A stretch of DNA of 64,000 bases. Source: Candidatus Roizmanbacteria bacterium RIFCSPLOWO2_02_FULL_40_13 (lineage in GTDB: Bacteria; Patescibacteriota; Microgenomatia; UBA1406; GWC2-37-13). Positions within the stretch are counted from its first letter, which is position 1; every line of letters begins with the position of its first letter. The notes under the pieces are model-generated. The model was given only the letters and a program-made list of their open reading frames with translations. It made no database searches and was not told where the DNA came from. The position numbers and the translations under genes are program-made. The DNA is taken from the NCBI GenBank assembly GCA_001789965.1, contig MGBA01000009.1, forward strand, positions 6,224 to 70,223, given 5' to 3'. Shown piece after piece: positions 1 to 64,000 of the stretch.

Positions 1-1089
1 TTCTATTTCTAACTTCAGCCTCGTTGTTAAGAGTTTCTCGTTTATTTTTATGGCATCAATTTGCGCTATCAACTGCCGTATAAGATCTTCTTCTGTTATA
101 TATGGTTCCTCACACTCGTAATCAACTGCACGTGCACAGTGATAGTAGATATGTTTAGTAGCTCCTCCATACTTGAGCTTTTTGTACCTCTCTTCAGCAG
201 TTACACCTCCACCGCATGATCCACATTTACAGAGCACTTTAAAGGGAAATATCTTCTGATGCCAGGCACGTGGTGGAACGGTAAGTTGAGTTTGTACCTT
301 ATCAAAGAGTTCTTTTGAAATTAACGCTTCATGATTTCCTTTATAGAGCTTTCCATGATATCCAAAGTGTCCATAGTAGAAGGGGTTATTTAGAGTTGCG
401 TATATTCTTGATAACGCCATTGATTTACTATTTTTAGTGGTAAAACCTATCTCGTCCAGCCATCTTTTAATAACTCGTCCTGATTGTCCCTTCTCACCAG
501 CTCTTACAAACATCTGTTTTATAATCAAGGCCCTATCGCGGTCCACATCAATTCCACTTATTCTATTGTTAGTTAAGATGTTCTTGTAGCCAATTGGCGC
601 AACTCCCGGCCTCCATCCCATTTCACACTTTGCTCTCAGGCCTCTTTTCACATTAATACCTCTGTTATCATTCTCGAGCTTGGCTTGAGAACATAAGATC
701 ATAAGTAAAAACTTCTCGTTGGGATTGTTACTAAAGGATTGGGAATAGGTTTTGATTTGATGAAGTTTCTCTTGGTCCATAAGGTCAACAAGTTTTCCTA
801 AATCTCCTGCATTTCTGCTTAATCGGTCAGGTGCCCATGTAAGTAGCCCTGAAAATTCTCCTTGCTCAATGTCAATGAGGAGTTGATTGAAGACCGGTCT
901 TGCCCCTGATGCTTTTGCTGAATGGCTTTCCTCTCGTATTTCTTTTATAAATAGACCTTCACGGCTTGCCAAAGTCTGCATTTCTTTAATTTGAGAGTCG
1001 ATGCTCATTGCTTGACGTTCATCGCTCTCTGAAGACTTTCTCGCATACAGGCAGTATTGTGTTTTCTTATTTTTTTCTTCCTTTACCAT
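1..1089 (-). CDS. Serine recombinase (resolvase/invertase family) with zinc ribbon, C-terminus cut by window edge
   Basis: 363 codons are open from an ATG at 1089 to the window edge without a stop. The N-terminal resolvase domain has the motif YARKSS, with S19 the likely nucleophile and R17 the paired Arg, and later TWAPDRLSRN, which matches the conserved DRLxR catalytic helix. A 'recombinase' domain follows (GVAPIGYKN, then ALSRIYATLNNPFYYGHF), then a zinc beta-ribbon (CKCGSCGGG about 287-295, YHC and YEC about 318-326) and the start of a coiled coil. This order is that of large serine recombinases that integrate or excise mobile DNA through a phosphoserine intermediate. Members are usually 450-550 residues, so roughly 100 or more residues lie outside the window. 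It is the only mobility gene seen, beside two DGR-like target genes, and could be their integrase. Confidence 0.9.
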   Translation of the reverse strand, partial: MVKEEKNKKTQYCLYARKSSESDERQAMSIDSQIKEMQTLASREGLFIKEIREESHSAKASGARPVFNQLLIDIEQGEFSGLLTWAPDRLSRNAGDLGKLVDLMDQEKLHQIKTYSQSFSNNPNEKFLLMILCSQAKLENDNRGINVKRGLRAKCEMGWRPGVAPIGYKNILTNNRISGIDVDRDRALIIKQMFVRAGEKGQSGRVIKRWLDEIGFTTKNSKSMALSRIYATLNNPFYYGHFGYHGKLYKGNHEALISKELFDKVQTQLTVPPRAWHQKIFPFKVLCKCGSCGGGVTAEERYKKLKYGGATKHIYYHCARAVDYECEEPYITEEDLIRQLIAQIDAIKINEKLLTTRLKLEIE

Positions 1090-1250
1090 ACAAGACACAA
1101 GGTACCCGAATGATTAAGTGAATCAAGTGCAGAATGCTATAAGGATAGCTGCGGTAATTTTCCTATTTAAGGTGCAGATGCGTCCGAAGAACCAAGTATC
1201 TAAAAGACAAGTTACTACAAGAACAAAGACCCCAAGAATTCAAGTATCTC
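1090..1250. other. Intergenic gap, no gene recognised
   Basis: These 161 bases separate the recombinase start from the stop of the first lectin-like gene. I looked here for a DGR template repeat resembling the 3' ends of the two neighbouring genes and found none. The last ~50 bases resemble the sequence just downstream of the second paralog (2155-2204) loosely. No clear sigma-70 promoter for the recombinase was found. Confidence 0.5.
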
Positions 1251-1285
1251 TTAGGAAGGGAAGACTATCAGAGGACGAAACCCGA
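1251..1285 (-). repeat. 35-nt 3' end identical to 2205-2239, candidate DGR initiation (IMH-like) segment
   Basis: The last codons, stop and adjoining bases of copy A are identical to those of copy B over 35 nt, including every synonymous site, directly 3' of the variable codons. In known DGRs the invariant 3' end of the variable region, shared with the template repeat, directs homing. The assignment is by analogy. Confidence 0.6.
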
Positions 1286-2108
1286 GGCTGTCACTCCGAA
1301 GGCCAGGTTGATCCCAACCGACGTGCGCAAGACCACCATCGCCAGAGCGGCCCCCGATCAAACGGCTGCCAGACTCGAACTTATCCTCAAACCATTCCCA
1401 CGTTGTAGTCTCGCCCCATTCTTTATGATGCATATTACCCAGTACGTTAAACTCTATAGCCTTAGGCAGGCGCACTTGATCATCTCGTATACCAAGATCG
1501 TGGGCCAATTCAGGAAGAACAGTTTTGTCTAGTTCATTCCACGAAGTAGAAAAACGAGAAGTAGGTGTTGGAGAACCTTTTATTTTTTCTTCGTCTCTCA
1601 CGCGAGCCATTAATGGTGCCAGTGAATCTGACTCATAACTCTGTCTTCCATTATCATATTGTGGTTTTGGTGTTTTATCTATGAGCACCCAGTTTCCATC
1701 TAGAGAAGTAGCGCTATCATCTACTTTTCCTTCTGTTACTTGTTCCCAGAACCAATCGTTTGGTTTTGTAGTCCAGCCGGGCGCGTCAATGGGTTTTACT
1801 GGGATTTTGCCCCCTTTACCTCCTCTGAATCCAAGCTTCATAGCTGGTAAATAATGGGCTTCTAGGGTGGTGATCCCTTTTTCTTGTGCTCTTTGTTGTG
1901 TCTCAAGAAGTTCTTGTGGGACTGGGGGCACATCAACATCTTTACCCAAGAATGTACGCCATGCTTCTGTCTCAGACTTTACCAGATCACCTGTTGGTTC
2001 TTGAAATTCTTTTTTAGGAGTTATAAGGCGGGCTTTACCTGAACTAAAGAGTCCTTTTACTTCATCAGGAGAATATCGTAAAACGTCAGGTGAAGTTTGT
2101 TCTGTCAT
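1251..2108 (-). CDS. FGE/C-type-lectin-like protein, candidate DGR target (copy A)
   Basis: A 285-residue protein of unknown specific function. Residues about 215-225 contain VRLPKAIEFNVLGN, like the RLPTEAEWE motif of formylglycine-generating-enzyme/sulfatase-modifying folds. The tail runs WEWFEDKF, RLIGG, GGLAHV, then a closing SLGFRPLIVFPS, like the RGGSW...GFR ending of FGE/C-type-lectin modules. DGR target proteins commonly use this fold and carry their variable residues there. Compared with copy B at 2205, the first ~240 residues show ordinary divergence. Residues 245-275 differ almost only at codon positions 1 and 2, and the last 10 codons plus stop are identical in DNA. No signal peptide or membrane segment is evident. 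A promoter (TTGGTA, 17 nt, TATACT) precedes it. The fold call is from motifs, the DGR role from the codon pattern; no reverse transcriptase lies in the window. Confidence 0.8.
   Translation of the reverse strand: MTEQTSPDVLRYSPDEVKGLFSSGKARLITPKKEFQEPTGDLVKSETEAWRTFLGKDVDVPPVPQELLETQQRAQEKGITTLEAHYLPAMKLGFRGGKGGKIPVKPIDAPGWTTKPNDWFWEQVTEGKVDDSATSLDGNWVLIDKTPKPQYDNGRQSYESDSLAPLMARVRDEEKIKGSPTPTSRFSTSWNELDKTVLPELAHDLGIRDDQVRLPKAIEFNVLGNMHHKEWGETTTWEWFEDKFESGSRLIGGRSGDGGLAHVGWDQPGLRSDSLGFRPLIVFPS
1284..1376 (-). other. Candidate DGR variable region of copy A
   Basis: Codons 245-275 of copy A aligned with copy B show 15 base differences: 6 at codon position 1, 7 at position 2 and only 2 at position 3. 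In 12 of the 15, one copy carries A on the coding strand (for example GGC/GAC, CGC/AGC, AGT/TAT, CTC/ATC). Upstream codons (GGC/GGT, ACT/ACC, GAG/GAA) show normal third-position drift instead. Differences confined to non-synonymous sites that could derive from template adenines are the mark of adenine-specific mutagenic retrohoming. Boundaries are approximate. Confidence 0.65.
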
Positions 2109-2123
2109 AGGAATTTATAAGCA

Positions 2124-2152
2124 AGTATAGCAAAATCCGACCAAAATACCAA
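2124..2152 (-). promoter_or_regulatory. Promoter of lectin-like gene A
   Basis: On the minus strand TTGGTA (2147-2152) is separated by 17 nt from TATACT (2124-2129), 15 nt before the ATG at 2108. The spacing and boxes fit a sigma-70 promoter. Confidence 0.55.
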
Positions 2153-2204
2153 AAACCAAGAATATAATACCAAGAGCAAAACTACTAAGAGATCAAGGAT
2201 CTAT

Positions 2205-2239
2205 TTAGGAAGGGAAGACTATCAGAGGACGAAACCCGA
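2205..2239 (-). repeat. 35-nt 3' end identical to 1251-1285
   Basis: Second copy of the invariant segment at the 3' end of the lectin-like genes, 954 bp from the first. It includes the shared stop codon TAA and all synonymous positions of the last ten codons. Confidence 0.6.
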
Positions 2240-2330
2240 TGCTGCCATACCGAGTGCCAGGCTGATCCCAATCGACGTCAGCAAGACCACCATCGTCAGA
2301 GCTGCCCCCGATCAAACGGCGGTCAGACCC
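2238..2330 (-). other. Candidate DGR variable region of copy B
   Basis: Counterpart of 1284-1376. Amino-acid pairs A/B include G/D, S/R, R/S, H/D, G/D, L/T, S/Y, D/G and L/I, interspersed with invariant codons such as TGG GAT and GGT GGT CTT. Inferred template codons at several sites would be AAC or AAT, the usual DGR hot codons. No template copy was found in the window. Confidence 0.6.
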
Positions 2331-2973
2331 GAACTTATCTTCAAACCATTCGTAAGTACTGGTTTGACCCCATTCCTTATGATAGAGATTTCCCAAGATG
2401 TTAAATTCTATTTCCTTAGGAAGTCTTACCTTGTCTTTAGGAATATTAAGTCTTTCAGCAATTTTAGGTAAAACGTCTCCATGTAGCTCGTCCCAAGAAA
2501 GAGAGAAGCGGGATTCATCGGGAAGGTTACTCTTAAAGGGATCTTCTGGATATAGTTGTTTCCCATCATCATAGTCTGGCTTTTGAGTATTATCTATAAT
2601 AACCCAGTGACCACTAAGAGAAGGAGCATCTGCGTCAATCTTGCCACTTGTTATATTCTCCCAATACCAATCCTCGGGTTTTACATTCCAACCTGGATGA
2701 GTATCATCTTTGGCAAAAGCCATTGATGGTAAGTAATGGGCTTCAAGTGTGGTGATTCCTTCTACCTTTGCCCGCTCAAGGACGGTAAAAAGATCTGCTG
2801 GTGGCTCGGGAATATCAATGCGTCTCCCTAGAAACGACTCCCATGTGCTTGATTCTGTTTTAAGAATGTCGCTGTCAATTTCTTTGGGCTCTCTTATTAA
2901 TACGTCCGCTTTATCTTCTGAGATAAATATGGCTTTTCCGCTTTCTGCGTCTTTTCCTGCATATCTGTAAGGT

Positions 2974-3258
2974 TTGCCTTCAATTTCTCTCTACAATGCG
3001 ATGTTTTTCTTCGGATTTACGATCGTCGAATCTAATGCTACAAGCCTCATCCCTTGGCTAATATTATCTCTGTCTTCACTTTACATCTTCGCATCTCATG
3101 GAATTGTAGATTACGGAAAAGGAGTGGCGATACTTATTGGTATGGCATGTGGAGGCTATTTTGGCGCACATGTGGCGATTGAAAGGGGAGATTTATGGGT
3201 TAAGCGTTTCTTCAGTGTAGTTGTGACAATCTCTGCAATTAAATTACTGTTTTTTTAA
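2974..3258 (+). pseudogene. C-terminal fragment of a TauE/SafE (TSUP) family membrane permease
   Basis: The frame starts at a TTG right after an in-frame TAA (2968) and encodes about 94 residues. They match the end of TSUP permeases: a helix with the family's ATS-type motif (VESNATSLIPWL), then a short loop HGIVDYGKG, a glycine-rich helix ILIGMACGGYFGAHVA and a final helix VVVTISAIKLLFF. TSUP transporters of organic sulfur anions are usually about 250 residues in two repeats, so the first repeat and part of the second are missing. The break coincides with the loss of the start of the lectin-like gene on the opposite strand, so this is the stump of a gene cut by a recombination event. It is unlikely to be functional. 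Confidence 0.7.
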
Positions 3259-3262
3259 ATGA

Positions 3263-3268
3263 TACAAT
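3263..3268 (+). promoter_or_regulatory. -10 box of maf, 7 nt from ATG (leaderless)
   Basis: TACAAT ends 7 nt before the ATG at 3276, so transcription should begin at or next to the start codon. No good -35 box is seen. Confidence 0.5.
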
Positions 3269-3275
3269 CTGGGGT

Positions 3276-3851
3276 ATGAAACGGTTGATTCTTGCTTCAA
3301 AATCTCCACGGAGAAAAAAACTTCTCCAACAGTTAGGATTAAAGTTTAAAGTAGTAGACAGTGGCTTAGAAGAAAAAATTAATCCCAAATTATCTCCATC
3401 GCAACTCGCAATGAAACTTTCTCAAGAAAAAGCCCGCGTTGTTGCAAAAAGATATAAAAACTCAATCATAATTGCAGCCGATACGTTTATTACACTGGGA
3501 AAAACAATCATCGGAAAACCAAAGGATAAAAAAGACGCGAAACGAATCTTGAAAATTTTAAGTGGAAGAATGCATCCGATCATTACCGGTTTTACGGTGA
3601 TGGATTCGAACACCGGCAAATCGTCATCAAAATTCGTAGTATCCAAGGTTTGGATAAAAAAACTTGCTGAAAAAGAAATTAATGAATATGTCGCAACAGG
3701 CGAGCCAATGGATAAAGCCGGAGCATACGGCATACAGGAAAGAGGAAGTGTTTTCGTCAAGAAGATCGACGGCGACTACTTTAACGTTGTCGGATTGCCC
3801 TTACGAACTCTCACAGAAGAGCTAAAGAAGTTCGGCGTGAAAATACTATAA
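3276..3851 (+). CDS. maf: Maf-family nucleoside triphosphate pyrophosphatase
   Basis: A 191-residue protein starting MKRLILASKSPRRKKLL, the Maf signature (A/G)SxSPRR, followed by KARVVA, the AADTF motif carrying the catalytic Asp, GKPKDKKDAKRIL, and GEPMDKAGAYGIQERG near residue 145. Maf enzymes hydrolyse dTTP/UTP or modified nucleotides to the monophosphate and pyrophosphate, a house-cleaning role in the cytoplasm; the exact substrate cannot be read from the motifs. Length is normal for the family. It opens a same-strand run with a histidine phosphatase and two base-excision glycosylases, which together look like a nucleotide-sanitation and DNA-repair unit. Confidence 0.93.
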   Translation: MKRLILASKSPRRKKLLQQLGLKFKVVDSGLEEKINPKLSPSQLAMKLSQEKARVVAKRYKNSIIIAADTFITLGKTIIGKPKDKKDAKRILKILSGRMHPIITGFTVMDSNTGKSSSKFVVSKVWIKKLAEKEINEYVATGEPMDKAGAYGIQERGSVFVKKIDGDYFNVVGLPLRTLTEELKKFGVKIL

Positions 3852-3858
3852 TTATTGG

Positions 3859-4434
3859 ATGCATATTTATCTCGTTCGTCACACCCTATATCATAATCCC
3901 GAAAATATCTACGCGTTTCATCTTCCGCTCTATTTATCTCCAGAGGGAAGAAAACATGCGGGAAGAGTAGGAGATTGGTTCAAAAACAATGTTTCTTCTG
4001 CGATCCCTATTTATACGAGTCCGATTGTCCGCACCGTTCAAACAGCAGAAATCATAGCCTCAATTAATAATTTCCAAGTTCAGACAGATGAGCGTCTCAT
4101 TGAAAGTTTTTGTCCTAATCTTCAAGGGAAAAAACAGCCGGAAGATGATGAGGTAGCTTGGAAGATGCAGTGCGCCGATTCTTCCCGTGAATCAAGCGAA
4201 TCAACTCAGAAAAGAACAGTAAAATGCTTCCAGGAAAAGCTCGCCGAAGGAAAAGATTATATTTTGGTTTCTCACGGTGATCCGCTGACAGCTCTTTATT
4301 ATCATCTAATAAACAAATCCCTCGTTCCCTGTCTCTTTGACGATGAACATATAGATATCTATATCAAAAGAGGAGAGATAGTAGAGGTACAGGTATTAGA
4401 AGACGGATATCACATTGAAAGAATTAAAGTTTAA
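3859..4434 (+). CDS. Histidine phosphatase superfamily protein (phosphoglycerate-mutase-like)
   Basis: A 191-residue protein with an N-terminal LVRHT motif in which H8 would be the phosphorylated histidine and R7 its partner. It also has SPIVRTVQTAEIIA (~54-66), containing the conserved Arg, and a C-terminal LVSHGDP with the second catalytic His. This is the branch-2-like SixA/PGM fold. The substrate is unknown; members dephosphorylate sugars, nucleotides or phosphohistidine proteins. It lies 7 nt after maf and 6 nt before the MutY-like gene, so it is almost certainly co-transcribed. Confidence 0.85.
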   Translation: MHIYLVRHTLYHNPENIYAFHLPLYLSPEGRKHAGRVGDWFKNNVSSAIPIYTSPIVRTVQTAEIIASINNFQVQTDERLIESFCPNLQGKKQPEDDEVAWKMQCADSSRESSESTQKRTVKCFQEKLAEGKDYILVSHGDPLTALYYHLINKSLVPCLFDDEHIDIYIKRGEIVEVQVLEDGYHIERIKV

Positions 4435-4440
4435 CATCAT

Positions 4441-5259
4441 ATGGGTATTTCCAAACAAAAGCTTTCTGATTTCAAGAAAACGATTTGGGATTACTATAAA
4501 AAGAATAAGCGGGATCTGCCGTGGAGGGGGACAACTGATCCTTACAAAATCGTGGTTTCGGAAGTCATGCTTCAACAGACCCAAGTAGCCAGAGTTGTTC
4601 AAAAATATGCAGAATTTATCAAGGTTTTTCCAACTTTTAACTCACTAGCCGTAGCCTCAAAAGAAGAGGTTTTAAGGCTCTGGCAAGGCATGGGTTACAA
4701 TCGCCGCGCGCTCTATCTCAAAGCCCTATCTACCATAGTTATAGATGACCACAAAGGAAGGCTTCCTAATGAGCCAAACATCCTTATGAAGCTTCCTGCT
4801 ATAGGAAGCGCCACCGCAGGTTCGATCGCAGCCTTTGCATTTAACAAACCAACCGTGTTTTTGGAGACAAATATCCGCCGTGTTTTCCTTCACTTCTTTT
4901 TTCAAGGCAAAAAACAGGTGTCAGATAAAGATATTTTACCTCTTGTTGAGAAAACCTTGGATAAGGGACGCGCAAGGGAATGGTATTGGGCTCTTATGGA
5001 TTACGGTACCCTGCTTGTAAAAACAGTTCAGAATCCCAATAGAAATAGTAAACACTATGTACGTCAAAGTCCGTTTTCCGGTTCAGACCGGGAGATCAGA
5101 GGAGCTATCTTGAAACTAGTTCTTTCTAAAGGCAGGGTACATAGAAAAGACCTTTCTGATAGTCTTTCTTATGAAAACAAGAAAATCACTTTTATTCTTA
5201 ACGTCTTGGTAAAAGAAGGGTTTCTGGTAAAAAATTCCCAGATCTATACGGTACAATAA
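4441..5259 (+). CDS. MutY-like adenine DNA glycosylase lacking the Fe-S cluster motif
   Basis: A 272-residue HhH-GPD glycosylase. LPWRGTTDPYKI and SEVMLQQTQV (E41, the MutY catalytic Glu position) are clear, and the helix-hairpin-helix is LPAIGSATAGSI (119-130). Where MutY has LDGNVKRV with catalytic Asp, this protein has LETNIRRV, so Glu142 stands in for Asp. The region that normally holds four cluster-binding cysteines reads NPNRNSKHYVRQ and contains no Cys at all. The C-terminal ~70 residues resemble a winged helix (GAILKLVLSKGRVHRKDL) rather than the NUDIX-like 8-oxoG domain. It should act on mispaired adenine, but specificity is uncertain. It precedes endonuclease III by 4 nt. Confidence 0.85.
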   Translation: MGISKQKLSDFKKTIWDYYKKNKRDLPWRGTTDPYKIVVSEVMLQQTQVARVVQKYAEFIKVFPTFNSLAVASKEEVLRLWQGMGYNRRALYLKALSTIVIDDHKGRLPNEPNILMKLPAIGSATAGSIAAFAFNKPTVFLETNIRRVFLHFFFQGKKQVSDKDILPLVEKTLDKGRAREWYWALMDYGTLLVKTVQNPNRNSKHYVRQSPFSGSDREIRGAILKLVLSKGRVHRKDLSDSLSYENKKITFILNVLVKEGFLVKNSQIYTVQ

Positions 5260-5263
5260 CCCC

Positions 5264-5905
5264 ATGGATAAAGCACTACTGGCACAACGAAAAAAAAGAG
5301 CAGAGGTCATTCTTCGGGAACTCAAGAAGCTTTTTCCCAAGGCAAGCATAATGCTGAAGTATTCAAACCCATGGGAACTCCTTGTGGCAGTTATTCTTTC
5401 TGCACAGTGTACGGACAAAAAAGTAAATGAAGTAACAGAGAAATTGTTTAAAAAATATAAGAGGCTTGAGGACTATGTAAAGGCTAATCCAAGCGAATTT
5501 GAAAGGGACATATACTCTACGGGCTTCTATAAAGCCAAGACCAAAAACGTCCTTGCAACGGCAAAAATCGTTTATGAGAAGCACAAAGGGAGGATTCCCA
5601 GCACTATGGAAGAGCTGCTTGGCCTTCCCGGAGTTGCACGGAAAACCGCCAACATTGTGCTTGGTAATGTCTATCATATCTACGAGGGGATAGCCGTCGA
5701 CACCCATGTAAAACGACTTTCTAACGTCCTTGGTCTGACAACCCAAAGCGACCCAAACAAGATAGAGCAGGAATTGATGCAAATCATACCTGAAAAAGAG
5801 TGGTTTTCGACCACCTATCGATTGATCGAATATGGAAGGAAATATTGCGTTGCAAAGCGCCATAACCATGAGGACTGCCCCTTGTCAAAGGTCATAAAAA
5901 ACTGA
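5264..5905 (+). CDS. nth: Endonuclease III with degenerate Fe-S ligands
   Basis: A 213-residue protein with the full Nth core: VILSAQCTDKKVNEVT, the HhH LPGVARKTAN with catalytic Lys127, and VDTHVKRL with Asp146. It excises oxidised pyrimidines and cleaves the abasic site by beta-elimination. The C-terminal cluster loop normally reads C-x6-C-x2-C-x5-C. Here the positions are C195, H202, C205 and I211, so only two cysteines and one possible His ligand remain. Length is typical. It follows the MutY-like gene by 4 nt and ends the operon. Confidence 0.92.
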   Translation: MDKALLAQRKKRAEVILRELKKLFPKASIMLKYSNPWELLVAVILSAQCTDKKVNEVTEKLFKKYKRLEDYVKANPSEFERDIYSTGFYKAKTKNVLATAKIVYEKHKGRIPSTMEELLGLPGVARKTANIVLGNVYHIYEGIAVDTHVKRLSNVLGLTTQSDPNKIEQELMQIIPEKEWFSTTYRLIEYGRKYCVAKRHNHEDCPLSKVIKN

Positions 5906-5954
5906 CAGTTTTAAAAGGACTTTTTCAATAGGAACAACGGCTTTTTTGGAGAAC

Positions 5955-5982
5955 ACTTTAGATTGTCCTGACAGTCCAAAGT
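5955..5982. repeat. 28-nt imperfect palindrome, copy 1
   Basis: ACTTTAGATTGTC and CAGTCCAAAGT form an imperfect inverted repeat. The same 5' half recurs at 6036. No T-run follows, so a terminator role is doubtful; it could be an operator or a small dispersed repeat. Confidence 0.5.
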
Positions 5983-6035
5983 ATAAATATGGGTGCATTA
6001 GCAGGGTCACGGCCCAATTGATAAATTTACTATAT

Positions 6036-6063
6036 ACTTTAGATTGTCAGAATAATCTAAAGT
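6036..6063. repeat. 28-nt palindrome, copy 2
   Basis: ACTTTAGATT and AATCTAAAGT are perfect 10-nt arms around an 8-nt loop. It shares its first 13 bases with copy 1, lies 81 bp from it and 42 bp before mscS. Confidence 0.55.
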
Positions 6064-6093
6064 ACTGAATTTGTCATATCAATATATATAGGT

Positions 6094-6099
6094 TACAAT
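6094..6099 (+). promoter_or_regulatory. -10 box of mscS-like gene, 6 nt from ATG
   Basis: TACAAT is followed by six bases and the ATG at 6106, which predicts a leaderless transcript. Confidence 0.45.
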
Positions 6100-6105
6100 A
6101 TCCCT

Positions 6106-6624
6106 ATGGAGAGCCTTATCCGGTTTGCCAACCAACAAAACAGGTTTGTGACCGCAATCATCATCCTTTTATCAGCCTATATTCTTAGCTTTGTTTGTAA
6201 ATTAGTCATAGACTTTGTATTTAGCCGTATAAAACGGAGGGTTTCTGAAGATAGAGTACATATGCTTGCGAAAACACGTACGATTAGGACGTTACTAAAG
6301 AGCGTAGTCAACGGATTTTTCTTCTTCGTAGCTGTTATGATGATCTTGGCTCATTTTGGCCTCAATATCGTTCCGCTTCTTACCGGAGCAGGTATAGTTG
6401 GTTTAGCCTTTTCGTTTGGAGCACAGACACTTTTTAAGGATTTCATAGCCGGCTTTTTTATCATATTTGAGGATCAATTCAATATTGGAGACAAGGTTAA
6501 AATAGGAAATATTGAAGGAGAGGTTCATAAAATGACTCTTCGCATGACCGTATTGAAAGATGCAAAAGGCAACCTTATCTTCATCTCTAATTCCCAAATA
6601 GAATCAGTCACCCGCCTAAAGTAG
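6106..6624 (+). CDS. Short MscS-family mechanosensitive channel
   Basis: A 172-residue protein. An N-terminal helix (about 16-37), a second (about 65-84) and a glycine/alanine-rich pore helix (LLTGAGIVGLAFSFGAQTLFKDFIAGFFII, about 91-120) match TM3 of MscS. The beta-domain follows (FNIGDKVKIGNIEGEVHKMTLRMTVL, then GNLIFISNSQI). The protein ends there: the C-terminal alpha-beta cage domain of E. coli MscS (286 residues) is absent and only two or three membrane helices remain. It would still be expected to gate ion efflux on membrane tension. It is a single gene converging with the phosphoesterase, whose stop is 6 bp away. Confidence 0.88.
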   Translation: MESLIRFANQQNRFVTAIIILLSAYILSFVCKLVIDFVFSRIKRRVSEDRVHMLAKTRTIRTLLKSVVNGFFFFVAVMMILAHFGLNIVPLLTGAGIVGLAFSFGAQTLFKDFIAGFFIIFEDQFNIGDKVKIGNIEGEVHKMTLRMTVLKDAKGNLIFISNSQIESVTRLK

Positions 6625-6629
6625 CTTCT

Positions 6630-7289
6630 TTATCGATATCGGTCTCTGTAGAGCGTTGGTACGCCGTCTTCAATGATGAGGTGGTGCGCGAGTCCGTGGC
6701 GGATCAGCCCGTCATTAATAAATTGGTTTTTCAGATCGACCTCTGCTACATGAGTGTGGCCACACACAAAAACCTCGTTCTTTTTGAGCTCGTGCTTAAG
6801 CAATCCCTTAATTTTCTTGTTAAATCTCCCATAAAGATAGGTAAGCGCTTTTGCACCAAAAATTCTCACTGCCGTACCTTCAAGTTCTCCTAAAAGATTA
6901 TTGGTAACAGGTGGAAGGGTTCTAAGATTCCATATGTCGTCAATATAAGGGGCGAGCCGGTTTCCATGCTCAAAGACATAAGTGTAGCGGGGTGTTTTTA
7001 GCTTATATTGAAGTTGAGATTGCGCGCAGAATTGACTCATACGCTTATCCGCAAGGACTTTTTTATCATGATTTCCGAAGATATACACTGCTTTTTTAGC
7101 TTTAAGTAGGGGAAAAAGCTCGTTCCATTTCGAGGAAAGAAATTGATCAAATGTTATAGAATAGCCTTCCCAGAAGTCCCCATTTATTATTACTTGATCA
7201 ACTGATCGTACAAGCTTTTTCAAATAGGAGAGTTTTTTCGGTTCGAAGTTGTGATCTAAATGAGAGTCTGAAAATACAAGGACCTTCAT
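6630..7289 (-). CDS. Calcineurin-like metallophosphoesterase
   Basis: A 219-residue protein with the binuclear-metal motifs of the family: FSDSHLDH (D8, H10), INGDFWEG (D38), FGNHDKK (N73, H74) and CGHTHVAEV near residue 175. The layout recalls UDP-2,3-diacylglucosamine hydrolase LpxH and related YfcE-like enzymes, but there is no lipid A pathway in view, so the substrate is left open. It follows fusA by 4 nt on the same strand and is probably the last gene of the rpoBC-str transcript. Confidence 0.85.
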   Translation of the reverse strand: MKVLVFSDSHLDHNFEPKKLSYLKKLVRSVDQVIINGDFWEGYSITFDQFLSSKWNELFPLLKAKKAVYIFGNHDKKVLADKRMSQFCAQSQLQYKLKTPRYTYVFEHGNRLAPYIDDIWNLRTLPPVTNNLLGELEGTAVRIFGAKALTYLYGRFNKKIKGLLKHELKKNEVFVCGHTHVAEVDLKNQFINDGLIRHGLAHHLIIEDGVPTLYRDRYR

Positions 7290-7293
7290 ACGA

Positions 7294-9393
7294 TTATTTC
7301 CTACTTTCAGCCATTGATTTTACTACATTTTGCGGCACTTCTTCGTAGTGAGAAGGTTCCATGTAGGGGATTCCACGACCCTCGGTAAGGGAGCGAAGTA
7401 TCGTAACATAGCCGGAAAGCTCAGCAAGCGGCACGTAGGCTTTAATTACAGTACTGTTTCCTCGTTTTTCCGTACCTAAGATCTTTCCCCGTTTACTTGA
7501 GATATCACCAATCGTAACTCCCATGTATTCTTCGGGAACCGTAACCTCAAGTTTCATGATCGGCTCAATTAACGTAAGACCTGCTTTTTTAACAGCGTCC
7601 TGCAGAGCCATAGAGCCTGCTATTTTAAATGCAATATCAGAAGAATCAACATCATGATAGCTTCCGTCATATAGAGTAGCTTCAAGATCAACCAACGGAT
7701 ATCCCAGAAGAACACCTTTTTCCATGGCTTCAATGATTCCCTTCTCAACAGAGGGAATGAATTCACCGGGGATGTTTCCTCCCTTAATTTTATTCACAAA
7801 TTTAAAGCCCTCACCCCGTCCCAGCGGTTGGACCCTGATGAGACAGTGTCCGTATTGACCCCGTCCACCGGTCTGCTTGATGTATTTGGCTTCTGCGTCA
7901 GCCTCTTTTGAGATGGTTTCTTTGTACGCAACTTGTGGTTTTCCGACATTTGCATGCATGCCCATTTCACGCTTCATTCGATCGACTAAAATCTCAAGAT
8001 GAAGCTCTCCCATACCTGACATGATGGTCTGGCCGGTTTCATGATTGATCTTTACCTTAAATGTAGGGTCTTCCTCAGAAAGACGCTGAAGTGCGTAAGC
8101 AAGTTTTTCTTGGTCTGCTTTCGTTTTTGGCTCTATGGCAAGGGAAATAACAGGTTCTGGAAAGCTTATTTTTTCAAGGAGAATTGGGTGAAGTTGATCG
8201 GCAAGGGTGTCTCCTGTTTTAGTGTCCTTCGGACCGACCAATACTACAATCTCTCCTGCATATGCTGTGTCTATCTCTTCACGCTGATTTGCGTGCATGA
8301 GTAAAATACGGCTGACCCGCTCCTGTTTTCCTTGGTTTACATTATAGACGTATGATCCGGACTTTAGCGTTCCTGAATAGATTCTTGTGTAGGTAATCTT
8401 TCCTACATGGGGATCGAGCTGGATCTTAAAGGACAGGGCTGAAAATCTCTCATCTGGAGAAAGCTTTCGTACTTCAGGCTTATCTGTTTTGGGATCTAGT
8501 CCCTGAATCTCCTTAAGGTCAAGTGGAGAGGGAAGATAATCAACAATTGCATCAAGCACGGGTTGGACTCCTTTATTACGAAGAGAAGTTCCGCAATATA
8601 CCGGAATCAGCTTGTATGCGATAACAGCTGCCCGCAATGCTTTTTTCAATTCGTCAACACTGATCTCCTTATTGTGAAGATATTTGTCAAGAAGGATGTC
8701 ATCGGTTTCCGCAATTTTTTCAAGAAGTGCGCCCCGCGCAACTTCAGCAGGTTTTTTGAGATTCTCTGGAATATCACCTATAGAATATTCGGTTCCTTCC
8801 GGATCCTTGTCCCAGACCATCGCTTTCATGTTTAAAAGATCGATGATTCCGGTAAAATCCTGTTCTTTTCCGATCGGAATGACCATAATTGCAGGATTGG
8901 CTGCAAGTCTGTCTTCAATCTCTTTGACCGTGCCTTCAAAGTTTGCTCCTAGTTTATCCATTTTATTAATAAAACAGATTCGAGGAACTTTATATTTGTC
9001 TGCCTGACGCCAGACTGTTTCGGATTGCGACTGCACCCCTTCTTCAGCGTCGAAAACTATAACTCCACCGTCAAGTACGCGAAGTGATCGTTCAACTTCA
9101 GCAGTAAAGTCTACGTGGCCTGGAGTGTCAATAATATTTATGCGCATATCTTTCCAGAACGTGGTTGTTGCTGCAGAAACTATGGTGATTCCGCGTTCAC
9201 GTTCTTGGGGCATCCAGTCCATCTGCGTAGTACCCTCATCAATATCTCCGATTTTGTAGGATCGGCCTGTGTAAAAAAGAATTCGTTCTGTTGTTGTGGT
9301 TTTGCCGGAATCGATATGAGCAATGATCCCGACGTTGCGGATTTTGTCTAAAGGAACATTCCTGTTTTTAGTTACTATATTTCTGTCTGCCAT
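7294..9393 (-). CDS. fusA: Elongation factor G
   Basis: 699 residues, the usual EF-G length. P-loop AHIDSGKTT (25-33), [11 protein letters not shown] and RGITI of switch I, DTPGHVDF of switch II, and NKMDKLGA of the G4 motif are all present. Domain IV has GGRGQYGH and the C-terminus ends with domain V. It drives translocation of tRNA and mRNA on the ribosome using GTP and acts with RRF in recycling. It sits 40 nt downstream of rpsG in the classical str order S12-S7-EF-G, here fused behind rpoBC. Confidence 0.98.
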
Positions 9394-9433
9394 AATATTA
9401 TCAAAAAATAAAAGCGAGTTTGATCTTTATCAA

Positions 9434-9907
9434 CTACCATCTAAGGTGGGAGAAGGCCTTATTTGCTTCTGCTAGTTTTTCGGTTTGCGTGCGTTTTGTG
9501 ACTGCGTTTCCTTGGTTTTCAGACGCTTCTACAAGTTCAGTATACAGTTTTTTGCTAAACGTATGAAAAGATTTATTGGATCGGGTTGCCGCTGCCTCGA
9601 CGATCCAGTTCAGAGCCAAAAAGAGCCTTCTTTCCCGTCTTACCTCAATAGGAACAAGATACGAGGCTCCACCTAATCGTTTGGGTTTAACCTCATAATT
9701 TGGTGCAACATTACTGATTGCGCCAGCGAGCACTTTTAGAGGATCTTTTTTTTCAGTTTCCATTTGAGAAAAAACATCGTACACGATTTTTTGAGCAATG
9801 GACTTTTTTCCATCCTTCATGACATAAGTAATAAGTTTTGCCACCTCATGGCTACCGTACACGGGATCTTTTTCTGAAGGATGTTTTTTGTATTGATGAC
9901 GGGGCAT
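9434..9907 (-). CDS. rpsG: 30S ribosomal protein S7 (uS7)
   Basis: 157 residues, normal for uS7. Begins MPRHQYKKHPSEKDPVYGS, with KLITYVMKDGKKSIAQKIVYD, then GGASYLVPIEVRRERR, the rRNA-binding loop, and the C-terminal KRTQTEKLAEANKAFSHLRW. It initiates folding of the 3' domain of 16S rRNA and lines the exit site. It starts 17 nt after rpsL and precedes fusA. Confidence 0.98.
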   Translation of the reverse strand: MPRHQYKKHPSEKDPVYGSHEVAKLITYVMKDGKKSIAQKIVYDVFSQMETEKKDPLKVLAGAISNVAPNYEVKPKRLGGASYLVPIEVRRERRLFLALNWIVEAAATRSNKSFHTFSKKLYTELVEASENQGNAVTKRTQTEKLAEANKAFSHLRW

Positions 9908-9924
9908 AAGATAAGTAGGGTAAT

Positions 9925-10350
9925 TTATGCAGCTTGTGGTGCAGCTTCTAACTTTGTTCCGTATTTTGAGCGAGATGTTTTTCGACCTACGACTCCTGCG
10001 GTGTCGAATTTTCCACGGACAATATGGTATTTTACACCGGCCAAATCCTTAACCCTACCACCCCGGACCAGAACTATTGAATGTTCTGCAAGATTGTGTC
10101 CAATTCCCTGAATGTAGGCAGTGACCTCGGTTTTGTTGGAAAGTCTTACGCGCGCGACCTTTCTTAAGGCTGAGTTAGGCTTTCTTGGAGTCATGGTACG
10201 TACGACAGTACATACGCCACGTTTCATAGGGCTGTTGTTTTCTACGTACCGTCTTTTCAGAGAATTAAAGGTCGTTTTAAGGGCGGCTGACCTTGATTTT
10301 CTAACTCTCTTTTTCCGGTGTTTCTTTATCAGTTGGTTGATTGTGGGCAT
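9925..10350 (-). CDS. rpsL: 30S ribosomal protein S12 (uS12)
   Basis: 141 residues from [10 protein letters not shown], the universal start of S12. A longer frame up to 10383 exists, but those extra residues lie inside the rpoC end and are not conserved. Core motifs [11 protein letters not shown] and [20 protein letters not shown] are intact. The conserved loop usually reading G-E-G-H-N is G-I-G-H-N here, so a nearly invariant Glu is Ile. About 7 extra residues ([10 protein letters not shown] region) precede the core. Its first 50 nt overlap the end of rpoC in another frame, which suggests translational coupling. Confidence 0.97.
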
Positions 10351-13300
10351 ATTTATGCAAAAACTTACTATAATATTTTTCAATTAGCTCCGCGGTTACG
10401 GGAATTAATCTTCCAATTATAACATTTTCCTTCAGACCGAGCAAATAGTCGACTTGTCCTTTGATTGCAGCAGAGCTCAAAACTCCGGTTGTCTGTTCAA
10501 ACGAAGCAGAGGACAGCCATGAGTCGGTGTAAATAGCGGCCTTTGTTATACCTAGGATCGAGACTTTCCCAACAGAAGGCTTTCCACCCTGTGCGAGTAT
10601 CTTCTTGTTTTCTTCTTCGAATCTGATTCGTGAGACAACCTCGTCTTTTATGAATGACGTATCTCCTTCGTCTTCGATAATGATTTTCTCACTCATCTTG
10701 CGGATAATAACCTCGAAATGCTTGTCGTGAATAGCAATTCCCTGAGACTCATATACTTTTTGAATTTCGTTCAAAAGATAGATCTGAGCATTGTGAAGTC
10801 CTCGGATTGCAAGAACATCATAGATGTTAAGATATCCTTCGGAAAGAACAGCTCCTCGGGCAACTAAATCTCCATCAGCAACTTTCAGCTTCTGTGAGAC
10901 CGGAATGACGAAATCCTCTTCCTGTTGAGGATCATCTGTTGCGGTGATCTTGATCATGTAAACTTCTTTGCTGGTGTCTTCGGTTATAGAAACCTTTCCA
11001 TTGATCTCTGCAATAGGGGAGACAACCTTTGGCGTTCGTGCTTCAAACAGTTCCTCTACTCGTGGTAATCCTTGGGTAACGTCTGAAATAACGATTCCTC
11101 CGAAGTGACGGACTCGCATCGTAAGCTGTGTTCCCGGCTCACCAATGGATTGTGCGGCGATTACTCCGACAGGTGCACCGATCTCAGCAGGTTTGTTGTT
11201 TGAAAGATCAATTCCGTAACATTTTTGACACACACCGTATTTGGATTGGCAGAAAAGAGCTGAGCGTATAGTAAGTTTATTGATTCTTGCGGAAACAATT
11301 TTTTTCAAAGCTTCCTCGTCAAGTAGTTCTCCTTTTTTCACAATGACTTTTTTATCATGTGCAGTGTCTTCTAAAAGCCAACGTCCTTTGATTCTGTCAA
11401 TAAACTTGTCTCCACGTTCCAAATTTGCGTCAATATCAAGACCGGCTTTTGCTCCACAGTCATCCTCTCGGACAATCATGTCATGGGCGACATCTACGAG
11501 ACGGCGGGTAAGGTATCCTGCGTCTGCGGTTTTCAGAGCTGAATCTGTAAGTCCTTTTCGTGCTCCACGAGCAGAGATTACATATTCAAAGATAGAAAGT
11601 CCTTCTCGGTAATTAGACTTGGTGGGAACCTCGATAATCTTTCCTACCGGATCAACGACTAATCCCTTCATAGCCGAAAGCTGTTTGAGCTGTTCTCGTG
11701 ACGCACGCGCTCCCCCCGATTTGATGATGATCTTCACAGGATTTTCCTCATCAAGAAACGCCCATGTTTTATCAGCAAGGTTTTCTGTTGTCTCAATCCA
11801 GAGTTTGTTAGAATATCTTCGTTTTTCCTCAAGCGTCAAAAGTCCTTGATTGTAGCTTTTTTCGACCTTTTCGATCTCTTTTTCGGTCTGGATTACAATC
11901 GCACCTTTTTCTTTGATGATTTTACAGTCAAAAACAGAAAGTGAAAGACCTCCTGAGATCGTTGCACCCCAGAAACCAAGTTCTTTCAGCTTGTCTATTA
12001 GACGTCCAACCTTTTCACTATCATTGAAAAGCTTGATCGCCTCGACAATGATGTTTTTGACATCTGAAGCCTTTACATCAAAGTTCATAAAGCGAAGCTC
12101 TTCAGGAAGCTGTTGGTTCAAGAGAACTCTTCCGGTAGTTGTCTGAACAAGTTTTCCGTCAACCTGAAGAAGTATAGGTTCTCGAAGTTGCACTCCACCG
12201 ACCTGGAAAAGACTGATCGCGTCATTTTCGGATGAAAAACTTTTCAACTCATTTTCTTTTAGATTAATAAATTGTTTATCAATGGTGGTTATGTAGTAAA
12301 TACCAAGCGCCATTTCTTTGTTTGGAACTACGATCGGAGTTCCATCCGCAGGCTTCAAAAGATTGTGATAGGGGAGCATGCGGTCTTTCACCTCATCGAT
12401 TGAGTTTTTTGAAAGTGGAAGGAATACTCCCATTGCGTCTCCATCAAAGTCGGCATTGTATCCTGCACAGACCGTTGGGTGGAGTTTAATTGCGTGAGAA
12501 TCGGTAAGTACCGGATAAAATGCGAGAATAGAAAGTTTATGTAATGTTGGCGCACGGTTCAGAAGAACAGGATGGTTATGGGTAACCTCTTCCAGGATGT
12601 CATAGACGATTGGGTCTTTCTGCTCAAGATATGTCTTTGCACTTTTTATGTTTGGCGCAAGTCCCCGCAAGATAATTTCTCTGAGCAAATGAGGTTTGAA
12701 AAGTTCAAGCGCCATTTCTTTTGGAATTCCACACTGATCAATGCGAAGCTCAGGTCCTACAATAATCGTTGATCTACCTGAATAATCTACACGCTTTCCG
12801 AGAAGATTCTGTCTAAAGCGACCCTGTTTTCCTCGAAGAATATCTGAAAGAGATTTCTGGATTTTTGAAGCAACTCCCTGAGTGCGGGAACGACCTCTTG
12901 ATTTTTGAAGATCGAGAAGTGAATCAACGGCTTCCTGCAACATCCTTTTTTCGTTTCTCAATATGATCTCAGGCGCTCCGAGTTCAATGAGTTGCTTCAA
13001 TCGGTTATTTCTATTGATCACTCTTCGATAAAAATCATTTAAGTCAGAAGTTGCAAACTTTCCTCCAGGAAGTTGTACGACAGGTCGAAGATCCGGTGGG
13101 ATAACGGGTAGTATCGTAAGAACCATCCATACGGGAGAAGTTTCACTTTTCATGAAGGACTCGATGATTCTGAGTTTTTTGAGAAGTTTATTTCTCTTGT
13201 CTCCCTTTGCTTTTACCAAGCTTTCTAGAGTTTCGGTATAGATTTTCTGAAGATCAAGACTGGAGAGAATTTCATATACCACCTCAGAACCCATCCCGAC

Positions 13301-14089
13301 CTTTACAAACGCATCAAGTTCAAGACCCCGGAGATACAGATAATCGTCTTCTTCCAAAAGGTCGTTTGTTTTAAGACTTTTTACGATCTTGATAATACGA
13401 TCGTAAAAAGTAGTTTGCTGAGATTTTTTCTCGACGAATTGATTGGAGAGTTTTTTTAACTGCTCTTTTTCTTTTAAGGAAAGTTCCTGGAGTGCAAGAT
13501 CCCTTTGCTCTTTATTTGTTAATTTTTTCTTCATCGCCTCTTGCTCTTTTGAAAAGTTTTTCCGAATTTCATCTTTTTCTTTTTCAATAACATCTTCTTC
13601 TCCCTTAATCTCTTTCTTTTTCATTTCCTCAAGACCCTGCATGGTTTTCTTTTGTTTTTCCTGATCTACAGACTTCACGACGTACAAGGCGTAGTAAATT
13701 ACTCTTTCCAATGATTGGGGCGGAATATCAAGAAGTGTACTTAGAGGAGCTGACGCACCTTTAAAATACCAGATATGTGCGATTGGGGAGGCGAGTTTAA
13801 TATAACCCATGCGCTCACGGCGTACTGCAGAAGTTGTTACCTCGACACCACAACGGTCACAGACAATTCCCTTGTATCGGATTCTTTTGTATTTTCCACA
13901 ATAACATTCATAATCTTTAGTTGGTCCGAAGATTCTTTCGTCAAAAAGTCCGTCTTTTTCAGGGCGAAGGGTGCGATAATTTATAGTTTCTGGTTTTGTT
14001 ACTTCACCTTTTGACCATTTTAGAATATCGTCAGGAGAGGCCAGTCGAATCTTTAGTCCGCTAAAATCTGCAATCGGTAGATCATCCAT
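10301..14089 (-). CDS. rpoC: DNA-directed RNA polymerase subunit beta'
   Basis: 1262 residues. The N-terminal zinc ribbon has C62, C64, C77 and C80, and the catalytic NADFDGD triad is at 545-551. The second zinc site ([11 protein letters not shown]) and the trigger-loop region ([16 protein letters not shown]) are present. Residues about 142-240 form a very Lys/Glu-rich insertion between YYALYVVK and [10 protein letters not shown], where for example Bacillus has only a short linker; it looks like a long charged coiled coil near the clamp. The gene starts 3 nt after rpoB and overlaps rpsL by 50 nt. Confidence 0.98.
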
Positions 14090-14092
14090 ATC

Positions 14093-17000
14093 TTATTTGA
14101 TGTAGTCAATTGATAATCCTAATGCATTCAATTCCTTAAGAAGTACGTGGAAGGATTCCGGCACGCTTGATTGAGGGATATCGAGTCCCTTAATAATCGA
14201 CTCAAATGCTTTTACTCGTCCGCGCAGATCGTCACTCTTAATGGTTAACATTTCTTGAAGTACGTACGGTACACGGTGAGACTCAAGAGCCCAGACTTCC
14301 ATCTCTCCAAAACGCTGTCCACCCATCTGTGATTTTCCACCAAGGGGCTGTTGGGTAACTAGCGAGTAGGGGCCGACAGATCGCGCATGGAACTTGTCTT
14401 CGATCATGTGAATAAGCTTCATGATGTATCCGACTCCCACTAAAACCTTTTTTTCAAACGCTTTTCCGGTCTGGCCGTCATAGAGAGTTGTTTTTCCGTC
14501 AATCGGGAGATCGAGTTTTTTAAACTCTCTCATGATGAAATCTTCCTGAATCTTTTCAAAAACAGGGAAAGAAATTTGTGAGCCTCCATGTTTTGCGATT
14601 AAGCCAAGTAGAGTTTCGTATAACTGTCCGAGATTCATACGGGAAAGAATCGAAAGGGGAGAGATGATGATATCAACAGGTGTCCCGTCTTCAAGGTACG
14701 GCATGTCCCACTCGGGAAGCACTTTTGAGATAACACCTTTGTTTCCATGTCGTCCTGCGAGTTTATCTCCAACCGTGATCTTTCGTTGCTGTGAAATAGT
14801 TACCAAAATTCTTTTTATAACACTCGGTTCAAGTTCGTTTGGATCTTTTTTCGTATCAATGGTTTGGATGTCAACAACTACACCACGTTTCCCATACGGC
14901 ATGCGGAGTGAAGTGTCTTTTACATCCTTTGCCTTTTCACCGAAAATAGCACGGAGTAATCGTTCTTCAGCAGATAATTCCTTTTCTCCCTTTGGCGCAA
15001 CTTTTCCAACCAATATATCTCCACCTTTAAGCTCTGTTCCTAAAATAACCAGACCGTCTTTGTCAAGATTCTGAAGAACCTCTTCTCGGACGTTTGGGAT
15101 ATCACGTGTCAATTCTTCCGGACCAAGTTTTGTGTCAACGACATCTGCAATGAATTCTTCACTGGTGATTGAGGTTAGGACATCTTCTTTTACCAAGCGC
15201 TCGGAAATTACAAATCCGTCTTCGTATCCGAGTCCGTTTAACGAAGTGTACGCAATGACGAGATTTTGTCCTAATGCAAGTTTTCCTCCATCTGTTGCCG
15301 GACCATCGACTAAAACCTCACCCTTTTTAACTTTTTGCCTTGGTTCGACCTTTGGTCGCTGATCAAAGACCACGTCTTTATTTGTTTTTGAAAAACGCTC
15401 AAGGTCATATTGATATTTTTTACCGCTTTTTCCTTTAAAATTGACTCTTTCACCATCGACGTAGTCGACAGTTCCATCTTCCTGCGCATAAATTGTTCGT
15501 TGGAGCGCTGAAGCAACCTTTTTTTCCATTCCGGTTCCGACAAGCGGCGCTTGAGGGAGCACCAACGGTACGGCTTGGCATTGCATGTGAGTACCCATAA
15601 GAGCACGGCTTGCATCGTCATTCTGTAAAAACGGAATAAGTGCAGCTGCGGCACCGACGACCTGTCTTGGCGAAATATCAATAAAATCAAGTTTGTCCGG
15701 CGTTACTTCTACAATTTCTCCCTGATGTCGTGCGACTACATGATCATCGGTCAAAATTCCATCAGCAGAAATGTTAACCGTGTCGGAGGTAATATAATAC
15801 TGTTCTTCATCATCAGCCTGAAGATAGGAAATATTGTTGGAAATTTTAGTAGTTGTTTTACCACCTCTTTTTACCTTTTCAAGTTTTCTATATGGCGTTT
15901 CAAGAAAGTTATACTTATTTACTTTACTGTAAAGTGCCATGTAGGTAACGACACCGATGTTGGGACCTTCGGGAGATCGGATCGGACAGATACGTCCATA
16001 CTGAGATGCTGAAATATCACGGATCGAAAAGGACGCTCGCTCTTTTTCAATTCCACCTGGTCCACCTACCGTGATTCTTCGGAGGTTATCAAGTTCTGAA
16101 AGGGGATTGGTCTGATCGACGATCGTTGAGAGCTGACTGGTACGGAAAAATGAGTTGAGAGCGACAGTTAGCGGTTTGGAATTGACAATCTGGTGAGGAC
16201 TTACATGGGTTTCTCCTGCGACAAGACTCATTCTTTCCTTAATTTCACGTTCTGCACGGACCATTCCAACACGGATTCCATACAAACCAACGAGTTCACC
16301 GACAGTGCGGAGTCTTCGGTTACCCAGATGATCAATGTCGTCAAATTTTCCCCGCTCTTGAGTTAGATTTACAAGATATTTAATTGTCGAGATAATATCC
16401 TCTTTACTTAAAAGATAATTATCTCTTTTGATTTCGGTTTTCAGTCCGAGTTTTTTGTTTATTTTGTAGCGGCCAACATCGGTAAGTGAATATTTCTGAA
16501 AATTAAAAAAGAGATTATTTATGGTCGTATAAGCATTTTCAAGAATAAGCGGTTCTCCCGGTTTCACTCTTCTATACATTTCAAGAACTGCTTCGTCCTT
16601 ACTTTGCGTCTGATCTTTTTTAAGTGTTGGGACAAGGTATTTATCGACAAGATTTTTATCAAGATCCGAAAAATGCTGGAGAATCTGGTTGTTGGAATCT
16701 CCCTCAAAGATTTTTATCAGAACACTTGCTAAAAATTTACGTTTTTTATTTACTTTTATCTCAATAAGGTTATTTTTATTGATTGTCATGTCAAGCCATG
16801 CGCCGATGTAGGGACGGATCTCTGCATTGTAAAGAGTAAGTCCGGTTGTTTTGTCAATCTCTGCGGTAAAGTAAACACCCGGTGAGCGGACAAGCTGGTT
16901 AATGACGACGCGTTCAATTCCGTTTATGATAAATGTACCGCGGTCGGTCATACGGGGAAGATTGAAGAAATAAACATCTTGTCTTTTTTCCGAACCGGTT

Positions 17001-17308
17001 CGTTTATTGATAAGTTTCAACTTCAAATAAACAGGAGTGTCGTATGTAAGTTTTTTTTGAAGACAAAGTTCGAGAGGATAACGGGGATCTCCCAAAAAAA
17101 TTCCTTCAAAATGAAGCTCGAACTTTTTTCCGGTGTAGTCGTTGATTGGAAAAAATTCCTTCAAAATATCTTTGAGATCATTTTTGAGAAATTTTTGCCA
17201 AGAATCTTTTTGAACTTCAATGAGATCAAGCTCTTCTAATTTTGGTTCTTTTCTTCCCAATAAAAGTTCTTTTTGAGGCTTAGTTTTTGACATCGATACT
17301 TTAGGCAT
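14093..17308 (-). CDS. rpoB: DNA-directed RNA polymerase subunit beta
   Basis: 1071 residues, shorter than the E. coli (1342) and Bacillus (1193) proteins, so the lineage-specific inserts are missing. The rifampicin-region motif RRITVGGPGGI, RSPEGPNIG, GDKLAGRHGNKG and the C-terminal GGKSQMGGQRFGEMEVWALE are all present. It forms the catalytic core with beta'. The start MPKVSMSK is supported by an AAGGA Shine-Dalgarno-like stretch just upstream. It is the first gene of a long minus-strand transcript through rpoC, rpsL, rpsG, fusA and probably the phosphoesterase, read from a consensus promoter with a hairpin leader. Confidence 0.98.
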   Translation of the reverse strand: MPKVSMSKTKPQKELLLGRKEPKLEELDLIEVQKDSWQKFLKNDLKDILKEFFPINDYTGKKFELHFEGIFLGDPRYPLELCLQKKLTYDTPVYLKLKLINKRTGSEKRQDVYFFNLPRMTDRGTFIINGIERVVINQLVRSPGVYFTAEIDKTTGLTLYNAEIRPYIGAWLDMTINKNNLIEIKVNKKRKFLASVLIKIFEGDSNNQILQHFSDLDKNLVDKYLVPTLKKDQTQSKDEAVLEMYRRVKPGEPLILENAYTTINNLFFNFQKYSLTDVGRYKINKKLGLKTEIKRDNYLLSKEDIISTIKYLVNLTQERGKFDDIDHLGNRRLRTVGELVGLYGIRVGMVRAEREIKERMSLVAGETHVSPHQIVNSKPLTVALNSFFRTSQLSTIVDQTNPLSELDNLRRITVGGPGGIEKERASFSIRDISASQYGRICPIRSPEGPNIGVVTYMALYSKVNKYNFLETPYRKLEKVKRGGKTTTKISNNISYLQADDEEQYYITSDTVNISADGILTDDHVVARHQGEIVEVTPDKLDFIDISPRQVVGAAAALIPFLQNDDASRALMGTHMQCQAVPLVLPQAPLVGTGMEKKVASALQRTIYAQEDGTVDYVDGERVNFKGKSGKKYQYDLERFSKTNKDVVFDQRPKVEPRQKVKKGEVLVDGPATDGGKLALGQNLVIAYTSLNGLGYEDGFVISERLVKEDVLTSITSEEFIADVVDTKLGPEELTRDIPNVREEVLQNLDKDGLVILGTELKGGDILVGKVAPKGEKELSAEERLLRAIFGEKAKDVKDTSLRMPYGKRGVVVDIQTIDTKKDPNELEPSVIKRILVTISQQRKITVGDKLAGRHGNKGVISKVLPEWDMPYLEDGTPVDIIISPLSILSRMNLGQLYETLLGLIAKHGGSQISFPVFEKIQEDFIMREFKKLDLPIDGKTTLYDGQTGKAFEKKVLVGVGYIMKLIHMIEDKFHARSVGPYSLVTQQPLGGKSQMGGQRFGEMEVWALESHRVPYVLQEMLTIKSDDLRGRVKAFESIIKGLDIPQSSVPESFHVLLKELNALGLSIDYIK

Positions 17309-17351
17309 TTGGTTCCTTCGGACGTTCCTTGAGAGAAATTATTGAATACAC

Positions 17352-17377
17352 AAAAACTCCCCATATCAAGTGGGGAG
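17352..17377 (-). terminator. Attenuator-like hairpin in the rpoB leader
   Basis: On the minus strand CTCCCC, a 9-nt loop region and GGGGAG (17357-17377) are followed by five U residues (17352-17356). The stem can grow by an A-U and a G-U pair. It lies between the promoter at 17395-17423 and rpoB, inside the predicted 5' leader of ~80 nt. It could end read-through from the gene upstream, or partly terminate rpoBC transcription as an attenuator. Confidence 0.6.
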
Positions 17378-17394
17378 CGTGTGAAAATCTATAT

Positions 17395-17423
17395 ACTATA
17401 TAATGCCGGAGGCTAAATGTCAA
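17395..17423 (-). promoter_or_regulatory. Consensus promoter of the rpoBC-str operon
   Basis: Minus strand TTGACA (17418-17423), 17-nt spacer, TATAGT (17395-17400). The -35 box overlaps the TGA stop of the upstream gene. Predicted start near 17388 gives a leader of about 80 nt. This is one of the best sigma-70 matches in the window. Confidence 0.75.
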
Positions 17424-17758
17424 GAGGATTTTGAGGCAAGACGCTTCACTTTTTCAAGAAATGTTCCCACGGTGCTTTTCGGTTCGTCAAGAGATGTAAA
17501 TGTGCGTACTACTTTTGGTTTGATATCTTCCGCGACATGAAGGAGCGCCTCTACCCCAAGTTCTTTTAGCGATTCGAAAACGGTTTCTTCGAGTCCTTCT
17601 GAAAGTTCAATCGCTCTTTTCAACGACGCACGCCCTCTTTTTGTACCAAGAAGAAAAATTGCAGAAGTTGCTGCGGTTGTCCCAAGCGCAAACCCAAACC
17701 AGAATCCAGAGCGTTTATGATCATCTGTCGAATAGATGTCATTCCGTTTATTTCTCAT
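17420..17758 (-). CDS. Small single-pass membrane protein (YtxH-like)
   Basis: 112 residues. A charged N-terminus is followed by one hydrophobic helix (FWFGFALGTTAATSAIFLLG, about 19-38), the small-residue-rich start and RGRASLKRA basic turn of YtxH-like proteins, then an amphipathic helical tail. No catalytic motif is seen. Its start overlaps the end of the preceding DUF948-like gene by 11 nt, so the pair is co-translated. The pairing of a DUF948-like and a YtxH-like protein is common in Gram-positive bacteria, where the role is unclear. Confidence 0.65.
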   Translation of the reverse strand: MRNKRNDIYSTDDHKRSGFWFGFALGTTAATSAIFLLGTKRGRASLKRAIELSEGLEETVFESLKELGVEALLHVAEDIKPKVVRTFTSLDEPKSTVGTFLEKVKRLASKSS

Positions 17759-18005
17759 CCTTTTTCTTTTTAAAAGTGTCTAGAATTTTAAAGACGCTTT
17801 TTACACCGCTAAAAAAACCTACAACTTCATTAAATCCTGATTCAACGCCCATCCCAACCCGCTCAAATCCTTCAATGATGTTATTTGCCCGCCTCATAAC
17901 GTCGCGGAGCTCTCTCAGTAAAAGAAAAACCTGTACTCCGACTATGATGAGAAAAATAGTGGTGACCGATAATGTAATTGCCAAAAGTATCTGGGTTGTA
18001 TCCAT
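17748..18005 (-). CDS. Small membrane protein resembling DUF948
   Basis: 85 residues. One N-terminal membrane helix (about 6-28, ITLSVTTIFLIIVGVQVFLLL) is followed by a helical segment (RELRDVMRRANNIIEGFE) and a Lys-rich tail. This matches the shape of DUF948 proteins, whose function is not established. It overlaps the next gene by 11 nt. Confidence 0.6.
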   Translation of the reverse strand: MDTTQILLAITLSVTTIFLIIVGVQVFLLLRELRDVMRRANNIIEGFERVGMGVESGFNEVVGFFSGVKSVFKILDTFKKKKDEK

Positions 18006-18011
18006 AATTAC

Positions 18012-18040
18012 ATTATGAAGAAAAATTGCTTATAATGCAA
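18012..18040 (-). promoter_or_regulatory. Candidate promoter of the DUF948-like/YtxH-like pair
   Basis: Minus strand TTGCAT (18035-18040), 17 nt, CATAAT (18012-18017), 6 nt before the ATG at 18005. It predicts a leaderless or near-leaderless transcript. Confidence 0.4.
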
Positions 18041-18043
18041 ATC

Positions 18044-18787
18044 TTACTCAGAGATTTTTACCGGAGCGCTTTCTTTTTTTGACCAGTAGACATTTGCCTG
18101 AAGAAGCGTGTCATAGGTTCCTGCATCAAGCCAGTATCCATCCAACTCAGCCCATCCCAACTGTCCCTTTTGTATATAAACATTGTTAACATCGGTAATC
18201 TCAAGTTCTCCACGGCCAGAGGGTTTACAGTTTCGGATATGCTCGAAAACGTTTTTATCATAAATATACAGACCCGTTACCGCAAAGTCGGATGGAGGAT
18301 CTTTTGGTTTCTCAAGAATTTCAAGAATTTTTTTATTATCACTTGGGTCAAACTTAGGAACTCCAAATCTTGTAGGATCCGACACTTTCTTTACAAAAAC
18401 AAGGGCGCCTTCTTTAAAGGATTTTATTGAAGGACTGATGTCGGCATCAGTCGTATTGTCACCGAGAATTACCGTAATCGCACCGCTATCTGCAAAATCT
18501 TCGGCGAGCGCAAGGGCGTCTGCGATCCCGCCATTTGGTTTTTCCTGATATGCATATTCCAGATGTGTGATCCCGAATTCTTTGCCGTTTTTCAGAACAT
18601 GAATAAAATCACCCGAATGAGGACCTGATACAACGATCATAATCTCTGTGATGCCGGCTTTTACCAAAGTCTGGATGGGATAAAAAATCATCGGCTGGTT
18701 GTAGACGGGAAGAAGATGCTTATTTGTAGCATAGGTAAGAGGATATAGTCGTGTTCCCAATCCTCCTGCTAAAATTACTCCCTTCAT
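18044..18787 (-). CDS. rmlA: Glucose-1-phosphate thymidylyltransferase-like nucleotidyltransferase
   Basis: 247 residues from MKGVILAGGLGTRLYPLTYATNK. The upstream 14 residues of a longer frame are rejected because the nucleotide-binding strand must start at MKGVILAGG. Signature GGxGTRLxPLT, HLLPVYNQPMIFYPI, QEKPNGGIADAL and ILGDN are present, and VTGLYIYD and GELEITDVN are in the right order. The short form matches RmlA-type enzymes that make dTDP-glucose (or a related NDP-sugar) for rhamnose-type pathways. The other rml genes are not in the window. It starts 2 nt after an unknown membrane gene and would feed the glycan cluster. Confidence 0.85.
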   Translation of the reverse strand: MKGVILAGGLGTRLYPLTYATNKHLLPVYNQPMIFYPIQTLVKAGITEIMIVVSGPHSGDFIHVLKNGKEFGITHLEYAYQEKPNGGIADALALAEDFADSGAITVILGDNTTDADISPSIKSFKEGALVFVKKVSDPTRFGVPKFDPSDNKKILEILEKPKDPPSDFAVTGLYIYDKNVFEHIRNCKPSGRGELEITDVNNVYIQKGQLGWAELDGYWLDAGTYDTLLQANVYWSKKESAPVKISE

Positions 18788-18789
18788 AG

Positions 18790-19047
18790 TTAGAAAGAAA
18801 AAACAACTGTCAGTAAAATAAGGATGCAAAAGCCAATCAGAATATATTCTAGCACATTCTTCAGATGAAGCGTTTGTTCACGGCGGTGGTGCAGGAATCC
18901 CCATATAATGTAAAAAGAAACAAACGACAACAACACAAGAAAACTTACCAATTTTTCTCCTTGAAACGCTCTGAGAAACAAAAGGAAGAAGACGCTACAG
19001 GTTATAAGAACCAAATAATCAAGAAAAGCTCCAGTCTTTTTTTTCAT
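18790..19047 (-). CDS. Small three-helix membrane protein, unknown
   Basis: 85 residues with three hydrophobic segments (about 8-26, 32-50 and 64-84) and a His/Arg-rich loop HHRREQ in between. No family recognised. It is squeezed between the CAP gene (3 nt) and rmlA (2 nt) on the same strand, which supports expression as part of that unit. Confidence 0.6.
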   Translation of the reverse strand: MKKKTGAFLDYLVLITCSVFFLLFLRAFQGEKLVSFLVLLSFVSFYIIWGFLHHRREQTLHLKNVLEYILIGFCILILLTVVFSF

Positions 19048-19050
19048 ATA

Positions 19051-19935
19051 TTAAAGAATCGCTCCTTTTGTAATAAAGAGAAATAAACCGGCAAATATCG
19101 CAATAAGAAAAATAAAGTGCGCGAGACTTTTTCCATGAAGTCTTACGATATCAAGACGAGAGGCAACGAAAAAATCAATAGCGATCGCGATAGTCAAAAA
19201 CAATATAAATGCATACGCGACTTTTGCCGAAACACCGGAAAATGCAAGCTGTGGACTTGCCGAGTTTTTTGTAGCAGCTGCAGCTACTATTGCCTCTTGA
19301 GGTTGAGGAGTGACGAAAGGCTCAGCCGGCGTAATACGAGGAGCAACTGCAGTATTTGAAACAGACGGCTTTCCAAAGATCTGAACCACAAGCGTCGTCT
19401 GTTCACCATTTAAAACTCCGTTTACCACTGCATACCCAACATCGGAGTACTCAGAACGCAGCATGTTTTCTCGGTGTGTTGGCGAGTTCATCCACGCGTC
19501 AATAACATTCTTAGAAAAAAGAAAGTTTTTGGCCAGATTTTCTCCTGCAAGCTCATACGAATATCCGGAATTTAAAACAAAGTCCCATGGAGTTCCTCCG
19601 TCAGGAGAAAAATGCGCCCAATAATTTTTCGCAAGCATATCTTCTGCCTTTCTCGACGCGGCATCAGAAAGTTTTTGATTATAGGAAAGTACAGGAAGAT
19701 TGTTTCTTTGCCGTTCTTGATTGGTGTATTCGAGCAATTTATCTACAGTGATGTCTGTTGCAATTCCAAGGATATGACTTACTGTCCCACCAAAGCCACG
19801 GATTATAAAAACAAATAGAAAGGCAACCGCAAGATAGTACGTTAGAAAATCATGCTGAATCGTTTTCGCGCGGAAGTTATTTTTTTCACTGGGAATAAAA
19901 AGGTAATGAAAGCGGTCCCTAATATTTTTGATCAT
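19051..19935 (-). CDS. Membrane-anchored CAP/SCP-domain protein
   Basis: 294 residues. One N-terminal helix (about 28-52) places the CAP domain outside the cell. The domain spans about 65-190: LLEYTNQERQRNNLPVL, KAEDMLAKNYWAHFSPDG, ELAGENLA (Glu), SPTHRENMLRSEYSDVGYAV. These include the His/Glu cavity residues of the CAP fold. A Pro/Ala linker and two C-terminal helices (about 237-257 and 270-290) follow. Bacterial CAP proteins such as YkwD are surface or wall proteins of largely unknown activity. It overlaps the VanZ-like gene by 4 nt. Confidence 0.88.
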   Translation of the reverse strand: MIKNIRDRFHYLFIPSEKNNFRAKTIQHDFLTYYLAVAFLFVFIIRGFGGTVSHILGIATDITVDKLLEYTNQERQRNNLPVLSYNQKLSDAASRKAEDMLAKNYWAHFSPDGGTPWDFVLNSGYSYELAGENLAKNFLFSKNVIDAWMNSPTHRENMLRSEYSDVGYAVVNGVLNGEQTTLVVQIFGKPSVSNTAVAPRITPAEPFVTPQPQEAIVAAAATKNSASPQLAFSGVSAKVAYAFILFLTIAIAIDFFVASRLDIVRLHGKSLAHFIFLIAIFAGLFLFITKGAIL

Positions 19936-20309
19936 ACTTTCTTTGATAGAATATTCCTTCTTGTCATATATATATACATGATAGCAATTCCAAGCGTGTC
20001 GATAAACACATCTCTGAGTTTTCCTTCACGTGTCGGAATAAACGTTTGGTGAATCTCATCTGAGATTCCATACAAAGCGGCAATAAGAAACGCGTAGATT
20101 AAGTTGAGCGCAATGTTTTTATTTGAAAAAGCCCGGAATAAAAGGAAAAAGAGAATTCCGTATTCTACCATGTGTAAAAGTTTGAAAAAGACGAAGTTTA
20201 CCACGTCCTCTTCGGAAACCGAAACGCTCGGCCGTGAGGAGAAGTAAAAAATAAGACCCATCCATATAAGAACAGGTCCCCATGAGTAGACTAGTTTTTT
20301 AAGTGTCAT
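19932..20309 (-). CDS. VanZ-like membrane protein
   Basis: 125 residues with four predicted helices. The VanZ signature is visible: W-x(n)-IFYFSSRP near the N-terminus, HMVEYGILFFLLFRAF (46-61), and DEIHQTFIPTREGKLRDVFIDTLG near 92-110. VanZ family members are linked to glycopeptide resistance and envelope functions, but the mechanism is unclear. It leads the CAP gene by a 4-nt overlap. TATAAT sits 5 nt before its ATG. Confidence 0.85.
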   Translation of the reverse strand: MTLKKLVYSWGPVLIWMGLIFYFSSRPSVSVSEEDVVNFVFFKLLHMVEYGILFFLLFRAFSNKNIALNLIYAFLIAALYGISDEIHQTFIPTREGKLRDVFIDTLGIAIMYIYMTRRNILSKKV

Positions 20310-20314
20310 TATTT

Positions 20315-20320
20315 ATTATA
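20315..20320 (-). promoter_or_regulatory. -10 box of the vanZ-like gene, 5 nt from ATG
   Basis: Minus-strand TATAAT is separated by five bases from the ATG at 20309, which predicts a leaderless mRNA. Confidence 0.45.
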
Positions 20321-20334
20321 AAACTTTCTACGCT

Positions 20335-20413
20335 TGTCATGCTGAATTTATTTCAGCATCTTCTACGGGATCCCGAAACAACCTGCCTGCCGGCAGGCAG
20401 GGTTCGGGATGAA
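20335..20413. repeat. Composite palindromic repeat, copy 1 (intergenic)
   Basis: Two nested palindromes: a left hairpin (GTCATGCTGAA ... TTTCAGCATC) and a right hairpin (GGGATCCCGAA ... TTCGGGATGA) enclosing a perfect 20-nt GC-rich palindrome at 20382-20401. A related element lies at 49225-49300 inside a coding gene. This shape is known from dispersed palindromic elements in many bacterial genomes. Confidence 0.7.
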
Positions 20414-20419
20414 AATGAG

Positions 20420-21667
20420 CTATATACTCATTTTCATTTTAAGAAATATGGAGATCATAGTCAAAATGCTATACGAGAGAGAAATAAAGGGAAGTGTTCC
20501 GGAGCGAGCTGAATTCTGCAAGTCGGTTGCAATATAAACTTGCTCGCCAAGGATTTCTCCCTGTGAAACAGTTGGATTACTTGCTTTTTTCGCTAGAGTT
20601 GTTAACCTCGCTTTTTTAGTAAGAATTTCTGACGGATAAATCGTTTTTCCGGATGAATTCAGAATAACTTTTAAAGTTGGTTTTACCAAGCGAGGAGAAG
20701 GACTTGATTTTGGTTTCGATGAGGATTGTTTTTGCACTGTCGGTAAACAACTTCCATTGGGAAATCCCTTTGTTGGTTCCTGTAGACAAAAAGCTCCTCC
20801 AATTTCATTGAGACCCCAACTTTTCCCTTTCTGCGAAGATGAGTATACAAGCGAATCCTTTTCATTTTCAGACTCATCAAGCAAACGGACAGAATCACCG
20901 GAATTGTTAAACAGCGAGCTGGCAAATTCCAGAACAGAATAATTTTTCGGCAAAATCACTGATGAAAATAATTTCGGATTTGAGCCGTTTTCATTATCGT
21001 CAATAAGCCAATCTTCCAGTTCAATTGAAAATTCATTGGCGTTATACAATTCAACCCATTCAGAATCTCCCGTATCGGGATTAACCATAGCTTCATTAAT
21101 ATAAACGTTTTCTATTTGTTGCGATGGTGTCGCTGAAGGCATATTTGTGGGTATAGGGATAGAGGAAGGAGTTGGCGTTGGAACGGGAGGCGCAATACAG
21201 GAATTCATGCTTTTGTTAAAAAATCCAAAATCTGCTTCTCCTGTCGCCCAGTTGCCAATTCCGTCAGGAAGTTTTTTAAACGTAATTCCGGATCCGGAAC
21301 TCGCACGATATGAAAATGAATCAATGAGGTTTGCGCTTATCGAAGTCGGCTGAGCGGTTTTATCAAAAAGACGAATAGAATCAGATGTCGTTTTATTAAA
21401 GTTGAAATCAGATTCAAATACCGAGCAGGAATTCGGAGGCAGAGGATCGATCTGTGGAATCGTAAAGAAAGAATTCCCGCCAAAGTCATCGATATACCAT
21501 CCGGAAATATCCGCAGATAAGGAGCCGATATTTATCAACTCAACCCGTTGCGGCAGAGGATCAATAAGAAATTCATTTATCCGCACCTGAGCGTGCAACG
21601 TTGAACTTGAAACAAGAAGCATTAAGTAACCGGCAAGAAAAACAAATAGATACTTTGACCGTGACAT
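20420..21667 (-). CDS. Secreted protein with two lamin-tail domains and a C-terminal anchor
   Basis: 415 residues. Signal peptide (hydrophobic about 6-24, ending HAQ), then a lamin-tail (LTD) domain (VRINEFLIDPLPQRVELINIG... ISGWYIDD, about 27-150). A Pro/Thr-rich linker (PVPTPTPSS, about 160-182) leads to a second LTD (VYINEAMVNPDTGDSEWVELYN ... LEDWLIDD, about 188-300). A low-complexity Ser/Lys/Pro stretch and a C-terminal hydrophobic segment (LPFISLSYSILTMISIFL) follow. LTDs are Ig-like beta-sandwich modules found on bacterial surface proteins; a structural or adhesive role is an inference. The end of the gene abuts the palindromic repeat at 20335. Confidence 0.8.
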   Translation of the reverse strand: MSRSKYLFVFLAGYLMLLVSSSTLHAQVRINEFLIDPLPQRVELINIGSLSADISGWYIDDFGGNSFFTIPQIDPLPPNSCSVFESDFNFNKTTSDSIRLFDKTAQPTSISANLIDSFSYRASSGSGITFKKLPDGIGNWATGEADFGFFNKSMNSCIAPPVPTPTPSSIPIPTNMPSATPSQQIENVYINEAMVNPDTGDSEWVELYNANEFSIELEDWLIDDNENGSNPKLFSSVILPKNYSVLEFASSLFNNSGDSVRLLDESENEKDSLVYSSSQKGKSWGLNEIGGAFCLQEPTKGFPNGSCLPTVQKQSSSKPKSSPSPRLVKPTLKVILNSSGKTIYPSEILTKKARLTTLAKKASNPTVSQGEILGEQVYIATDLQNSARSGTLPFISLSYSILTMISIFLKMKMSI

Positions 21668-21722
21668 GCTACATGTTATACGCTATATGTTTCACGAGCT
21701 TCAACGGACTATGTTCAACACA

Positions 21723-22886
21723 CTAGTTTACGTAGACGTGGAGGTAGAGAGTGTCGATATTAGAATCTTTATGTTTGACTCTAGCGTAGGGAAGCGAGCA
21801 TCCTACTGCATAACTTCCTCGGTATAAAGTACCATCGGCCACAGCCGTAACATTAAGCGAAGAACCTGCAATGTCGATGCCATTATGTGAAGAATAAATA
21901 CCAGAACAGTATCCAGAAGAGACGCAGGAAGTAACACCAAAACCTTGGTTGAAAGAAATAGTAGGGCTCAAAGGCCAGTCCCAACTACCATTTGGATTCC
22001 AAGGATCGCCTCCAGATCGATCTACATGATCAATATCATGTAATTTAGAGAATGGATTGACAACTCCTCCACCTTCTAAAACAGTAAAGTGCAAATGTTC
22101 CCCGGAAGAATTACAAGAGGCCGTTGAAATAACGGATGCAATAAAATCACCTTTCTTGACCTCTCGAAGTTGAGATTCTGTTCCTGCTCCTGCAATAATC
22201 CCTTGAATGGCAGCAAATTCAGCCCTTGTTCTATTAAGCAGCGCTTGATAAGTGCGTTCATCACTTTGTGTTTGTGCAAGAAGTTTTTGTTTATTAGCTT
22301 TTTGGCTGTCGAGGTCGCTTTTTTGGGCCTCTAATTTTGTTTCAAGTTCTGCAAGTTCTGCTTGTTTTTGCTCTCGCAGGCTTTTCTGTTGTTCGAAATT
22401 AAGCTTGGCTTGTTGGACTTGAAAGGCGACACGACGGTCATTTTCCTGTGTGACACGCGCATACTTTAATCTGTTGGCAAGAACCTGTGCGTTGTCAGAA
22501 TCAACAAAAATATTAAAGAAGGGAATTTCACGACGCTTATAGCTTTCCGCAATTTTTCTTACCAGAAGCTGACTGAGATAATCGAGAGAAGTATTGAGGC
22601 CTTCTATTTTCCCCGCTAAATTTTCTATTTCATTTTGCGTCTGTACGATTAATTGTTCGGTTTCCTGAATACGAAGAGTTGTGAGGTAGATCTGCGTGTC
22701 CATAAACTGGATCTGTGAAGAAAGCGATTTCCTCTGTTCTCCAAGTCCCGCGAGCTTTTGTTCGTATTCGGAGATTAACTTTTTACACTCATCGGCGTTA
22801 TTACAGTTTTGCGCAATTGAAGGAATTGCAAATGCGAGAAGAATTAAAAAAAGAAAAGTAAAAACTCTGGATTTTATAAATTTCAT
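21723..22886 (-). CDS. EnvC-like coiled-coil protein with permuted M23 (LytM) domain
   Basis: 387 residues: signal peptide (about 8-25), long coiled coil (about 30-250), then peptidase M23 motifs in unusual order. The HxH motif with its usual trailer (GEHLHFTVLEGGGVVNPFSKL, H264 and H266) comes first. The HxxxD motif (HNGIDIAG, H334 and D338), VTAVADGTLY and TLYLHVYVN come last. In LytM, EnvC and NlpD the HxxxD precedes HxH. All metal-site motifs are present, so the domain looks circularly permuted rather than broken. It overlaps ftsX by 4 nt, the expected place for the hydrolase or hydrolase activator driven by FtsEX at division. Confidence 0.8.
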   Translation of the reverse strand: MKFIKSRVFTFLFLILLAFAIPSIAQNCNNADECKKLISEYEQKLAGLGEQRKSLSSQIQFMDTQIYLTTLRIQETEQLIVQTQNEIENLAGKIEGLNTSLDYLSQLLVRKIAESYKRREIPFFNIFVDSDNAQVLANRLKYARVTQENDRRVAFQVQQAKLNFEQQKSLREQKQAELAELETKLEAQKSDLDSQKANKQKLLAQTQSDERTYQALLNRTRAEFAAIQGIIAGAGTESQLREVKKGDFIASVISTASCNSSGEHLHFTVLEGGGVVNPFSKLHDIDHVDRSGGDPWNPNGSWDWPLSPTISFNQGFGVTSCVSSGYCSGIYSSHNGIDIAGSSLNVTAVADGTLYRGSYAVGCSLPYARVKHKDSNIDTLYLHVYVN

Positions 22887-23785
22887 TGCTCACTTATGTA
22901 TTTTGATGTTGATAAATAGTTCCCAATAAACCCAATGAGAATTCCAAACAACGATACAAATACATATGAAAGAGCGACAAATGCCGGAGTCGGTGGCCAC
23001 ACATATAGATTGAGATTCGAAAGTCCATAAAAGGCTAATTGGGGTACGCCGGCAAGGTAAGAGTGCAGAAAAGGATTAAAGTATAAGAAAATCAGATAAA
23101 ACAGAAGAAATGCGATTGTTCCGGCAACCCATCCGAATAGTGCGCCTTCGTATAGAAATGGTTTCTGCACATAAAACTTTGATCCTCCCAACAGGCGAAT
23201 AAGTTCAATCTCATCCTTTTTCAAGGCGATTTTAAATGCCGTCGTGGTCATAAGGACGACAAATGAAACGAGAAGTAAAAATACCAGAATAAACAAAGAA
23301 CCCCGTCTGAGTACGGTGGTCAGTGTAAGAAGTTTATCGATGATATCTTTTTGGAAGATAACCTCATCAACTCCGGGCTGCCTCTTGACATACTCTGCTA
23401 TTTCTACGAGATACGAAGGTTGTTTTGCAAAAATCTCAAGCGATGGAGGAAGAATGTCAGCCGTTACCATCTCAAGTAATAGAGGATTATTGCGGTTGAG
23501 ATCTTTATAGATTTTTAACGCCTCGTCTTTCGAGACGTATTTTATAGAAAGCGCTTTCCCTGATTGGCTTATCTCGTCGCGCACCTTAAAAATTTCGCTT
23601 TCTTTGGTTACCGTCTGAAAATACACAGTGACCTGAGGTTTTGTTTCAACGTACGATAAGATTCCGTTGAAAAACGAGGTAAGATTAAAAAAGAACAGAC
23701 TTAAAAACAACGTAAAAAACAAGATGAGAAATGACGCAAGAGATTGATATGGCGTTCTTCGTACAGAAGTAAGTATATCGTTCAT
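22883..23785 (-). CDS. ftsX: Cell-division permease FtsX
   Basis: 300 residues with four membrane helices (about 16-40, 168-192, 215-240 and 268-292) and an extracellular domain after the first (about 45-160), including VTVYFQTVTKESEI and the FtsX motif IKYVSKDEALKIYKD. The cytoplasmic motif KDEIELIRLLGGSKFYV couples to FtsE. FtsX passes the ATP-driven signal of FtsE to an extracellular cell-wall hydrolase. It is flanked by ftsE upstream (4-nt overlap) and the M23 protein downstream (4-nt overlap). Confidence 0.95.
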   Translation of the reverse strand: MNDILTSVRRTPYQSLASFLILFFTLFLSLFFFNLTSFFNGILSYVETKPQVTVYFQTVTKESEIFKVRDEISQSGKALSIKYVSKDEALKIYKDLNRNNPLLLEMVTADILPPSLEIFAKQPSYLVEIAEYVKRQPGVDEVIFQKDIIDKLLTLTTVLRRGSLFILVFLLLVSFVVLMTTTAFKIALKKDEIELIRLLGGSKFYVQKPFLYEGALFGWVAGTIAFLLFYLIFLYFNPFLHSYLAGVPQLAFYGLSNLNLYVWPPTPAFVALSYVFVSLFGILIGFIGNYLSTSKYISEQ

Positions 23786-24459
23786 TCTTCATACCCTCCT
23801 TTTTTTACATCCTTGACCAATTTCCCATCCTTCATGATAATAACCCGTTTCCGAAGGCTGTTTACGATGTCAGAATTGTGCGTTGCGAACAATATGGTTT
23901 TTTCACCTTCGAGCTTTTTGAAAATTTTCATGATATCCCATGCTGTTTTGGGGTCAAGATTGCCGGTTGGCTCATCTGCGATGATGATTTCACGATCTCC
24001 AACGATTGCACGGGCGATCGCAACTCTTTGGAGTTCTCCTGCTGAAAGTTGCGCAGGAAACACCGTGGTTTTTGAGGATAGACCTACTAAGTTAAGCGCC
24101 TCTTTAATCTCTTCTGCGATTTGTTGATGAGAAGCCCCAAGAACCTTAAGACTGAGTGCAATATTTTCAAAAACATTTTTATCAAGCATGATTTTAAAAT
24201 CTTGAAATACGACACCTATTCTTGTTCTCAGCTTTTCAACATCTTTAAAGGCATCATTGGAGAGATCGTAGTCGTCGACGAGAAGGGTTCCTGATGAAGG
24301 TATCAACTGCCGGAGTATAAGCTTTAAGATGGTGGTTTTTCCTGCTCCTGAAGGGCCAACGAAAAAAACAAATTCGTTTTCTTTGATCTCAAAGGAGACG
24401 TTTTTGAGTGCTACATTGCCAAGAGGGAACTGCTTGCTGACATCGTCAAATTTTATCAT
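23782..24459 (-). CDS. ftsE: Cell-division ATP-binding protein FtsE
   Basis: 225 residues. Walker A GPSGAGKTT (35-43), Q-loop region VFQDFKIMLDKNVFENIAL, ABC signature LSAGELQRVAIARAI, Walker [14 protein letters not shown] and the H-loop FATHNSD are complete. It is the cytoplasmic ATPase partner of FtsX in septal wall hydrolysis. It overlaps ftsX by 4 nt and lies 11 nt after the small anchored protein. Confidence 0.96.
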   Translation of the reverse strand: MIKFDDVSKQFPLGNVALKNVSFEIKENEFVFFVGPSGAGKTTILKLILRQLIPSSGTLLVDDYDLSNDAFKDVEKLRTRIGVVFQDFKIMLDKNVFENIALSLKVLGASHQQIAEEIKEALNLVGLSSKTTVFPAQLSAGELQRVAIARAIVGDREIIIADEPTGNLDPKTAWDIMKIFKKLEGEKTILFATHNSDIVNSLRKRVIIMKDGKLVKDVKKGGYEE

Positions 24460-24470
24460 CAGGAAAAAAA

Positions 24471-24902
24471 CTACTTAACTTCAACGTATCCTACATCCAT
24501 GAGCCATCCGGCTTTTTCAGCCTTGAAAGTTTGTCCCCAGACCTTTACTTTTTTTCCAATATATTGCTCGAGATCAACGGTACTGGAAGTGAGATAGACA
24601 TTTTGAGATAGACCGCCGGGACGTTCCAGGTGAAATTTTCCTTCTCCTTCGATTCCGCCCTTTTTAAGAAGTCCCTCAGCGCTATCAGGAAAGGTTTTTT
24701 TATCAAATACTCCGGCAGTTTTTTCTACCTCTGTTTGAGATTCTGCTGAACCACCCGTTGCGGTTACCAATGAGGCTGCGCCGTATCCCACACCCACGCC
24801 TGCCAGAAGAGCTACAATAAAGAGGGCGACGACAACTTTTCCGGACATTTTTTTAGTGGAAGTAAGTGGTTTTACCGGTGCATCTTGAGAAGTTTTTGCC
24901 AT
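24471..24902 (-). CDS. Membrane-anchored extracytoplasmic protein, unknown
   Basis: 143 residues from ATG 24902 (a longer frame begins in a hydrophobic, unconserved stretch). A short basic N-terminus is followed by one helix (about 23-46, VVVALFIVALLAGVGVGYGAASLV), then a soluble domain whose end (VDLEQYIGKKVKVWGQT, AGWLMDVGYVEV) looks like a small OB-type beta-barrel. No enzyme motif is seen. It lies between prfB and ftsE on the same strand. Confidence 0.7.
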   Translation of the reverse strand: MAKTSQDAPVKPLTSTKKMSGKVVVALFIVALLAGVGVGYGAASLVTATGGSAESQTEVEKTAGVFDKKTFPDSAEGLLKKGGIEGEGKFHLERPGGLSQNVYLTSSTVDLEQYIGKKVKVWGQTFKAEKAGWLMDVGYVEVK

Positions 24903-24961
24903 AAAGAAAGGGTAGCATCTAATGAAAAAAATTACAACCCTTCTTCGCTTCAAGCTCAATA

Positions 24962-25975
24962 TTACGCTTTGTGCTTGAGATACGCTTCAATGAATTCGTC
25001 AAGATCTCCTGCAAGGACATTGTCTACCTGATTATCCTCGTGCTGCGTTCTTAAATCCTTGATGAGCTTATAGGGGTGCAAGACATACGAGCGTATCTGG
25101 AGGCCCCAACTTGCTATTTTATCTTTTTTCATACCTTGTCTGGTTTTTTCCTTCTTGTCCTCTTCTATCTGCCATAACTTTGCGCGGAGAAGTTTAAGGG
25201 CGTTTTCCCTGTTTTTTCCCTGTTGTCTTTCGGTTTGGCATGTCACAACAACACCGGTTGGTTTATGGGTAAGCCGTACTGCGGTGGAGACTTTATTTAC
25301 ATTTTGGCCGCCATGACCACCTGCACGGAAAAACTGCCATTCAAGGTCATCTTCTTTTACTTCAAATATTTTCTCCTCAATCATGGGTAAAACCTCAACT
25401 AAAGCAAAGGAAGTTTGCCTCAAGCTATTGGCATTAAAAGGGGATTGGCGGACTAATCGATGGACTCCAGCTTCAGCTTTCAGATAGCCGAAGACATACG
25501 ATCCATATACATTAAACGTAATGCTTTTGATTCCGGCCTCCTCGCCCGGTACACTGTCGATCTCCTCGAACTTCCAACCTTTGCGTTCAAAATAGCGAGT
25601 GTACATTCTTGAGAGCATCTGTGCCCAATCCATAGCTTCGGTGCCGCCCTGACCCGAATGAATCGAGACTATTGCATCACCCTTATCGTGCTCGCCTGAA
25701 AGAAAAATAAGCGTTTCGTACTTTTTAATCAATGGTTCTGCCTCTTGAAATGCCTTTTCCTCGTGATACAGCTTCATCATCTCGATATCTTCTGTCTCTT
25801 TTTTCAGAAAATCGATCCTCTTGGAGACCGTAGCAGCCTTTGTAGAATCTTTCCAGAAGTCCTGATCGTAGGTTTGGGCTTCCAAATCAGCTAGCTCCTT
25901 TTGTTTCTCTGAAAGATTTGTTTTTTCGAGTATGTTTGCGAGCCGTCTTTCCAGCTCTTTTTCCTGCTCTTCCAT
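24962..25975 (-). CDS. prfB: Peptide chain release factor 2
   Basis: 337 residues. The stop-recognition tripeptide SPF (178-180) identifies RF2, which reads UAA and UGA. The peptidyl-hydrolysis motif GGQ is at 222-224 in [12 protein letters not shown]. The frame runs from a single ATG with no internal shift; the programmed CUU-UGA-C frameshift found early in many prfB genes is absent, and the N-terminus is about 20 residues shorter than in E. coli. Its presence shows that UGA is a stop in this organism. It follows the alpha/beta hydrolase by 5 nt. Confidence 0.96.
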
Positions 25976-25980
25976 AGGAG

Positions 25981-26544
25981 TTACTCGTTGTCTTTTATTA
26001 ATTTGAGGAGTTCTGGGAATTGTTTATATGCTTCACCTGCAGTATCAATAGTAAAGTGTTTTTGTCCGGGAATAACAACAAGTTGTCCGCCCAATTTTTC
26101 AGCTAGAAACTCTGCATGATCCAAAGGACAAAAGGGGTCGTCATCAGAATGAACTAGGACAAACTTGTCGGCCCTTGACTTTATTTTTTCAAAATCAAAG
26201 GGTTTTTCAAATAGTTCATCTCGATCGTCGCGATTTGAACCGTCTTTAAATGAACCGATAAGATAAGCCGCATGTATTTTTGTTCCGTCCGGCAAATCTT
26301 GAAGGAAGCCCAAAATCGCAACAGCTCCTGATGAATGACCTATTAGAATTGTTTCTTCATTAAGGTCGAAGGGTTTCTGGTTAGAAAGAAATTCATTATA
26401 TCTTTGTATATTTGGCTTATCTGCTTGGGGAAGATCTGGAACCCAGACTTTATAGCCAATTCCCTCCAGTTCACCTTTCAGCCACGGAAACCAGTGTGCT
26501 TGCGAATTACCTCTTGTACCATGAAGAATCTCAGCATTTTTCAT
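25981..26544 (-). CDS. RBBP9/YdeN-family serine hydrolase
   Basis: 187 residues with an alpha/beta-hydrolase fold. N-terminal [17 protein letters not shown], the nucleophile elbow GHSSGA (about 69-74), [10 protein letters not shown] with the catalytic Asp, and [11 protein letters not shown] with the His form a triad in the expected order. RBBP9/YdeN proteins are small esterase-like hydrolases of poorly known substrate. A TATAAT box lies 6 nt before its ATG, and prfB follows 5 nt after its stop. Confidence 0.88.
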
Positions 26545-26550
26545 AGCACT

Positions 26551-26556
26551 ATTATA
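26551..26556 (-). promoter_or_regulatory. -10 box 6 nt before the hydrolase ATG
   Basis: Minus-strand TATAAT, then six bases and ATG at 26544. It would start a leaderless mRNA for hydrolase-prfB and possibly the ftsEX genes. Confidence 0.5.
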
Positions 26557-26580
26557 ATAGATGGAGCCTGTTTTACGTTA

Positions 26581-28029
26581 TTACTTGAAGTCGGAGCCGA
26601 TTATGATGACGATATCTGAAGCTTCTTCATCGTTCAAAGTTTCAATTTTTGGCTTTCCAACATTTTCTGAGAGATCCTTTACCAACGCGCCTGTAGCTGT
26701 TTTTACCGACGGCTTTATCTGGATTATTGTAGTTGCGTAGTCAAAATTGTCAGCATTATCTGTCAGGATTTCCTGATATCCTACTTCTTTCAGAATATCC
26801 CGCACCTCGGTTGCTTTACCTACAGTGCCTGATCCGTTGAGGACTTTAATTTTCAATTCTTCTTTTTTAAACGCGGGCGTAGGTGACGGAACCACAGTAG
26901 GTTTTGTAGTGGGTGAGGGTTTACCGATAGATGTCAGAGAGTTGGTGTCTACTTTCGGAAGTGAAAATCCTCCGAAGTTTATCTTCGAAAGTCCAAAGAA
27001 GATTAAAAAAGATGCGATAAACGCTAAAAAAAATATTCCGACTTCTCGTTTGAAAATTGGAACAGTCGGCACAGAAAAAGAAGATTTCCCTTTCGCCTTG
27101 AATGGTTTTTTTAGAATACGGAACTCCTTATTTTCCTGGGAAAAGACGTATGCTCCAAAACAGACATCATAAGAAAGGATAGGAAACGGTTTGTCCGACG
27201 AAACAAGCGCTTTAAGGTGTTCTGCGTAAAAATCAGGGATGATCCGTTTCAAAGGATTGGTCCAAACACCGACAGATTTTGTAAATGTATCTTGACGTAC
27301 TTTATCCGATTGTTCACCCGATAAAATAATCCGATTCAACTTGACGCCTTTTTCTTCAAGTTCTTCCTTTTTCTTTTTCAAAACTTCTTCCAACCGATCT
27401 TCTTTTCCCAATGTCTGCACCCATTTCTCCTCGATTAAAAGTCCACCCGAATCAAAGACCACTCCTTCCAGAATATCTTTTGCATAATGTGCATAGAGAA
27501 TTGCTTCTTTCTTCTCTTTTCGCAAGGTTTTTTCAAATAGTTTAAAAATAGCAAGGGTTTCCGGCAGAAGGATGCTTAACTTAAGAGAAAGTAGTTGCAA
27601 CACATCAACATACTTTTGAAGCGTCTCTTCACCTACTGCGAAGTAAGAAATTTGTTTTTGTTTATCTGCGTCCCTGACAAAAAAATCCGAATAATAATTT
27701 TCCAGACTGGACGCAACAGAAGCGCGAGCTTTATCTTCGACAAAAGATGAGATTGCAGCAGGCGCCAGATCCGCTGGCACCTCAGTTCTTAAAAAGTGAA
27801 AAGACTCCTGAGGAAGGATAAGACAAACTTCTTTTTCCTGAGGAGCAGAAAGATCATTAATACCTTCTTTGATCGCAGACGCCAAAAAATCAATATTGGT
27901 TACTTTTCCATTACTAAGTAGATCAATTTCGTGTCGTTTTTCAAAATAACCTACTTCAAACTGCCCCAAGAGCGTCTTTTTTAATACAAGAATTTTTATC
28001 TCATTCTTATCAAGTGAGACATACAGCAT
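26581..28029 (-). CDS. PilM-like actin-fold protein fused to a LytR_C domain
   Basis: 482 residues. The first ~330 resemble the PilM/actin-like ATPase fold: short strands MLYVSLDKNEIKILVL, a PQESFHFLRTEVP segment, ISYFAVGEETLQKYVDVL, then AILYAHYAKDILEGVVFDSGG; nucleotide-binding residues cannot be confirmed by eye. A membrane helix (VGIFFLAFIASFLIFFGL, about 345-362) and a Pro/Thr linker follow. The LytR_C domain spans about 395-482 (IKVLNGSGTVGKATEVRDIL, NADNFDY, VIIIGSDF). The topology puts the actin-like part inside and LytR_C outside. A sibling LytR_C protein is at 63203. Role unknown; it might link a pilus-like or envelope apparatus to the wall. Confidence 0.7.
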   Translation of the reverse strand: MLYVSLDKNEIKILVLKKTLLGQFEVGYFEKRHEIDLLSNGKVTNIDFLASAIKEGINDLSAPQEKEVCLILPQESFHFLRTEVPADLAPAAISSFVEDKARASVASSLENYYSDFFVRDADKQKQISYFAVGEETLQKYVDVLQLLSLKLSILLPETLAIFKLFEKTLRKEKKEAILYAHYAKDILEGVVFDSGGLLIEEKWVQTLGKEDRLEEVLKKKKEELEEKGVKLNRIILSGEQSDKVRQDTFTKSVGVWTNPLKRIIPDFYAEHLKALVSSDKPFPILSYDVCFGAYVFSQENKEFRILKKPFKAKGKSSFSVPTVPIFKREVGIFFLAFIASFLIFFGLSKINFGGFSLPKVDTNSLTSIGKPSPTTKPTVVPSPTPAFKKEELKIKVLNGSGTVGKATEVRDILKEVGYQEILTDNADNFDYATTIIQIKPSVKTATGALVKDLSENVGKPKIETLNDEEASDIVIIIGSDFK

Positions 28030-28036
28030 GAAAGTA

Positions 28037-28042
28037 ATTATA
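28037..28042 (-). promoter_or_regulatory. -10 box 7 nt before the PilM-like/LytR_C ATG
   Basis: Minus-strand TATAAT, 7 nt, ATG at 28029. A weak TTGTTT lies 18 nt further upstream. A leaderless start is predicted. Confidence 0.5.
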
Positions 28043-28101
28043 AAGATATCACTCTATAAAAAACAAGTAGAACGATAAGTTTTTTTATTCCAAGCCAGTG
28101 G

Positions 28102-28107
28102 TACAAT
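28102..28107 (+). promoter_or_regulatory. -10 box 6 nt before dnaG
   Basis: TACAAT, then AGGAGC and ATG at 28114. AGGAG could act as a Shine-Dalgarno for a longer transcript, but the -10 spacing predicts leaderless initiation. Confidence 0.4.
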
Positions 28108-28113
28108 AGGAGC

Positions 28114-29880
28114 ATGAATAATTCGGTTGAGGAAGTAAAAAAGCGAATTGATATCGTGGAGTTTATCGGCTCCTTTATTTCTTTAAAAAAAGCAGGGCGC
28201 AACTTTAAAGGTTTGTGCCCCTTTCACCAGGAAAAAACTCCGTCATTTGTAGTTTCTCCAGATCGGCAGATCTGGCATTGTTTCGGTTCGTGTGGTGACG
28301 GAGGAGACGTCATCAAGTTTTTGATGAAATGGGAAAATCTTACGTTTTTCGAAGCGCTAAAAGAACTTGCTGAAAAAGCAGGTGTAAAACTTACAAACAT
28401 CGCATTTGAAGATAAGATATGGCAAAAAAAAGAACGGCTCCTTCGCATGAACCAACTTGCAGCAGAGTACTTCAACTATGTTCTTTTTAAGTCGTCAGTG
28501 GGAAAGAATGCACTTGAGTATTTAAAATCACGGGACATCAATGAAAAGACCGCACAGAAATTCCAACTGGGATACGCTCCTGATTCATGGGACTCCCTTC
28601 ATAAATTTTTAACGAAAAAAAAGTTTCAAGATGAGGAACTTCTTGAAGGGGGACTTTTGGTCCGTGGAGAAAGAGGTGGAATTTATGACCGCTTTCGCAA
28701 GAGACTTATGTTTCCAATAAAAGATCCACGTGAAAATACCGTCGGCTTCTCGGGAAGAAATCTTGACGACGTAGACAAAGCAGCAAAGTATATTAATACG
28801 CCGGAGACTCCGATCTATCACAAACGTGAAAGTCTTTTCGGGATTCACATCGCAAAAGAAGCGATTAAAAAAGAAGGAAATGTGTTTATAGTCGAAGGAG
28901 AGCTGGATGTGATTTCACCCTATCAACATGGATTTGAAAACTTTGTGGCAATCAAGGGATCTGCGCTTACTCGCGAGCACCTGATGCTTCTTAAGCGTTT
29001 CACCGGAAGAGCAACATTGGCACTGGACGCAGATTCTTCAGGAGAGGAGGCAGCGCGCCGTGGAATCGAAGAGGCAGACCGATTTGATATGGAGCTCGAC
29101 ATCGTACAGTTTGATTTTGCAAAAGATCCCGACGAAGCTGTGCGCGCCGATCCGGTTAAGTTTAAAAAAGAGTTAAAAAAACATGTGCCGGTGTACGACT
29201 TTATAATAGAACTTCTCAAGAAAAAATATCCTGAGACCGATGCGTTTAGCAAGAAAAAAATAGGAGACGAGGCGATTCCGTTTATTGAAAAAATTACCAA
29301 TCCCATCGTTTATTCTCACTACGTTAAAAAACTTGCAGGAGTTTTGGATGTGTCCGAGGGGAGCGTGGAGTCGTTGGTCAGCAGATACCGTCAAAAGAAA
29401 AAACAGCAAGCCTATTTGAAAATTTCGTATTCAAAAAAAGAAGAAAATGATAGAGAAAAAAATCTGCAGACGTATCTTTTAAGCAGTATGTTTCAAAATC
29501 AATACCCTTATGAACCCGGCGATGTCGTCTTCCGGATTCTTGAGGCGGTTGATTTTACGTATCCCTCATACGGAAAATTAAGCGAGGCCTTTCTTGCGTA
29601 TCAGAAAAAACACAAGGATTTTAAATTAGAGGATTTCTTAGAAACACTCGAAAGTGAACTTCGGGCTGTTTTTGATGAGTTGTACCTTTACGCAACATAT
29701 AAAGGAGAAGAGGAGGAAAATCTGGAAAAATTAGCCTTTGAAATCAAAAAATTGGCGCTCAAAAGACAGATTTCTGACCTCACGAAAAAAAGCGAGAGCT
29801 TCTCAGGAGCACAGGAAAAAACGATCAGAGAATTGACCGTCCGATTAAAAGACGTGGAAAAAATGCTCCTTCCAGTATAA
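28114..29880 (+). CDS. dnaG: DNA primase
   Basis: 588 residues. The N-terminal CHC2 zinc domain has C35, H38, C56 and C60. The last two ligands are one residue further apart (CFGSCGDGGD) than the usual CFGCGxGGD. The RNA-polymerase domain and Toprim follow (VFIVEGELDVISPYQHGF about 257-275, LALDADSSGEEAARRG about 305-320), then a helicase-interacting C-terminal part. It makes RNA primers for replication. It forms the classical macromolecular-synthesis pair with rpoD 12 nt downstream. Confidence 0.97.
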   Translation: MNNSVEEVKKRIDIVEFIGSFISLKKAGRNFKGLCPFHQEKTPSFVVSPDRQIWHCFGSCGDGGDVIKFLMKWENLTFFEALKELAEKAGVKLTNIAFEDKIWQKKERLLRMNQLAAEYFNYVLFKSSVGKNALEYLKSRDINEKTAQKFQLGYAPDSWDSLHKFLTKKKFQDEELLEGGLLVRGERGGIYDRFRKRLMFPIKDPRENTVGFSGRNLDDVDKAAKYINTPETPIYHKRESLFGIHIAKEAIKKEGNVFIVEGELDVISPYQHGFENFVAIKGSALTREHLMLLKRFTGRATLALDADSSGEEAARRGIEEADRFDMELDIVQFDFAKDPDEAVRADPVKFKKELKKHVPVYDFIIELLKKKYPETDAFSKKKIGDEAIPFIEKITNPIVYSHYVKKLAGVLDVSEGSVESLVSRYRQKKKQQAYLKISYSKKEENDREKNLQTYLLSSMFQNQYPYEPGDVVFRILEAVDFTYPSYGKLSEAFLAYQKKHKDFKLEDFLETLESELRAVFDELYLYATYKGEEEENLEKLAFEIKKLALKRQISDLTKKSESFSGAQEKTIRELTVRLKDVEKMLLPV

Positions 29881-29892
29881 AATATATATCCA

Positions 29893-30984
29893 ATGACCAA
29901 AACTAAGCTCCCTCGAACTTTAAACGAACTTATCAAGCAAGGTGAAGAAGACGGATTTTTGGTTCAAGACGACATCCTACTCGTATATCCGGATCCTGAA
30001 AAGCACATAGAAGAGATCGATGATTTCTTTAGTCAGGCGCTTGAAAAAGGCATTGATATTTTTGAAACGGTTTCCACACGGGAAGAAGAAGATGCTAAAA
30101 AATCTGCAGAAGAGATGGAGCGCGAAATCGAACATCTTATCTCGACACGTCATGGTGAGTCGCTCGATCCTATTAAAAAGTATCTGAAAGAGATCGGAAA
30201 AACAGCTCTATTGAAGTTTGAAGAAGAAGTAGATCTTGCCAAAAAATACGAGAAGAATGACATGAAGGCAAAAGAGAAGCTGATTAAGGCAAATCTTCGT
30301 CTGGTCGTCTCAATCGCAAAAAAATATCTGGGCCGGCGTTTATCGTTTCTCGATCTGATTCAGGAAGGAAATAAAGGGCTTATCCGCGGAGTAGAAAAAT
30401 ATGATTGGAGAAGGGGATTCAAATTTTCAACCTATGCGACATGGTGGATCAGGCAGGCAATAACAAGAGCCATTGCCGATCAATCCCGTACTATCCGCAT
30501 TCCCGTTCATATGGTTGATCAGATCAACCGTTTTTACAAAACGCAACGGAGATTGACACAAAAACTTGGGCGGGAGCCAAAAACAAAAGAGGTAGCTAAA
30601 GAGATGTTGATTACGGTTGAGGAGGTCGATAATTTGGTACGGATCTCTCAGCAACCAAAATCACTTTCAACTCCAATAGGTGATGATAAAGAAACGACTT
30701 TGGAACAATTTATCGCTGACAAAAATCAACCAACGCTGTACGATAAAGTTTCCAAGGAGCTTTTGAAAGACGCCTTGAATAAAGTTCTCGAGACTCTTTC
30801 TCCCCGCGAAAAAAAAGTACTCATGATGCGCTTTGGTTTGGAAGATTCTAAACCAAAAACTCTGGAAGAAGTGGGGCGGGAATTTAAGGTTACCCGTGAG
30901 CGTATCCGTCAGATCGAGGCAAAAGCAATCCGCAAATTAAAGCATCCCACCCGCGCCCGTAAACTCCGAGACTTTTTAGAATAA
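29893..30984 (+). CDS. rpoD: RNA polymerase primary sigma factor
   Basis: 363 residues, a short sigma-70. An acidic N-terminus (about 1-85) replaces a full region 1.1. Region 1.2 begins at [11 protein letters not shown]. Regions 2.1-2.4 are near perfect ([56 protein letters not shown]). Region 3 and region 4.2 ([30 protein letters not shown]) complete it. These residues explain the TATAAT/TTGACA promoters seen elsewhere in the window. It lies 12 nt after dnaG. Confidence 0.97.
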
Positions 30985-30991
30985 GGTTTGA

Positions 30992-30997
30992 TATACT
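30992..30997 (+). promoter_or_regulatory. -10 box 7 nt before the 77-residue gene
   Basis: TATACT, 7 nt, ATG at 31005. It lies just past the rpoD stop. Confidence 0.4.
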
Positions 30998-31004
30998 AAC
31001 GACC

Positions 31005-31238
31005 ATGCCAGGAAAGCGTGGACCTGAATTTTGGAAAGATAAAGCGAACTGGAACCTAGATAACAGCAGTGTAATCGCTGCGCATTTCGGCTACAAAGAA
31101 GATGAACTGTTTAGAGAGGCGCTAGGAGTTTTTTCTGCAACTATGGTGAGCAAGGCTACCATCACTATGTTTCTCGAGTTGAGTGGGGAAGCTCATTTCA
31201 AAAATTTCAGACCTCCATTGACAAGAGTGAATACTTAA
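31005..31238 (+). CDS. Small hypothetical protein
   Basis: 77 residues, MPGKRGPEFWKDKANWN at the start. It is mostly helical, soluble and without cysteines. No family recognised. It has its own -10 box and a normal codon pattern for the region, so it is probably real. It converges with another unknown gene whose stop is 12 bp away. Confidence 0.5.
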   Translation: MPGKRGPEFWKDKANWNLDNSSVIAAHFGYKEDELFREALGVFSATMVSKATITMFLELSGEAHFKNFRPPLTRVNT

Positions 31239-31250
31239 GAGCTTTTATTT

Positions 31251-31970
31251 TTACTTGCTTTTCATCAGAGGAGAGACTGGAGGCATTATAGGTTTCCAGA
31301 AATCCTCTCCTTTTTTATGTGTTGTGTGAACCCGCATAGGTTTCCGAAGTTTTTGAGCGATCACATCTAAGACCCGAGTTGGATCAGTCAGAAAGTCTTC
31401 AAAAGGGATACCTTCAACGGTCGCAGTATCTCTGGAATTCGTTCTTGGGACATCGAACTTTGTATCGATATACCAATAATTATGTTCGACCACTTCATCA
31501 GGGATATCTTTTCTATTTGGTCGGACAAGAGGTTTCACTTCTTGTTGCAACACTGCTCGATCTTCATCAGTCAGTTCAAACTTATCTCCCCATTGCAACG
31601 CCGGAAATCCAGCAACTGTTATAAGTCTAACTCTCCAATCGTTGGGATCATATTTTTTATCTTTCTCCGTAGTTGCCTTCGCCTTTTTTGCCATGATACG
31701 TGCTTCTTCATCAACATATCTTCTAATAACCGGATCGTGTTCGGCGAGGCTTTGATAAATCTCAATTATTCTATTGAAAATCTTCTCAGTTACTTCATCT
31801 CGTTCACTCCGAGCAGTTTCATGGATTTTTGCTCTTGCTTCACGAATTTTTGTAACTCCTTCTTCTACTTCTTTCCGTTGCTGTGTTTGAGCTTCATTTT
31901 CATCGTGTTTACGTGTAGCTGTCCGGGTTTTCGCGTCTTTCATTTTGTCCCAGATTTCCTTTGAATCCAT
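31251..31970 (-). CDS. Hypothetical charged protein
   Basis: 239 residues from ATG 31970 (MDSKEIWDKMKDAKTR). A longer frame to 32123 exists, but its first part is Lys/Ser-rich and overlaps the divergent gene. The N-terminal half is a highly charged coiled coil (about 15-95, EVEEGVTKIREARAKIHETA). The C-terminal half is globular, with FPALQWGDKFELTDEDRAVLQQEV and NYWYIDTKFDVPR. No known family, signal or membrane segment. It is divergent from the next unknown gene with about 106 bp between starts. Confidence 0.6.
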   Translation of the reverse strand: MDSKEIWDKMKDAKTRTATRKHDENEAQTQQRKEVEEGVTKIREARAKIHETARSERDEVTEKIFNRIIEIYQSLAEHDPVIRRYVDEEARIMAKKAKATTEKDKKYDPNDWRVRLITVAGFPALQWGDKFELTDEDRAVLQQEVKPLVRPNRKDIPDEVVEHNYWYIDTKFDVPRTNSRDTATVEGIPFEDFLTDPTRVLDVIAQKLRKPMRVHTTHKKGEDFWKPIMPPVSPLMKSK

Positions 31971-32076
31971 AGTTGATAGTAGTATATCACGTGGTGAAAA
32001 TTCTTTGTCCCAACGTTCTCTGACGCTTTTCAAATGACGCTTGCTTTTACTTTTGCTTGTGCTACGCTTTTTATGT

Positions 32077-32694
32077 ATGCCCGAGAGGGATCGAAGAAGA
32101 CCGACACCTGTTGAATACCTCACTTCACGATTGAGACAGCTTCCTCAAGTATTTCCACCAAGAACTATTTCTTTCGACGACATTGTCAAAAGAGGAGAGG
32201 ACTCAGAACTTTTAGACGAGGGTAGACCTCCGATACTCGTTCACGATGATTCATTTGATGAGGTTGATTCATTCGAGCTTGCCAGAGCAACCTCAGTTGC
32301 AGATTTTTTTCTTCCATCAAGTTTCAACAGGACAATCCATTTACAACAAGGCAGCGCCTCAATTTTAGATCATGGGTCAATCGTGGATCTTATTTTAGAC
32401 GCAAATTCTACAGTGGTTATTTCTCCGTATGTCGATGTAGTCACGGTACGAGATGCAGATAGAGACGTGACAGTTTGGCATCATCCAACAACGGTGGTTT
32501 TGCCGGGTGACGGAGTAGATATTCACCCAACAGTATACGGAGACGAAGCCAATTTTAACGGACATCGTATTGATCCTGACAATCTAACCCAGTTAAAGAG
32601 AGCAAGATTTGCTGTTGCAGACGGAGTGCAAAGGGCAGCAGTGGGAGAGGATGGATTTGATCCAAAAAATATGCAAAATTCGAAGGCTTGGTAA
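32077..32694 (+). CDS. Hypothetical protein, beta-rich
   Basis: 205 residues from ATG 32077 (MPERDRRRPTPVEYL); an upstream TTG (32041) is less likely. The middle (about 90-165) is strand-rich with repeated hydrophobic Asp patterns (SIVDLILDANSTVVISPYVDVV, TTVVLPGDGVDIHPTV), then a helical tail. No family recognised. It is divergent from the charged protein, and the pair may be an accessory unit. It is acidic and Asp-rich compared with the Lys-rich neighbours. Confidence 0.6.
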   Translation: MPERDRRRPTPVEYLTSRLRQLPQVFPPRTISFDDIVKRGEDSELLDEGRPPILVHDDSFDEVDSFELARATSVADFFLPSSFNRTIHLQQGSASILDHGSIVDLILDANSTVVISPYVDVVTVRDADRDVTVWHHPTTVVLPGDGVDIHPTVYGDEANFNGHRIDPDNLTQLKRARFAVADGVQRAAVGEDGFDPKNMQNSKAW

Positions 32695-32827
32695 GAGGTT
32701 TTAAGGCAGCGGTTCTTCCTATAGAACATCCGGACAGACTATTATAAAAAAGACTCTCACTTTTTAATCTGCTACAATTTCCCCATAGTTGAATAAATTT
32801 AACTAATTAAGTACATTGAAGTAATAC

Positions 32828-33478
32828 ATGGTACGGTCAAAGTCCCATACAGAAAAAATCTTAAACGTTTGGGCTATCGTACTGATCATCTGGAGTCTTT
32901 ACCGAGCATACTTTAAAACCAGCTTGGATCCTCTTATTGACGAGTTCATCGCAAAACCTTTGGTTTTTTTACTTCCGTTGTACATATTTATTAATCGCAC
33001 GGAAAAAAAACCTTTTTGGTCATCTCTTGGACTAACCAAAAAACATCTGGGAAGTGAGATTTTTTACGGCTTTCTTATCGGAATTGTTTTTTTTGTTGGA
33101 GGAATGCTCACTACAGGAGTAAAATTTAAACCTGCGATTTTCTTTGAGACAAGATTTCTTTTGGTCGTTCTTACTTCATTTGCCGCTGCGTTTACTGAGG
33201 AGGTTTTATCCCGTGGCTTCGTGCTGAAAAGATTGTATGAAGATTCAAAAAATATGTTTACATCGGCATTTTTGGCAAGCGTCCTTTTTTTCCTACTTCA
33301 CGTTCCCATACTGTTCACTTCCCAAAATATGACCGGGATGCTTCTTTTTAAAGTCATGATTACGGATTTAATCTTAAGTCTTGCAGTATCCTTCGTCTTT
33401 TTAGCAAGAGGGAAGAGGCTTGCGATGCCGATTATGATTCACGCGATGTACGCGCTCAGTCTTTTCCTTTTTATCTAA
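32828..33478 (+). CDS. CPBP-family intramembrane metalloprotease
   Basis: 216 residues with about six to seven membrane helices. The CPBP/CAAX-protease motif is TEEVLSRGF (E124, E125, R129), with H158 in FFLLHVP and H205 in MIHAMYAL, the expected active-site set within the membrane. Family members cleave prenylated or bacteriocin-like peptides, but the substrate here is unknown. It overlaps the end of the convergent GT-C gene by 8 nt. Confidence 0.88.
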   Translation: MVRSKSHTEKILNVWAIVLIIWSLYRAYFKTSLDPLIDEFIAKPLVFLLPLYIFINRTEKKPFWSSLGLTKKHLGSEIFYGFLIGIVFFVGGMLTTGVKFKPAIFFETRFLLVVLTSFAAAFTEEVLSRGFVLKRLYEDSKNMFTSAFLASVLFFLLHVPILFTSQNMTGMLLFKVMITDLILSLAVSFVFLARGKRLAMPIMIHAMYALSLFLFI

Positions 33479-35060
33479 TCTTTTCGTAGATTCCAAATAT
33501 TTCTTCAGTTCCGCTTCTTATTTTTTTTCCGGGAGTTATTTTTAATTCGGTAAAATCCTCAGGATAGCCAATCACGACATACCGTTTATCTTCCTTTGAT
33601 ATGTTTGTGTTAAAAACAAATTTATCAAATCGGTCCACTTGGCCAAATCCGTATTCATCAGGAGCAGAAAGCTGAGCCTGTTTCTGATACTTTTCAGGAG
33701 GGTATTGTAGGTAAGCAAGTAGGAAAATGTATGGTTGCCCATTTTTGCGGGTTATGTAAAAGTGGTCGTACTTTTCATAATTTTCTTTAATATATGAGGT
33801 TAGTTCGCGATATCCTGGCTGCCATGCGCGAATAACAAGAGCTCTTTTTGGATAGTGATTCAGATAAAAATCCCACGTATAAAAAAGTAAGGAGGTCTCG
33901 GCCAGAATAAGCGCAAACAGAAGAAACAAAGCGTATTTTTTTGGAAACTCTTTATATAGTTGAATGACTCCATATGATGCAATAATCAAAATAGGGATCA
34001 AGACAAACAGAGATCTTGTTAGGGAAATTCCTGCCCATGATAGTGCGGCAGGTACCGGTGATATAAGAAGAAGAATAAGCAATAAGTACCGATAACGCTC
34101 TTTTTTTCTAAATAAGTAATACAGTCCAATGAAGAGAAATACATATTCAAGAACGCTTATCGGACCCATATCATCAAAACCAAACCGTGGATTTTCGTCA
34201 CCGGACAGAAAAAGAAACTGAGGAGAAAAATATTTTACATACGATTTCAAAAATTCTCTTTTTCCAACAGAGATTTTATTGTAGAAAAGGCGAGAGCCTC
34301 CCTCAGACCGTAACTCATTTATTTTTAGCGCAAACCCAGGAGTATTAAAAAATAACAAGTTACCTACCCGTTTCGGCTGATTTATGAGGTCGGTTATTCC
34401 AAAGAGAAGCAAAATAAGAAGCGTAAATAATACAATTCTTTTTCCACCCTTTATTTTTAAAAAGTAAAAGAAGGAAAGTAATAAAAACAGAATTCCAAAA
34501 AGTCGGCCAGTTTGATACGAAAATAACAGTAAAGTTAATGAAAGTAAAAACAGGACCGTATCTTTCGCTGTAATTTTTTTGATTAGTCTCAAAAAAAAGA
34601 GAAGAGTTGAGGCAATAAGAAATACAGAAAGATATGCTTCGTGCGCCTGTCTTCCGATTGAGTGGAGTCCCCACGAAAGACCGACAAGAGCGGAAGATAC
34701 GAGCGCAGTGTTTTTTTTATCAAAAAGTTCCTTAACCAAACAATACACAAGAAAAGGAAAGAGAAAAACGAGGACGGTATTCAACATTCTCACCGAGTTT
34801 TCAGACAAACCAAATAATCCCACAAAAGGGATAGAAAGATACGAATATAACGGCATTTTGTAATCACCAAATGACTTCAGACGTAGTGGCAAAAAATTGC
34901 CATACTCATCTTTACCTGTTTGGGAAAGGGAGTAAACGTTGTAGCCAAAAGCCGCCTCATCTGCGTTAAAAGAAGGAGGAACGGTGCTCTTTTCATATAC
35001 ATTAAGAAACAAAGCAAAGAGCGAGATTACGAGAAGAATCAGAAACGTTTTTTTACTCAT
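33471..35060 (-). CDS. GT-C membrane glycosyltransferase (ArnT/PMT-like)
   Basis: 529 residues with about eleven to twelve helices. The first extracytoplasmic loop carries the acidic GT39/ArnT motif FNADEAAFGYNVYSL (Asp34, Glu35), followed by LKSFGDYKMPLYSYL, the usual KPPL/Y-like segment. A soluble C-terminal domain begins near residue 410. Such enzymes move a sugar from polyprenyl phosphate to an acceptor outside the cell. It is the last gene of a four-gene minus-strand operon (37781 to 33471) and overlaps the preceding GT2 gene by 4 nt. Confidence 0.82.
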   Translation of the reverse strand: MSKKTFLILLVISLFALFLNVYEKSTVPPSFNADEAAFGYNVYSLSQTGKDEYGNFLPLRLKSFGDYKMPLYSYLSIPFVGLFGLSENSVRMLNTVLVFLFPFLVYCLVKELFDKKNTALVSSALVGLSWGLHSIGRQAHEAYLSVFLIASTLLFFLRLIKKITAKDTVLFLLSLTLLLFSYQTGRLFGILFLLLSFFYFLKIKGGKRIVLFTLLILLLFGITDLINQPKRVGNLLFFNTPGFALKINELRSEGGSRLFYNKISVGKREFLKSYVKYFSPQFLFLSGDENPRFGFDDMGPISVLEYVFLFIGLYYLFRKKERYRYLLLILLLISPVPAALSWAGISLTRSLFVLIPILIIASYGVIQLYKEFPKKYALFLLFALILAETSLLFYTWDFYLNHYPKRALVIRAWQPGYRELTSYIKENYEKYDHFYITRKNGQPYIFLLAYLQYPPEKYQKQAQLSAPDEYGFGQVDRFDKFVFNTNISKEDKRYVVIGYPEDFTELKITPGKKIRSGTEEIFGIYEKIR

Positions 35061-35950
35061 GTAAATTTAGAAAGAATTTTATCATCGTGAAGGACGAAAT
35101 ATTTTCGCTGTTTTATATGATGGTCAATTATTTCAAACGATCGTGCGAGAGCATCGATTAAACCGGAAAAAAAAGAATATTCACCCTTGATAAGAAAATA
35201 AATAACGTTCGGAATCAGTAAAAGCCAGTAACTTGATAAAAGCGCAGGATCAGTAATGTTTTTTATGATAAATACATGTTGGTTCCTGAAAGCAATTTTT
35301 TTTATCTCCTTTTTTTTAAAATATTTTCCAATGGTTGATTCATGATGGTGTTTGACTACTATAGATGAATCAAAAAGTACTTCATATCCTGCTTTCCATG
35401 CACGGTATGACAGGTCGATATCCTCCCAATAAAAAGGGGAGTATAGAGAATCAAATCCTCCGAGTTTTTCAAATTTCTTTCTATCTATTAATGACGCTCC
35501 TCCTTCTGCCCACGCGGTGTAGCCATCTATAAGATCGTCGGCTTTAGAATGGCGTACAAGGCCAAAGTCCCAGAATATTTTATTCTTGCCCACTATACTT
35601 CCACTCTTTTCTTTTTGTGCAAACGTAACCGCAAAAAGATTTTTATTCTTTTTAAAGTTTTCCAGGGCTTTTTTAAAAGATGAGTCCTTTAGTAACACAT
35701 CGCTGTTTAAAAGGAGAATGTATTTCCCCTTCGCCTTTTCCACTGCTACATTGACCGATCCCCCAAATCCCAAGTTTTTTTTATTCTCGAGAAGAGCGAG
35801 ATGATATGAACGGAGATCTTTCCTGATACTTTTTTCCGGATCGTCATTGATTACAATTACTTCGCAGTCATCGAAATGGGGAGAATTATGCGCTAAGTTA
35901 TATATCAACTCGCTGGTATTTTTATAAGCGGGGATGATTATAGATATCAT
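35057..35950 (-). CDS. GT2-family glycosyltransferase
   Basis: 297 residues with a GT-A fold: ISIIIPAYKNTSELI, VINDDPEKS, LLNSDVLL for the DxD-like site, then GGASLIDRKKFEKLGGFD and the WEDIDLSYRAWKAGYEV (ED) acid-base motif about 170-187. This is the rhamnosyl-type GT2 pattern. One or two hydrophobic segments near 225-250 may associate with the membrane. It sits between the GT4 gene (3 nt) and the GT-C gene (4-nt overlap). Confidence 0.88.
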   Translation of the reverse strand: MISIIIPAYKNTSELIYNLAHNSPHFDDCEVIVINDDPEKSIRKDLRSYHLALLENKKNLGFGGSVNVAVEKAKGKYILLLNSDVLLKDSSFKKALENFKKNKNLFAVTFAQKEKSGSIVGKNKIFWDFGLVRHSKADDLIDGYTAWAEGGASLIDRKKFEKLGGFDSLYSPFYWEDIDLSYRAWKAGYEVLFDSSIVVKHHHESTIGKYFKKKEIKKIAFRNQHVFIIKNITDPALLSSYWLLLIPNVIYFLIKGEYSFFSGLIDALARSFEIIDHHIKQRKYFVLHDDKILSKFT

Positions 35951-35953
35951 AGA

Positions 35954-37036
35954 TCAGTGGTTGAATAAAATTTCCTTTACTTTTTTTTGAAATACATCGT
36001 ACCCAAAGTTTTCCCTGACAAAAGCCTGCGACTTTGTTTGAATATTTTCCCGCTGTCTTTTGTCAGCTAATATTTTGCTCATTTTTTCAAACAGTTCCTT
36101 TTCATTCCAAAACAAAAATCCGTTTTCTCCGTCTTTTACTATTTCTTTTATTCCGCCGGCTCCATAACAAAAAGATATACATGAAAGCGCCATTGCCTCA
36201 AGGGGGGCAATCCCCAGATGTTCGGTTTTTTCTGGTTGTTTTACTTCGTCCACTCCTAATCCAGTAAAATGCCAATAATATTCCGCAGACCGATAAAGGT
36301 TAAAAAGCTCTTTGAATTTAACATTCGGTTTGAGGATGAGATTAGGATTATTTTTCACTTGCCTTTTGAGGTTTTCAAAATAAGTTTCATCTTCTTTTTT
36401 TAATCCTCCTGCAAGGACAAGTTTGTATCCATTCAACAGACCACTATTCACAAGTTTGTTAAAGTAAGAGATCATGACGGTATGGTTTTTAACATGGAGG
36501 CCACCGAAAAATCTTCCGACAGAAAGAATTATTTTTTGTTTTACGATTGAGGAGTTCCTTTCAAAAAAAACCTTATCAATATACGGATATAAGACTTTTG
36601 ATTTTATTCCCCATGAGGCAAGATGTTTTCTTGTAAATTCGGAGTTGCTGATAAACGTAACATTTGAAGTTTTCAATTTATTTAAGACGGACATTGAATA
36701 TAAAGATCGGGAAGGAACCATGCAAAAAACAAAATTATTTTTTGCTAGAGAGAAAAAATAACTGCCATCGGTTACATAAAAAAAATATTCGTACGAAGCC
36801 AATTGCGTGGTCCGTGTCAGTACCGAGATGTTTTTTTTAAAAATATTAGACTGAAACTTCAGTGAGGGGAAGGTGAGGTTGAAACGTTTTTTTATTTCTT
36901 TTGTCAGGTCCGAATCCCAGAAGATATCTATATCATAATCTTCATCACTCAGTACTTTTACAATCGAAAGGATGTGTTTTTCTCCACCTCCCAAAACATC
37001 AAGATAAGGATCATAGAGAGCCGCTTTTTTTTTCAT
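35954..37036 (-). CDS. GT4-family glycosyltransferase
   Basis: 360 residues with a GT-B fold. N-terminal LYDPYLDVLGGGEKHIL carries the GGGE loop, and a C-terminal half has SVGRFF, a Lys-Asn-His site (VKNHTVMI) and EHLGIAPLEAMAL, the E-x7-E motif of retaining GT4 enzymes, resembling ALG11-like mannosyltransferases. The donor is unknown. Its start overlaps the end of the preceding GT2 gene by 26 nt, so translation is coupled. Confidence 0.88.
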   Translation of the reverse strand: MKKKAALYDPYLDVLGGGEKHILSIVKVLSDEDYDIDIFWDSDLTKEIKKRFNLTFPSLKFQSNIFKKNISVLTRTTQLASYEYFFYVTDGSYFFSLAKNNFVFCMVPSRSLYSMSVLNKLKTSNVTFISNSEFTRKHLASWGIKSKVLYPYIDKVFFERNSSIVKQKIILSVGRFFGGLHVKNHTVMISYFNKLVNSGLLNGYKLVLAGGLKKEDETYFENLKRQVKNNPNLILKPNVKFKELFNLYRSAEYYWHFTGLGVDEVKQPEKTEHLGIAPLEAMALSCISFCYGAGGIKEIVKDGENGFLFWNEKELFEKMSKILADKRQRENIQTKSQAFVRENFGYDVFQKKVKEILFNH

Positions 37037-37781
37037 AGAGAAAGAGATAGGTTACGGTCTTTGAAAACGCTTGATAGATACTCTCAATTATACCAATCGT
37101 CCCGTCTAAAAAACCCTTATCTCTAAAAAGTCTGCGAAAAAGTTCACCTGCAAATTTCCGCATGAAAGTCCGGGTCTTTGCTGTTTTTCCTGCTCTTGCC
37201 AATAATTGAGCTTCTATACTCTCAAAGATAATTGTTTTATTCACCATTGATTCAATATCTCCGTGAAAAAAATGGAGGAGAGGTTCCTGAAGAGTTCCCT
37301 GAGATCCATTGATTACAGGCGTTGAATGTATTTCTGTCGGCCATTTCTGAAGAGCTCTTTTTCTTATCAGTCTTGTTTGGTGATCTGGCCACCATCCGCC
37401 GTGTCTTAACCATTTTTTCCCAGCAAATAAGTTTTTTCTTGGTATTTTATACGCGTTGAATTCGAAAGTTTTTATAGCGCTTTTGATTTCACTTGCTAGA
37501 TTTGCAGTTATGCGTTCGTCTGCGTCGATAATTAAAATCCATTCAGCCTGAGCTTTTGAGACTCCAAACTCTCGTGAGGGTTCTACGTAGTGTGAATTCG
37601 GAAAGATATGGATTTCAGCTCCAATCTCAGACGCAATCGTAGTGGTTCTATCTGTACTCTCCATATCAATAAGAATGATATTGGAGGTGAGAAGTTTCGC
37701 AGACTCAATACAGACTTTTATATTTTTTTCTTCGTTAAACGAGTGTATTACTACAGCCACACTATCTCTGTTATCTGCCAT
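37011..37781 (-). CDS. GT2-family glycosyltransferase (WaaE/KdtX-like)
   Basis: 256 residues. VVIHSFNEEKNIKVCIES, ILIDMESTDRTT, EWILIIDADERI (DxD) and KNLFAGKKWLRHGGWWPDHQTRLIRK match the beta-glucosyltransferase LgtF/WaaE group, which works on the cytoplasmic face. It is the first gene of the minus-strand operon and shares a palindromic -10 region with the divergent GT-C gene at 37806. Confidence 0.88.
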   Translation of the reverse strand: MADNRDSVAVVIHSFNEEKNIKVCIESAKLLTSNIILIDMESTDRTTTIASEIGAEIHIFPNSHYVEPSREFGVSKAQAEWILIIDADERITANLASEIKSAIKTFEFNAYKIPRKNLFAGKKWLRHGGWWPDHQTRLIRKRALQKWPTEIHSTPVINGSQGTLQEPLLHFFHGDIESMVNKTIIFESIEAQLLARAGKTAKTRTFMRKFAGELFRRLFRDKGFLDGTIGIIESIYQAFSKTVTYLFLYEKKSGSL

Positions 37782-37786
37782 ATCAA

Positions 37787-37804
37787 ATGCTATTATAATA
37801 GCAT
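37787..37804. promoter_or_regulatory. Bidirectional palindromic -10 element
   Basis: A perfect 18-nt palindrome, ATGCTATTATAATAGCAT. It presents TATAAT on the plus strand (37794-37799, 6 nt before ATG 37806) and on the minus strand (37792-37797, 10 nt before ATG 37781). One element could drive both divergent transcripts. Confidence 0.55.
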
Positions 37805-37805
37805 A

Positions 37806-39467
37806 ATGGCTAGTCTTGGGGCTTATAAGAAGTACTTCTCACCAGTCACACTTTTTATTATCTTCATGGTAGGTATTCTCCTGCGGTTTGCCTTTTTCGA
37901 GAGCGCAACTTTTGGTTACGATCAGGCCAGAGATGCTTTTGCTTCAATCGGAATCTTCGGAGATGATCCGATTAAAATACAAGGGCCGACAACCGATATA
38001 AAAGGTTTATTTCACGGACCATTATATTGGTATCTGACAGCGCCCTTTTATTTTTTTTCAGGAGGAGACCCTTTAGCAGCGAGATTGATTCTCGTGATGA
38101 TAAACGTACTAAGTATTTTTTTTATTTTTCATTTTTCAAAAGAACTTTTTAAAAATACCACCATGGCATTGATAAGTGCGTTTTTATTTGCTGTTTCGTT
38201 TGAAGCGGTTCAATATAGCAGGTGGTTATCAAATCCTCCACCTGCCCTTCTTACTATTGCAATTTTTTACTACGGTTTATGGCTCAGCCTTCAAAAAAAA
38301 TCAATCGGAATAGGACTTATGTTTTTGGGTCTCGCCCTAAGCGTCCAATTCCAATTTTTCTTGGTATACCTTGTACCTTTTTTTCTTGTGGGGGCTGTCT
38401 CTTTTTTAAGAAAATCAAAGTTTTCAAAATTATTTTCCAAAACGAACATAATCCTATTTTTTACAGCCTTCTTTTTCCTTACCTCTTTTATAATTTCAGA
38501 GATCAAGTTTAAGTTCCAAGGATCGGGAGCGCTATTTTCTTTTCTCACCAAAACTGGAGGTTCGTCAATAAACCCACAGTTTACTGTGCAAAAAATGATA
38601 CGGTTTACCGAAACACTAGCTAATAATGTTTCTAAAAACCTTTTTGACTTGCAACCTTTATTCGCAACGACAATACTGGCACTCATACTGCTTGTTTCTG
38701 TTTGGTTTGCCGTCAAGGACAAGAAAAATAGAGAAGCGATCTCTTTTTTAATACTTTGGTTTATTTCTCCGGGATTGATATACCTTTTCGAAAAGAATAA
38801 TTCGTATTTTTTAAACATCGGAAACATATATCCACTCATAATGCTTGTCTCTTTTCTTATTACGACAACGGTTAAACAACTTCCAAAAATCACAGGGTCG
38901 CTACTACTAGTTTTGATTCTGAGCGCGGTTACCGCAAGCAACGTGAATCTTATTATAAAAAACAATCCAAACGGAGAGAGTTTATTTTCTGTTCAAAATA
39001 AAATGAACCTTGTCGATGAGAAGGAAGCAATCGACTGGATGTATAGCGAAAGTAAAGATAAAGAGTTTTCGGTGAACGCGGTTACCAACCCGCTATTTGT
39101 CCACACTAACTGGGCTTATCTTTTCAATTGGTACGGAAGAACGCGTTATGGATTCATGCCTATGTGGTTGGGATATCCTTTGGACGGAAATTTTGGAGAC
39201 AAAGTAGTTTTCGGCAAAGAGAACATGTTCGTAGGGTTAACTCATTTTCTAATCATAGAGCCGGAAACCGGAATTCCTTCCGAGTACGTCGTGGCATATA
39301 AGGGATATGAAGATGCACGAAGTAAGGTTGTTGAATCTCGCAAATTTGGAGAGTTTACTATTCAAAAAAGAGTTCTTACTAAAAAATCGCATTTCTTAAG
39401 ACAGGATCTTTTACACTATCTTCCCAATCAACATTCGTTACCTGTGGATTTCTGGGAAAATAACTAG
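37806..39467 (+). CDS. GT-C membrane glycosyltransferase, DQxRD subfamily
   Basis: 553 residues from ATG 37806; a longer frame starts inside the divergent gene and is rejected because the -10 box lies just before this ATG. About ten to twelve helices. The first loop has FGYDQARDAF, then QGPTTDIKGLFHGPLYWYL, and a soluble C-terminal domain starts near 400. Two other proteins here (39464 and 50906) share DQ(A/G)RD, G(P/A)PT and a G-x-YY/W motif, so they form one subfamily. Expected to use polyprenyl-phosphate sugars on the outer face. Confidence 0.82.
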   Translation: MASLGAYKKYFSPVTLFIIFMVGILLRFAFFESATFGYDQARDAFASIGIFGDDPIKIQGPTTDIKGLFHGPLYWYLTAPFYFFSGGDPLAARLILVMINVLSIFFIFHFSKELFKNTTMALISAFLFAVSFEAVQYSRWLSNPPPALLTIAIFYYGLWLSLQKKSIGIGLMFLGLALSVQFQFFLVYLVPFFLVGAVSFLRKSKFSKLFSKTNIILFFTAFFFLTSFIISEIKFKFQGSGALFSFLTKTGGSSINPQFTVQKMIRFTETLANNVSKNLFDLQPLFATTILALILLVSVWFAVKDKKNREAISFLILWFISPGLIYLFEKNNSYFLNIGNIYPLIMLVSFLITTTVKQLPKITGSLLLVLILSAVTASNVNLIIKNNPNGESLFSVQNKMNLVDEKEAIDWMYSESKDKEFSVNAVTNPLFVHTNWAYLFNWYGRTRYGFMPMWLGYPLDGNFGDKVVFGKENMFVGLTHFLIIEPETGIPSEYVVAYKGYEDARSKVVESRKFGEFTIQKRVLTKKSHFLRQDLLHYLPNQHSLPVDFWENN

Positions 39468-41008
39468 GGAAGTTCTTTCCCGCGCCACTTTTCTATGAGC
39501 ACGTGATCGTTTGGCTTGATTTCTTTCAAAAGCTTGCTCCCTTTTGGTACGTGTATCGCCTTCCATCTATCCTGTCTTGATTTGCACTCTCTCATTTCAT
39601 TGACCTCAATAGGAAGGAACTTACAGTTGTCTTTTTCTAATATGAGATAACATGAGTCATTAATAAATGCTTCCTTTACTTTTGGTTTACCGATCCTTTC
39701 AAAATATGCAAAGAGATATCTATAGGTGTGGGGAATAATTGGTGGGGTGTAGACTTTTATACACAGTTCATCGTTTTTACTATCTGCATAAATGATTTTT
39801 GAAACTTCCATATGTTCACGTAATCCCTCTAACTTTGGCGACTCCTTATTTTGAAGTTCTTGTGCGAAGGTCGTTCCTAAAGACAGGATAAGAACAACAA
39901 CATACACATAAACAATTATTTTCAGCACTGTCTTCTGGCTCCGTAAAAGCGCACTAACTGACAATGCTGAAAATACAACAAAGAAGTAGGGGAGACCTTC
40001 AAAGTAGTTTTGCCAAAAGACGGTTTTATACAGTAACGAAAGAACAAATAGTCCAACGAATAAGATGAGCGTGAAAAGAAAAAACTCCTTTCTCAGTTTT
40101 TTTAAATTAGAAAAAGAAAAGAATATTCCGATAATTATTAAACATAGAGTTGACCACATGAGAAACTGGATTTGTCCTGGAAATGATTGAAGAAAGAAGT
40201 CTTTTAATAAATGAAATCTTTCCCAAAAAACTTCGGAGTAAGTTTTGGAAGCTTGTACACTGGTTTCATTGAAGTATTTCAATACGAGTTGTGTTTGAGA
40301 GAAACCACTTTTGAGTTCAAACAAAATACGAGGAGCAATCGGAAGGAGTAAACCGGAAACAAAATACAAAAAACGTTTTTTTGTGCCAAGAAAATCTTTT
40401 AAACGCTTAAGTATAAGAATAGCAAGGAAAAAAGAAGGATATAAAAATAAGCCAAAAGCAACCTCTGCCTCAAACACCATTGAAAGAGAGAAGCCTACTA
40501 AAAACAAGATTCTCAGATCTTTTTTAACCGTATATTTATAGTAGAAGTAGAGAAAAGCTAAGAGTGCGGGTGGCGCAAGCACGCTATTTATTGCAAAGAT
40601 CGATGTTTTAATAAAATAAGGTCCCAGCGCGACTAACGCTGCAAATACAAGAGATGCGATTTTCCCAAACTCTTTTTTAAGAAATACTGTAAATAAAACT
40701 AGTTGGGCCAAGGCCAAAAGCAAGATGAAATAGTAGAATCCCATCGGATTGCCATTTGTAACAAAAAACGGAATGGTCAAAAAATAATACCACCACACCC
40801 CATGATTGACGCCTGGTATACCGGTAGTCGGCCCGAGCAATGCGGGCTGCTTGTCAATTACGATTTCCTGTGTTTTTAAAAAGTCACGCCCCTGGTCAAA
40901 GGTATAAGGAACGGTTTGAAAATAAACAGGCTTTACTCTAAAATAACAAAACAGCGCAAGTATCAGAAAAAGACAGATTATGTAGCCTGTCTTAGCAAGA
41001 TTTTTCAT
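39464..41008 (-). CDS. GT-C membrane glycosyltransferase, DQxRD subfamily
   Basis: 514 residues from ATG 41008. An ATG at 41017 is also in frame, but TATAAT at 41021-41026 would start transcription between the two. The first loop reads YTFDQGRDFLKTQEI, then LLGPTTGIPGVNHGVWWYYFL, as in the paralogs at 37806 and 50906. About ten helices are followed by a soluble tail (about 390-514). Monocistronic; its end overlaps the convergent paralog by 4 nt. Confidence 0.82.
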   Translation of the reverse strand: MKNLAKTGYIICLFLILALFCYFRVKPVYFQTVPYTFDQGRDFLKTQEIVIDKQPALLGPTTGIPGVNHGVWWYYFLTIPFFVTNGNPMGFYYFILLLALAQLVLFTVFLKKEFGKIASLVFAALVALGPYFIKTSIFAINSVLAPPALLAFLYFYYKYTVKKDLRILFLVGFSLSMVFEAEVAFGLFLYPSFFLAILILKRLKDFLGTKKRFLYFVSGLLLPIAPRILFELKSGFSQTQLVLKYFNETSVQASKTYSEVFWERFHLLKDFFLQSFPGQIQFLMWSTLCLIIIGIFFSFSNLKKLRKEFFLFTLILFVGLFVLSLLYKTVFWQNYFEGLPYFFVVFSALSVSALLRSQKTVLKIIVYVYVVVLILSLGTTFAQELQNKESPKLEGLREHMEVSKIIYADSKNDELCIKVYTPPIIPHTYRYLFAYFERIGKPKVKEAFINDSCYLILEKDNCKFLPIEVNEMRECKSRQDRWKAIHVPKGSKLLKEIKPNDHVLIEKWRGKELP

Positions 41009-41015
41009 CGAATAC

Positions 41016-42116
41016 ATGAAATTATATCATAAGTGGATTTATGTACTTTTTAGTATTTTTGTTGCCGCTCTTCTTATTTACTCATATTCTCTCATCGATT
41101 TAAACCTGACTCTTTTTAATGACGAACTGTGGCTTCTTGCTCGAGACAGCTTGGTGCGGTTGGGCTACTTCCAAAGAGAACTGTCTTCGTATATTTATAT
41201 CGCGGTAGTTCTCGTGTTATTTTACTTTCACTGGCTCTTTACTAAAAACTATAAAGTCGTTTCCTTTTGGAAAGTTGTTATTCCCTTGTTATTCTTAGGA
41301 GTTTCATCATATCCGTTGCTTTCCCATGACTTTTTCAATTATATGTTTGATGCAAAAATCCTTACCTTTTACCATCAAAATCCTTATGTGATGCGGCCTC
41401 TTGATTTTCCTTCTGATCCGTGGCTACGTTTTATGCACTGGGTTCACCGGACCTATCCCTATGGACCTGTTTTTCTCCCCATTACCTTAATTCCATCCTT
41501 TTTAAGTTTTGGAAAGTTTGTTCTTGCTTTTTATCTTTTTAAAGCAACCTCGACGTTCTTTTATCTTGCAGGTTCCTTATCTTTATTTAAAATGAATAAG
41601 AAGTGGGCGATTTTTTTTGCTACAAACCCGCTTGTTGTAATTGAAGGCTTAGTAAACGGACACAATGATATGATTGCGGCAGGACTGGCTCTTATCGGAA
41701 TTTATTTTCTTTTTCAAAAAAAGAACCTATTTTCCCGAACGTTTTTTCTTTTATCAGGTGGAATTAAATACCTCACGATTCCATTCCTTATTCTTTCCAG
41801 AGAAAAGAAGCATATTTTAAACAAAATCGCCTTTAGCCTGTTAGTTTGTCTTTTGTTATATCTTTCAATTACGCAAGAAGTTCAACCGTGGTATTTTCTC
41901 GGAATCTTACCTTTTATAGTATTTTTTGAAGGCCTTATAAGCAAATTGAGTCTTTTTTTTGCAGGACTTCTACTTTCTTATTTTCCGTATATCAGATTTG
42001 GAGAGTGGGACACTCCTTGGAAAATCAATCTAAAACACCAGATCATAATCGGCTTTTTAGTAGCTAATGCAGTTTACCTCTTGCCAAAACTAAAGACAAA
42101 GTTTTTCAAAAGATGA
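41016..42116 (+). CDS. GT-C-like polytopic membrane protein (GT87-like mannosyltransferase candidate)
   Basis: 366 residues and about ten helices. The segment SHDFFNYMFDAKILTFYHQNPYV (about 106-128) resembles the acidic first-loop motif of GT87 and MptA-type polyprenol-phosphate mannosyltransferases, and HRTYPYGPVFLP follows. NPLVVIEGLVNGHNDMIAAGLAL near 205-227 is typical of these families. No soluble domain at the end. Its ATG overlaps an alternative start of the divergent gene (CATG at 41015-41018). The end overlaps the convergent GT2 gene by 43 nt. Confidence 0.7.
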   Translation: MKLYHKWIYVLFSIFVAALLIYSYSLIDLNLTLFNDELWLLARDSLVRLGYFQRELSSYIYIAVVLVLFYFHWLFTKNYKVVSFWKVVIPLLFLGVSSYPLLSHDFFNYMFDAKILTFYHQNPYVMRPLDFPSDPWLRFMHWVHRTYPYGPVFLPITLIPSFLSFGKFVLAFYLFKATSTFFYLAGSLSLFKMNKKWAIFFATNPLVVIEGLVNGHNDMIAAGLALIGIYFLFQKKNLFSRTFFLLSGGIKYLTIPFLILSREKKHILNKIAFSLLVCLLLYLSITQEVQPWYFLGILPFIVFFEGLISKLSLFFAGLLLSYFPYIRFGEWDTPWKINLKHQIIIGFLVANAVYLLPKLKTKFFKR

Positions 42117-42895
42117 AGCTTCGTATTAACAGGCGCGTATTTTAAGCCAAATTTCAAGCGATTTTTGTTCTGATACTTCGCATGCAGGGACGATCCTGAC
42201 CCACCAGTGGACTGTGAAATCTTATGCCAAATAATAATAGCTGGATCATAGTAAAGAGATACATCTTTTTTTGAAGCACGAACGCAATAGTCGGCATCCT
42301 CAAAGTATAAGAAATATGACTCGTCCCAAAATCCTACTTTACCTATTACTGACTTGTCTAAAAGCATGAGTGCTCCAGTGATAAATTCTGTTTCTACTGA
42401 AGTATTATATTGCCCATGGTCAACTTCATCAACCCCCCGATGCTTACTTAATGCATGGTCCCAGTCAAAAAATCCACCCGCATACCAGATCACCTTTCCA
42501 AGATCTGCTTGTGGATATCGGTCTTTATGATATTCATGGCCAGGAGCATATAAAATCTTGCCGCCAACAATTACTCCCGGATGTTTTTCAATAGAGGAAA
42601 GTGACCGCTCGACAAAATCTTGTTCAAAAAACGTATCGTCGTTAATAATACAAAACCGCGAAAATTCCTTTTGAAGAGCTTCCCTCAAACCTTCATTTAC
42701 ACTGTGGGCATATCCTTTATTCTCTCGTTTCAAACAGGTGATATTGTCGCCTGCTATTTTAGACGATGTTGAGCCGGAGATGTCGATTACAAATACATGA
42801 AAATTTCTATTTTTCTGTTTCTTGAGACTCTCAATAAAATCAGCAAGAACCCGGGGATTAATCGTGGGAACTATTATCGCAAGAGATTGATTCAT
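42074..42895 (-). CDS. GT2-family glycosyltransferase
   Basis: 273 residues. LAIIVPTINPRVLADFIESL, CLKRENKGYAHSVNEGL, FCIINDDTFFEQDFV (DDT in the DxD position), FITGALMLLDKSVIGKVGFWD and YFEDADYCVRAS (ED motif) form a complete GT2 domain of the rhamnosyltransferase type. It follows the flippase by 4 nt, which suggests both act on the same lipid-linked glycan. Confidence 0.87.
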   Translation of the reverse strand: MNQSLAIIVPTINPRVLADFIESLKKQKNRNFHVFVIDISGSTSSKIAGDNITCLKRENKGYAHSVNEGLREALQKEFSRFCIINDDTFFEQDFVERSLSSIEKHPGVIVGGKILYAPGHEYHKDRYPQADLGKVIWYAGGFFDWDHALSKHRGVDEVDHGQYNTSVETEFITGALMLLDKSVIGKVGFWDESYFLYFEDADYCVRASKKDVSLYYDPAIIIWHKISQSTGGSGSSLHAKYQNKNRLKFGLKYAPVNTKLHLLKNFVFSFGKR

Positions 42896-42899
42896 GATA

Positions 42900-44354
42900 T
42901 TAGTTTTTTGCTAAAAAGGATTGAGTCTCTTTTTTTATATTGACGCCAAACACTTTCGTTATAAAAAACAAATAAGAAAATACACCGACACTGACAAATA
43001 AAGCAAGAAGTAATCGGGTATTAGGAGGGACGGTAAGACTTAATGAAAAAAGTACTCCTGCCATAACAACAGAAGAAATAAAAAATTTGTAAACGGGTCC
43101 AAAAAAATGAAAATGGTATGCCCGCTGAGCGACCAAGAGTACGCTTATAAAAGAAATGGACACGATAAGATGAGCAATTGGAAAACCAAGCAACCCAAGG
43201 TTTTTTGTTAAAAAGGGTGTAAGTACCCACGTCAAGACTGTGAAAAATATCATAAAGGAGAATGTTATCTTTACTTTTCCCAATGCGTTAAACAAATTCA
43301 TAAACGGTGCGGAAAATGAAAGAATAAGGGAAGAAAGAGCGAATATGTAAAAAAGTGGAATCGCAGACTCCCACTTCTGATAATTAGGAATAATGTCAAC
43401 GACATACTTCATCGTCATGATCATCCCGATAAGTAAAGGTGCGATAAGAGCGGTTTGATAGTAGAGAATTTTTTCTGCAATCGATCGGATTTTTTCTTTA
43501 TTGTCCTGATACCGCGCCATGAGAGGAAATAAAACCTTGCTGACATTATCCATCACAATTCGGATCGGTGCATCAGCCCATTTTTTTGCCCATCCGATAT
43601 AACCCAATCCTTCAAAACCAAGCGCCTTCCCCAGATAAAGCGTAATGAGGTCGTCTTTAAAAAGAGCCAAAAATGAGCTTGCTTGAAAAGGAATTCCAAA
43701 AGAAAGAAGTTTTTTCAAACTCTTTACGGATATTCCGATTTTAGGCATCCAGAATGAAAGTGTATAAATAAGTGCAAGCCCGGTAATGGCTCGCAGGAAA
43801 ACGGCAATAGTAAAGCTCGTTAAGCCGTAACCTAAAACAGCAAAGGCGGAAATAGCTATGTAAAAGACGGTGTTCTCGACAATCTGTACGAGTACAATTT
43901 TCTCAAATTTAATTTTTCTCTCAAGAAAAATCGAAGGAATGGTTTTCATCGATGAGATAAAAAAAGCGACAAGGAGAACCTGATAGAGGAGTGCGCCGTC
44001 TGGAGGGAGCTGATAAAAATTCTGAACAAAAGAGGTGCATATAAAACCAATAATAACTAGAATAAGCGTTAATCCTTGTTGGACAGTAAATGTGGTGGTA
44101 AGGTCATCTTCTGAGATTTTCTTTTTTTGGATGAGCGCACCGGCAAGTCCAATATCTGAGAAATAATTAAGGAAAGAAATGATAGATAAAACAGTAATAT
44201 AAATTCCAAAGACTTTAGGTGACAGAAGAATTGTTAGAATAAGGTTTGCGACGAGTCCCAAAAACGCTGAGTAGCCGCTTTGGAAAAAAAGGCTCAGGGT
44301 GCTTATAAAGCTCCGTCTTTTTATATCACTCATTTGCGATTGGGGTTCTTTCAT
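42900..44354 (-). CDS. Wzx-type polysaccharide/lipid-linked oligosaccharide flippase
   Basis: 484 residues with about fourteen helices in two bundles, the MOP/PST shape (FISTLSLFFQSGYSAFLGLVANLILTILL at the start; IGLAGALIQKK as the usual second-helix motif; GLGYIGWAKKWADAPIRIVMDNVSKVLFPLMARYQ in the middle). It should move undecaprenyl-linked glycan units to the outer face, where the GT-C enzymes could extend them. First gene of a two-gene unit with the GT2 gene. Confidence 0.88.
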   Translation of the reverse strand: MKEPQSQMSDIKRRSFISTLSLFFQSGYSAFLGLVANLILTILLSPKVFGIYITVLSIISFLNYFSDIGLAGALIQKKKISEDDLTTTFTVQQGLTLILVIIGFICTSFVQNFYQLPPDGALLYQVLLVAFFISSMKTIPSIFLERKIKFEKIVLVQIVENTVFYIAISAFAVLGYGLTSFTIAVFLRAITGLALIYTLSFWMPKIGISVKSLKKLLSFGIPFQASSFLALFKDDLITLYLGKALGFEGLGYIGWAKKWADAPIRIVMDNVSKVLFPLMARYQDNKEKIRSIAEKILYYQTALIAPLLIGMIMTMKYVVDIIPNYQKWESAIPLFYIFALSSLILSFSAPFMNLFNALGKVKITFSFMIFFTVLTWVLTPFLTKNLGLLGFPIAHLIVSISFISVLLVAQRAYHFHFFGPVYKFFISSVVMAGVLFSLSLTVPPNTRLLLALFVSVGVFSYLFFITKVFGVNIKKETQSFLAKN

Positions 44355-44393
44355 TTTGAGGTATATTTAAGTAAAGGAGATTGTATATATAAT

Positions 44394-46178
44394 ATGAACA
44401 TGTTCAAAAGAGTCCTTGGATTTATTACGGCTCACAAGCTCCCATTTGAGCTTCTTGCTATTTTTATTATAACAATTCCGGCATTTGTAAGCCTAGTAAA
44501 TCCACACTATTTTTCAATGCATGACAGCCAGCATGTTGCTCGTTTATTCCTTCTTGATCAGGGAATTCGTCAGGGTTACTTTTTCCCCCGATGGGTGGAC
44601 ACCCTTGGATTTAATTTCGGATACCCTTTGTTTAATTTCTACCCTCCCCTCGTATACTATTTAGCCGAACTTTTCCATCTGGTTGGGGTTTCCCTGACCC
44701 AGTCCATAAAACTTGTTTTTATTTTAGGGTTTATACTTTCTGCTGTCGGGATGTATCTTCTTGCGAGGCGCCATCTGGGCCGTGCAGCCGGCTTTTTAGC
44801 AGCAGTGCTTTATACGTACTTTTCTTATCACGCGGTTTTAATTTATGTCCGGGGAGCGCTCGCTGAGTTTTTCACCCTCTCACTACTTCCAGTTTTATTT
44901 TTATCCCTGGATTCTCTTCGGGATAAACTTACGATTAAGAGTAGTTTGGTATTCGGAGTACTTTTCGCACTTCTTATTTTAAACCATCCTCTTATTGCAG
45001 CACCCTTCTTGATGTATCTTTTTTTTACCTATCTTTTTTATCTAATAATCAGCAAAGGAAAACGCTGGCGTCTTACATTGTTACTATCCCTCGGTGGGCT
45101 AACAGGACTTTTACTTTCGGCTTTTTTTTGGTTGCCTTCAATGCTTGAAAGAAGATTCACGTTAGTCGATAGCATACTTACCAAAGAACTGGCTATGTAT
45201 AAAATTCACTTTGTTTGTCTTGGTCAATTTCTCAATTCCCCCTGGGGTTATGGAGGTTCGATTCCCGGATGTTTTGATGGACTTTCATTTCAACTCGGAA
45301 AAATTCATCTGGGGCTTATATTAATTGCAGGAATCGTGGCCTTTTGGTTTGCGATAAAGCGGAAGAGTATCTCTGAAAATTTTGAATACTTCACGTTCTT
45401 TTTATTTTTACTTTTGTTTTCTGTTTTTATGACAGTTGGTAGCTCGAAGCAGGTTTGGGATAACATTTCATATTTATGGTATCTCCAATTTCCATGGAGA
45501 TTTTTTACGTTTACCGCGCTCTTTGTGTCAATGATCGGGGCATTCGCACTACATTACGCACAAAGAATACTGACTTCATACCATGTTTCACATACGATAG
45601 TGAAAAGATTTCAAGTAGGTTTCCTTTTGGCGATAAGCATAGTAACAATTGCAGTGTATCAAAAGTATTTTCGTCCTTCTTCATATCTTCCGGCTGATGA
45701 CCGCGCCCTTACATCTTTTTATGAAATTGCAGATAGAGTAAGCAGAACTTCTTTTGAATTCGCGCCGGTAGGAGTCAAAACTAAACAGTCAGAGCTTAAT
45801 ACCACAGCCTTCGACATTGAAAAAAAAGATATTCCGACGGGTCGCTACAGAGTAGTACAAGGAGATGTGCCGATTACTCCGCTCACCGATAAATTTAATG
45901 AGAAAAAATTCTTTACCGACGCGGGAGCTCCGGGAGTTATCCAAGTCAATACATTTGATTTTCCCGGGTGGACTTATTATGTGGATGGAAATAAAGATAT
46001 ACACGGAGCAGACAATACATATAAACGTATTACGATTCCCGTTGCTGAAGGGCACCACGAGCACCTTCTTCGCTTCGAAGATACACCGGTGAGAAAGATC
46101 GCGAATATAATAAGCGCAGTAACACTTGTAAGTTTGTTAGTTTTCTTTGGGTTTCAATTCAAAAAGAGTAAAGCTTGA
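44394..46178 (+). CDS. Large polytopic membrane protein, PTPS-related/YfhO-like GT-C candidate
   Basis: 594 residues from ATG 44394 (AAAGGAGA lies 13 nt upstream); a longer frame enters the divergent flippase gene. About twelve helices. The first loop MHDSQHVARLFLLDQGIRQG, then WVDTLGFNFGYPLFNFYPPLVYYL, matches the '6-pyruvoyl-tetrahydropterin synthase-related' membrane family, whose name is historical; members look like GT-C glycosyltransferases. A beta-rich extracellular domain ends it (about 460-560, DFPGWTYYVDG), then a last helix. The end overlaps the convergent gene by 42 nt. Confidence 0.78.
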   Translation: MNMFKRVLGFITAHKLPFELLAIFIITIPAFVSLVNPHYFSMHDSQHVARLFLLDQGIRQGYFFPRWVDTLGFNFGYPLFNFYPPLVYYLAELFHLVGVSLTQSIKLVFILGFILSAVGMYLLARRHLGRAAGFLAAVLYTYFSYHAVLIYVRGALAEFFTLSLLPVLFLSLDSLRDKLTIKSSLVFGVLFALLILNHPLIAAPFLMYLFFTYLFYLIISKGKRWRLTLLLSLGGLTGLLLSAFFWLPSMLERRFTLVDSILTKELAMYKIHFVCLGQFLNSPWGYGGSIPGCFDGLSFQLGKIHLGLILIAGIVAFWFAIKRKSISENFEYFTFFLFLLLFSVFMTVGSSKQVWDNISYLWYLQFPWRFFTFTALFVSMIGAFALHYAQRILTSYHVSHTIVKRFQVGFLLAISIVTIAVYQKYFRPSSYLPADDRALTSFYEIADRVSRTSFEFAPVGVKTKQSELNTTAFDIEKKDIPTGRYRVVQGDVPITPLTDKFNEKKFFTDAGAPGVIQVNTFDFPGWTYYVDGNKDIHGADNTYKRITIPVAEGHHEHLLRFEDTPVRKIANIISAVTLVSLLVFFGFQFKKSKA

Positions 46179-47657
46179 TTTTCCACCTGGTTTTTCAAAC
46201 ACCCTGATTTTTTTGATTGGCCAACTTTCTGGGAACTCTTCTCGATGTGCGAAAACCACAAATACATGGCTGTTTTTTACCAGCGGTTGATTTTCATAAA
46301 GATTTTTCTCATCAAGCGGCCAGTATCCTTTTATAGAAATTCGGTCTGAAGATTTCAACGATGACTCGAGCATATCTCCGGAAACTCCAAAGTTACCTTC
46401 AGCGATTAAGATAACCGGTTTATCGGCAGATTTTTCTCTTGCGTATTCGACCATCTCCTTGATACCTGTTCCCGCAGAAATTCCTTCAATGTATTGCCAC
46501 CGGTCCACCTCAGGAAGCGGGATCTTAGATTGATTAAATAGAATCGTGTAATCGAAAAATCCCACAGAAAGAAGAAAGATGATAACAGCAGTTAGGAAAA
46601 AATTCTTTTTCAGTTTGTCCAAAAAGTACGCGCATAAAATAAGAAGCGTCATAACGATAAAAATAAGATACCGTGGATACACAACCTTTGCAAAAAAAGC
46701 TATGGCTATATACGGAAGCGCAATCCATAAAAGAAAATAGAAAGCGAGATTCCTGTCTTTCTTAAAAAGAAAAACTAGTCCGATAAGTCCGAAAAATGGA
46801 AGTATATGCCCTGATTCAGAAAAAACATAATAAGGAATCAGGGGCAGATTTCCGACAACTTGACTAAAGGGAGCACGAACAAATTCACCAAACGTCAAGA
46901 CGAATGTTTTGTTTTTTTCTGAAACAAAGTGGAAAAAGGGAGAAAAACGTTGGACGTTGTAAATGACGAGCGCAAGAAAAGCTGAAATCGCATACAATAC
47001 ATAAAAATTCAAAAGTCTTCTCGAAGTTTTTTTTGTCTCTTTTTTGAAAAGTAATATTGGTGCAAGAGCACCGATCCCCATAAAAAGGCGTGTTGAAGAT
47101 TTTGCAAGAAGAGTAATCCCTGCTGCTAGTCCGTATAACAATGCAACATCGAGCCTCAGAGTTCTGGCAAGAGTAATAATTAAGAAAAGACTCCATATAA
47201 ATCCTGCATTCACCGCAGAGTCAACCAACGCCAGGCGGTCATAAAAGAGAAAAAATGGTGTCAGCACATACAGAAAGCCGCCGATAAGCGAGGCTTTTTT
47301 CCCAAAAAGATAATACGTCAAGACGATTAATCCTAAAAGTGCAGCAAATCCACTCAATACGCCAAATAGTCTTCCTGCAAAAAGCATATTATCGGGAAAA
47401 AGCTTCAAGAGGGGAATGGTTGCCCACGTTTGAAGCGGTTGCCTTCCATCGGTGAGGGAAATGAATCTCCACGTTGCGTCATGCCATGCAATTCTCGCCC
47501 ATCTGATATAAATTCCCTCATCAGTGAAGATCGGAAACTTATCAAGATTTATGAGGCGCGTAACAAAAAAAAGAAGAGAAATCGCAGCATACAAAAATAA
47601 GTCCCTTCCTTTTATGTGTTTTTTAAACCAGGCGACGTACTCCAGTAAGTCAAACAT
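46137..47657 (-). CDS. GT-C membrane glycosyltransferase (GT39/ArnT-like)
   Basis: 506 residues from ATG 47657. A GTG at 47681 is open, but the TATAAT box (on the minus strand about 47673-47678) lies inside that extension. About eleven helices. The catalytic loop is FPIFTDEGIYIRWARIAW (Asp-Glu), and GRQPLQTWATIPLL is the usual RxPL segment. A soluble C-terminal domain starts near 390. It probably uses a polyprenyl-phosphate-linked sugar. Confidence 0.8.
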   Translation of the reverse strand: MFDLLEYVAWFKKHIKGRDLFLYAAISLLFFVTRLINLDKFPIFTDEGIYIRWARIAWHDATWRFISLTDGRQPLQTWATIPLLKLFPDNMLFAGRLFGVLSGFAALLGLIVLTYYLFGKKASLIGGFLYVLTPFFLFYDRLALVDSAVNAGFIWSLFLIITLARTLRLDVALLYGLAAGITLLAKSSTRLFMGIGALAPILLFKKETKKTSRRLLNFYVLYAISAFLALVIYNVQRFSPFFHFVSEKNKTFVLTFGEFVRAPFSQVVGNLPLIPYYVFSESGHILPFFGLIGLVFLFKKDRNLAFYFLLWIALPYIAIAFFAKVVYPRYLIFIVMTLLILCAYFLDKLKKNFFLTAVIIFLLSVGFFDYTILFNQSKIPLPEVDRWQYIEGISAGTGIKEMVEYAREKSADKPVILIAEGNFGVSGDMLESSLKSSDRISIKGYWPLDEKNLYENQPLVKNSHVFVVFAHREEFPESWPIKKIRVFEKPGGKSSFTLFELKPKEN

Positions 47658-47700
47658 AAAGGGTTTGTATGTATTATACACGTTTTAGGTAGCGTTTTGA

Positions 47701-47706
47701 TATAAT
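47701..47706 (+). promoter_or_regulatory. -10 box 7 nt before the GtrB-like gene
   Basis: TATAAT, then CTTTCGC and ATG at 47714, which predicts a leaderless mRNA. Confidence 0.5.
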
Positions 47707-47713
47707 CTTTCGC

Positions 47714-48640
47714 ATGAGGTATTCCATTATTCTCCCTGTCTTTAATGAAGAAGAAAGCCTGTCTGTGCTTTACAAAAGAATTGTGACAATAATGCGAAAA
47801 CTTAATCACCCGTTCGAACTTATTTTTATAAACGACGGATCATATGATAGAACATCTCAAACTCTCACCAATCTTCACACAAAAGACGAAAGAGTAAAGA
47901 TTATTAACTTCTCACGAAACTTTGGACATCAGATGGCAGTGAGCGCAGGTTTACGTTACTCAACCGGCGAACAGATTGCAATTCTGGACTCTGATCTTCA
48001 AGATCCTCCGGAAATTCTCCCTGCATTTTTTGAAAAACTTGACGAAGGGTATGATGCAGTATATGCCGTTCGAAAGAGAAGAAAAGAAAATCTCCTGAAG
48101 CGTGCAGCATACAGGACGTTCTATAGATTTCTTCATAAAATTGCAAGTATTGATATCCCTTTAGATAGCGGAGATTTTTGTGTCCTGCGACGAAATGTAG
48201 TTGATGCGATTAATTCTCTACCAGAGAGGAACAGATTTGTACGGGGGTTAAGAAGTTGGGTGGGTTTTAAGCAGACTGGGCTGGAGTATGAACGATCGGA
48301 ACGGTTTGCAGGAGAAAGCAAATATACATGGAGAAAACTTTTTAAACTTGCTTTTGACGGAATTTTTTCATTTTCCTATGTCCCTCTCCAACTCATGTTT
48401 TCTTTGGGACTTTTATCTCTTATTATTTCTTTTTTGGGATCAATTTGGGTTACCTATCAGAGATTTTTTACTCCGAACTACAATCGGGTTCCAGGATTTG
48501 CATCAACAATAATACTTGTTATGTTTGTTGGCGGACTTCAGCTTTTTTCACTCGGCGTGGTTGGTGAGTATATGAGAAGAATTTATGACGAAATCAAACA
48601 ACGTCCCCAATACATTATCGACTCAACAATAGGCTTTTAA
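47714..48640 (+). CDS. Polyprenyl-phosphate glycosyltransferase (GtrB/DPMS-like, GT2)
   Basis: 308 residues. SIILPVFNEEESLSVLYKRI, FINDGSYDRTSQ, NFSRNFGHQMAVSAGL and ILDSDLQDPPEIL are the hallmarks of GtrB and type-3 dolichyl-phosphate mannose synthases. Two membrane helices near the C-terminus (about 230-252 and 265-285) complete the family layout. It should load glucose, mannose or a related sugar onto undecaprenyl phosphate at the inner face, making donors for the GT-C enzymes around it. Confidence 0.92.
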   Translation: MRYSIILPVFNEEESLSVLYKRIVTIMRKLNHPFELIFINDGSYDRTSQTLTNLHTKDERVKIINFSRNFGHQMAVSAGLRYSTGEQIAILDSDLQDPPEILPAFFEKLDEGYDAVYAVRKRRKENLLKRAAYRTFYRFLHKIASIDIPLDSGDFCVLRRNVVDAINSLPERNRFVRGLRSWVGFKQTGLEYERSERFAGESKYTWRKLFKLAFDGIFSFSYVPLQLMFSLGLLSLIISFLGSIWVTYQRFFTPNYNRVPGFASTIILVMFVGGLQLFSLGVVGEYMRRIYDEIKQRPQYIIDSTIGF

Positions 48641-50151
48641 TAGCTAAACAGTGTATAGTCGCTGTTTTTAAAGAGAATCTTTATGGGAAGTTTTTCGATA
48701 AGTTTTAGGTCTCCATTTTCAAGGAGGAAGAGTCCCTTTCTTTGCAATCGTTTTTTGAATTTTTCCATATCATAATAGTAATTTACTTTTTTGTTACTGT
48801 AGTAGACAGCACAGGGATTGCCTCCATACACAAAGGTCTGAGTTATTTCTTGTTCGGGAGGAAGTATCGCTTCCGCTTGTCTTTCTGAAAACGCCACAAG
48901 GTAATCCAAAGTTTTTGAAGGATATTCCCCTGATTTCAATACAACCTCATAGCGGGGATCAACAGTCCTTGTTTTTTCAAGAAACCTTGTCTCCTTATTT
49001 ATAAGGATCGATGCATCAAGCAAGATCAAGACGACAAGAAGATAGAAGAAAATAGAGTGCTTTAATTTTTTCAAAAGAACATCCATACAGTACGCAAGAA
49101 AAATCGCAAGGAAAGGATAAATGGGGAGTACATACCACGCGATCTTGGTCTTTATTCTTGTTATCGCAATGAGGGGAAGTATGACAAGGAGGATTATTGT
49201 ATAAAGTACTTCATTGGCTTTTACGTCATGCCGAACTCGTTTCAGCATCTGCTGAATAGGATTGTTTTTTTTGAGATCCCGAATCAAGTTCGGGATGACA
49301 GTAACAGCCTTGTAAAGTGGAAATACCGCAGCAAAAAATAGCCACGGAAAAATTTCTTTGTAAATAAGCTTTGCATAAAAAAGCCTTCCCCCATAATGAA
49401 ACTCGATCGGGTTTTGCGCCCGTTTTATGATGTTATCCAAGACGTAAAGTTGCACAAACTCTTTCCCGTAAGTGAGATATGCTGCCAGATGCCAGGGAAT
49501 GACAGTCGTAGCAAATACGACAGATAGTTTTACAAAATTCAGTAGCTTTTCCCGTTTGAAGTTGAAGAAGATCGTAATAAAAAGCGCCGCAAGATACGGG
49601 ATCACACTAAATCCTTTCATCATCACAGAGAGTCCAAAGAAAAATCCCGCAAGGTAACTAAAGTTTGATTTCTTGTGCGAGAGGAACCACGCATAGACCC
49701 CCAAAAATATGAAAAACATGAAGCCGATATCCGTATTCGCTCGTCGCATATAGACCACAAAAAGTTCGGAGGCAAACATAATAAGCGTTGCTAATATTGC
49801 TACTCTTTCTGAAAAGTATTTTTTGGTGAAGACATATAGTACTGCAATGAGCGCTAGTCCAAAGACGATGGAAAAGAGTCGGATATTAAACTCATTTGCT
49901 CCAGGTGATGTTGAGATGGCTAAAAGCCAGGAGTAAAGTGGCGGTTTTTGAAGATCCCGAAACCCATTCCATTGATTGATAAGGAAGTTGCCGGTTTGTC
50001 TCATCTCCTTTGGGTACTGTGCATAGAGACACTCGTCCCAGTCCCACAGGAGATCTCGCTCTAGACGAAATGTAAAAAAAAAGCCCGTAACAAGAAGAAT
50101 TAAAAGAAGCGGCCAATGAAGACGAAATATTTTTAGAATTTTCTGGAGCAT
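48637..50151 (-). CDS. GT-C membrane glycosyltransferase (ArnT-like) with an in-frame palindromic repeat insertion
   Basis: 504 residues. Catalytic loop LLWDWDECLYAQYPKEM (Asp-Glu), then NGFRDLQKPPLYSWLLA, the classic ArnT/GT83 KPPL motif. About eleven helices and a C-terminal soluble part. Residues about 284-309 (NLIRDLKKNN, then QQMLKRVRHDV) are encoded by the palindromic repeat at 49225-49300, a copy of the intergenic element at 20335, inserted in frame in the loop between two helices. It ends a three-gene operon and lies 6 nt after the ALG5-like gene. Confidence 0.83.
   Translation of the reverse strand: MLQKILKIFRLHWPLLLILLVTGFFFTFRLERDLLWDWDECLYAQYPKEMRQTGNFLINQWNGFRDLQKPPLYSWLLAISTSPGANEFNIRLFSIVFGLALIAVLYVFTKKYFSERVAILATLIMFASELFVVYMRRANTDIGFMFFIFLGVYAWFLSHKKSNFSYLAGFFFGLSVMMKGFSVIPYLAALFITIFFNFKREKLLNFVKLSVVFATTVIPWHLAAYLTYGKEFVQLYVLDNIIKRAQNPIEFHYGGRLFYAKLIYKEIFPWLFFAAVFPLYKAVTVIPNLIRDLKKNNPIQQMLKRVRHDVKANEVLYTIILLVILPLIAITRIKTKIAWYVLPIYPFLAIFLAYCMDVLLKKLKHSIFFYLLVVLILLDASILINKETRFLEKTRTVDPRYEVVLKSGEYPSKTLDYLVAFSERQAEAILPPEQEITQTFVYGGNPCAVYYSNKKVNYYYDMEKFKKRLQRKGLFLLENGDLKLIEKLPIKILFKNSDYTLFSY
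49225..49300. repeat. Composite palindromic repeat, copy 2 (inside a coding gene)
   Basis: GTCATGCCGAACTCGTTTCAGC at the left (hairpin GCTGAAA type) and GAGATCCCGAATCAAGTTCGG, GATGACA at the right match the intergenic copy at 20335-20413 in order and orientation. The GC-rich 20-nt core of the first copy is replaced by a shorter tract. Length keeps the reading frame of the host gene open. Confidence 0.7.
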
Positions 50152-50157
50152 AGAGTG

Positions 50158-50904
50158 TTATTTATACTTCCCCATAAGGTGGTTTGTTTTTATCTTCAAA
50201 AGGTCCTTTAACGTTTCAAGTGAGTCTTTTATAAAGTTCACATTTTTTGTTTCAACATGTCTCCATGTTACCGGCACTTCCTTTATAGTAAGACCGAGAC
50301 GCTTAGCTAAAAATAGAAACTCAAGATCAAAACCTGCTGAAACCGAAGATCCTTTTGTTTTTCTTTCAGGATTAAAAACCTGCAGTTTGTCGATTATCTT
50401 AAGCGCAGTTTTTCTTTCAAACGCCTTAAATCCACATTGAGTATCTTTTATATTTCCTAAACCAATAAATAAACCACGTACCATGATCAATCCCACCGCC
50501 ATAAGTTTTCGCAAAAAAGGCGCTCCTTTTCTTTGAGAGCTTCGTGATCCAATGACGATCTTACTTCCTTCTCCAAGTTGCTCGATAAGTTTTTCCGCCT
50601 CTTCAATAGGTGTCGCAAGATCTATATCCGAAAATATTATATATTTACCTTTAGCTTCTTTTATTCCCGTGATTACTGCAAATGCTTTTCCCCGGTGTGG
50701 ATTTTCAATCAGCTTAAATTTGGAATATCCAGGAAGGTAGAATTTTTTTACTATGTTTTTTGACCTGTCGGTTGATCCATCATCAACCACAAGGACTTCA
50801 ATAAATCGGGAATCATTCTGGGCATAGCGTCCGATTTTATCCAATACTCCTTTTTGTAGATTAGACTCTTCGTTATAACAGGGAATAATCAATGAAATCT
50901 TCAT
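50158..50904 (-). CDS. Dolichyl-phosphate beta-glucosyltransferase-like GT2
   Basis: 248 residues. ISLIIPCYNEESNLQKGVL, VLVVDDGSTDRSK, IENPHRGKAFAVITGIKEAKGKY, IFSDIDLATPIEEAEKLI and GNIKDTQCGFKAFERK match ALG5/DPG-synthase-like enzymes (GKG-like loop, DxD as DID). It makes polyprenyl-phosphate glucose or a relative. It lies 1 nt after one GT-C gene and 6 nt before another in the same operon, consistent with supplying their donor. Confidence 0.9.
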   Translation of the reverse strand: MKISLIIPCYNEESNLQKGVLDKIGRYAQNDSRFIEVLVVDDGSTDRSKNIVKKFYLPGYSKFKLIENPHRGKAFAVITGIKEAKGKYIIFSDIDLATPIEEAEKLIEQLGEGSKIVIGSRSSQRKGAPFLRKLMAVGLIMVRGLFIGLGNIKDTQCGFKAFERKTALKIIDKLQVFNPERKTKGSSVSAGFDLEFLFLAKRLGLTIKEVPVTWRHVETKNVNFIKDSLETLKDLLKIKTNHLMGKYK

Positions 50905-50905
50905 A

Positions 50906-52369
50906 TTAATTACTTAAACGATACATAATTAGGGGATCAAATATTTTTTTGGTCTCCTCGACTTTTTTCGGTTCAAAGTATGCAATATCCCACTGGGGAT
51001 TGCCAATGGGTTTACAGACCCCCTCACAAATTACAAAAAGTTCTTGAGAAGGTTCCAATGTATCCTTTTCCAAGGGACGGACTCCCCACAACTCCAGGAA
51101 ATAGCGATAGGTAGCATCCGAATACTGATTGGGAAGCGCGGTGACACTAAACTTTTTCTTTGTAATCGAGTTTTGGACTGCGACTGCGATTTTCTGTGCT
51201 CTTCCAATCTGATCAGAACCCTTATGAGAAAAATAATAATAGTTTTCCCCATTAAAGAAAATGTAGAGCGCCATAAATACAAAGAAAATAGGGATAGACA
51301 GACGCGATTTAAATAGGTTAGCCAAAAGATAGCCGACAAGAATAAAGTAAAAAGGATACACTGCTCCAAAATAATGCGGGTACTTGGGACCGGAATAAAA
51401 GGAAAGTCCGATAAGAGAAAGTAGAAAAAAAAGCGCAATGTATGCTAGGTTTCTGTTTTTTTTAACATGTAAAAAAAACAATACAAACAACATAAAAAGC
51501 AATAATCCGAGAAGAATAATATTTAACTGCGTTTGAAATACGTGTTGATTCAAAAAGAAAAACGTCTGAAGCAGTTCCGCGAATTTATTTGAAGCTTGTG
51601 CGGAAGAAGAAGTTTGAAACAGTTTCATAAAGTTTTTGCTGTTTAGAAAATCATGTCGTAAGTCAAATATCAAAAGGGGAGAAGAAAAAAATACAAAGGA
51701 CATGATACTTGCAAAAATATTCTTTAAACTTTGCTTCCATTCTTTTTTATGCTCCCAGAGTTCCCAGGCAAAAATAACAACAATCGGCGGAGCGAGAAAA
51801 AGCGCAAGATAATGGAGCTGAATAGTAAAAGAGAAAAATGATCCGGCTAAAATATAAAAAAGCTTTTTTTGTCTTTTTACGGCAAAAATTGTTGCGTACG
51901 CCGTAAGCAAACTAAAAAGCGGCAAAAGATTTGGATTCCATGAGAAGCGGGAAAATTCAATCAGAACGAAGGAGAAGGTGAGGAGAGTAGAGGAGATTAG
52001 CCCAACGATTCGATCAAATAACTTTTTGACCACGATGTAATTAACTAAAATAAAAATAGAAGAAAGTATGGCAACCCCCACTGCCGGACCAATAGGATTG
52101 AAGTTGAATAACAAGAGCCAAGGTGCAATAAAATAATAGTAAAACGGGCCCAAATACACTTGACCGACTGAAGTAGGTGCTCCGATTGCAGGAAAATGCT
52201 CAAAGGTTAGAATTCTTTTAAGAACGATCGCATCGCGCCCTTGGTCTCCTAAAAAAGTCACAAATTCCGAGAAATGATAAAAGCGCAAAAAAACCGCAAT
52301 CGCAAAAAGAAGAACTGCGAGCCACAGTGTTTTATCTTTCCGAAAGAACTCTAAGCTTTTCTTAAACAT
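50906..52369 (-). CDS. GT-C membrane glycosyltransferase, DQxRD subfamily
   Basis: 487 residues, about ten to eleven helices. First loop VTFLGDQGRDAIVLKRIL, then PAIGAPTSVGQVYLGPFYYYFIAPW, as in the paralogs at 37806 and 39464. A soluble tail begins near 400 with ENYYYFSHKGSDQIG. First gene of a three-gene unit with the ALG5-like and ArnT-like genes. Confidence 0.82.
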   Translation of the reverse strand: MFKKSLEFFRKDKTLWLAVLLFAIAVFLRFYHFSEFVTFLGDQGRDAIVLKRILTFEHFPAIGAPTSVGQVYLGPFYYYFIAPWLLLFNFNPIGPAVGVAILSSIFILVNYIVVKKLFDRIVGLISSTLLTFSFVLIEFSRFSWNPNLLPLFSLLTAYATIFAVKRQKKLFYILAGSFFSFTIQLHYLALFLAPPIVVIFAWELWEHKKEWKQSLKNIFASIMSFVFFSSPLLIFDLRHDFLNSKNFMKLFQTSSSAQASNKFAELLQTFFFLNQHVFQTQLNIILLGLLLFMLFVLFFLHVKKNRNLAYIALFFLLSLIGLSFYSGPKYPHYFGAVYPFYFILVGYLLANLFKSRLSIPIFFVFMALYIFFNGENYYYFSHKGSDQIGRAQKIAVAVQNSITKKKFSVTALPNQYSDATYRYFLELWGVRPLEKDTLEPSQELFVICEGVCKPIGNPQWDIAYFEPKKVEETKKIFDPLIMYRLSN

Positions 52370-52393
52370 TGTTTGTTAGAATAGTATGAGTTT

Positions 52394-53527
52394 ATGAGCA
52401 AATTATACAATAAAATCTCCTCATATCTTTTTATCATTGCGGTCGTGGTTCTTTCGTCTCTTTTGGTTTGGTTGCCGTTTCTTCTAAAAACTCCAAACTG
52501 GTTGGGTCTTTCAATACCCGCTTCTAATTTTGAGTATGTTTTAAGGCATTTTGACGGACCGCTATATGTTATTGTCGCAAAGACGCTCTACGATCCGGCT
52601 GCAATTCTTAGCTTAAGACTCGAAGTAGCATTGTCACCCATATATTTCGCAGCACATCTTCCTTTATATCCCTTGCTGATTCGTTTATTTGCAGAAGTTT
52701 TTGGGTACTTGAAATCAATGCTGTTTGTAAACGTTTTGCTCTCGGGAGTTTTGGGAATCTTTTTCTATGAATTTGTACGTCGATTTAAACTTTCACAACA
52801 TCCACTTCTTCTCACTGTTATTTTTCTATTTTTACCTCGATTTTTGGTCGTAAGATCAGTGGGGGCACCAGAGTCCCTATTCATACTTCTCATTCTCGGA
52901 TCACTTTTTTTCTTTGAGAAAGGACGATATGTATTTGCGGGAATACTTGGTGCTCTAGCTACCGCAACAAAAACTCCAGGAATTCTTCTTTTTGTAGCAT
53001 ATTCTTTGGTAATACTGGAAAGACTTATTACGAAGCGAAAATTTGACCCGAGAACGTTTTGGTTAGTTCTTATTCCAATGGGGCTCGTGAGCGTCTTTCT
53101 TCTATATCAGCGGCAATTAGGAGACTTTTTTGCCTATTTTAAATCAGGAGATAACATTCATCTTCTCGCTCCGTATTCAGCATTTAATTTTCAAAAGCCA
53201 TGGGTGGGGACAGCATGGCTGGAGGATATACTGTTTTACTTCTTTTTATATGTAACGACCATTTTTTATCTTAAAAATTCTCGACACCGAAGCTTTTTTT
53301 ACTTTACATTGGTTTTTACTGTCGCAGTATTATTTGTGCAACACCGGGATATTGCTCGATACAGTCTTCCTCTTTGGGTTATGTTTTGTATAACATTTGA
53401 AAGATTTCTCACTTCAAAGAAGTTTTTCTATGTCTTTTTAATCTTGCTTCCTGCGATTTTTATGTATGCCTGGAACTTCATGCTTTTCAACATCATGCCC
53501 GTCTCCAATTGGGCACCCTTCTTATAA
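52394..53527 (+). CDS. PIG-V/GT76-like polytopic mannosyltransferase candidate
   Basis: 377 residues, about nine to ten helices. The first loop has FVLRHFDGPLYVIVAKTLYD-like sequence (about 46-66: YVLRHFDGPLYVIVAK), which resembles the RWDxxxYxxIA motif of PIG-V/GT76 mannosyltransferases with Asp in the catalytic place. HLPLYPLLIRLF and APESLFILLILGSLFFFEKGRYVFAGILGALATATK also match. The acceptor is unknown. It is divergent from the operon ending at 52369. Confidence 0.72.
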   Translation: MSKLYNKISSYLFIIAVVVLSSLLVWLPFLLKTPNWLGLSIPASNFEYVLRHFDGPLYVIVAKTLYDPAAILSLRLEVALSPIYFAAHLPLYPLLIRLFAEVFGYLKSMLFVNVLLSGVLGIFFYEFVRRFKLSQHPLLLTVIFLFLPRFLVVRSVGAPESLFILLILGSLFFFEKGRYVFAGILGALATATKTPGILLFVAYSLVILERLITKRKFDPRTFWLVLIPMGLVSVFLLYQRQLGDFFAYFKSGDNIHLLAPYSAFNFQKPWVGTAWLEDILFYFFLYVTTIFYLKNSRHRSFFYFTLVFTVAVLFVQHRDIARYSLPLWVMFCITFERFLTSKKFFYVFLILLPAIFMYAWNFMLFNIMPVSNWAPFL

Positions 53528-53529
53528 TC

Positions 53530-53558
53530 TTGACAGAGCCTCCTCCATTAGTTATACT
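53530..53558 (+). promoter_or_regulatory. Consensus promoter of the marR-macAB operon
   Basis: TTGACA (53530-53535), 17 nt, TATACT (53553-53558). Predicted start about 53565 gives a leader of ~23 nt. The -35 box begins 3 nt after the stop of the PIG-V-like gene. Confidence 0.75.
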
Positions 53559-53560
53559 TA

Positions 53561-53582
53561 CTAATAATTAGATTAGCTATTA
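53561..53582. promoter_or_regulatory. Candidate MarR operator
   Basis: CTAATAATTAG (53561-53571) is a perfect palindrome around one base. A wider TAATA...TATTA pair spans 53562-53582. It covers the predicted transcription start, where binding of the MarR protein would block its own operon. Confidence 0.5.
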
Positions 53583-53587
53583 AAATT

Positions 53588-54007
53588 ATGAGTGTAAATC
53601 TTGACCAAGAACTCATGCGCGCACATCTCGATCTTTTCCGTGCGATGAAGCATGAAATGAAACCTTCAAGTTCGATTACGAATCTCACTTTAGTTCAACT
53701 AAACGCTCTTATTTTCCTAGGGGACAGGAGAGACGCACACGTTTCGGATGTTGCCAATTATTTTGGAATAGCTATCCCTACCGCTACAGTTCTTCTTGAC
53801 CGGTTGACCTCACTTGGATTAGTACAAAGAGTTCCGGATAAGACAGATAGGCGAGTAATCGGTGTAGTCCTTACTAAAAAAGGTGAAAAATTACTGTCCA
53901 AGGCGATGAAAGAAAGGGAAAATATGTTTAAGAAAGTTTTTGCAAAATTATCTACTAAAGATAAAAATGATTTTCTTAGGATTATGAGGCATATTGCGCA
54001 AAACTAA
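53588..54007 (+). CDS. MarR-family transcriptional regulator
   Basis: 139 residues, winged helix: LTLVQLNALIFLGDRRDAHVSDVANYFGIAIPTATVLLDRLTSLGLV for the recognition helices, then VPDKTDRRVIGVVLTKKGEKLL, the wing with the conserved DxR motif. MarR dimers repress nearby exporter genes until a small ligand binds. Here it heads an operon with an adaptor and an ABC exporter and has a palindrome at its own start site, so autoregulation is likely. The ligand is unknown. Confidence 0.92.
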   Translation: MSVNLDQELMRAHLDLFRAMKHEMKPSSSITNLTLVQLNALIFLGDRRDAHVSDVANYFGIAIPTATVLLDRLTSLGLVQRVPDKTDRRVIGVVLTKKGEKLLSKAMKERENMFKKVFAKLSTKDKNDFLRIMRHIAQN

Positions 54008-54008
54008 T

Positions 54009-55070
54009 ATGGAAAAAGTAAAAAAAACAGGAAAGAAATTGCTCCGTATCTTAAAAAAGAGATGGTATTTTGTTGTCGCGATCTTGCTTGTTACGGGTGG
54101 ATTTTTACTCTCGGCAAAGAACGCACAAGAAAAAAATAAACCAAAAGAAACATACACGGTAAAAAGGCAGGCTCTTAAAGAAACCGCTACATTTTCAGGA
54201 GAGGTTGATGCAGATGAGAAAGTAAAACTTAAATTTCAGACAGCTGGAAGACTTGCTTGGGTTGGAGTAAAAGAGGGTGATATTGTCAAGCCCTATCAAG
54301 GGATCGCTTCTTTAGATCAACGAGAGCTTAAGAAAGAGTTACAAAAAGAATTAAACACGTTTGCAAAAACGAGACTCGATTTAGATCAACAACAACAAGA
54401 CATTCGTCCAGTGGTAATCGGCGCTCTCAGTAAAGACCAACAGGAAAGACTTATGCGTACAGCTCAAAAAGTGCAGTATGATGTGAATAACGCCGTGCTC
54501 GATGTTGAACTGAGCGACATCACATTAAAATTTTCGTACCTTACTACTCCCATTGGAGGGGTGGTAACAAAAGTTACGTCACCTTATGCTGGTGTAAATA
54601 TCACTCCTCTTGATACCGAATTTGACATAGTAAATCCGGAAACGATCTTCTTTGCAGTATCTGCAGATCAGACAGAGGTGGTAAAACTGAGCGAGAACAT
54701 GACTGGGGACATTACTCTTGACTCTTTTTCTGACGAACAACTAAGTGGATCCATACGTTCAATTGCATATTCTCCAGTAGAAGATGAGACCGGCACTGTG
54801 TACAAGATAAAAATGGCAATGGATCAGACAGCAAGCGAGTCTTCAAGGCTAAGATTGGGAATGACCGGAGATGCGACATTTATCTTGAAAGAAAGGGAAG
54901 ACGCGATTGCGGTACCCACCACATTCATTCAGCATGAAAACGGGAAGTCGTATGTGCTTAAAAAAATAAACAATAAGCCAGAGAAAACTTTTGTGAAAAC
55001 AGGAGAAGAGATTGATATTGCAACAATAATTTTGTCAGGACTTGAGCCAGGTGACGTAGTGTATGATTAA
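54009..55070 (+). CDS. HlyD/MacA-like membrane-fusion (adaptor) protein
   Basis: 353 residues from ATG 54009 (one base after the marR stop). An N-terminal basic stretch and one helix (about 18-37, WYFVVAILLVTGGFLL). Then barrel and lipoyl halves (ETATFSGEVDADEKVKLKFQTAGRLAWVGVKEGDIVKPYQ and FSYLTTPIGGVVTKV) separated by a short hairpin, and a beta-barrel domain ending [12 protein letters not shown]-like. In double-membrane bacteria such proteins join MacB to TolC; here no outer membrane is evident, so a monoderm MacAB-like role is inferred. It overlaps the ATPase gene by 8 nt. Confidence 0.87.
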   Translation: MEKVKKTGKKLLRILKKRWYFVVAILLVTGGFLLSAKNAQEKNKPKETYTVKRQALKETATFSGEVDADEKVKLKFQTAGRLAWVGVKEGDIVKPYQGIASLDQRELKKELQKELNTFAKTRLDLDQQQQDIRPVVIGALSKDQQERLMRTAQKVQYDVNNAVLDVELSDITLKFSYLTTPIGGVVTKVTSPYAGVNITPLDTEFDIVNPETIFFAVSADQTEVVKLSENMTGDITLDSFSDEQLSGSIRSIAYSPVEDETGTVYKIKMAMDQTASESSRLRLGMTGDATFILKEREDAIAVPTTFIQHENGKSYVLKKINNKPEKTFVKTGEEIDIATIILSGLEPGDVVYD

Positions 55071-55731
55071 TCTCAAAAATGTTTATAAAGAATTTCAACT
55101 CGACGAGAACGTAGCTTACACAGCTCTGCGTAACGTAACACTTACCATAAAAGAAGGAGAGTTTTCCTCAATTATCGGGCCTTCAGGAAGCGGCAAATCT
55201 ACACTTATGCACATTATCGGACTTCTTGATAAAGCTTCAAGAGGACAGGTACTCGTTCAGGGAAAAGATGTAAAGAGACTAAACGATGATGAATTATCCA
55301 CATTGAGAAACGAATTTGTCGGTTTTGTATTTCAGCAGTTTAATCTCATCAATAAACTTACGGTACTTGAAAACGTTCTTGTGCCAAGTATATATGCACG
55401 AAAAAAACTCAAATATGATCCTTACAAAAAAGCCATGTATTTGTTAGAACGCTTTGGCATTGCCGAAAAAGCAAAATCATATCCCAATAAAATCTCAGGA
55501 GGCCAACAACAACGAGTTGCAATGGCACGAGCACTTATCATGGAACCGAAACTAATACTTGCCGATGAGCCAACCGGAAATTTAGATACAAAGACAGGGG
55601 ATGAGATTATGAAACTTCTAGGAGAGTTGAATAAAAAGGAAAAAATTACCGTGGTAATCGTAACTCATGAACCCTACATTGCTGCAAAGACAAAAAAGCA
55701 GATAAGAATAGTTGACGGAAAAATAGTATGA
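55063..55731 (+). CDS. MacB/LolD-type ABC transporter ATPase
   Basis: 222 residues. Walker [11 protein letters not shown]-loop [16 protein letters not shown], signature [15 protein letters not shown], Walker [13 protein letters not shown] and H-loop VTHEP are intact. It belongs to the type VII (MacB/LolD/FtsE-like) exporters, which act mechanically on extracytoplasmic substrates. It overlaps both neighbours (8 nt and 4 nt). Confidence 0.94.
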
Positions 55732-56936
55732 ACTACATAACGTTTTTAATAAAATCAGCGCTTTTTAACTTCTCACGAAATAAAGGGAGAACCTTTCTTA
55801 CTTCCTTGGGAATTCTAATCGGAGTTATGTCGGTTGTTTTGCTTACCGCAGCAGGTCTGGGTCTTAAAAAATACATCCAGACTCAGTTTGAGAGTATCGG
55901 AACAAATACGCTTCGGGTAATCCCCGGAACCGCTATCCGCAACGGACAGTTTCAAGGAGGTCCGTCTTCGATCGGCACCATTCGCTTTGACGAAAAGGAT
56001 CTGAGGACTTTGACGCGAATCCGTTCGCTTGAAAATGTGGCTCCCGTATTCACAAAAAACGGAAAAGCCTCATATGGAAAAGAGACAAAGTTTGCGGATA
56101 TTTACGCAACGACTAGCGATATTTTTCCTGTTCTTAACTTTACTCCCCAATACGGGAAACTATTTACAAGAAGCGATTCAATAAAAAGCTCAAAGATTGC
56201 GGTGATAGGACCAAAGCTTGCTGAAAATCTTTACGGAAATGCAAAAGATGCAGTCGGAAAAAATCTTAAATTTGAGAATCTTAACTACAGAATTGTAGGT
56301 GTTACTCAGTCAAAAGGAGGGGGAGGATTTGGCGGTCCGGATCTTGACTCATTAATATTCGTACCATACAGGAGCGCATTTTCTTTCAATCCTGATAAGA
56401 AATTCCTCACGCTTGCGGTGAAGGTAAAACAAGGTCAGTCAATCCCACGAGTCAAAAAAGAAATAACCGAGGCTCTATTAAGACGATACGAAGAAGACGA
56501 TTTTTCTGTATTTGAACCGACAGAGATCCTATCAGCGCTCAACTCGATTTTCGGAACTCTTAACATCGCGTTGGTTGCGATCGCTGCGATTTCCCTTGTC
56601 GTGGGTGGTATTGGGATAATGAATATAATGTATGTTACGGTGACAGAAAAGATCAAGGAGATTGGAATACGAAGAGCAATAGGAGCACGGAAAACAGATA
56701 TTTTGTATCAATTTCTAATAGAGTCGGTTATTCTCTCTCTTTTCGGAGGATTGCTGGGTTTAATACTTTCATTTATTATTGTATTTTTCGTACAGAGTGT
56801 ATTTCCTGCTTATATAGATCTCCCAACCGTCGTCATTGCTCTTGGCGTCTCCACAGGAATTGGGGTTATCTTTGGAGTGTTTCCTGCAAAAAAAGCAGCA
56901 GACCTCACTCCGATAGATGCAATTAGATACGAGTAA
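55728..56936 (+). CDS. MacB-like ABC transporter permease
   Basis: 402 residues with four helices: one near 20-42, a large periplasm-like domain (about 45-275, starting SIGTNTLRVIPGT), then three helices (about 285-310, 330-360 and 370-390) with the FtsX/MacB motif TEKIKEIGIRRAIGARKTDIL. The end has FGVFPAKKAADLTPIDAIRYE, the typical MacB finish. The ATPase domain is a separate gene. Together with the adaptor it should export drugs, peptides or envelope components under MarR control. Confidence 0.93.
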   Translation: MNYITFLIKSALFNFSRNKGRTFLTSLGILIGVMSVVLLTAAGLGLKKYIQTQFESIGTNTLRVIPGTAIRNGQFQGGPSSIGTIRFDEKDLRTLTRIRSLENVAPVFTKNGKASYGKETKFADIYATTSDIFPVLNFTPQYGKLFTRSDSIKSSKIAVIGPKLAENLYGNAKDAVGKNLKFENLNYRIVGVTQSKGGGGFGGPDLDSLIFVPYRSAFSFNPDKKFLTLAVKVKQGQSIPRVKKEITEALLRRYEEDDFSVFEPTEILSALNSIFGTLNIALVAIAAISLVVGGIGIMNIMYVTVTEKIKEIGIRRAIGARKTDILYQFLIESVILSLFGGLLGLILSFIIVFFVQSVFPAYIDLPTVVIALGVSTGIGVIFGVFPAKKAADLTPIDAIRYE

Positions 56937-56941
56937 AATTA

Positions 56942-58054
56942 TTACTTCGTTTTTTCTCGTATGAAAGCGGTTATTTTTTTCTTGAAGTTTTCAAAAGAAT
57001 ACTGTTCTGATTCTTTTCTGGAGTTTTTTCTCATCTCCAGATATTTTTCTTTTGGTAATGATTCTAGTTTTTCTATTTCCTTAAGAAGTGACTCCGGATT
57101 TAATTCGTTAAACAGGAACCCGTTCACTCCGGATTTAACTGTTTCCTTTAATCCTCCTGAAGAATAAGCAATTACGGGAACTCCATATCCCATTGCTTCA
57201 ACAGGAGCTATGCCAAACTCTTCATCAACTGACGCAAAAAGAAAAGCTTTTGCATTGGTGAATAATTTTTCAAACTCTTCATCAGCAACATGGCCCAGAA
57301 ATTCAACAGTGGGTCCTGCAAGACTTTTAAGATATTTTAGATCTTTTCCTTGTCCCACGATCTTCAATTGGAACTTTTTCTTGCTTGCTGCCTCTATAAG
57401 AACTTCAATATGTTTGGCGTGGGCAAGCCGGGAAAGCGTTATGTAATATTTGGGACTTGGAGTCCGAAGCTTAAAATCTTTAGAAATGCTTACCGGAGGA
57501 TAGATGACGATTGAGTCTCTTCGGTAAAATTTCTTTACTCTTTTTTTCGTGTCTTCTGAATTGACGACAAAATAATCTGCTCGTTGAGAAGCATAATAAT
57601 CCCAAACTCTTAAACGGTGGTTAATGATATGCGCATAAATTTTTATCGGCCAGTATTTTTGCCACTCCAACGCCGTCTCATATCCATACAGATATCGCGG
57701 GGGATGATGGATGTAGGAAATGTGGACCGTTGGCTTTTTGGTTTTGATATTTTTAGACATATACCAACCTGAGGATGAAATTACCAAATCATATTTTGAG
57801 AAATCAAAGCTTTCCCAGATCTGTGGAGCGAGAAATCGGAGAGGGGAGTAAAGTTTGCCAAAAAATGGGACGAATGAACCCCACGAAGTTTTTATATTCC
57901 AACTTTTATAGTCAGGAGCATGTTTTACAAGTTCGTGTTTGTTAATAAACGAAGTAAAAACATCGGAATTTGGGTAGATTTTTTTTAACGCGAGAAAGAC
58001 CCGCTCTGCTCCTCCAAACTCCTGAAGCTGATCGTGCACAAGAGCTATCTTCAT
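56942..58054 (-). CDS. GT4-family glycosyltransferase
   Basis: 370 residues, GT-B fold. N-terminus KIALVHDQLQEFGGAERVFLAL (GGAE loop), HISYIHHPPRYLYGYE, middle YYITLSRLAHAKHIEVLIEAA, VGQGKDLKYLKSLAG, and EEFGIAPVEAMGYGVPVIAYSSGGLKETV with the E-x7-E motif. This is close to WcaI/RfaG-type mannosyl- or galactosyltransferases acting at the inner face. It is convergent with the MacB-like permease gene, with 5 bp between the stops. Confidence 0.92.
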   Translation of the reverse strand: MKIALVHDQLQEFGGAERVFLALKKIYPNSDVFTSFINKHELVKHAPDYKSWNIKTSWGSFVPFFGKLYSPLRFLAPQIWESFDFSKYDLVISSSGWYMSKNIKTKKPTVHISYIHHPPRYLYGYETALEWQKYWPIKIYAHIINHRLRVWDYYASQRADYFVVNSEDTKKRVKKFYRRDSIVIYPPVSISKDFKLRTPSPKYYITLSRLAHAKHIEVLIEAASKKKFQLKIVGQGKDLKYLKSLAGPTVEFLGHVADEEFEKLFTNAKAFLFASVDEEFGIAPVEAMGYGVPVIAYSSGGLKETVKSGVNGFLFNELNPESLLKEIEKLESLPKEKYLEMRKNSRKESEQYSFENFKKKITAFIREKTK

Positions 58055-58061
58055 AAAAGAT

Positions 58062-58067
58062 AGTATA
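58062..58067 (-). promoter_or_regulatory. -10 box 7 nt before the GT4 ATG
   Basis: Minus-strand TATACT, seven bases, ATG at 58054; predicts leaderless mRNA. Confidence 0.5.
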
Positions 58068-58123
58068 TAGCATGTAGCATTTAGTATGTAGGAAAAACCT
58101 AAATGCTTTATACTGTATGCAAA

Positions 58124-58900
58124 ATGCTAAACGTCTTGAATGCGCTTATTCTCGGTATCGTGGAGGGAATAACAGAGTTTCTTCCTATTTCCTCGACAGC
58201 GCATCTTTTAATAGCTGGCAAACTTCTACATATCTCGCAAAACGATTTCTCAAAATTCTTTGACGTATTTATTCAATTGGGCGCAATACTTGCCGTCGTA
58301 TTTTTATACATGACGTTTGTCTTAAAACATAAGCAGTTGATAGGAAAGCTCCTTGTTTCGTTTATTCCAACCGCGATTGTAGGATTTCTATTTTACGAAA
58401 CCATTAAAGGTGTTTTTTTCGAATCCTTTAATCTCATGAGTACCGCCCTATTTCTTTTCGGACTTATTTTTATAATTCTTGAATGGATGATAAAAAAAAA
58501 GAAATTCTCGCTTACAAAAACTTTAAAAAAGATAAGTTATAAAGATGCATTTTGGATTGGACTTATGCAATCACTAGCCATCGTGCCTGGTGTTTCTCGC
58601 GCAGGAATAATTATAGTCTCGATGATGTCTATGAAATTTAAGCGCGAAGACTCTGCGATATACTCGTTTTTATTGGCGGTTCCCACAATCGGGGCAGCAT
58701 CCCTGCTGGATCTTTATAAATCGCGAGAACTTCTTTCAGGAAATATGCAAAATGTAGAAATACTGATTGTCGGGTTTGTAGCATCGCTTGTTACGGCATA
58801 TCTTACCGTAAAGTGGCTAACCTCTTACCTTAGGAAAAATTCTCTTACCCCGTTTGGAATCTACAGAGTCCTTCTTGCTATAATAGTGATGTTTGTTTGA
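58124..58900 (+). CDS. uppP: Undecaprenyl-diphosphatase (UppP/BacA)
   Basis: 258 residues from ATG 58124 (an ATG at 58103 is possible). About eight helices. Both active-site motifs are visible: GIVEGITEFLPISSTAHLLI (about 10-30) and PGVSRAGIIIVSMM (about 155-168). It converts undecaprenyl diphosphate to the monophosphate outside the membrane and so recycles the carrier for peptidoglycan and the glycans of the neighbouring cluster. TATACT lies 9 nt before this ATG. Confidence 0.95.
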   Translation: MLNVLNALILGIVEGITEFLPISSTAHLLIAGKLLHISQNDFSKFFDVFIQLGAILAVVFLYMTFVLKHKQLIGKLLVSFIPTAIVGFLFYETIKGVFFESFNLMSTALFLFGLIFIILEWMIKKKKFSLTKTLKKISYKDAFWIGLMQSLAIVPGVSRAGIIIVSMMSMKFKREDSAIYSFLLAVPTIGAASLLDLYKSRELLSGNMQNVEILIVGFVASLVTAYLTVKWLTSYLRKNSLTPFGIYRVLLAIIVMFV

Positions 58901-58925
58901 TATCGCTAGTCTCTGTAGTCTTGTC

Positions 58926-58949
58926 CCGCCGAAGCCTCGGCGAAGGCGG
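58926..58949. repeat. GC-rich palindromic repeat
   Basis: CCGCCGAAGCC and TCGGCGAAGGCGG form a mirror-type inverted repeat (CGCCGA with TCGGCG, flanked by CCGCC and GGCGG). It stands out in an AT-rich region between uppP and the tRNA genes. The rest of 58901-59016 has nothing recognised. Confidence 0.5.
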
Positions 58950-59016
58950 ATCAACGGATACCCTCCTGCGCCCAGAAAATAGAAAAGGGCTACGGAAGGG
59001 CAAGGAATATGGGAAA

Positions 59017-59090
59017 GTTCTTGTAGCTTAACCGGATAGAGCATCGGGTTCCGAACCCGAAGGTTGGAGGTTCGAATCCTCTCAAGGACG
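59017..59090 (+). tRNA. tRNA-Arg (CCG)
   Basis: Acceptor GTTCTTG pairs with CAAGGAC, D arm GCTT/GAGC, anticodon stem TCGGG/CCCGA with loop TTCCGAA giving anticodon CCG, and T arm GGAGG TTCGAAT CCTCT. 74 nt, CCA not encoded. Confidence 0.95.
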
Positions 59091-59096
59091 CACGGA

Positions 59097-59167
59097 GGGC
59101 CTGTGGTCCAGTGGCAGAACACCCCGTTCGCAACGGGGAAACCCGAGTTCGATTCTCGGCAGGTCCA
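59097..59167 (+). tRNA. tRNA-Ala (CGC)
   Basis: Acceptor GGGCCTG pairs with CAGGTCC and includes the G3-U70 pair that identifies alanine tRNA. Anticodon loop TTCGCAA gives CGC, T arm CCGAG TTCGATT CTCGG, discriminator A at 59167. 71 nt, with a short D loop. Its 3' end runs into the palindrome at 59165. Confidence 0.93.
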
Positions 59168-59207
59168 CCGAGCTCAGCTCGGTGGTAGTCGAGCTTAGCT
59201 CGACTAC
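59165..59207. repeat. Two adjacent perfect palindromes after tRNA-Ala
   Basis: 59165-59185 has 10-bp arms around one base (CCACCGAGCT C AGCTCGGTGG). 59185-59207 has 11-bp arms around one base (GTAGTCGAGCT T AGCTCGACTAC). They share one base. No T-run follows, so simple intrinsic termination is doubtful. Confidence 0.7.
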
Positions 59208-59224
59208 ATTATGAAAAACAACTT

Positions 59225-60010
59225 ATGAAAAATAACTACAAATCATTTGCCATAGATCTTGCCTACAAAGCAGGAGCGCTCATTAAAACAAATTTTTATC
59301 TGGGTTCAAAAAGAACTTGGAAAAAAGACAATACTCCTGTTACAGAAACCGATTTTGCAGTGAATAAATTAGTTTTGGATGCAGTACGGAAAACATACCC
59401 AGATTTCGGAGTACTTGCCGAGGAAGAAAGCGCCATGAAGGATAACGCCGAATACGTGTGGGTCTGTGACCCCATCGATGGAACCGTTCCCTTTTCTCAT
59501 GGCATTCCCACCTTTGTTTTTCAACTGGCATTAGTAAAAGACGGGAAGCCGATCCTGGGAGTCGTTTATGATCCAATACTTGATCGATTGTTTACAGCTG
59601 AAAAAGGAAAAGGATCTTTTTTAAACGACAATCGTATCAGGGTTTCTCAGGCAAAAACATTTGACAAAACGTTATTTTTTGGAATTATGGGAAAACATTC
59701 AAAATACTATATGAGAGACGTATTACACGTTATCACAGAAAAAGGAGCCAACCCTATTAATTTCAGATCCATAGGTTATGGTGGGATGTTAGTTGCTGCC
59801 GGAGAGATTGCAGGCGCTGCCTACAGTTTAAAAAGCGCACATGATGTCGCGCCATTAAAAATCCTCATTGAGGAAGCAGGCGGAAAAGTCACTGATATGT
59901 TTGGAAATGAACAGCGGTATGACCGTGAAATAAAAGGAGCTCTTTTAACAAACGGAATTCTTCATGACGAGCTACTCCAAATCATCAAAGAAAACGTCAT
60001 TCTACGGTAG
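59225..60010 (+). CDS. Inositol-monophosphatase-family phosphatase
   Basis: 261 residues. Metal-site motifs: LAEEES (Glu about 66-70), WVCDPIDGTVPFSHG (DPIDGT about 82-96), and a C-terminal HDVAPLKILIEEAGG where most family members have WDxAAG. It is a Mg-dependent phosphatase of inositol-1-phosphate, 3'-phosphoadenosine phosphate or sugar phosphates; the substrate cannot be chosen. A five-codon mini-ORF (59211-59228) overlaps its start as ATGA. The end overlaps the convergent gene by 9 nt. Confidence 0.88.
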   Translation: MKNNYKSFAIDLAYKAGALIKTNFYLGSKRTWKKDNTPVTETDFAVNKLVLDAVRKTYPDFGVLAEEESAMKDNAEYVWVCDPIDGTVPFSHGIPTFVFQLALVKDGKPILGVVYDPILDRLFTAEKGKGSFLNDNRIRVSQAKTFDKTLFFGIMGKHSKYYMRDVLHVITEKGANPINFRSIGYGGMLVAAGEIAGAAYSLKSAHDVAPLKILIEEAGGKVTDMFGNEQRYDREIKGALLTNGILHDELLQIIKENVILR

Positions 60011-61279
60011 ATTACTCGGATTAAAACCGTTGTCTTCGGTAATAATCTTTCTTTCCCCAGTTTGAATGTCTAGAAGAGTTACCTTGTTTGGACCATTCCC
60101 TTCCGCAATAACAAGCTTGTTGTCGTTGTACCAGTAGGAGATATAATTGACTTGTCCTAAATTTTTTTCTGAATGGGTTTCTAAGTCGTAAATAATAACA
60201 TCGTTCTCAGAATTAGAGTTGCGCTTCATGTAAGCAATAAAAAGACCATTTGGTGATACCTTCGGACCATGGACGCCTGCCCAGGCTGACGACGAGGCAA
60301 TAAGTTGCGCAGCTTCAAAGTTAATAGAAGAAACAGAAATTTTAGAGTAGGTCGGCTCTTTCGGATTGGAATCGCCAGAGTTGCCTTCTGCAGAAACTAC
60401 CCTTTTGCCGTCACGGAATAAAGAGAATTGAAGCGCAAAGCTGTCAAAAGTTTTCACTTTGTTATAGACCCCGGAAAGGACATCTAATGCAAATAAATGT
60501 ACGATATTATTATCATCACTTTGGATAAATTCCGAGTAGGCATAAAGCAAGGTATTTGTTTTTGGGATAAATCCGACAATGTCATAATTTTGGGTATTGT
60601 CAAGTGGTGGAACCAAGTAAACTTTACCACTATTAAGATCGGCTAGATAGTAACCCTCTTGAGTATTCGGGTTTTTTTTATCATCCGGATTCCTCATGCC
60701 TTTATTGTCTATAGCGACGTGGAATAAGAGAAGTTTTTCATCAGGCGACCATGTAGAAATATAAGTGCGGATTCCCCATGTGTCTTTGGCTTCAATCAGG
60801 CTTTGGTTAGAGACTTTTATTTTGTGATTTCCCTGATTGTCCATAATCCATATATTGCCATCCCGGGTATCTATATAAGCAACCCATCTGAAAGTTGGTG
60901 AGGGTAGAATTTCAGATACAAATGGCGCATCAGAAGAGAGTTTGATAGGAAGAGTAACAATCTTATTTGTAATGAGGTCCACTGATTTAACCTCATTTTT
61001 TTCTGCGTAGATTAGTCTTGGAGAAGTTGTTGTAGTCTTTAAGGCCTCAAAACTGTGAATCAATGGTAATTGAGATGAGTTTTGCGGAGGTTGAGTAACT
61101 GCCGACTTGGTAAAAATTCCCGAACGTTTAGCTGAAGGACTTTCTTTTCTGGATAAAAACAAAACCAGACTCGCTCCGATTATCAGCAAGACAAGGACGA
61201 CAATTGAAATATAAACAACTTTCTTTTTGCCTGTTTTATCTTCAACTTCATTCACGATGGGGGTTCCTACTGATTCCAT
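60002..61279 (-). CDS. Membrane-anchored beta-propeller-like protein
   Basis: 425 residues. Cytoplasmic N-terminus (about 1-20), one helix (VVYISIVVLVLLIIGASLVLFL, about 21-43), a linker, then repeated four-strand blades about 70-420. Blade-like motifs include SPTFRWVAYIDTRDGNIWIMD, WSPDEKLLLFHVAI, KVSPNGLFIAYMKRNSENDVIIYD-type (around KVSPNGLFIAYM) and SYWYNDNKLVIAEGN, like TolB/PD40 repeats. Likely a surface binding or scaffold protein; no enzyme motif seen. Confidence 0.72.
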   Translation of the reverse strand: MESVGTPIVNEVEDKTGKKKVVYISIVVLVLLIIGASLVLFLSRKESPSAKRSGIFTKSAVTQPPQNSSQLPLIHSFEALKTTTTSPRLIYAEKNEVKSVDLITNKIVTLPIKLSSDAPFVSEILPSPTFRWVAYIDTRDGNIWIMDNQGNHKIKVSNQSLIEAKDTWGIRTYISTWSPDEKLLLFHVAIDNKGMRNPDDKKNPNTQEGYYLADLNSGKVYLVPPLDNTQNYDIVGFIPKTNTLLYAYSEFIQSDDNNIVHLFALDVLSGVYNKVKTFDSFALQFSLFRDGKRVVSAEGNSGDSNPKEPTYSKISVSSINFEAAQLIASSSAWAGVHGPKVSPNGLFIAYMKRNSNSENDVIIYDLETHSEKNLGQVNYISYWYNDNKLVIAEGNGPNKVTLLDIQTGERKIITEDNGFNPSNLP

Positions 61280-61330
61280 GGATATATCTAAAGATTAGTC
61301 AGGAAGTATGAGGAATGCAATAGAAGAATT

Positions 61331-61404
61331 TGGAGCGGGTGAAGGGAATCGAACCCTCGGCTCATCCTTGGCAAGGACGCATTGTACCACTCAACTACAC
61401 CCGC
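61331..61404 (-). tRNA. tRNA-Gly (GCC)
   Basis: Acceptor GCGGGTG pairs with CACCCGC, anticodon stem CGTCC/GGATG with loop TTGCCAA gives GCC, T arm GAGGG TTCGATT CCCTT. CCA is encoded at the 3' end (61331-61333). Confidence 0.95.
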
Positions 61405-61445
61405 AGGAGTTAATATTATATCATGTGTAGACTGCCGAACATTTT

Positions 61446-62702
61446 ATGAAGAGATTTATTTTTCAGGCTTTCCCAGCATTCGAAAGTAGAAACTTTAGAT
61501 TATGGTTTATTGGACAGTTAGTTTCCCTTTCTGGAACCTGGATGCAAAACGTAGCTTTGGGATGGCTTGTCCTGACTCTTACCAATTCAGCCTTTTGGGT
61601 GGGATTAATCGCGGCCATCACAACATTTCCGGCATTACTTTTCTCTCTATTTGGCGGAGTTATCGCTGATCGCTTTCCAAAAAAGAACATTCTCCTCATC
61701 ACTAAAAGTTTTGAAATGATTCTTGCGTTTGGACTTGGCGCACTCACATTGACCGGCAGAGTTCAGATAGAACACATCGTGGTTTTTGCATTTTTGTTCG
61801 GACTTAACTTAGCAATAGATGCACCGGCACGGCAGGCATTTTCCAGCGAGATGGTTGAGAAAAAGGCACTTTCATCGGCAATTGCTCTTAATGCGGGTGT
61901 GTTTAACTCTGCAAGAGTTATAGGTCCGAGCTTGGGAGGATTCGTAATTGCATATATGGGAATAGGAGGAGCGTTTATCGTAAACGGACTCACATATCTT
62001 GGAGCTATTGGCGGACTTCTTTTAATGAAGTTTTCAGAAAAGATAATCCGGAAAGACACACATCCACTACAACAAATTAAAGAAGGGCTGGTTTATTCGT
62101 TTACGAATCCCAGTATCAGAACGCTTTTATTTTTTGTATCCATTGCTTCTATGTTTGGATGGTCTCATCTGACAATTCTCCCGGTCGTCGCAAGAGACAT
62201 CCTCCACTTGGATGCTTCAGGACTGGGATTCTTGTATGCAGCAAGCGGATTCGGATCGGTCGCGGCTTTGGTCACCGTATCAGCACTTTCACGAAAAGTT
62301 CATCCTCTCGTATTTATCATTGGCGGTTCAACAATCTTTGGAATCAGTCTTATTCTTTTTACTTTTACTACGAATATTTACTTATCATATATTTGGCTCT
62401 TTTTTTCAGGCGCAGGAGTACTAGCTCTTCTTGCAATGTTAAACGCCACCATTCAGCATCAAGTAAAAGATTCGATACGGGGAAGAGTAATGAGTGTTTA
62501 CGTGCTGATGCTTATTGGATTACTACCTATTGGCAATTTCCAGATAGGATATTTCGCGCAGGTTTTTGGACCATGGGTTGCATTGCGCATTTGTGGAATC
62601 GTAGTATTGCTGTACGGATTCCAGATGATCTTCAGGCATATGAAGCTTCCTGTCGTACGCTTTGATATTGGTGCGCAGAGTCAGAGTCGAACTGACATCT
62701 GA
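61446..62702 (+). CDS. MFS transporter (EntS/MFS_3-like)
   Basis: 418 residues, about twelve helices. FPAFESRNFRLWFIGQLVSLSGTWMQNVALGW at the start and GGVIADRFPKKNILL (the MFS loop 2-3 motif) match the exporter group with EntS. ALNAGVFNSARVIGPSLGGFVIAYMG marks the fifth-helix region. The substrate is not inferable. The last ~10 codons (GAQSQSRTDI) are encoded by the antisense strand of the tRNA-Phe gene, so the original stop may have been lost. Confidence 0.9.
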   Translation: MKRFIFQAFPAFESRNFRLWFIGQLVSLSGTWMQNVALGWLVLTLTNSAFWVGLIAAITTFPALLFSLFGGVIADRFPKKNILLITKSFEMILAFGLGALTLTGRVQIEHIVVFAFLFGLNLAIDAPARQAFSSEMVEKKALSSAIALNAGVFNSARVIGPSLGGFVIAYMGIGGAFIVNGLTYLGAIGGLLLMKFSEKIIRKDTHPLQQIKEGLVYSFTNPSIRTLLFFVSIASMFGWSHLTILPVVARDILHLDASGLGFLYAASGFGSVAALVTVSALSRKVHPLVFIIGGSTIFGISLILFTFTTNIYLSYIWLFFSGAGVLALLAMLNATIQHQVKDSIRGRVMSVYVLMLIGLLPIGNFQIGYFAQVFGPWVALRICGIVVLLYGFQMIFRHMKLPVVRFDIGAQSQSRTDI

Positions 62703-62744
62703 GGTTTTTCAGACCCCCGCCGTGACCACCTTGGCTATCTGCGC
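62669..62744 (-). tRNA. tRNA-Phe (GAA)
   Basis: Acceptor GCGCAGA pairs with TCTGCGC, anticodon stem GGGGT/ACCTC with loop CTGAAAA gives GAA, T arm GTCAG TTCGACT CTGAC. CCA is encoded. 76 nt. It overlaps the end of the MFS gene by 34 nt on the opposite strand. Confidence 0.95.
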
Positions 62745-62790
62745 TCTTCGTCGCTTCGCTCCTTCAGGATGAATCCCTCAGGATGAATCC

Positions 62791-63042
62791 TCAGAGCAAG
62801 CTACTAAACAATTTCTCTTTCTTTTCTCTTCGCCAACCTTTAATTTCCTTTTCTCTCAGCACTGCTTCTTTAAATGTTTGGAAATATTCTACATGAACAA
62901 GTTTAAAAGGTCTCTTTTTATTTCGTATGAAACTCTTTATTCCTAACTGGTGCTGTCTTATTCTACTTGGTAAATGTCTACTAGCACCTGTATAGAGAAA
63001 ATTATCAGCAGTTCTAATTATATAAACCGCACATTTACCCAT
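62791..63042 (-). CDS. GIY-YIG nuclease-like protein
   Basis: 83 residues, the size of the single-domain YhbQ/UPF0213 group. VYIIRTADNFLYTGASRHLPSRIRQHQLG fits the GIY-YIG core (Tyr-Ile, then LYTG, Arg in RIRQH), and KLVHVEYFQTFKEAVLREKEIKGW is the conserved end with Glu. It probably cuts DNA but the target is unknown. It stands alone among tRNA genes. Confidence 0.85.
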   Translation of the reverse strand: MGKCAVYIIRTADNFLYTGASRHLPSRIRQHQLGIKSFIRNKKRPFKLVHVEYFQTFKEAVLREKEIKGWRREKKEKLFSSLL

Positions 63043-63077
63043 AACTGTTTACCCTGAGACCCATTCTGGTCGAAGGG

Positions 63078-63150
63078 TGCGCCTGCTTGGATTCGAACCA
63101 AGGACTTCCACTTTATAAGAGTGGCGCTCTAACCGCTGAACTACAGGCGC
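63078..63150 (-). tRNA. tRNA-Ile (UAU)
   Basis: Acceptor GCGCCTG pairs with CAGGCGC, D arm GTTC/GAGC, anticodon stem CCACT/AGTGG with loop CTTATAA gives anticodon TAT, T arm CTTGG TTCGAAT CCAAG, discriminator A. CCA not encoded. The anticodon reads AUA directly and is unusual: most bacteria use tRNA-Ile(CAU) modified by TilS. Confidence 0.9.
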
Positions 63151-63202
63151 TAAAACAAGTCTAATTATACAAAATAAGGAGGGAATTATGAGGAAGCTTC
63201 GT

Positions 63203-63751
63203 TTATTTTCCGACGATGACCGCAGCGTCAAATTCGTTGTCCGCATCAAGTGTGCCTGATCCTGTACCGATTTCGTACTTTTCTTCGAGATCTTTTTGAA
63301 GAGTGGACAGAAATTTACTGTAAGCACTTTTTATTCGGATGCTAACTTTTTCGTAATCAAAATTATCTGCGTTTCCAGTAGAAAGATTTTTATAACCTTG
63401 TTCTGAGAGGAAATCACGTACTCCACCGGCTGCACCTTCTGCTCCGCTTCCATTCAGCACTTGGATATTAAGATCCGCAGCGCTTTTTACTTCTCCTGCC
63501 GCTGCTTTTGTGGGTGTTATTGTTCCACTTGGCGTAGCTTCTTCGGTTGGAGTTGCTATCGGCGCCTCTGTTGGAAGAACGGTTTCTTTTGGCGGTTCAT
63601 TGTTTCTCGAGTTGGAATAGATGAAATATCCTCCTATTAAAAGAACAAGAATAAGTACGACGATGATCCAAATTTTTGAATTCTTTTTCTTAACGCCGAT
63701 CGAGGAGTGAGTGGATGTGAAACCGATATTATTTTCTGACGATTGATCCAT
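63203..63751 (-). CDS. Membrane-anchored LytR_C-domain protein
   Basis: 182 residues. Cytoplasmic N-terminus, one helix (IWIIVVLILVLLIGGYFIY, about 27-46), a Pro/Thr/Ala linker (about 50-85), then LytR_C (about 92-182): IQVLNGSGAEGAAGGVRDFL, GNADNFDY and AVIVGK. The same domain ends the fusion protein at 26581. LytR_C domains occur at the end of LytR-CpsA-Psr wall glycopolymer ligases; alone its role is unknown. A good promoter lies upstream. Confidence 0.85.
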   Translation of the reverse strand: MDQSSENNIGFTSTHSSIGVKKKNSKIWIIVVLILVLLIGGYFIYSNSRNNEPPKETVLPTEAPIATPTEEATPSGTITPTKAAAGEVKSAADLNIQVLNGSGAEGAAGGVRDFLSEQGYKNLSTGNADNFDYEKVSIRIKSAYSKFLSTLQKDLEEKYEIGTGSGTLDADNEFDAAVIVGK

Positions 63752-63773
63752 AGAAAACGTTAAACGTATTTCT

Positions 63774-63801
63774 ATTATAGGTAATTATCTCGTCTTGTCA
63801 A
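63774..63801 (-). promoter_or_regulatory. Promoter of the LytR_C gene
   Basis: Minus strand TTGACA (63796-63801), 16 nt, TATAAT (63774-63779), about 22 nt before ATG 63751. Confidence 0.7.
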
Positions 63802-63818
63802 CCCCGCTCAGTGGGGTT
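63800..63818 (-). terminator. Hairpin at the end of the Nudix gene
   Basis: AACCCC and GGGGTT arms, extendable to about 8 bp, overlap the stop codon of the preceding gene and end at the -35 box of the next. No U-run follows on the minus strand, so termination efficiency is uncertain. Confidence 0.45.
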
Positions 63819-64000
63819 AACCCTTTTCGAATTTATCCAAAATTGTCTGAAAAGCTTCTTTGTCGGTTTTAAAACTCAGCGTTTGTAGTAATTCGTCTTG
63901 TGGTAGAAAACGCGCTTCGGCCACTTCCCAGTCATGATCCTTTGGGTCTCCTGAAATATACTCCATAAGAAAATAGTAAACATTCTTATCGATCAGATAA
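63817..64000 (-). CDS. Nudix hydrolase, C-terminal part (cut by window edge)
   Basis: Sixty codons are open from the window edge to a TAA at 63817-63819. VYYFLMEYISGDP, then DWEVAEARFLPQDELLQTLSFKTDKEAF fit the strand, E-x-R-x-x-x-x-E and Leu-Ser-Phe-like C-terminal pattern of Nudix hydrolases. The catalytic Nudix box lies outside the window, so the call rests on the tail only. Confidence 0.6.
   Translation of the reverse strand, partial: YLIDKNVYYFLMEYISGDPKDHDWEVAEARFLPQDELLQTLSFKTDKEAFQTILDKFEKG

Follow-up and report, generated by a model that had tools for sequence, protein, structure and literature searches.

Two tandem genes of a Roizmanbacteria genome as probable DGR targets, with a CTTG array behind each

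Introduction

Two neighbouring genes, here called A and B, in the genome of Candidatus Roizmanbacteria bacterium RIFCSPLOWO2_02_FULL_40_13 raise the question of whether a diversity-generating retroelement (DGR) has rewritten both of their 3' ends and, if so, where the reverse transcriptase (RT) and the template repeat (TR) that served them would be found. DGRs are already known in CPR bacteria. An earlier note, made from the sequence alone, had described A and B as FGE/lectin-like targets of a single template acting in trans, with neither RT nor template in the window.

In this study, the window is the whole stretch of DNA that was analysed: 64,000 nt, corresponding to bases 6224-70223 of contig C9 (MGBA01000009.1, assembly GCA_001789965.1). 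The assembly of the source genome (G000) comprises 925 kb in 25 contigs with an estimated completeness of 94.3%, and its relatives place it in Microgenomates. Homologues of A were found by searching 144 related genomes. Two genomes recur below: G079, Ca. Roizmanbacteria RIFCSPHIGHO2_02_FULL_43_11 (same order; cassette on MFZT01000034, stretch L014), and G084, Microgenomates bacterium Gr01-1014_7 (same class; cassette on VMGD01000010, stretch L013). L078 is a stretch of G084 contig C25, and L135 a stretch of source contig C11.

Sequence and layout of the two genes

The two genes and their surroundings are laid out as follows (window positions):

1251-2108, minus strand: probable target gene A, 285 aa, ORF intact from ATG to stop
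1251-1379, minus strand: variable region (VR) of A, with differing sites at 1286-1375 and an invariant 35-nt tail at 1251-1285; limits by homology with the TR/VR pairs of relatives
2124-2152, minus strand: promoter-like site for A in the B-A spacer, TTGGTA-17-TATACT with extended -10; a consensus match only
2205-2990, minus strand: B, probably a former target gene of 261 open codons, its 5' end missing and with it the start codon
2205-2333, minus strand: VR of B, by alignment with the VR of A
2964-3001, no strand: apparent breakpoint, where B lacks its start and TauE its first two thirds; limits placed where both homologies end
2974-3258, plus strand: TauE/SafE C-terminal fragment (Pfam TauE positions 156-237 of 237), outside the DGR and marking the breakpoint

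A and B are paralogues in tandem, with 51% identity (tblastn). Their codons 245-275 hold 15 differences, of which 6 lie at codon position 1, 7 at position 2 and 2 at position 3; the earlier note's count of 13 at positions 1 or 2, and of 12 with A in one copy, was exact on recount. The last 35 nt, stop included, are identical (window 1285-1251 against 2239-2205), as had been claimed, and the chance of this at the mismatch rate of the body is P about 1e-6. The body upstream does drift at all codon positions: 40 of 123 sites differ in codons 203-243, 23 of them at position 3, and the shift in codon position between VR and body is significant (Fisher p = 0.005). The share of differences with A in one copy was uninformative as evidence alone and was set aside: it is no different from that of the body (27/40, p = 0.51) because the DNA is A-rich. 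In the A/B alignment, the second base alone varies in GGC/GAC and GGT/GAT codons and the first alone in AGC/CGC, as expected if only the template A is rewritten.

The reading frame in the VR of A is intact. B is immediately preceded by an in-frame TAG at 2991-2993 and has no ATG, GTG or TTG before 2723; its homology to A begins about 10 codons into the open frame. Since B lacks a start codon and lies beside this TAG and a truncated TauE, it is probably not translated from a start codon of its own. The gene may be decaying after losing its start at a rearrangement breakpoint. The TauE fragment had no relative among 46 genomes.

Comparison with template-bearing relatives

Homologues of A and B lie beside a TR with adenine-restricted differences in 8 class-mate genomes, and an RT adjoins in 6 of them. 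Two homologues of A have a further short match, some 450 bp downstream, which is the TR; in both G079 (L014) and G084 (L013) the target is followed by the TR, then by an Avd gene of opposite strand and finally by the RT. Across the 8 homologous loci, 140 of 149 substitutions between TR and VR fall on a template adenine; in 7 TR/VR pairs, adenines were mutated at 124 of 205 sites (60%), against 8 of 632 non-adenines (1.3%). The differences between A and B follow the same columns: 12 of the 15 lie where most of 5 foreign templates have adenine, which is the case for 27 of 105 columns (p = 2.5e-6). Judged by foreign templates, most VR changes thus fall on template adenines, and both genes are homologous to targets that possess TR and RT.

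A parsimony template built from A and B contains 23 adenines, 15 of which differ between the copies (65%, against 70% expected for two independent copies); as A is assumed at every variable site, this is a consistency check and not a test. The single template put forward earlier is consistent with this figure, although the template itself was not found. At the second bases of codons 248, 254 and 274, both A and B have G where all 5 foreign templates have A, which means that their template differs or that part of the history of the two VRs is shared. Because the tails and the other non-variable sites are identical while the bodies differ by a third, the rewriting would be recent relative to the divergence of the genes.

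The 8 homologous TR/VR loci, the foreign-template adenines and the CTTG arrays after both stops (see below) indicate that A and B are very probably DGR target genes of the Microgenomates/CPR type, B formerly so, and the earlier proposal to this effect is upheld. The pair is of a known kind. Since searches for an RT and a matching template found neither, it is not classed as a complete DGR.

Several other features were observed in the cassettes of relatives. bAvd lies opposite in strand to RT and TR, with its 3' end beside the TR, in L013 (9402-9782), L014 (8042-8335), L059-L062 and L065. Between the divergent Avd and RT genes, where the RT begins (MCVCVCV...), lies a (TG)n run (L013, about 9402-9431; L014, about 7945-7970), which could allow phase variation of the RT. 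A conserved motif, ATAAAATACA, precedes the TR by about 50-85 nt in L059, L060, L062, L071 and L075-L079, and is possibly a leader of the template RNA; it is absent from the window.

A CTTG array after the targets

Both genes are followed by short repeats on their own strand:

1193-1244, minus strand: CTTG array of A, 5 copies with spacings 8, 15, 10 and 15, beginning 6 nt past the stop
2122-2197, minus strand: array following B, with three CTTG units at 2157-2197 and a further one at 2122-2125, a weaker array than A's

The local p of the array is 0.0006 for A and 0.006 for B. Like A and B, TR-bearing homologues have 4-6 CTTG copies directly past the stop, where about 0.5-0.9 per 100 nt are expected; homologues without a TR nearby have 0-1 copies, with the exceptions of G218 (7) and G375 (4). 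In 17 TR/VR pairs, YTTGR occurred 66 times in the 110 nt after the VR against 13.9 expected, and 10 times after the TR against 10.3 expected. When 418 kb were scanned, 11 of 13 arrays of at least 4 copies lay at target ends (the array of A being counted twice, through the overlap of the window and L001). Units tend to stand 7-8, 14-17 or 23-24 apart, which corresponds to a period of 7.5 bp (p = 0.0008). These arrays are related by descent, which limits their independence. Stretches with arrays past target stops are the window, L013, L014 and L059-L067.

At some loci, a GC-rich hairpin follows the array; A and B have none, and no stable hairpin of the kind that serves as acceptor in BPP-1 was found in the 100 nt after either gene. 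The two strongest arrays elsewhere in the source genome, on C5 and C15, lie near ordinary genes without a VR, so that the array alone is not specific genome-wide. We propose tentatively, at a little short of an even chance, that in this DGR lineage CTTG (YTTGR) units about 7.5 bp apart act as an acceptor mark that replaces the BPP-1 hairpin and lets the DGR machinery tell acceptor from donor, which would make A and B competent in trans. No description of such an array was found in the literature searched, which did not extend to the main CPR study (Paul et al. 2017).

Fold and possible role of protein A

Neither A nor B received a name from Pfam or PHROGs. A domain model of A (residues 78-285), built on 15 relatives, reached a pLDDT of 88.6. 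The matches listed for it were mostly FGE, EgtB, SenA, TvpA and Mtd, with CarF also among them, and had probabilities up to 1.00; the best E was 1.6e-3, so that none reached E 1e-3. A whole-protein model of lower confidence gave no fold match. The domain of A is thus predicted to have an FGE-type C-type-lectin fold, as used by known DGR variable proteins. The description of the genes as FGE/lectin-like holds for the fold, since the model matches TvpA, Mtd and FGE; it does not extend to the FGE-sulfatase family profile PF03781, which did not match A or B.

The protein would likely bind a changing partner. A has no further recognised domain, and CPR targets usually lack one (PMC8144416). In L064 (4577-6517), L065 (9554-12151) and L067 (2763-5372), related targets carry fused AAA_5/MoxR-type ATPase domains. 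Protein A alone found no relative when searched against the genome and viral contigs, although the whole-genome search did find relatives; viral contigs (searched with patterns), phages (with VR DNA) and plasmids (with protein) gave no match.

The RT, Avd and template

The absence of RT and template, noted earlier for the window, holds across the assembly for RT and for an A/B template. No RT was found in the 925 kb, itself an incomplete assembly, with PF00078 or with a DGR-RT protein and profile, and blastn of both VRs across the assembly returned only each other; the genome-wide search that had been suggested, by profile, tblastn and blastn, thus yielded neither DGR RT nor matching template. 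Searching the assembly with tblastn and the Avd of 2 relatives found none, nor did a Pfam bAvd search that was run without a positive control, and a local search of the assembly found no target besides A and B. The RT profile used finds a DGR RT in 55 of 373 class genomes. Among 16 target-bearing genomes, 7 lack an RT, the source genome included, which indicates that orphan targets are common.

A different template was found at the start of contig C11. The first 150 bases of the contig give SSNGNRVYVGNFDQKGVNVNNWHPDNSNPNIGVCPSR, immediately preceded by an in-frame stop; the relevant features are:

C11:29-139: different DGR template, whose translation shares 68% identity with those of the G084 C25 and G405 C5 TRs
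L135 (C11), 1-150: TR region
L135 (C11), 274-1542: recombinase
L135 (C11), 1734-1821: tRNA-Ser(TGA)

No array lies downstream of this template, and it does not match A or B, which therefore need a template of their own, still unseen; one unseen RT could serve both templates. In G084 C25 (L078), two paralogous targets around a MoxR-like ATPase come first, followed by RT (minus), Avd (plus), TR (plus) and recombinase (plus). The two targets, of 260 and 276 aa (L078 1381-5196), offer a precedent for paired paralogues beside one RT/TR, and by analogy that TR may serve both. Since RT and Avd sit just upstream of such a TR there, the DGR core of the source genome is probably unassembled and not lost. 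In G027, G151, G226, G346 and G405, an RT of this clade sits right at a contig edge, which shows that assemblies often break at this point. A contig end thus cuts at least one DGR of the source genome at exactly the place expected for RT and Avd. The C11 template tilts the question, by our estimate modestly, from a lost core to an unassembled one, and we consider it rather likely that the core is present but unassembled. The 1.1-Mb genome of G084 carries six DGR RTs, on contigs C5, C16, C25 and C26.

The recombinase and its surroundings

A serine recombinase gene lies beside A (window 1-1098, minus strand). Its 3' part precedes the window, across an assembly gap of 46 N inside the gene (C9:6178-6223, also L001 6178-6223) just before the window start, and a tRNA-Ser(CGA) lies beyond it at C9:5789-5876. 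The recombinases of C9 and C11 are 73% identical and have in common a 32-nt segment upstream of the gene. A recombinase also lies beside a DGR in G079 and in G084 C25; the family is present in 231 of 373 class genomes, mostly with no DGR nearby.

At the end of C9 (C9:78034-80058; L002 8035-10059) are a ParB-methyltransferase, a small terminase and the start of a large terminase. A ParB-methyltransferase/terminase module also precedes recombinase and DGR in G079, where the methyltransferase is 74% identical. By analogy with G079, this module may be what would adjoin the DGR, a tentative link because the rest of the terminase was not found in the assembly.

Discussion

In the explanation that we favour, a DGR RT would copy a template RNA of about 120 nt into cDNA with random bases at template adenines, and this cDNA would take the place of the target's 3' end. 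In this way the loops of a C-type-lectin/FGE-type binding domain would change, while frame and fold were kept. A and B would both have been rewritten from one template or two near-identical ones. RT, Avd and the A/B template would most likely lie in unassembled DNA, the other template being cut at the C11 start beside the sister recombinase. What we infer in this scheme is the single template, the location of the core, activity at present and binding as the protein's role.

It is possible, but doubtful, that A and B are fossils, diversified by a DGR whose core has since been lost, the pattern being a remnant and B by now a pseudogene. The assembly contains neither RT nor A/B template, and at 94.3% completeness absence would more likely mean loss than a gap, provided that missing loci are a random sample; B, next to a truncated TauE, is without a start codon, homologous targets without RT occur in other genomes, and RT-less VR fragments are known in nanoarchaea (PMC4372165). 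The state of A argues otherwise, since its VR frame is intact and its 35-nt tail and other non-variable sites are identical to those of B although the bodies differ by a third, as does the presence in this genome of another DGR's template, truncated where contig C11 starts. An origin without any retroelement, in which gene conversion homogenised the 3' ends and diversifying selection then acted on the binding loops, would also predict an identical tail and an excess of changes at positions 1 and 2, and the non-A states shared at several template-adenine columns could reflect conversion. We consider it very improbable, because physical templates of homologues show adenine-only changes in exactly these codons, the A/B sites coincide with foreign template adenines and a target-type CTTG array follows both genes.

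A further proposal, compatible with rewriting by an unassembled DGR, is that A and B belong to a mobile element with the serine recombinase at tRNA-Ser, and that a sister element at the tRNA-Ser(TGA) of C11 supplies the core. The order VR or TR, recombinase, tRNA-Ser is common to C9 and C11, the two recombinases and the 32-nt segment before them are alike, and a recombinase adjoins the DGR in G079 and G084 C25. This proposal seems unlikely: the recombinase family mostly occurs without a nearby DGR, the C11 template does not match A or B, and no attachment-site duplication was established.

Among known systems, the Microgenomates cassettes on VMGD01000010 and MFZT01000034 are most directly comparable with A and B, with a homologous target family, the VR in the same codons and a CTTG array past the stop; that of G079 also has a recombinase of the same family nearby. 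In these cassettes, the 2 kb or so after the target hold TR, Avd and RT, whereas A and B have none of them there, stand in tandem and include one gene without a start. The cassettes are probably members of DGR clade 2 of Roux et al. 2021 (PMC8144416). Mtd of BPP-1 (1yu2), a CLec-fold protein (Foldseek probability 0.97), likewise has a 3'-terminal VR, with a cis element after it. In BPP-1 this element has to be a GC-rich hairpin/cruciform (PMC3240598); A and B have a CTTG array and no hairpin. The second-best structural match to A was Treponema denticola TvpA (2y3c; probability 1.00), a DGR variable protein with an FGE-type CLec fold, although sequence identity is only 12%. TvpA belongs to a different DGR lineage. 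In DUSEL4 nanoarchaea, VR-bearing sites without RT were interpreted as fossils or remotely served targets (PMC4372165). These orphan fragments resemble A and B in having VRs without RT, but they are archaeal, have unrelated targets and carry hairpins with GRA loops (PMC4372165).

In sum, this study adds a probable tandem DGR target pair in a reduced-genome CPR bacterium. Since contigs break at the DGR core, surveys centred on the RT miss such targets, and their limitation for remote targets has been stated (PMC8144416). As a simple sequence tag, the CTTG array may separate acceptor from donor and help to find orphan targets without an RT, and it makes target recognition outside the BPP-1 system testable.
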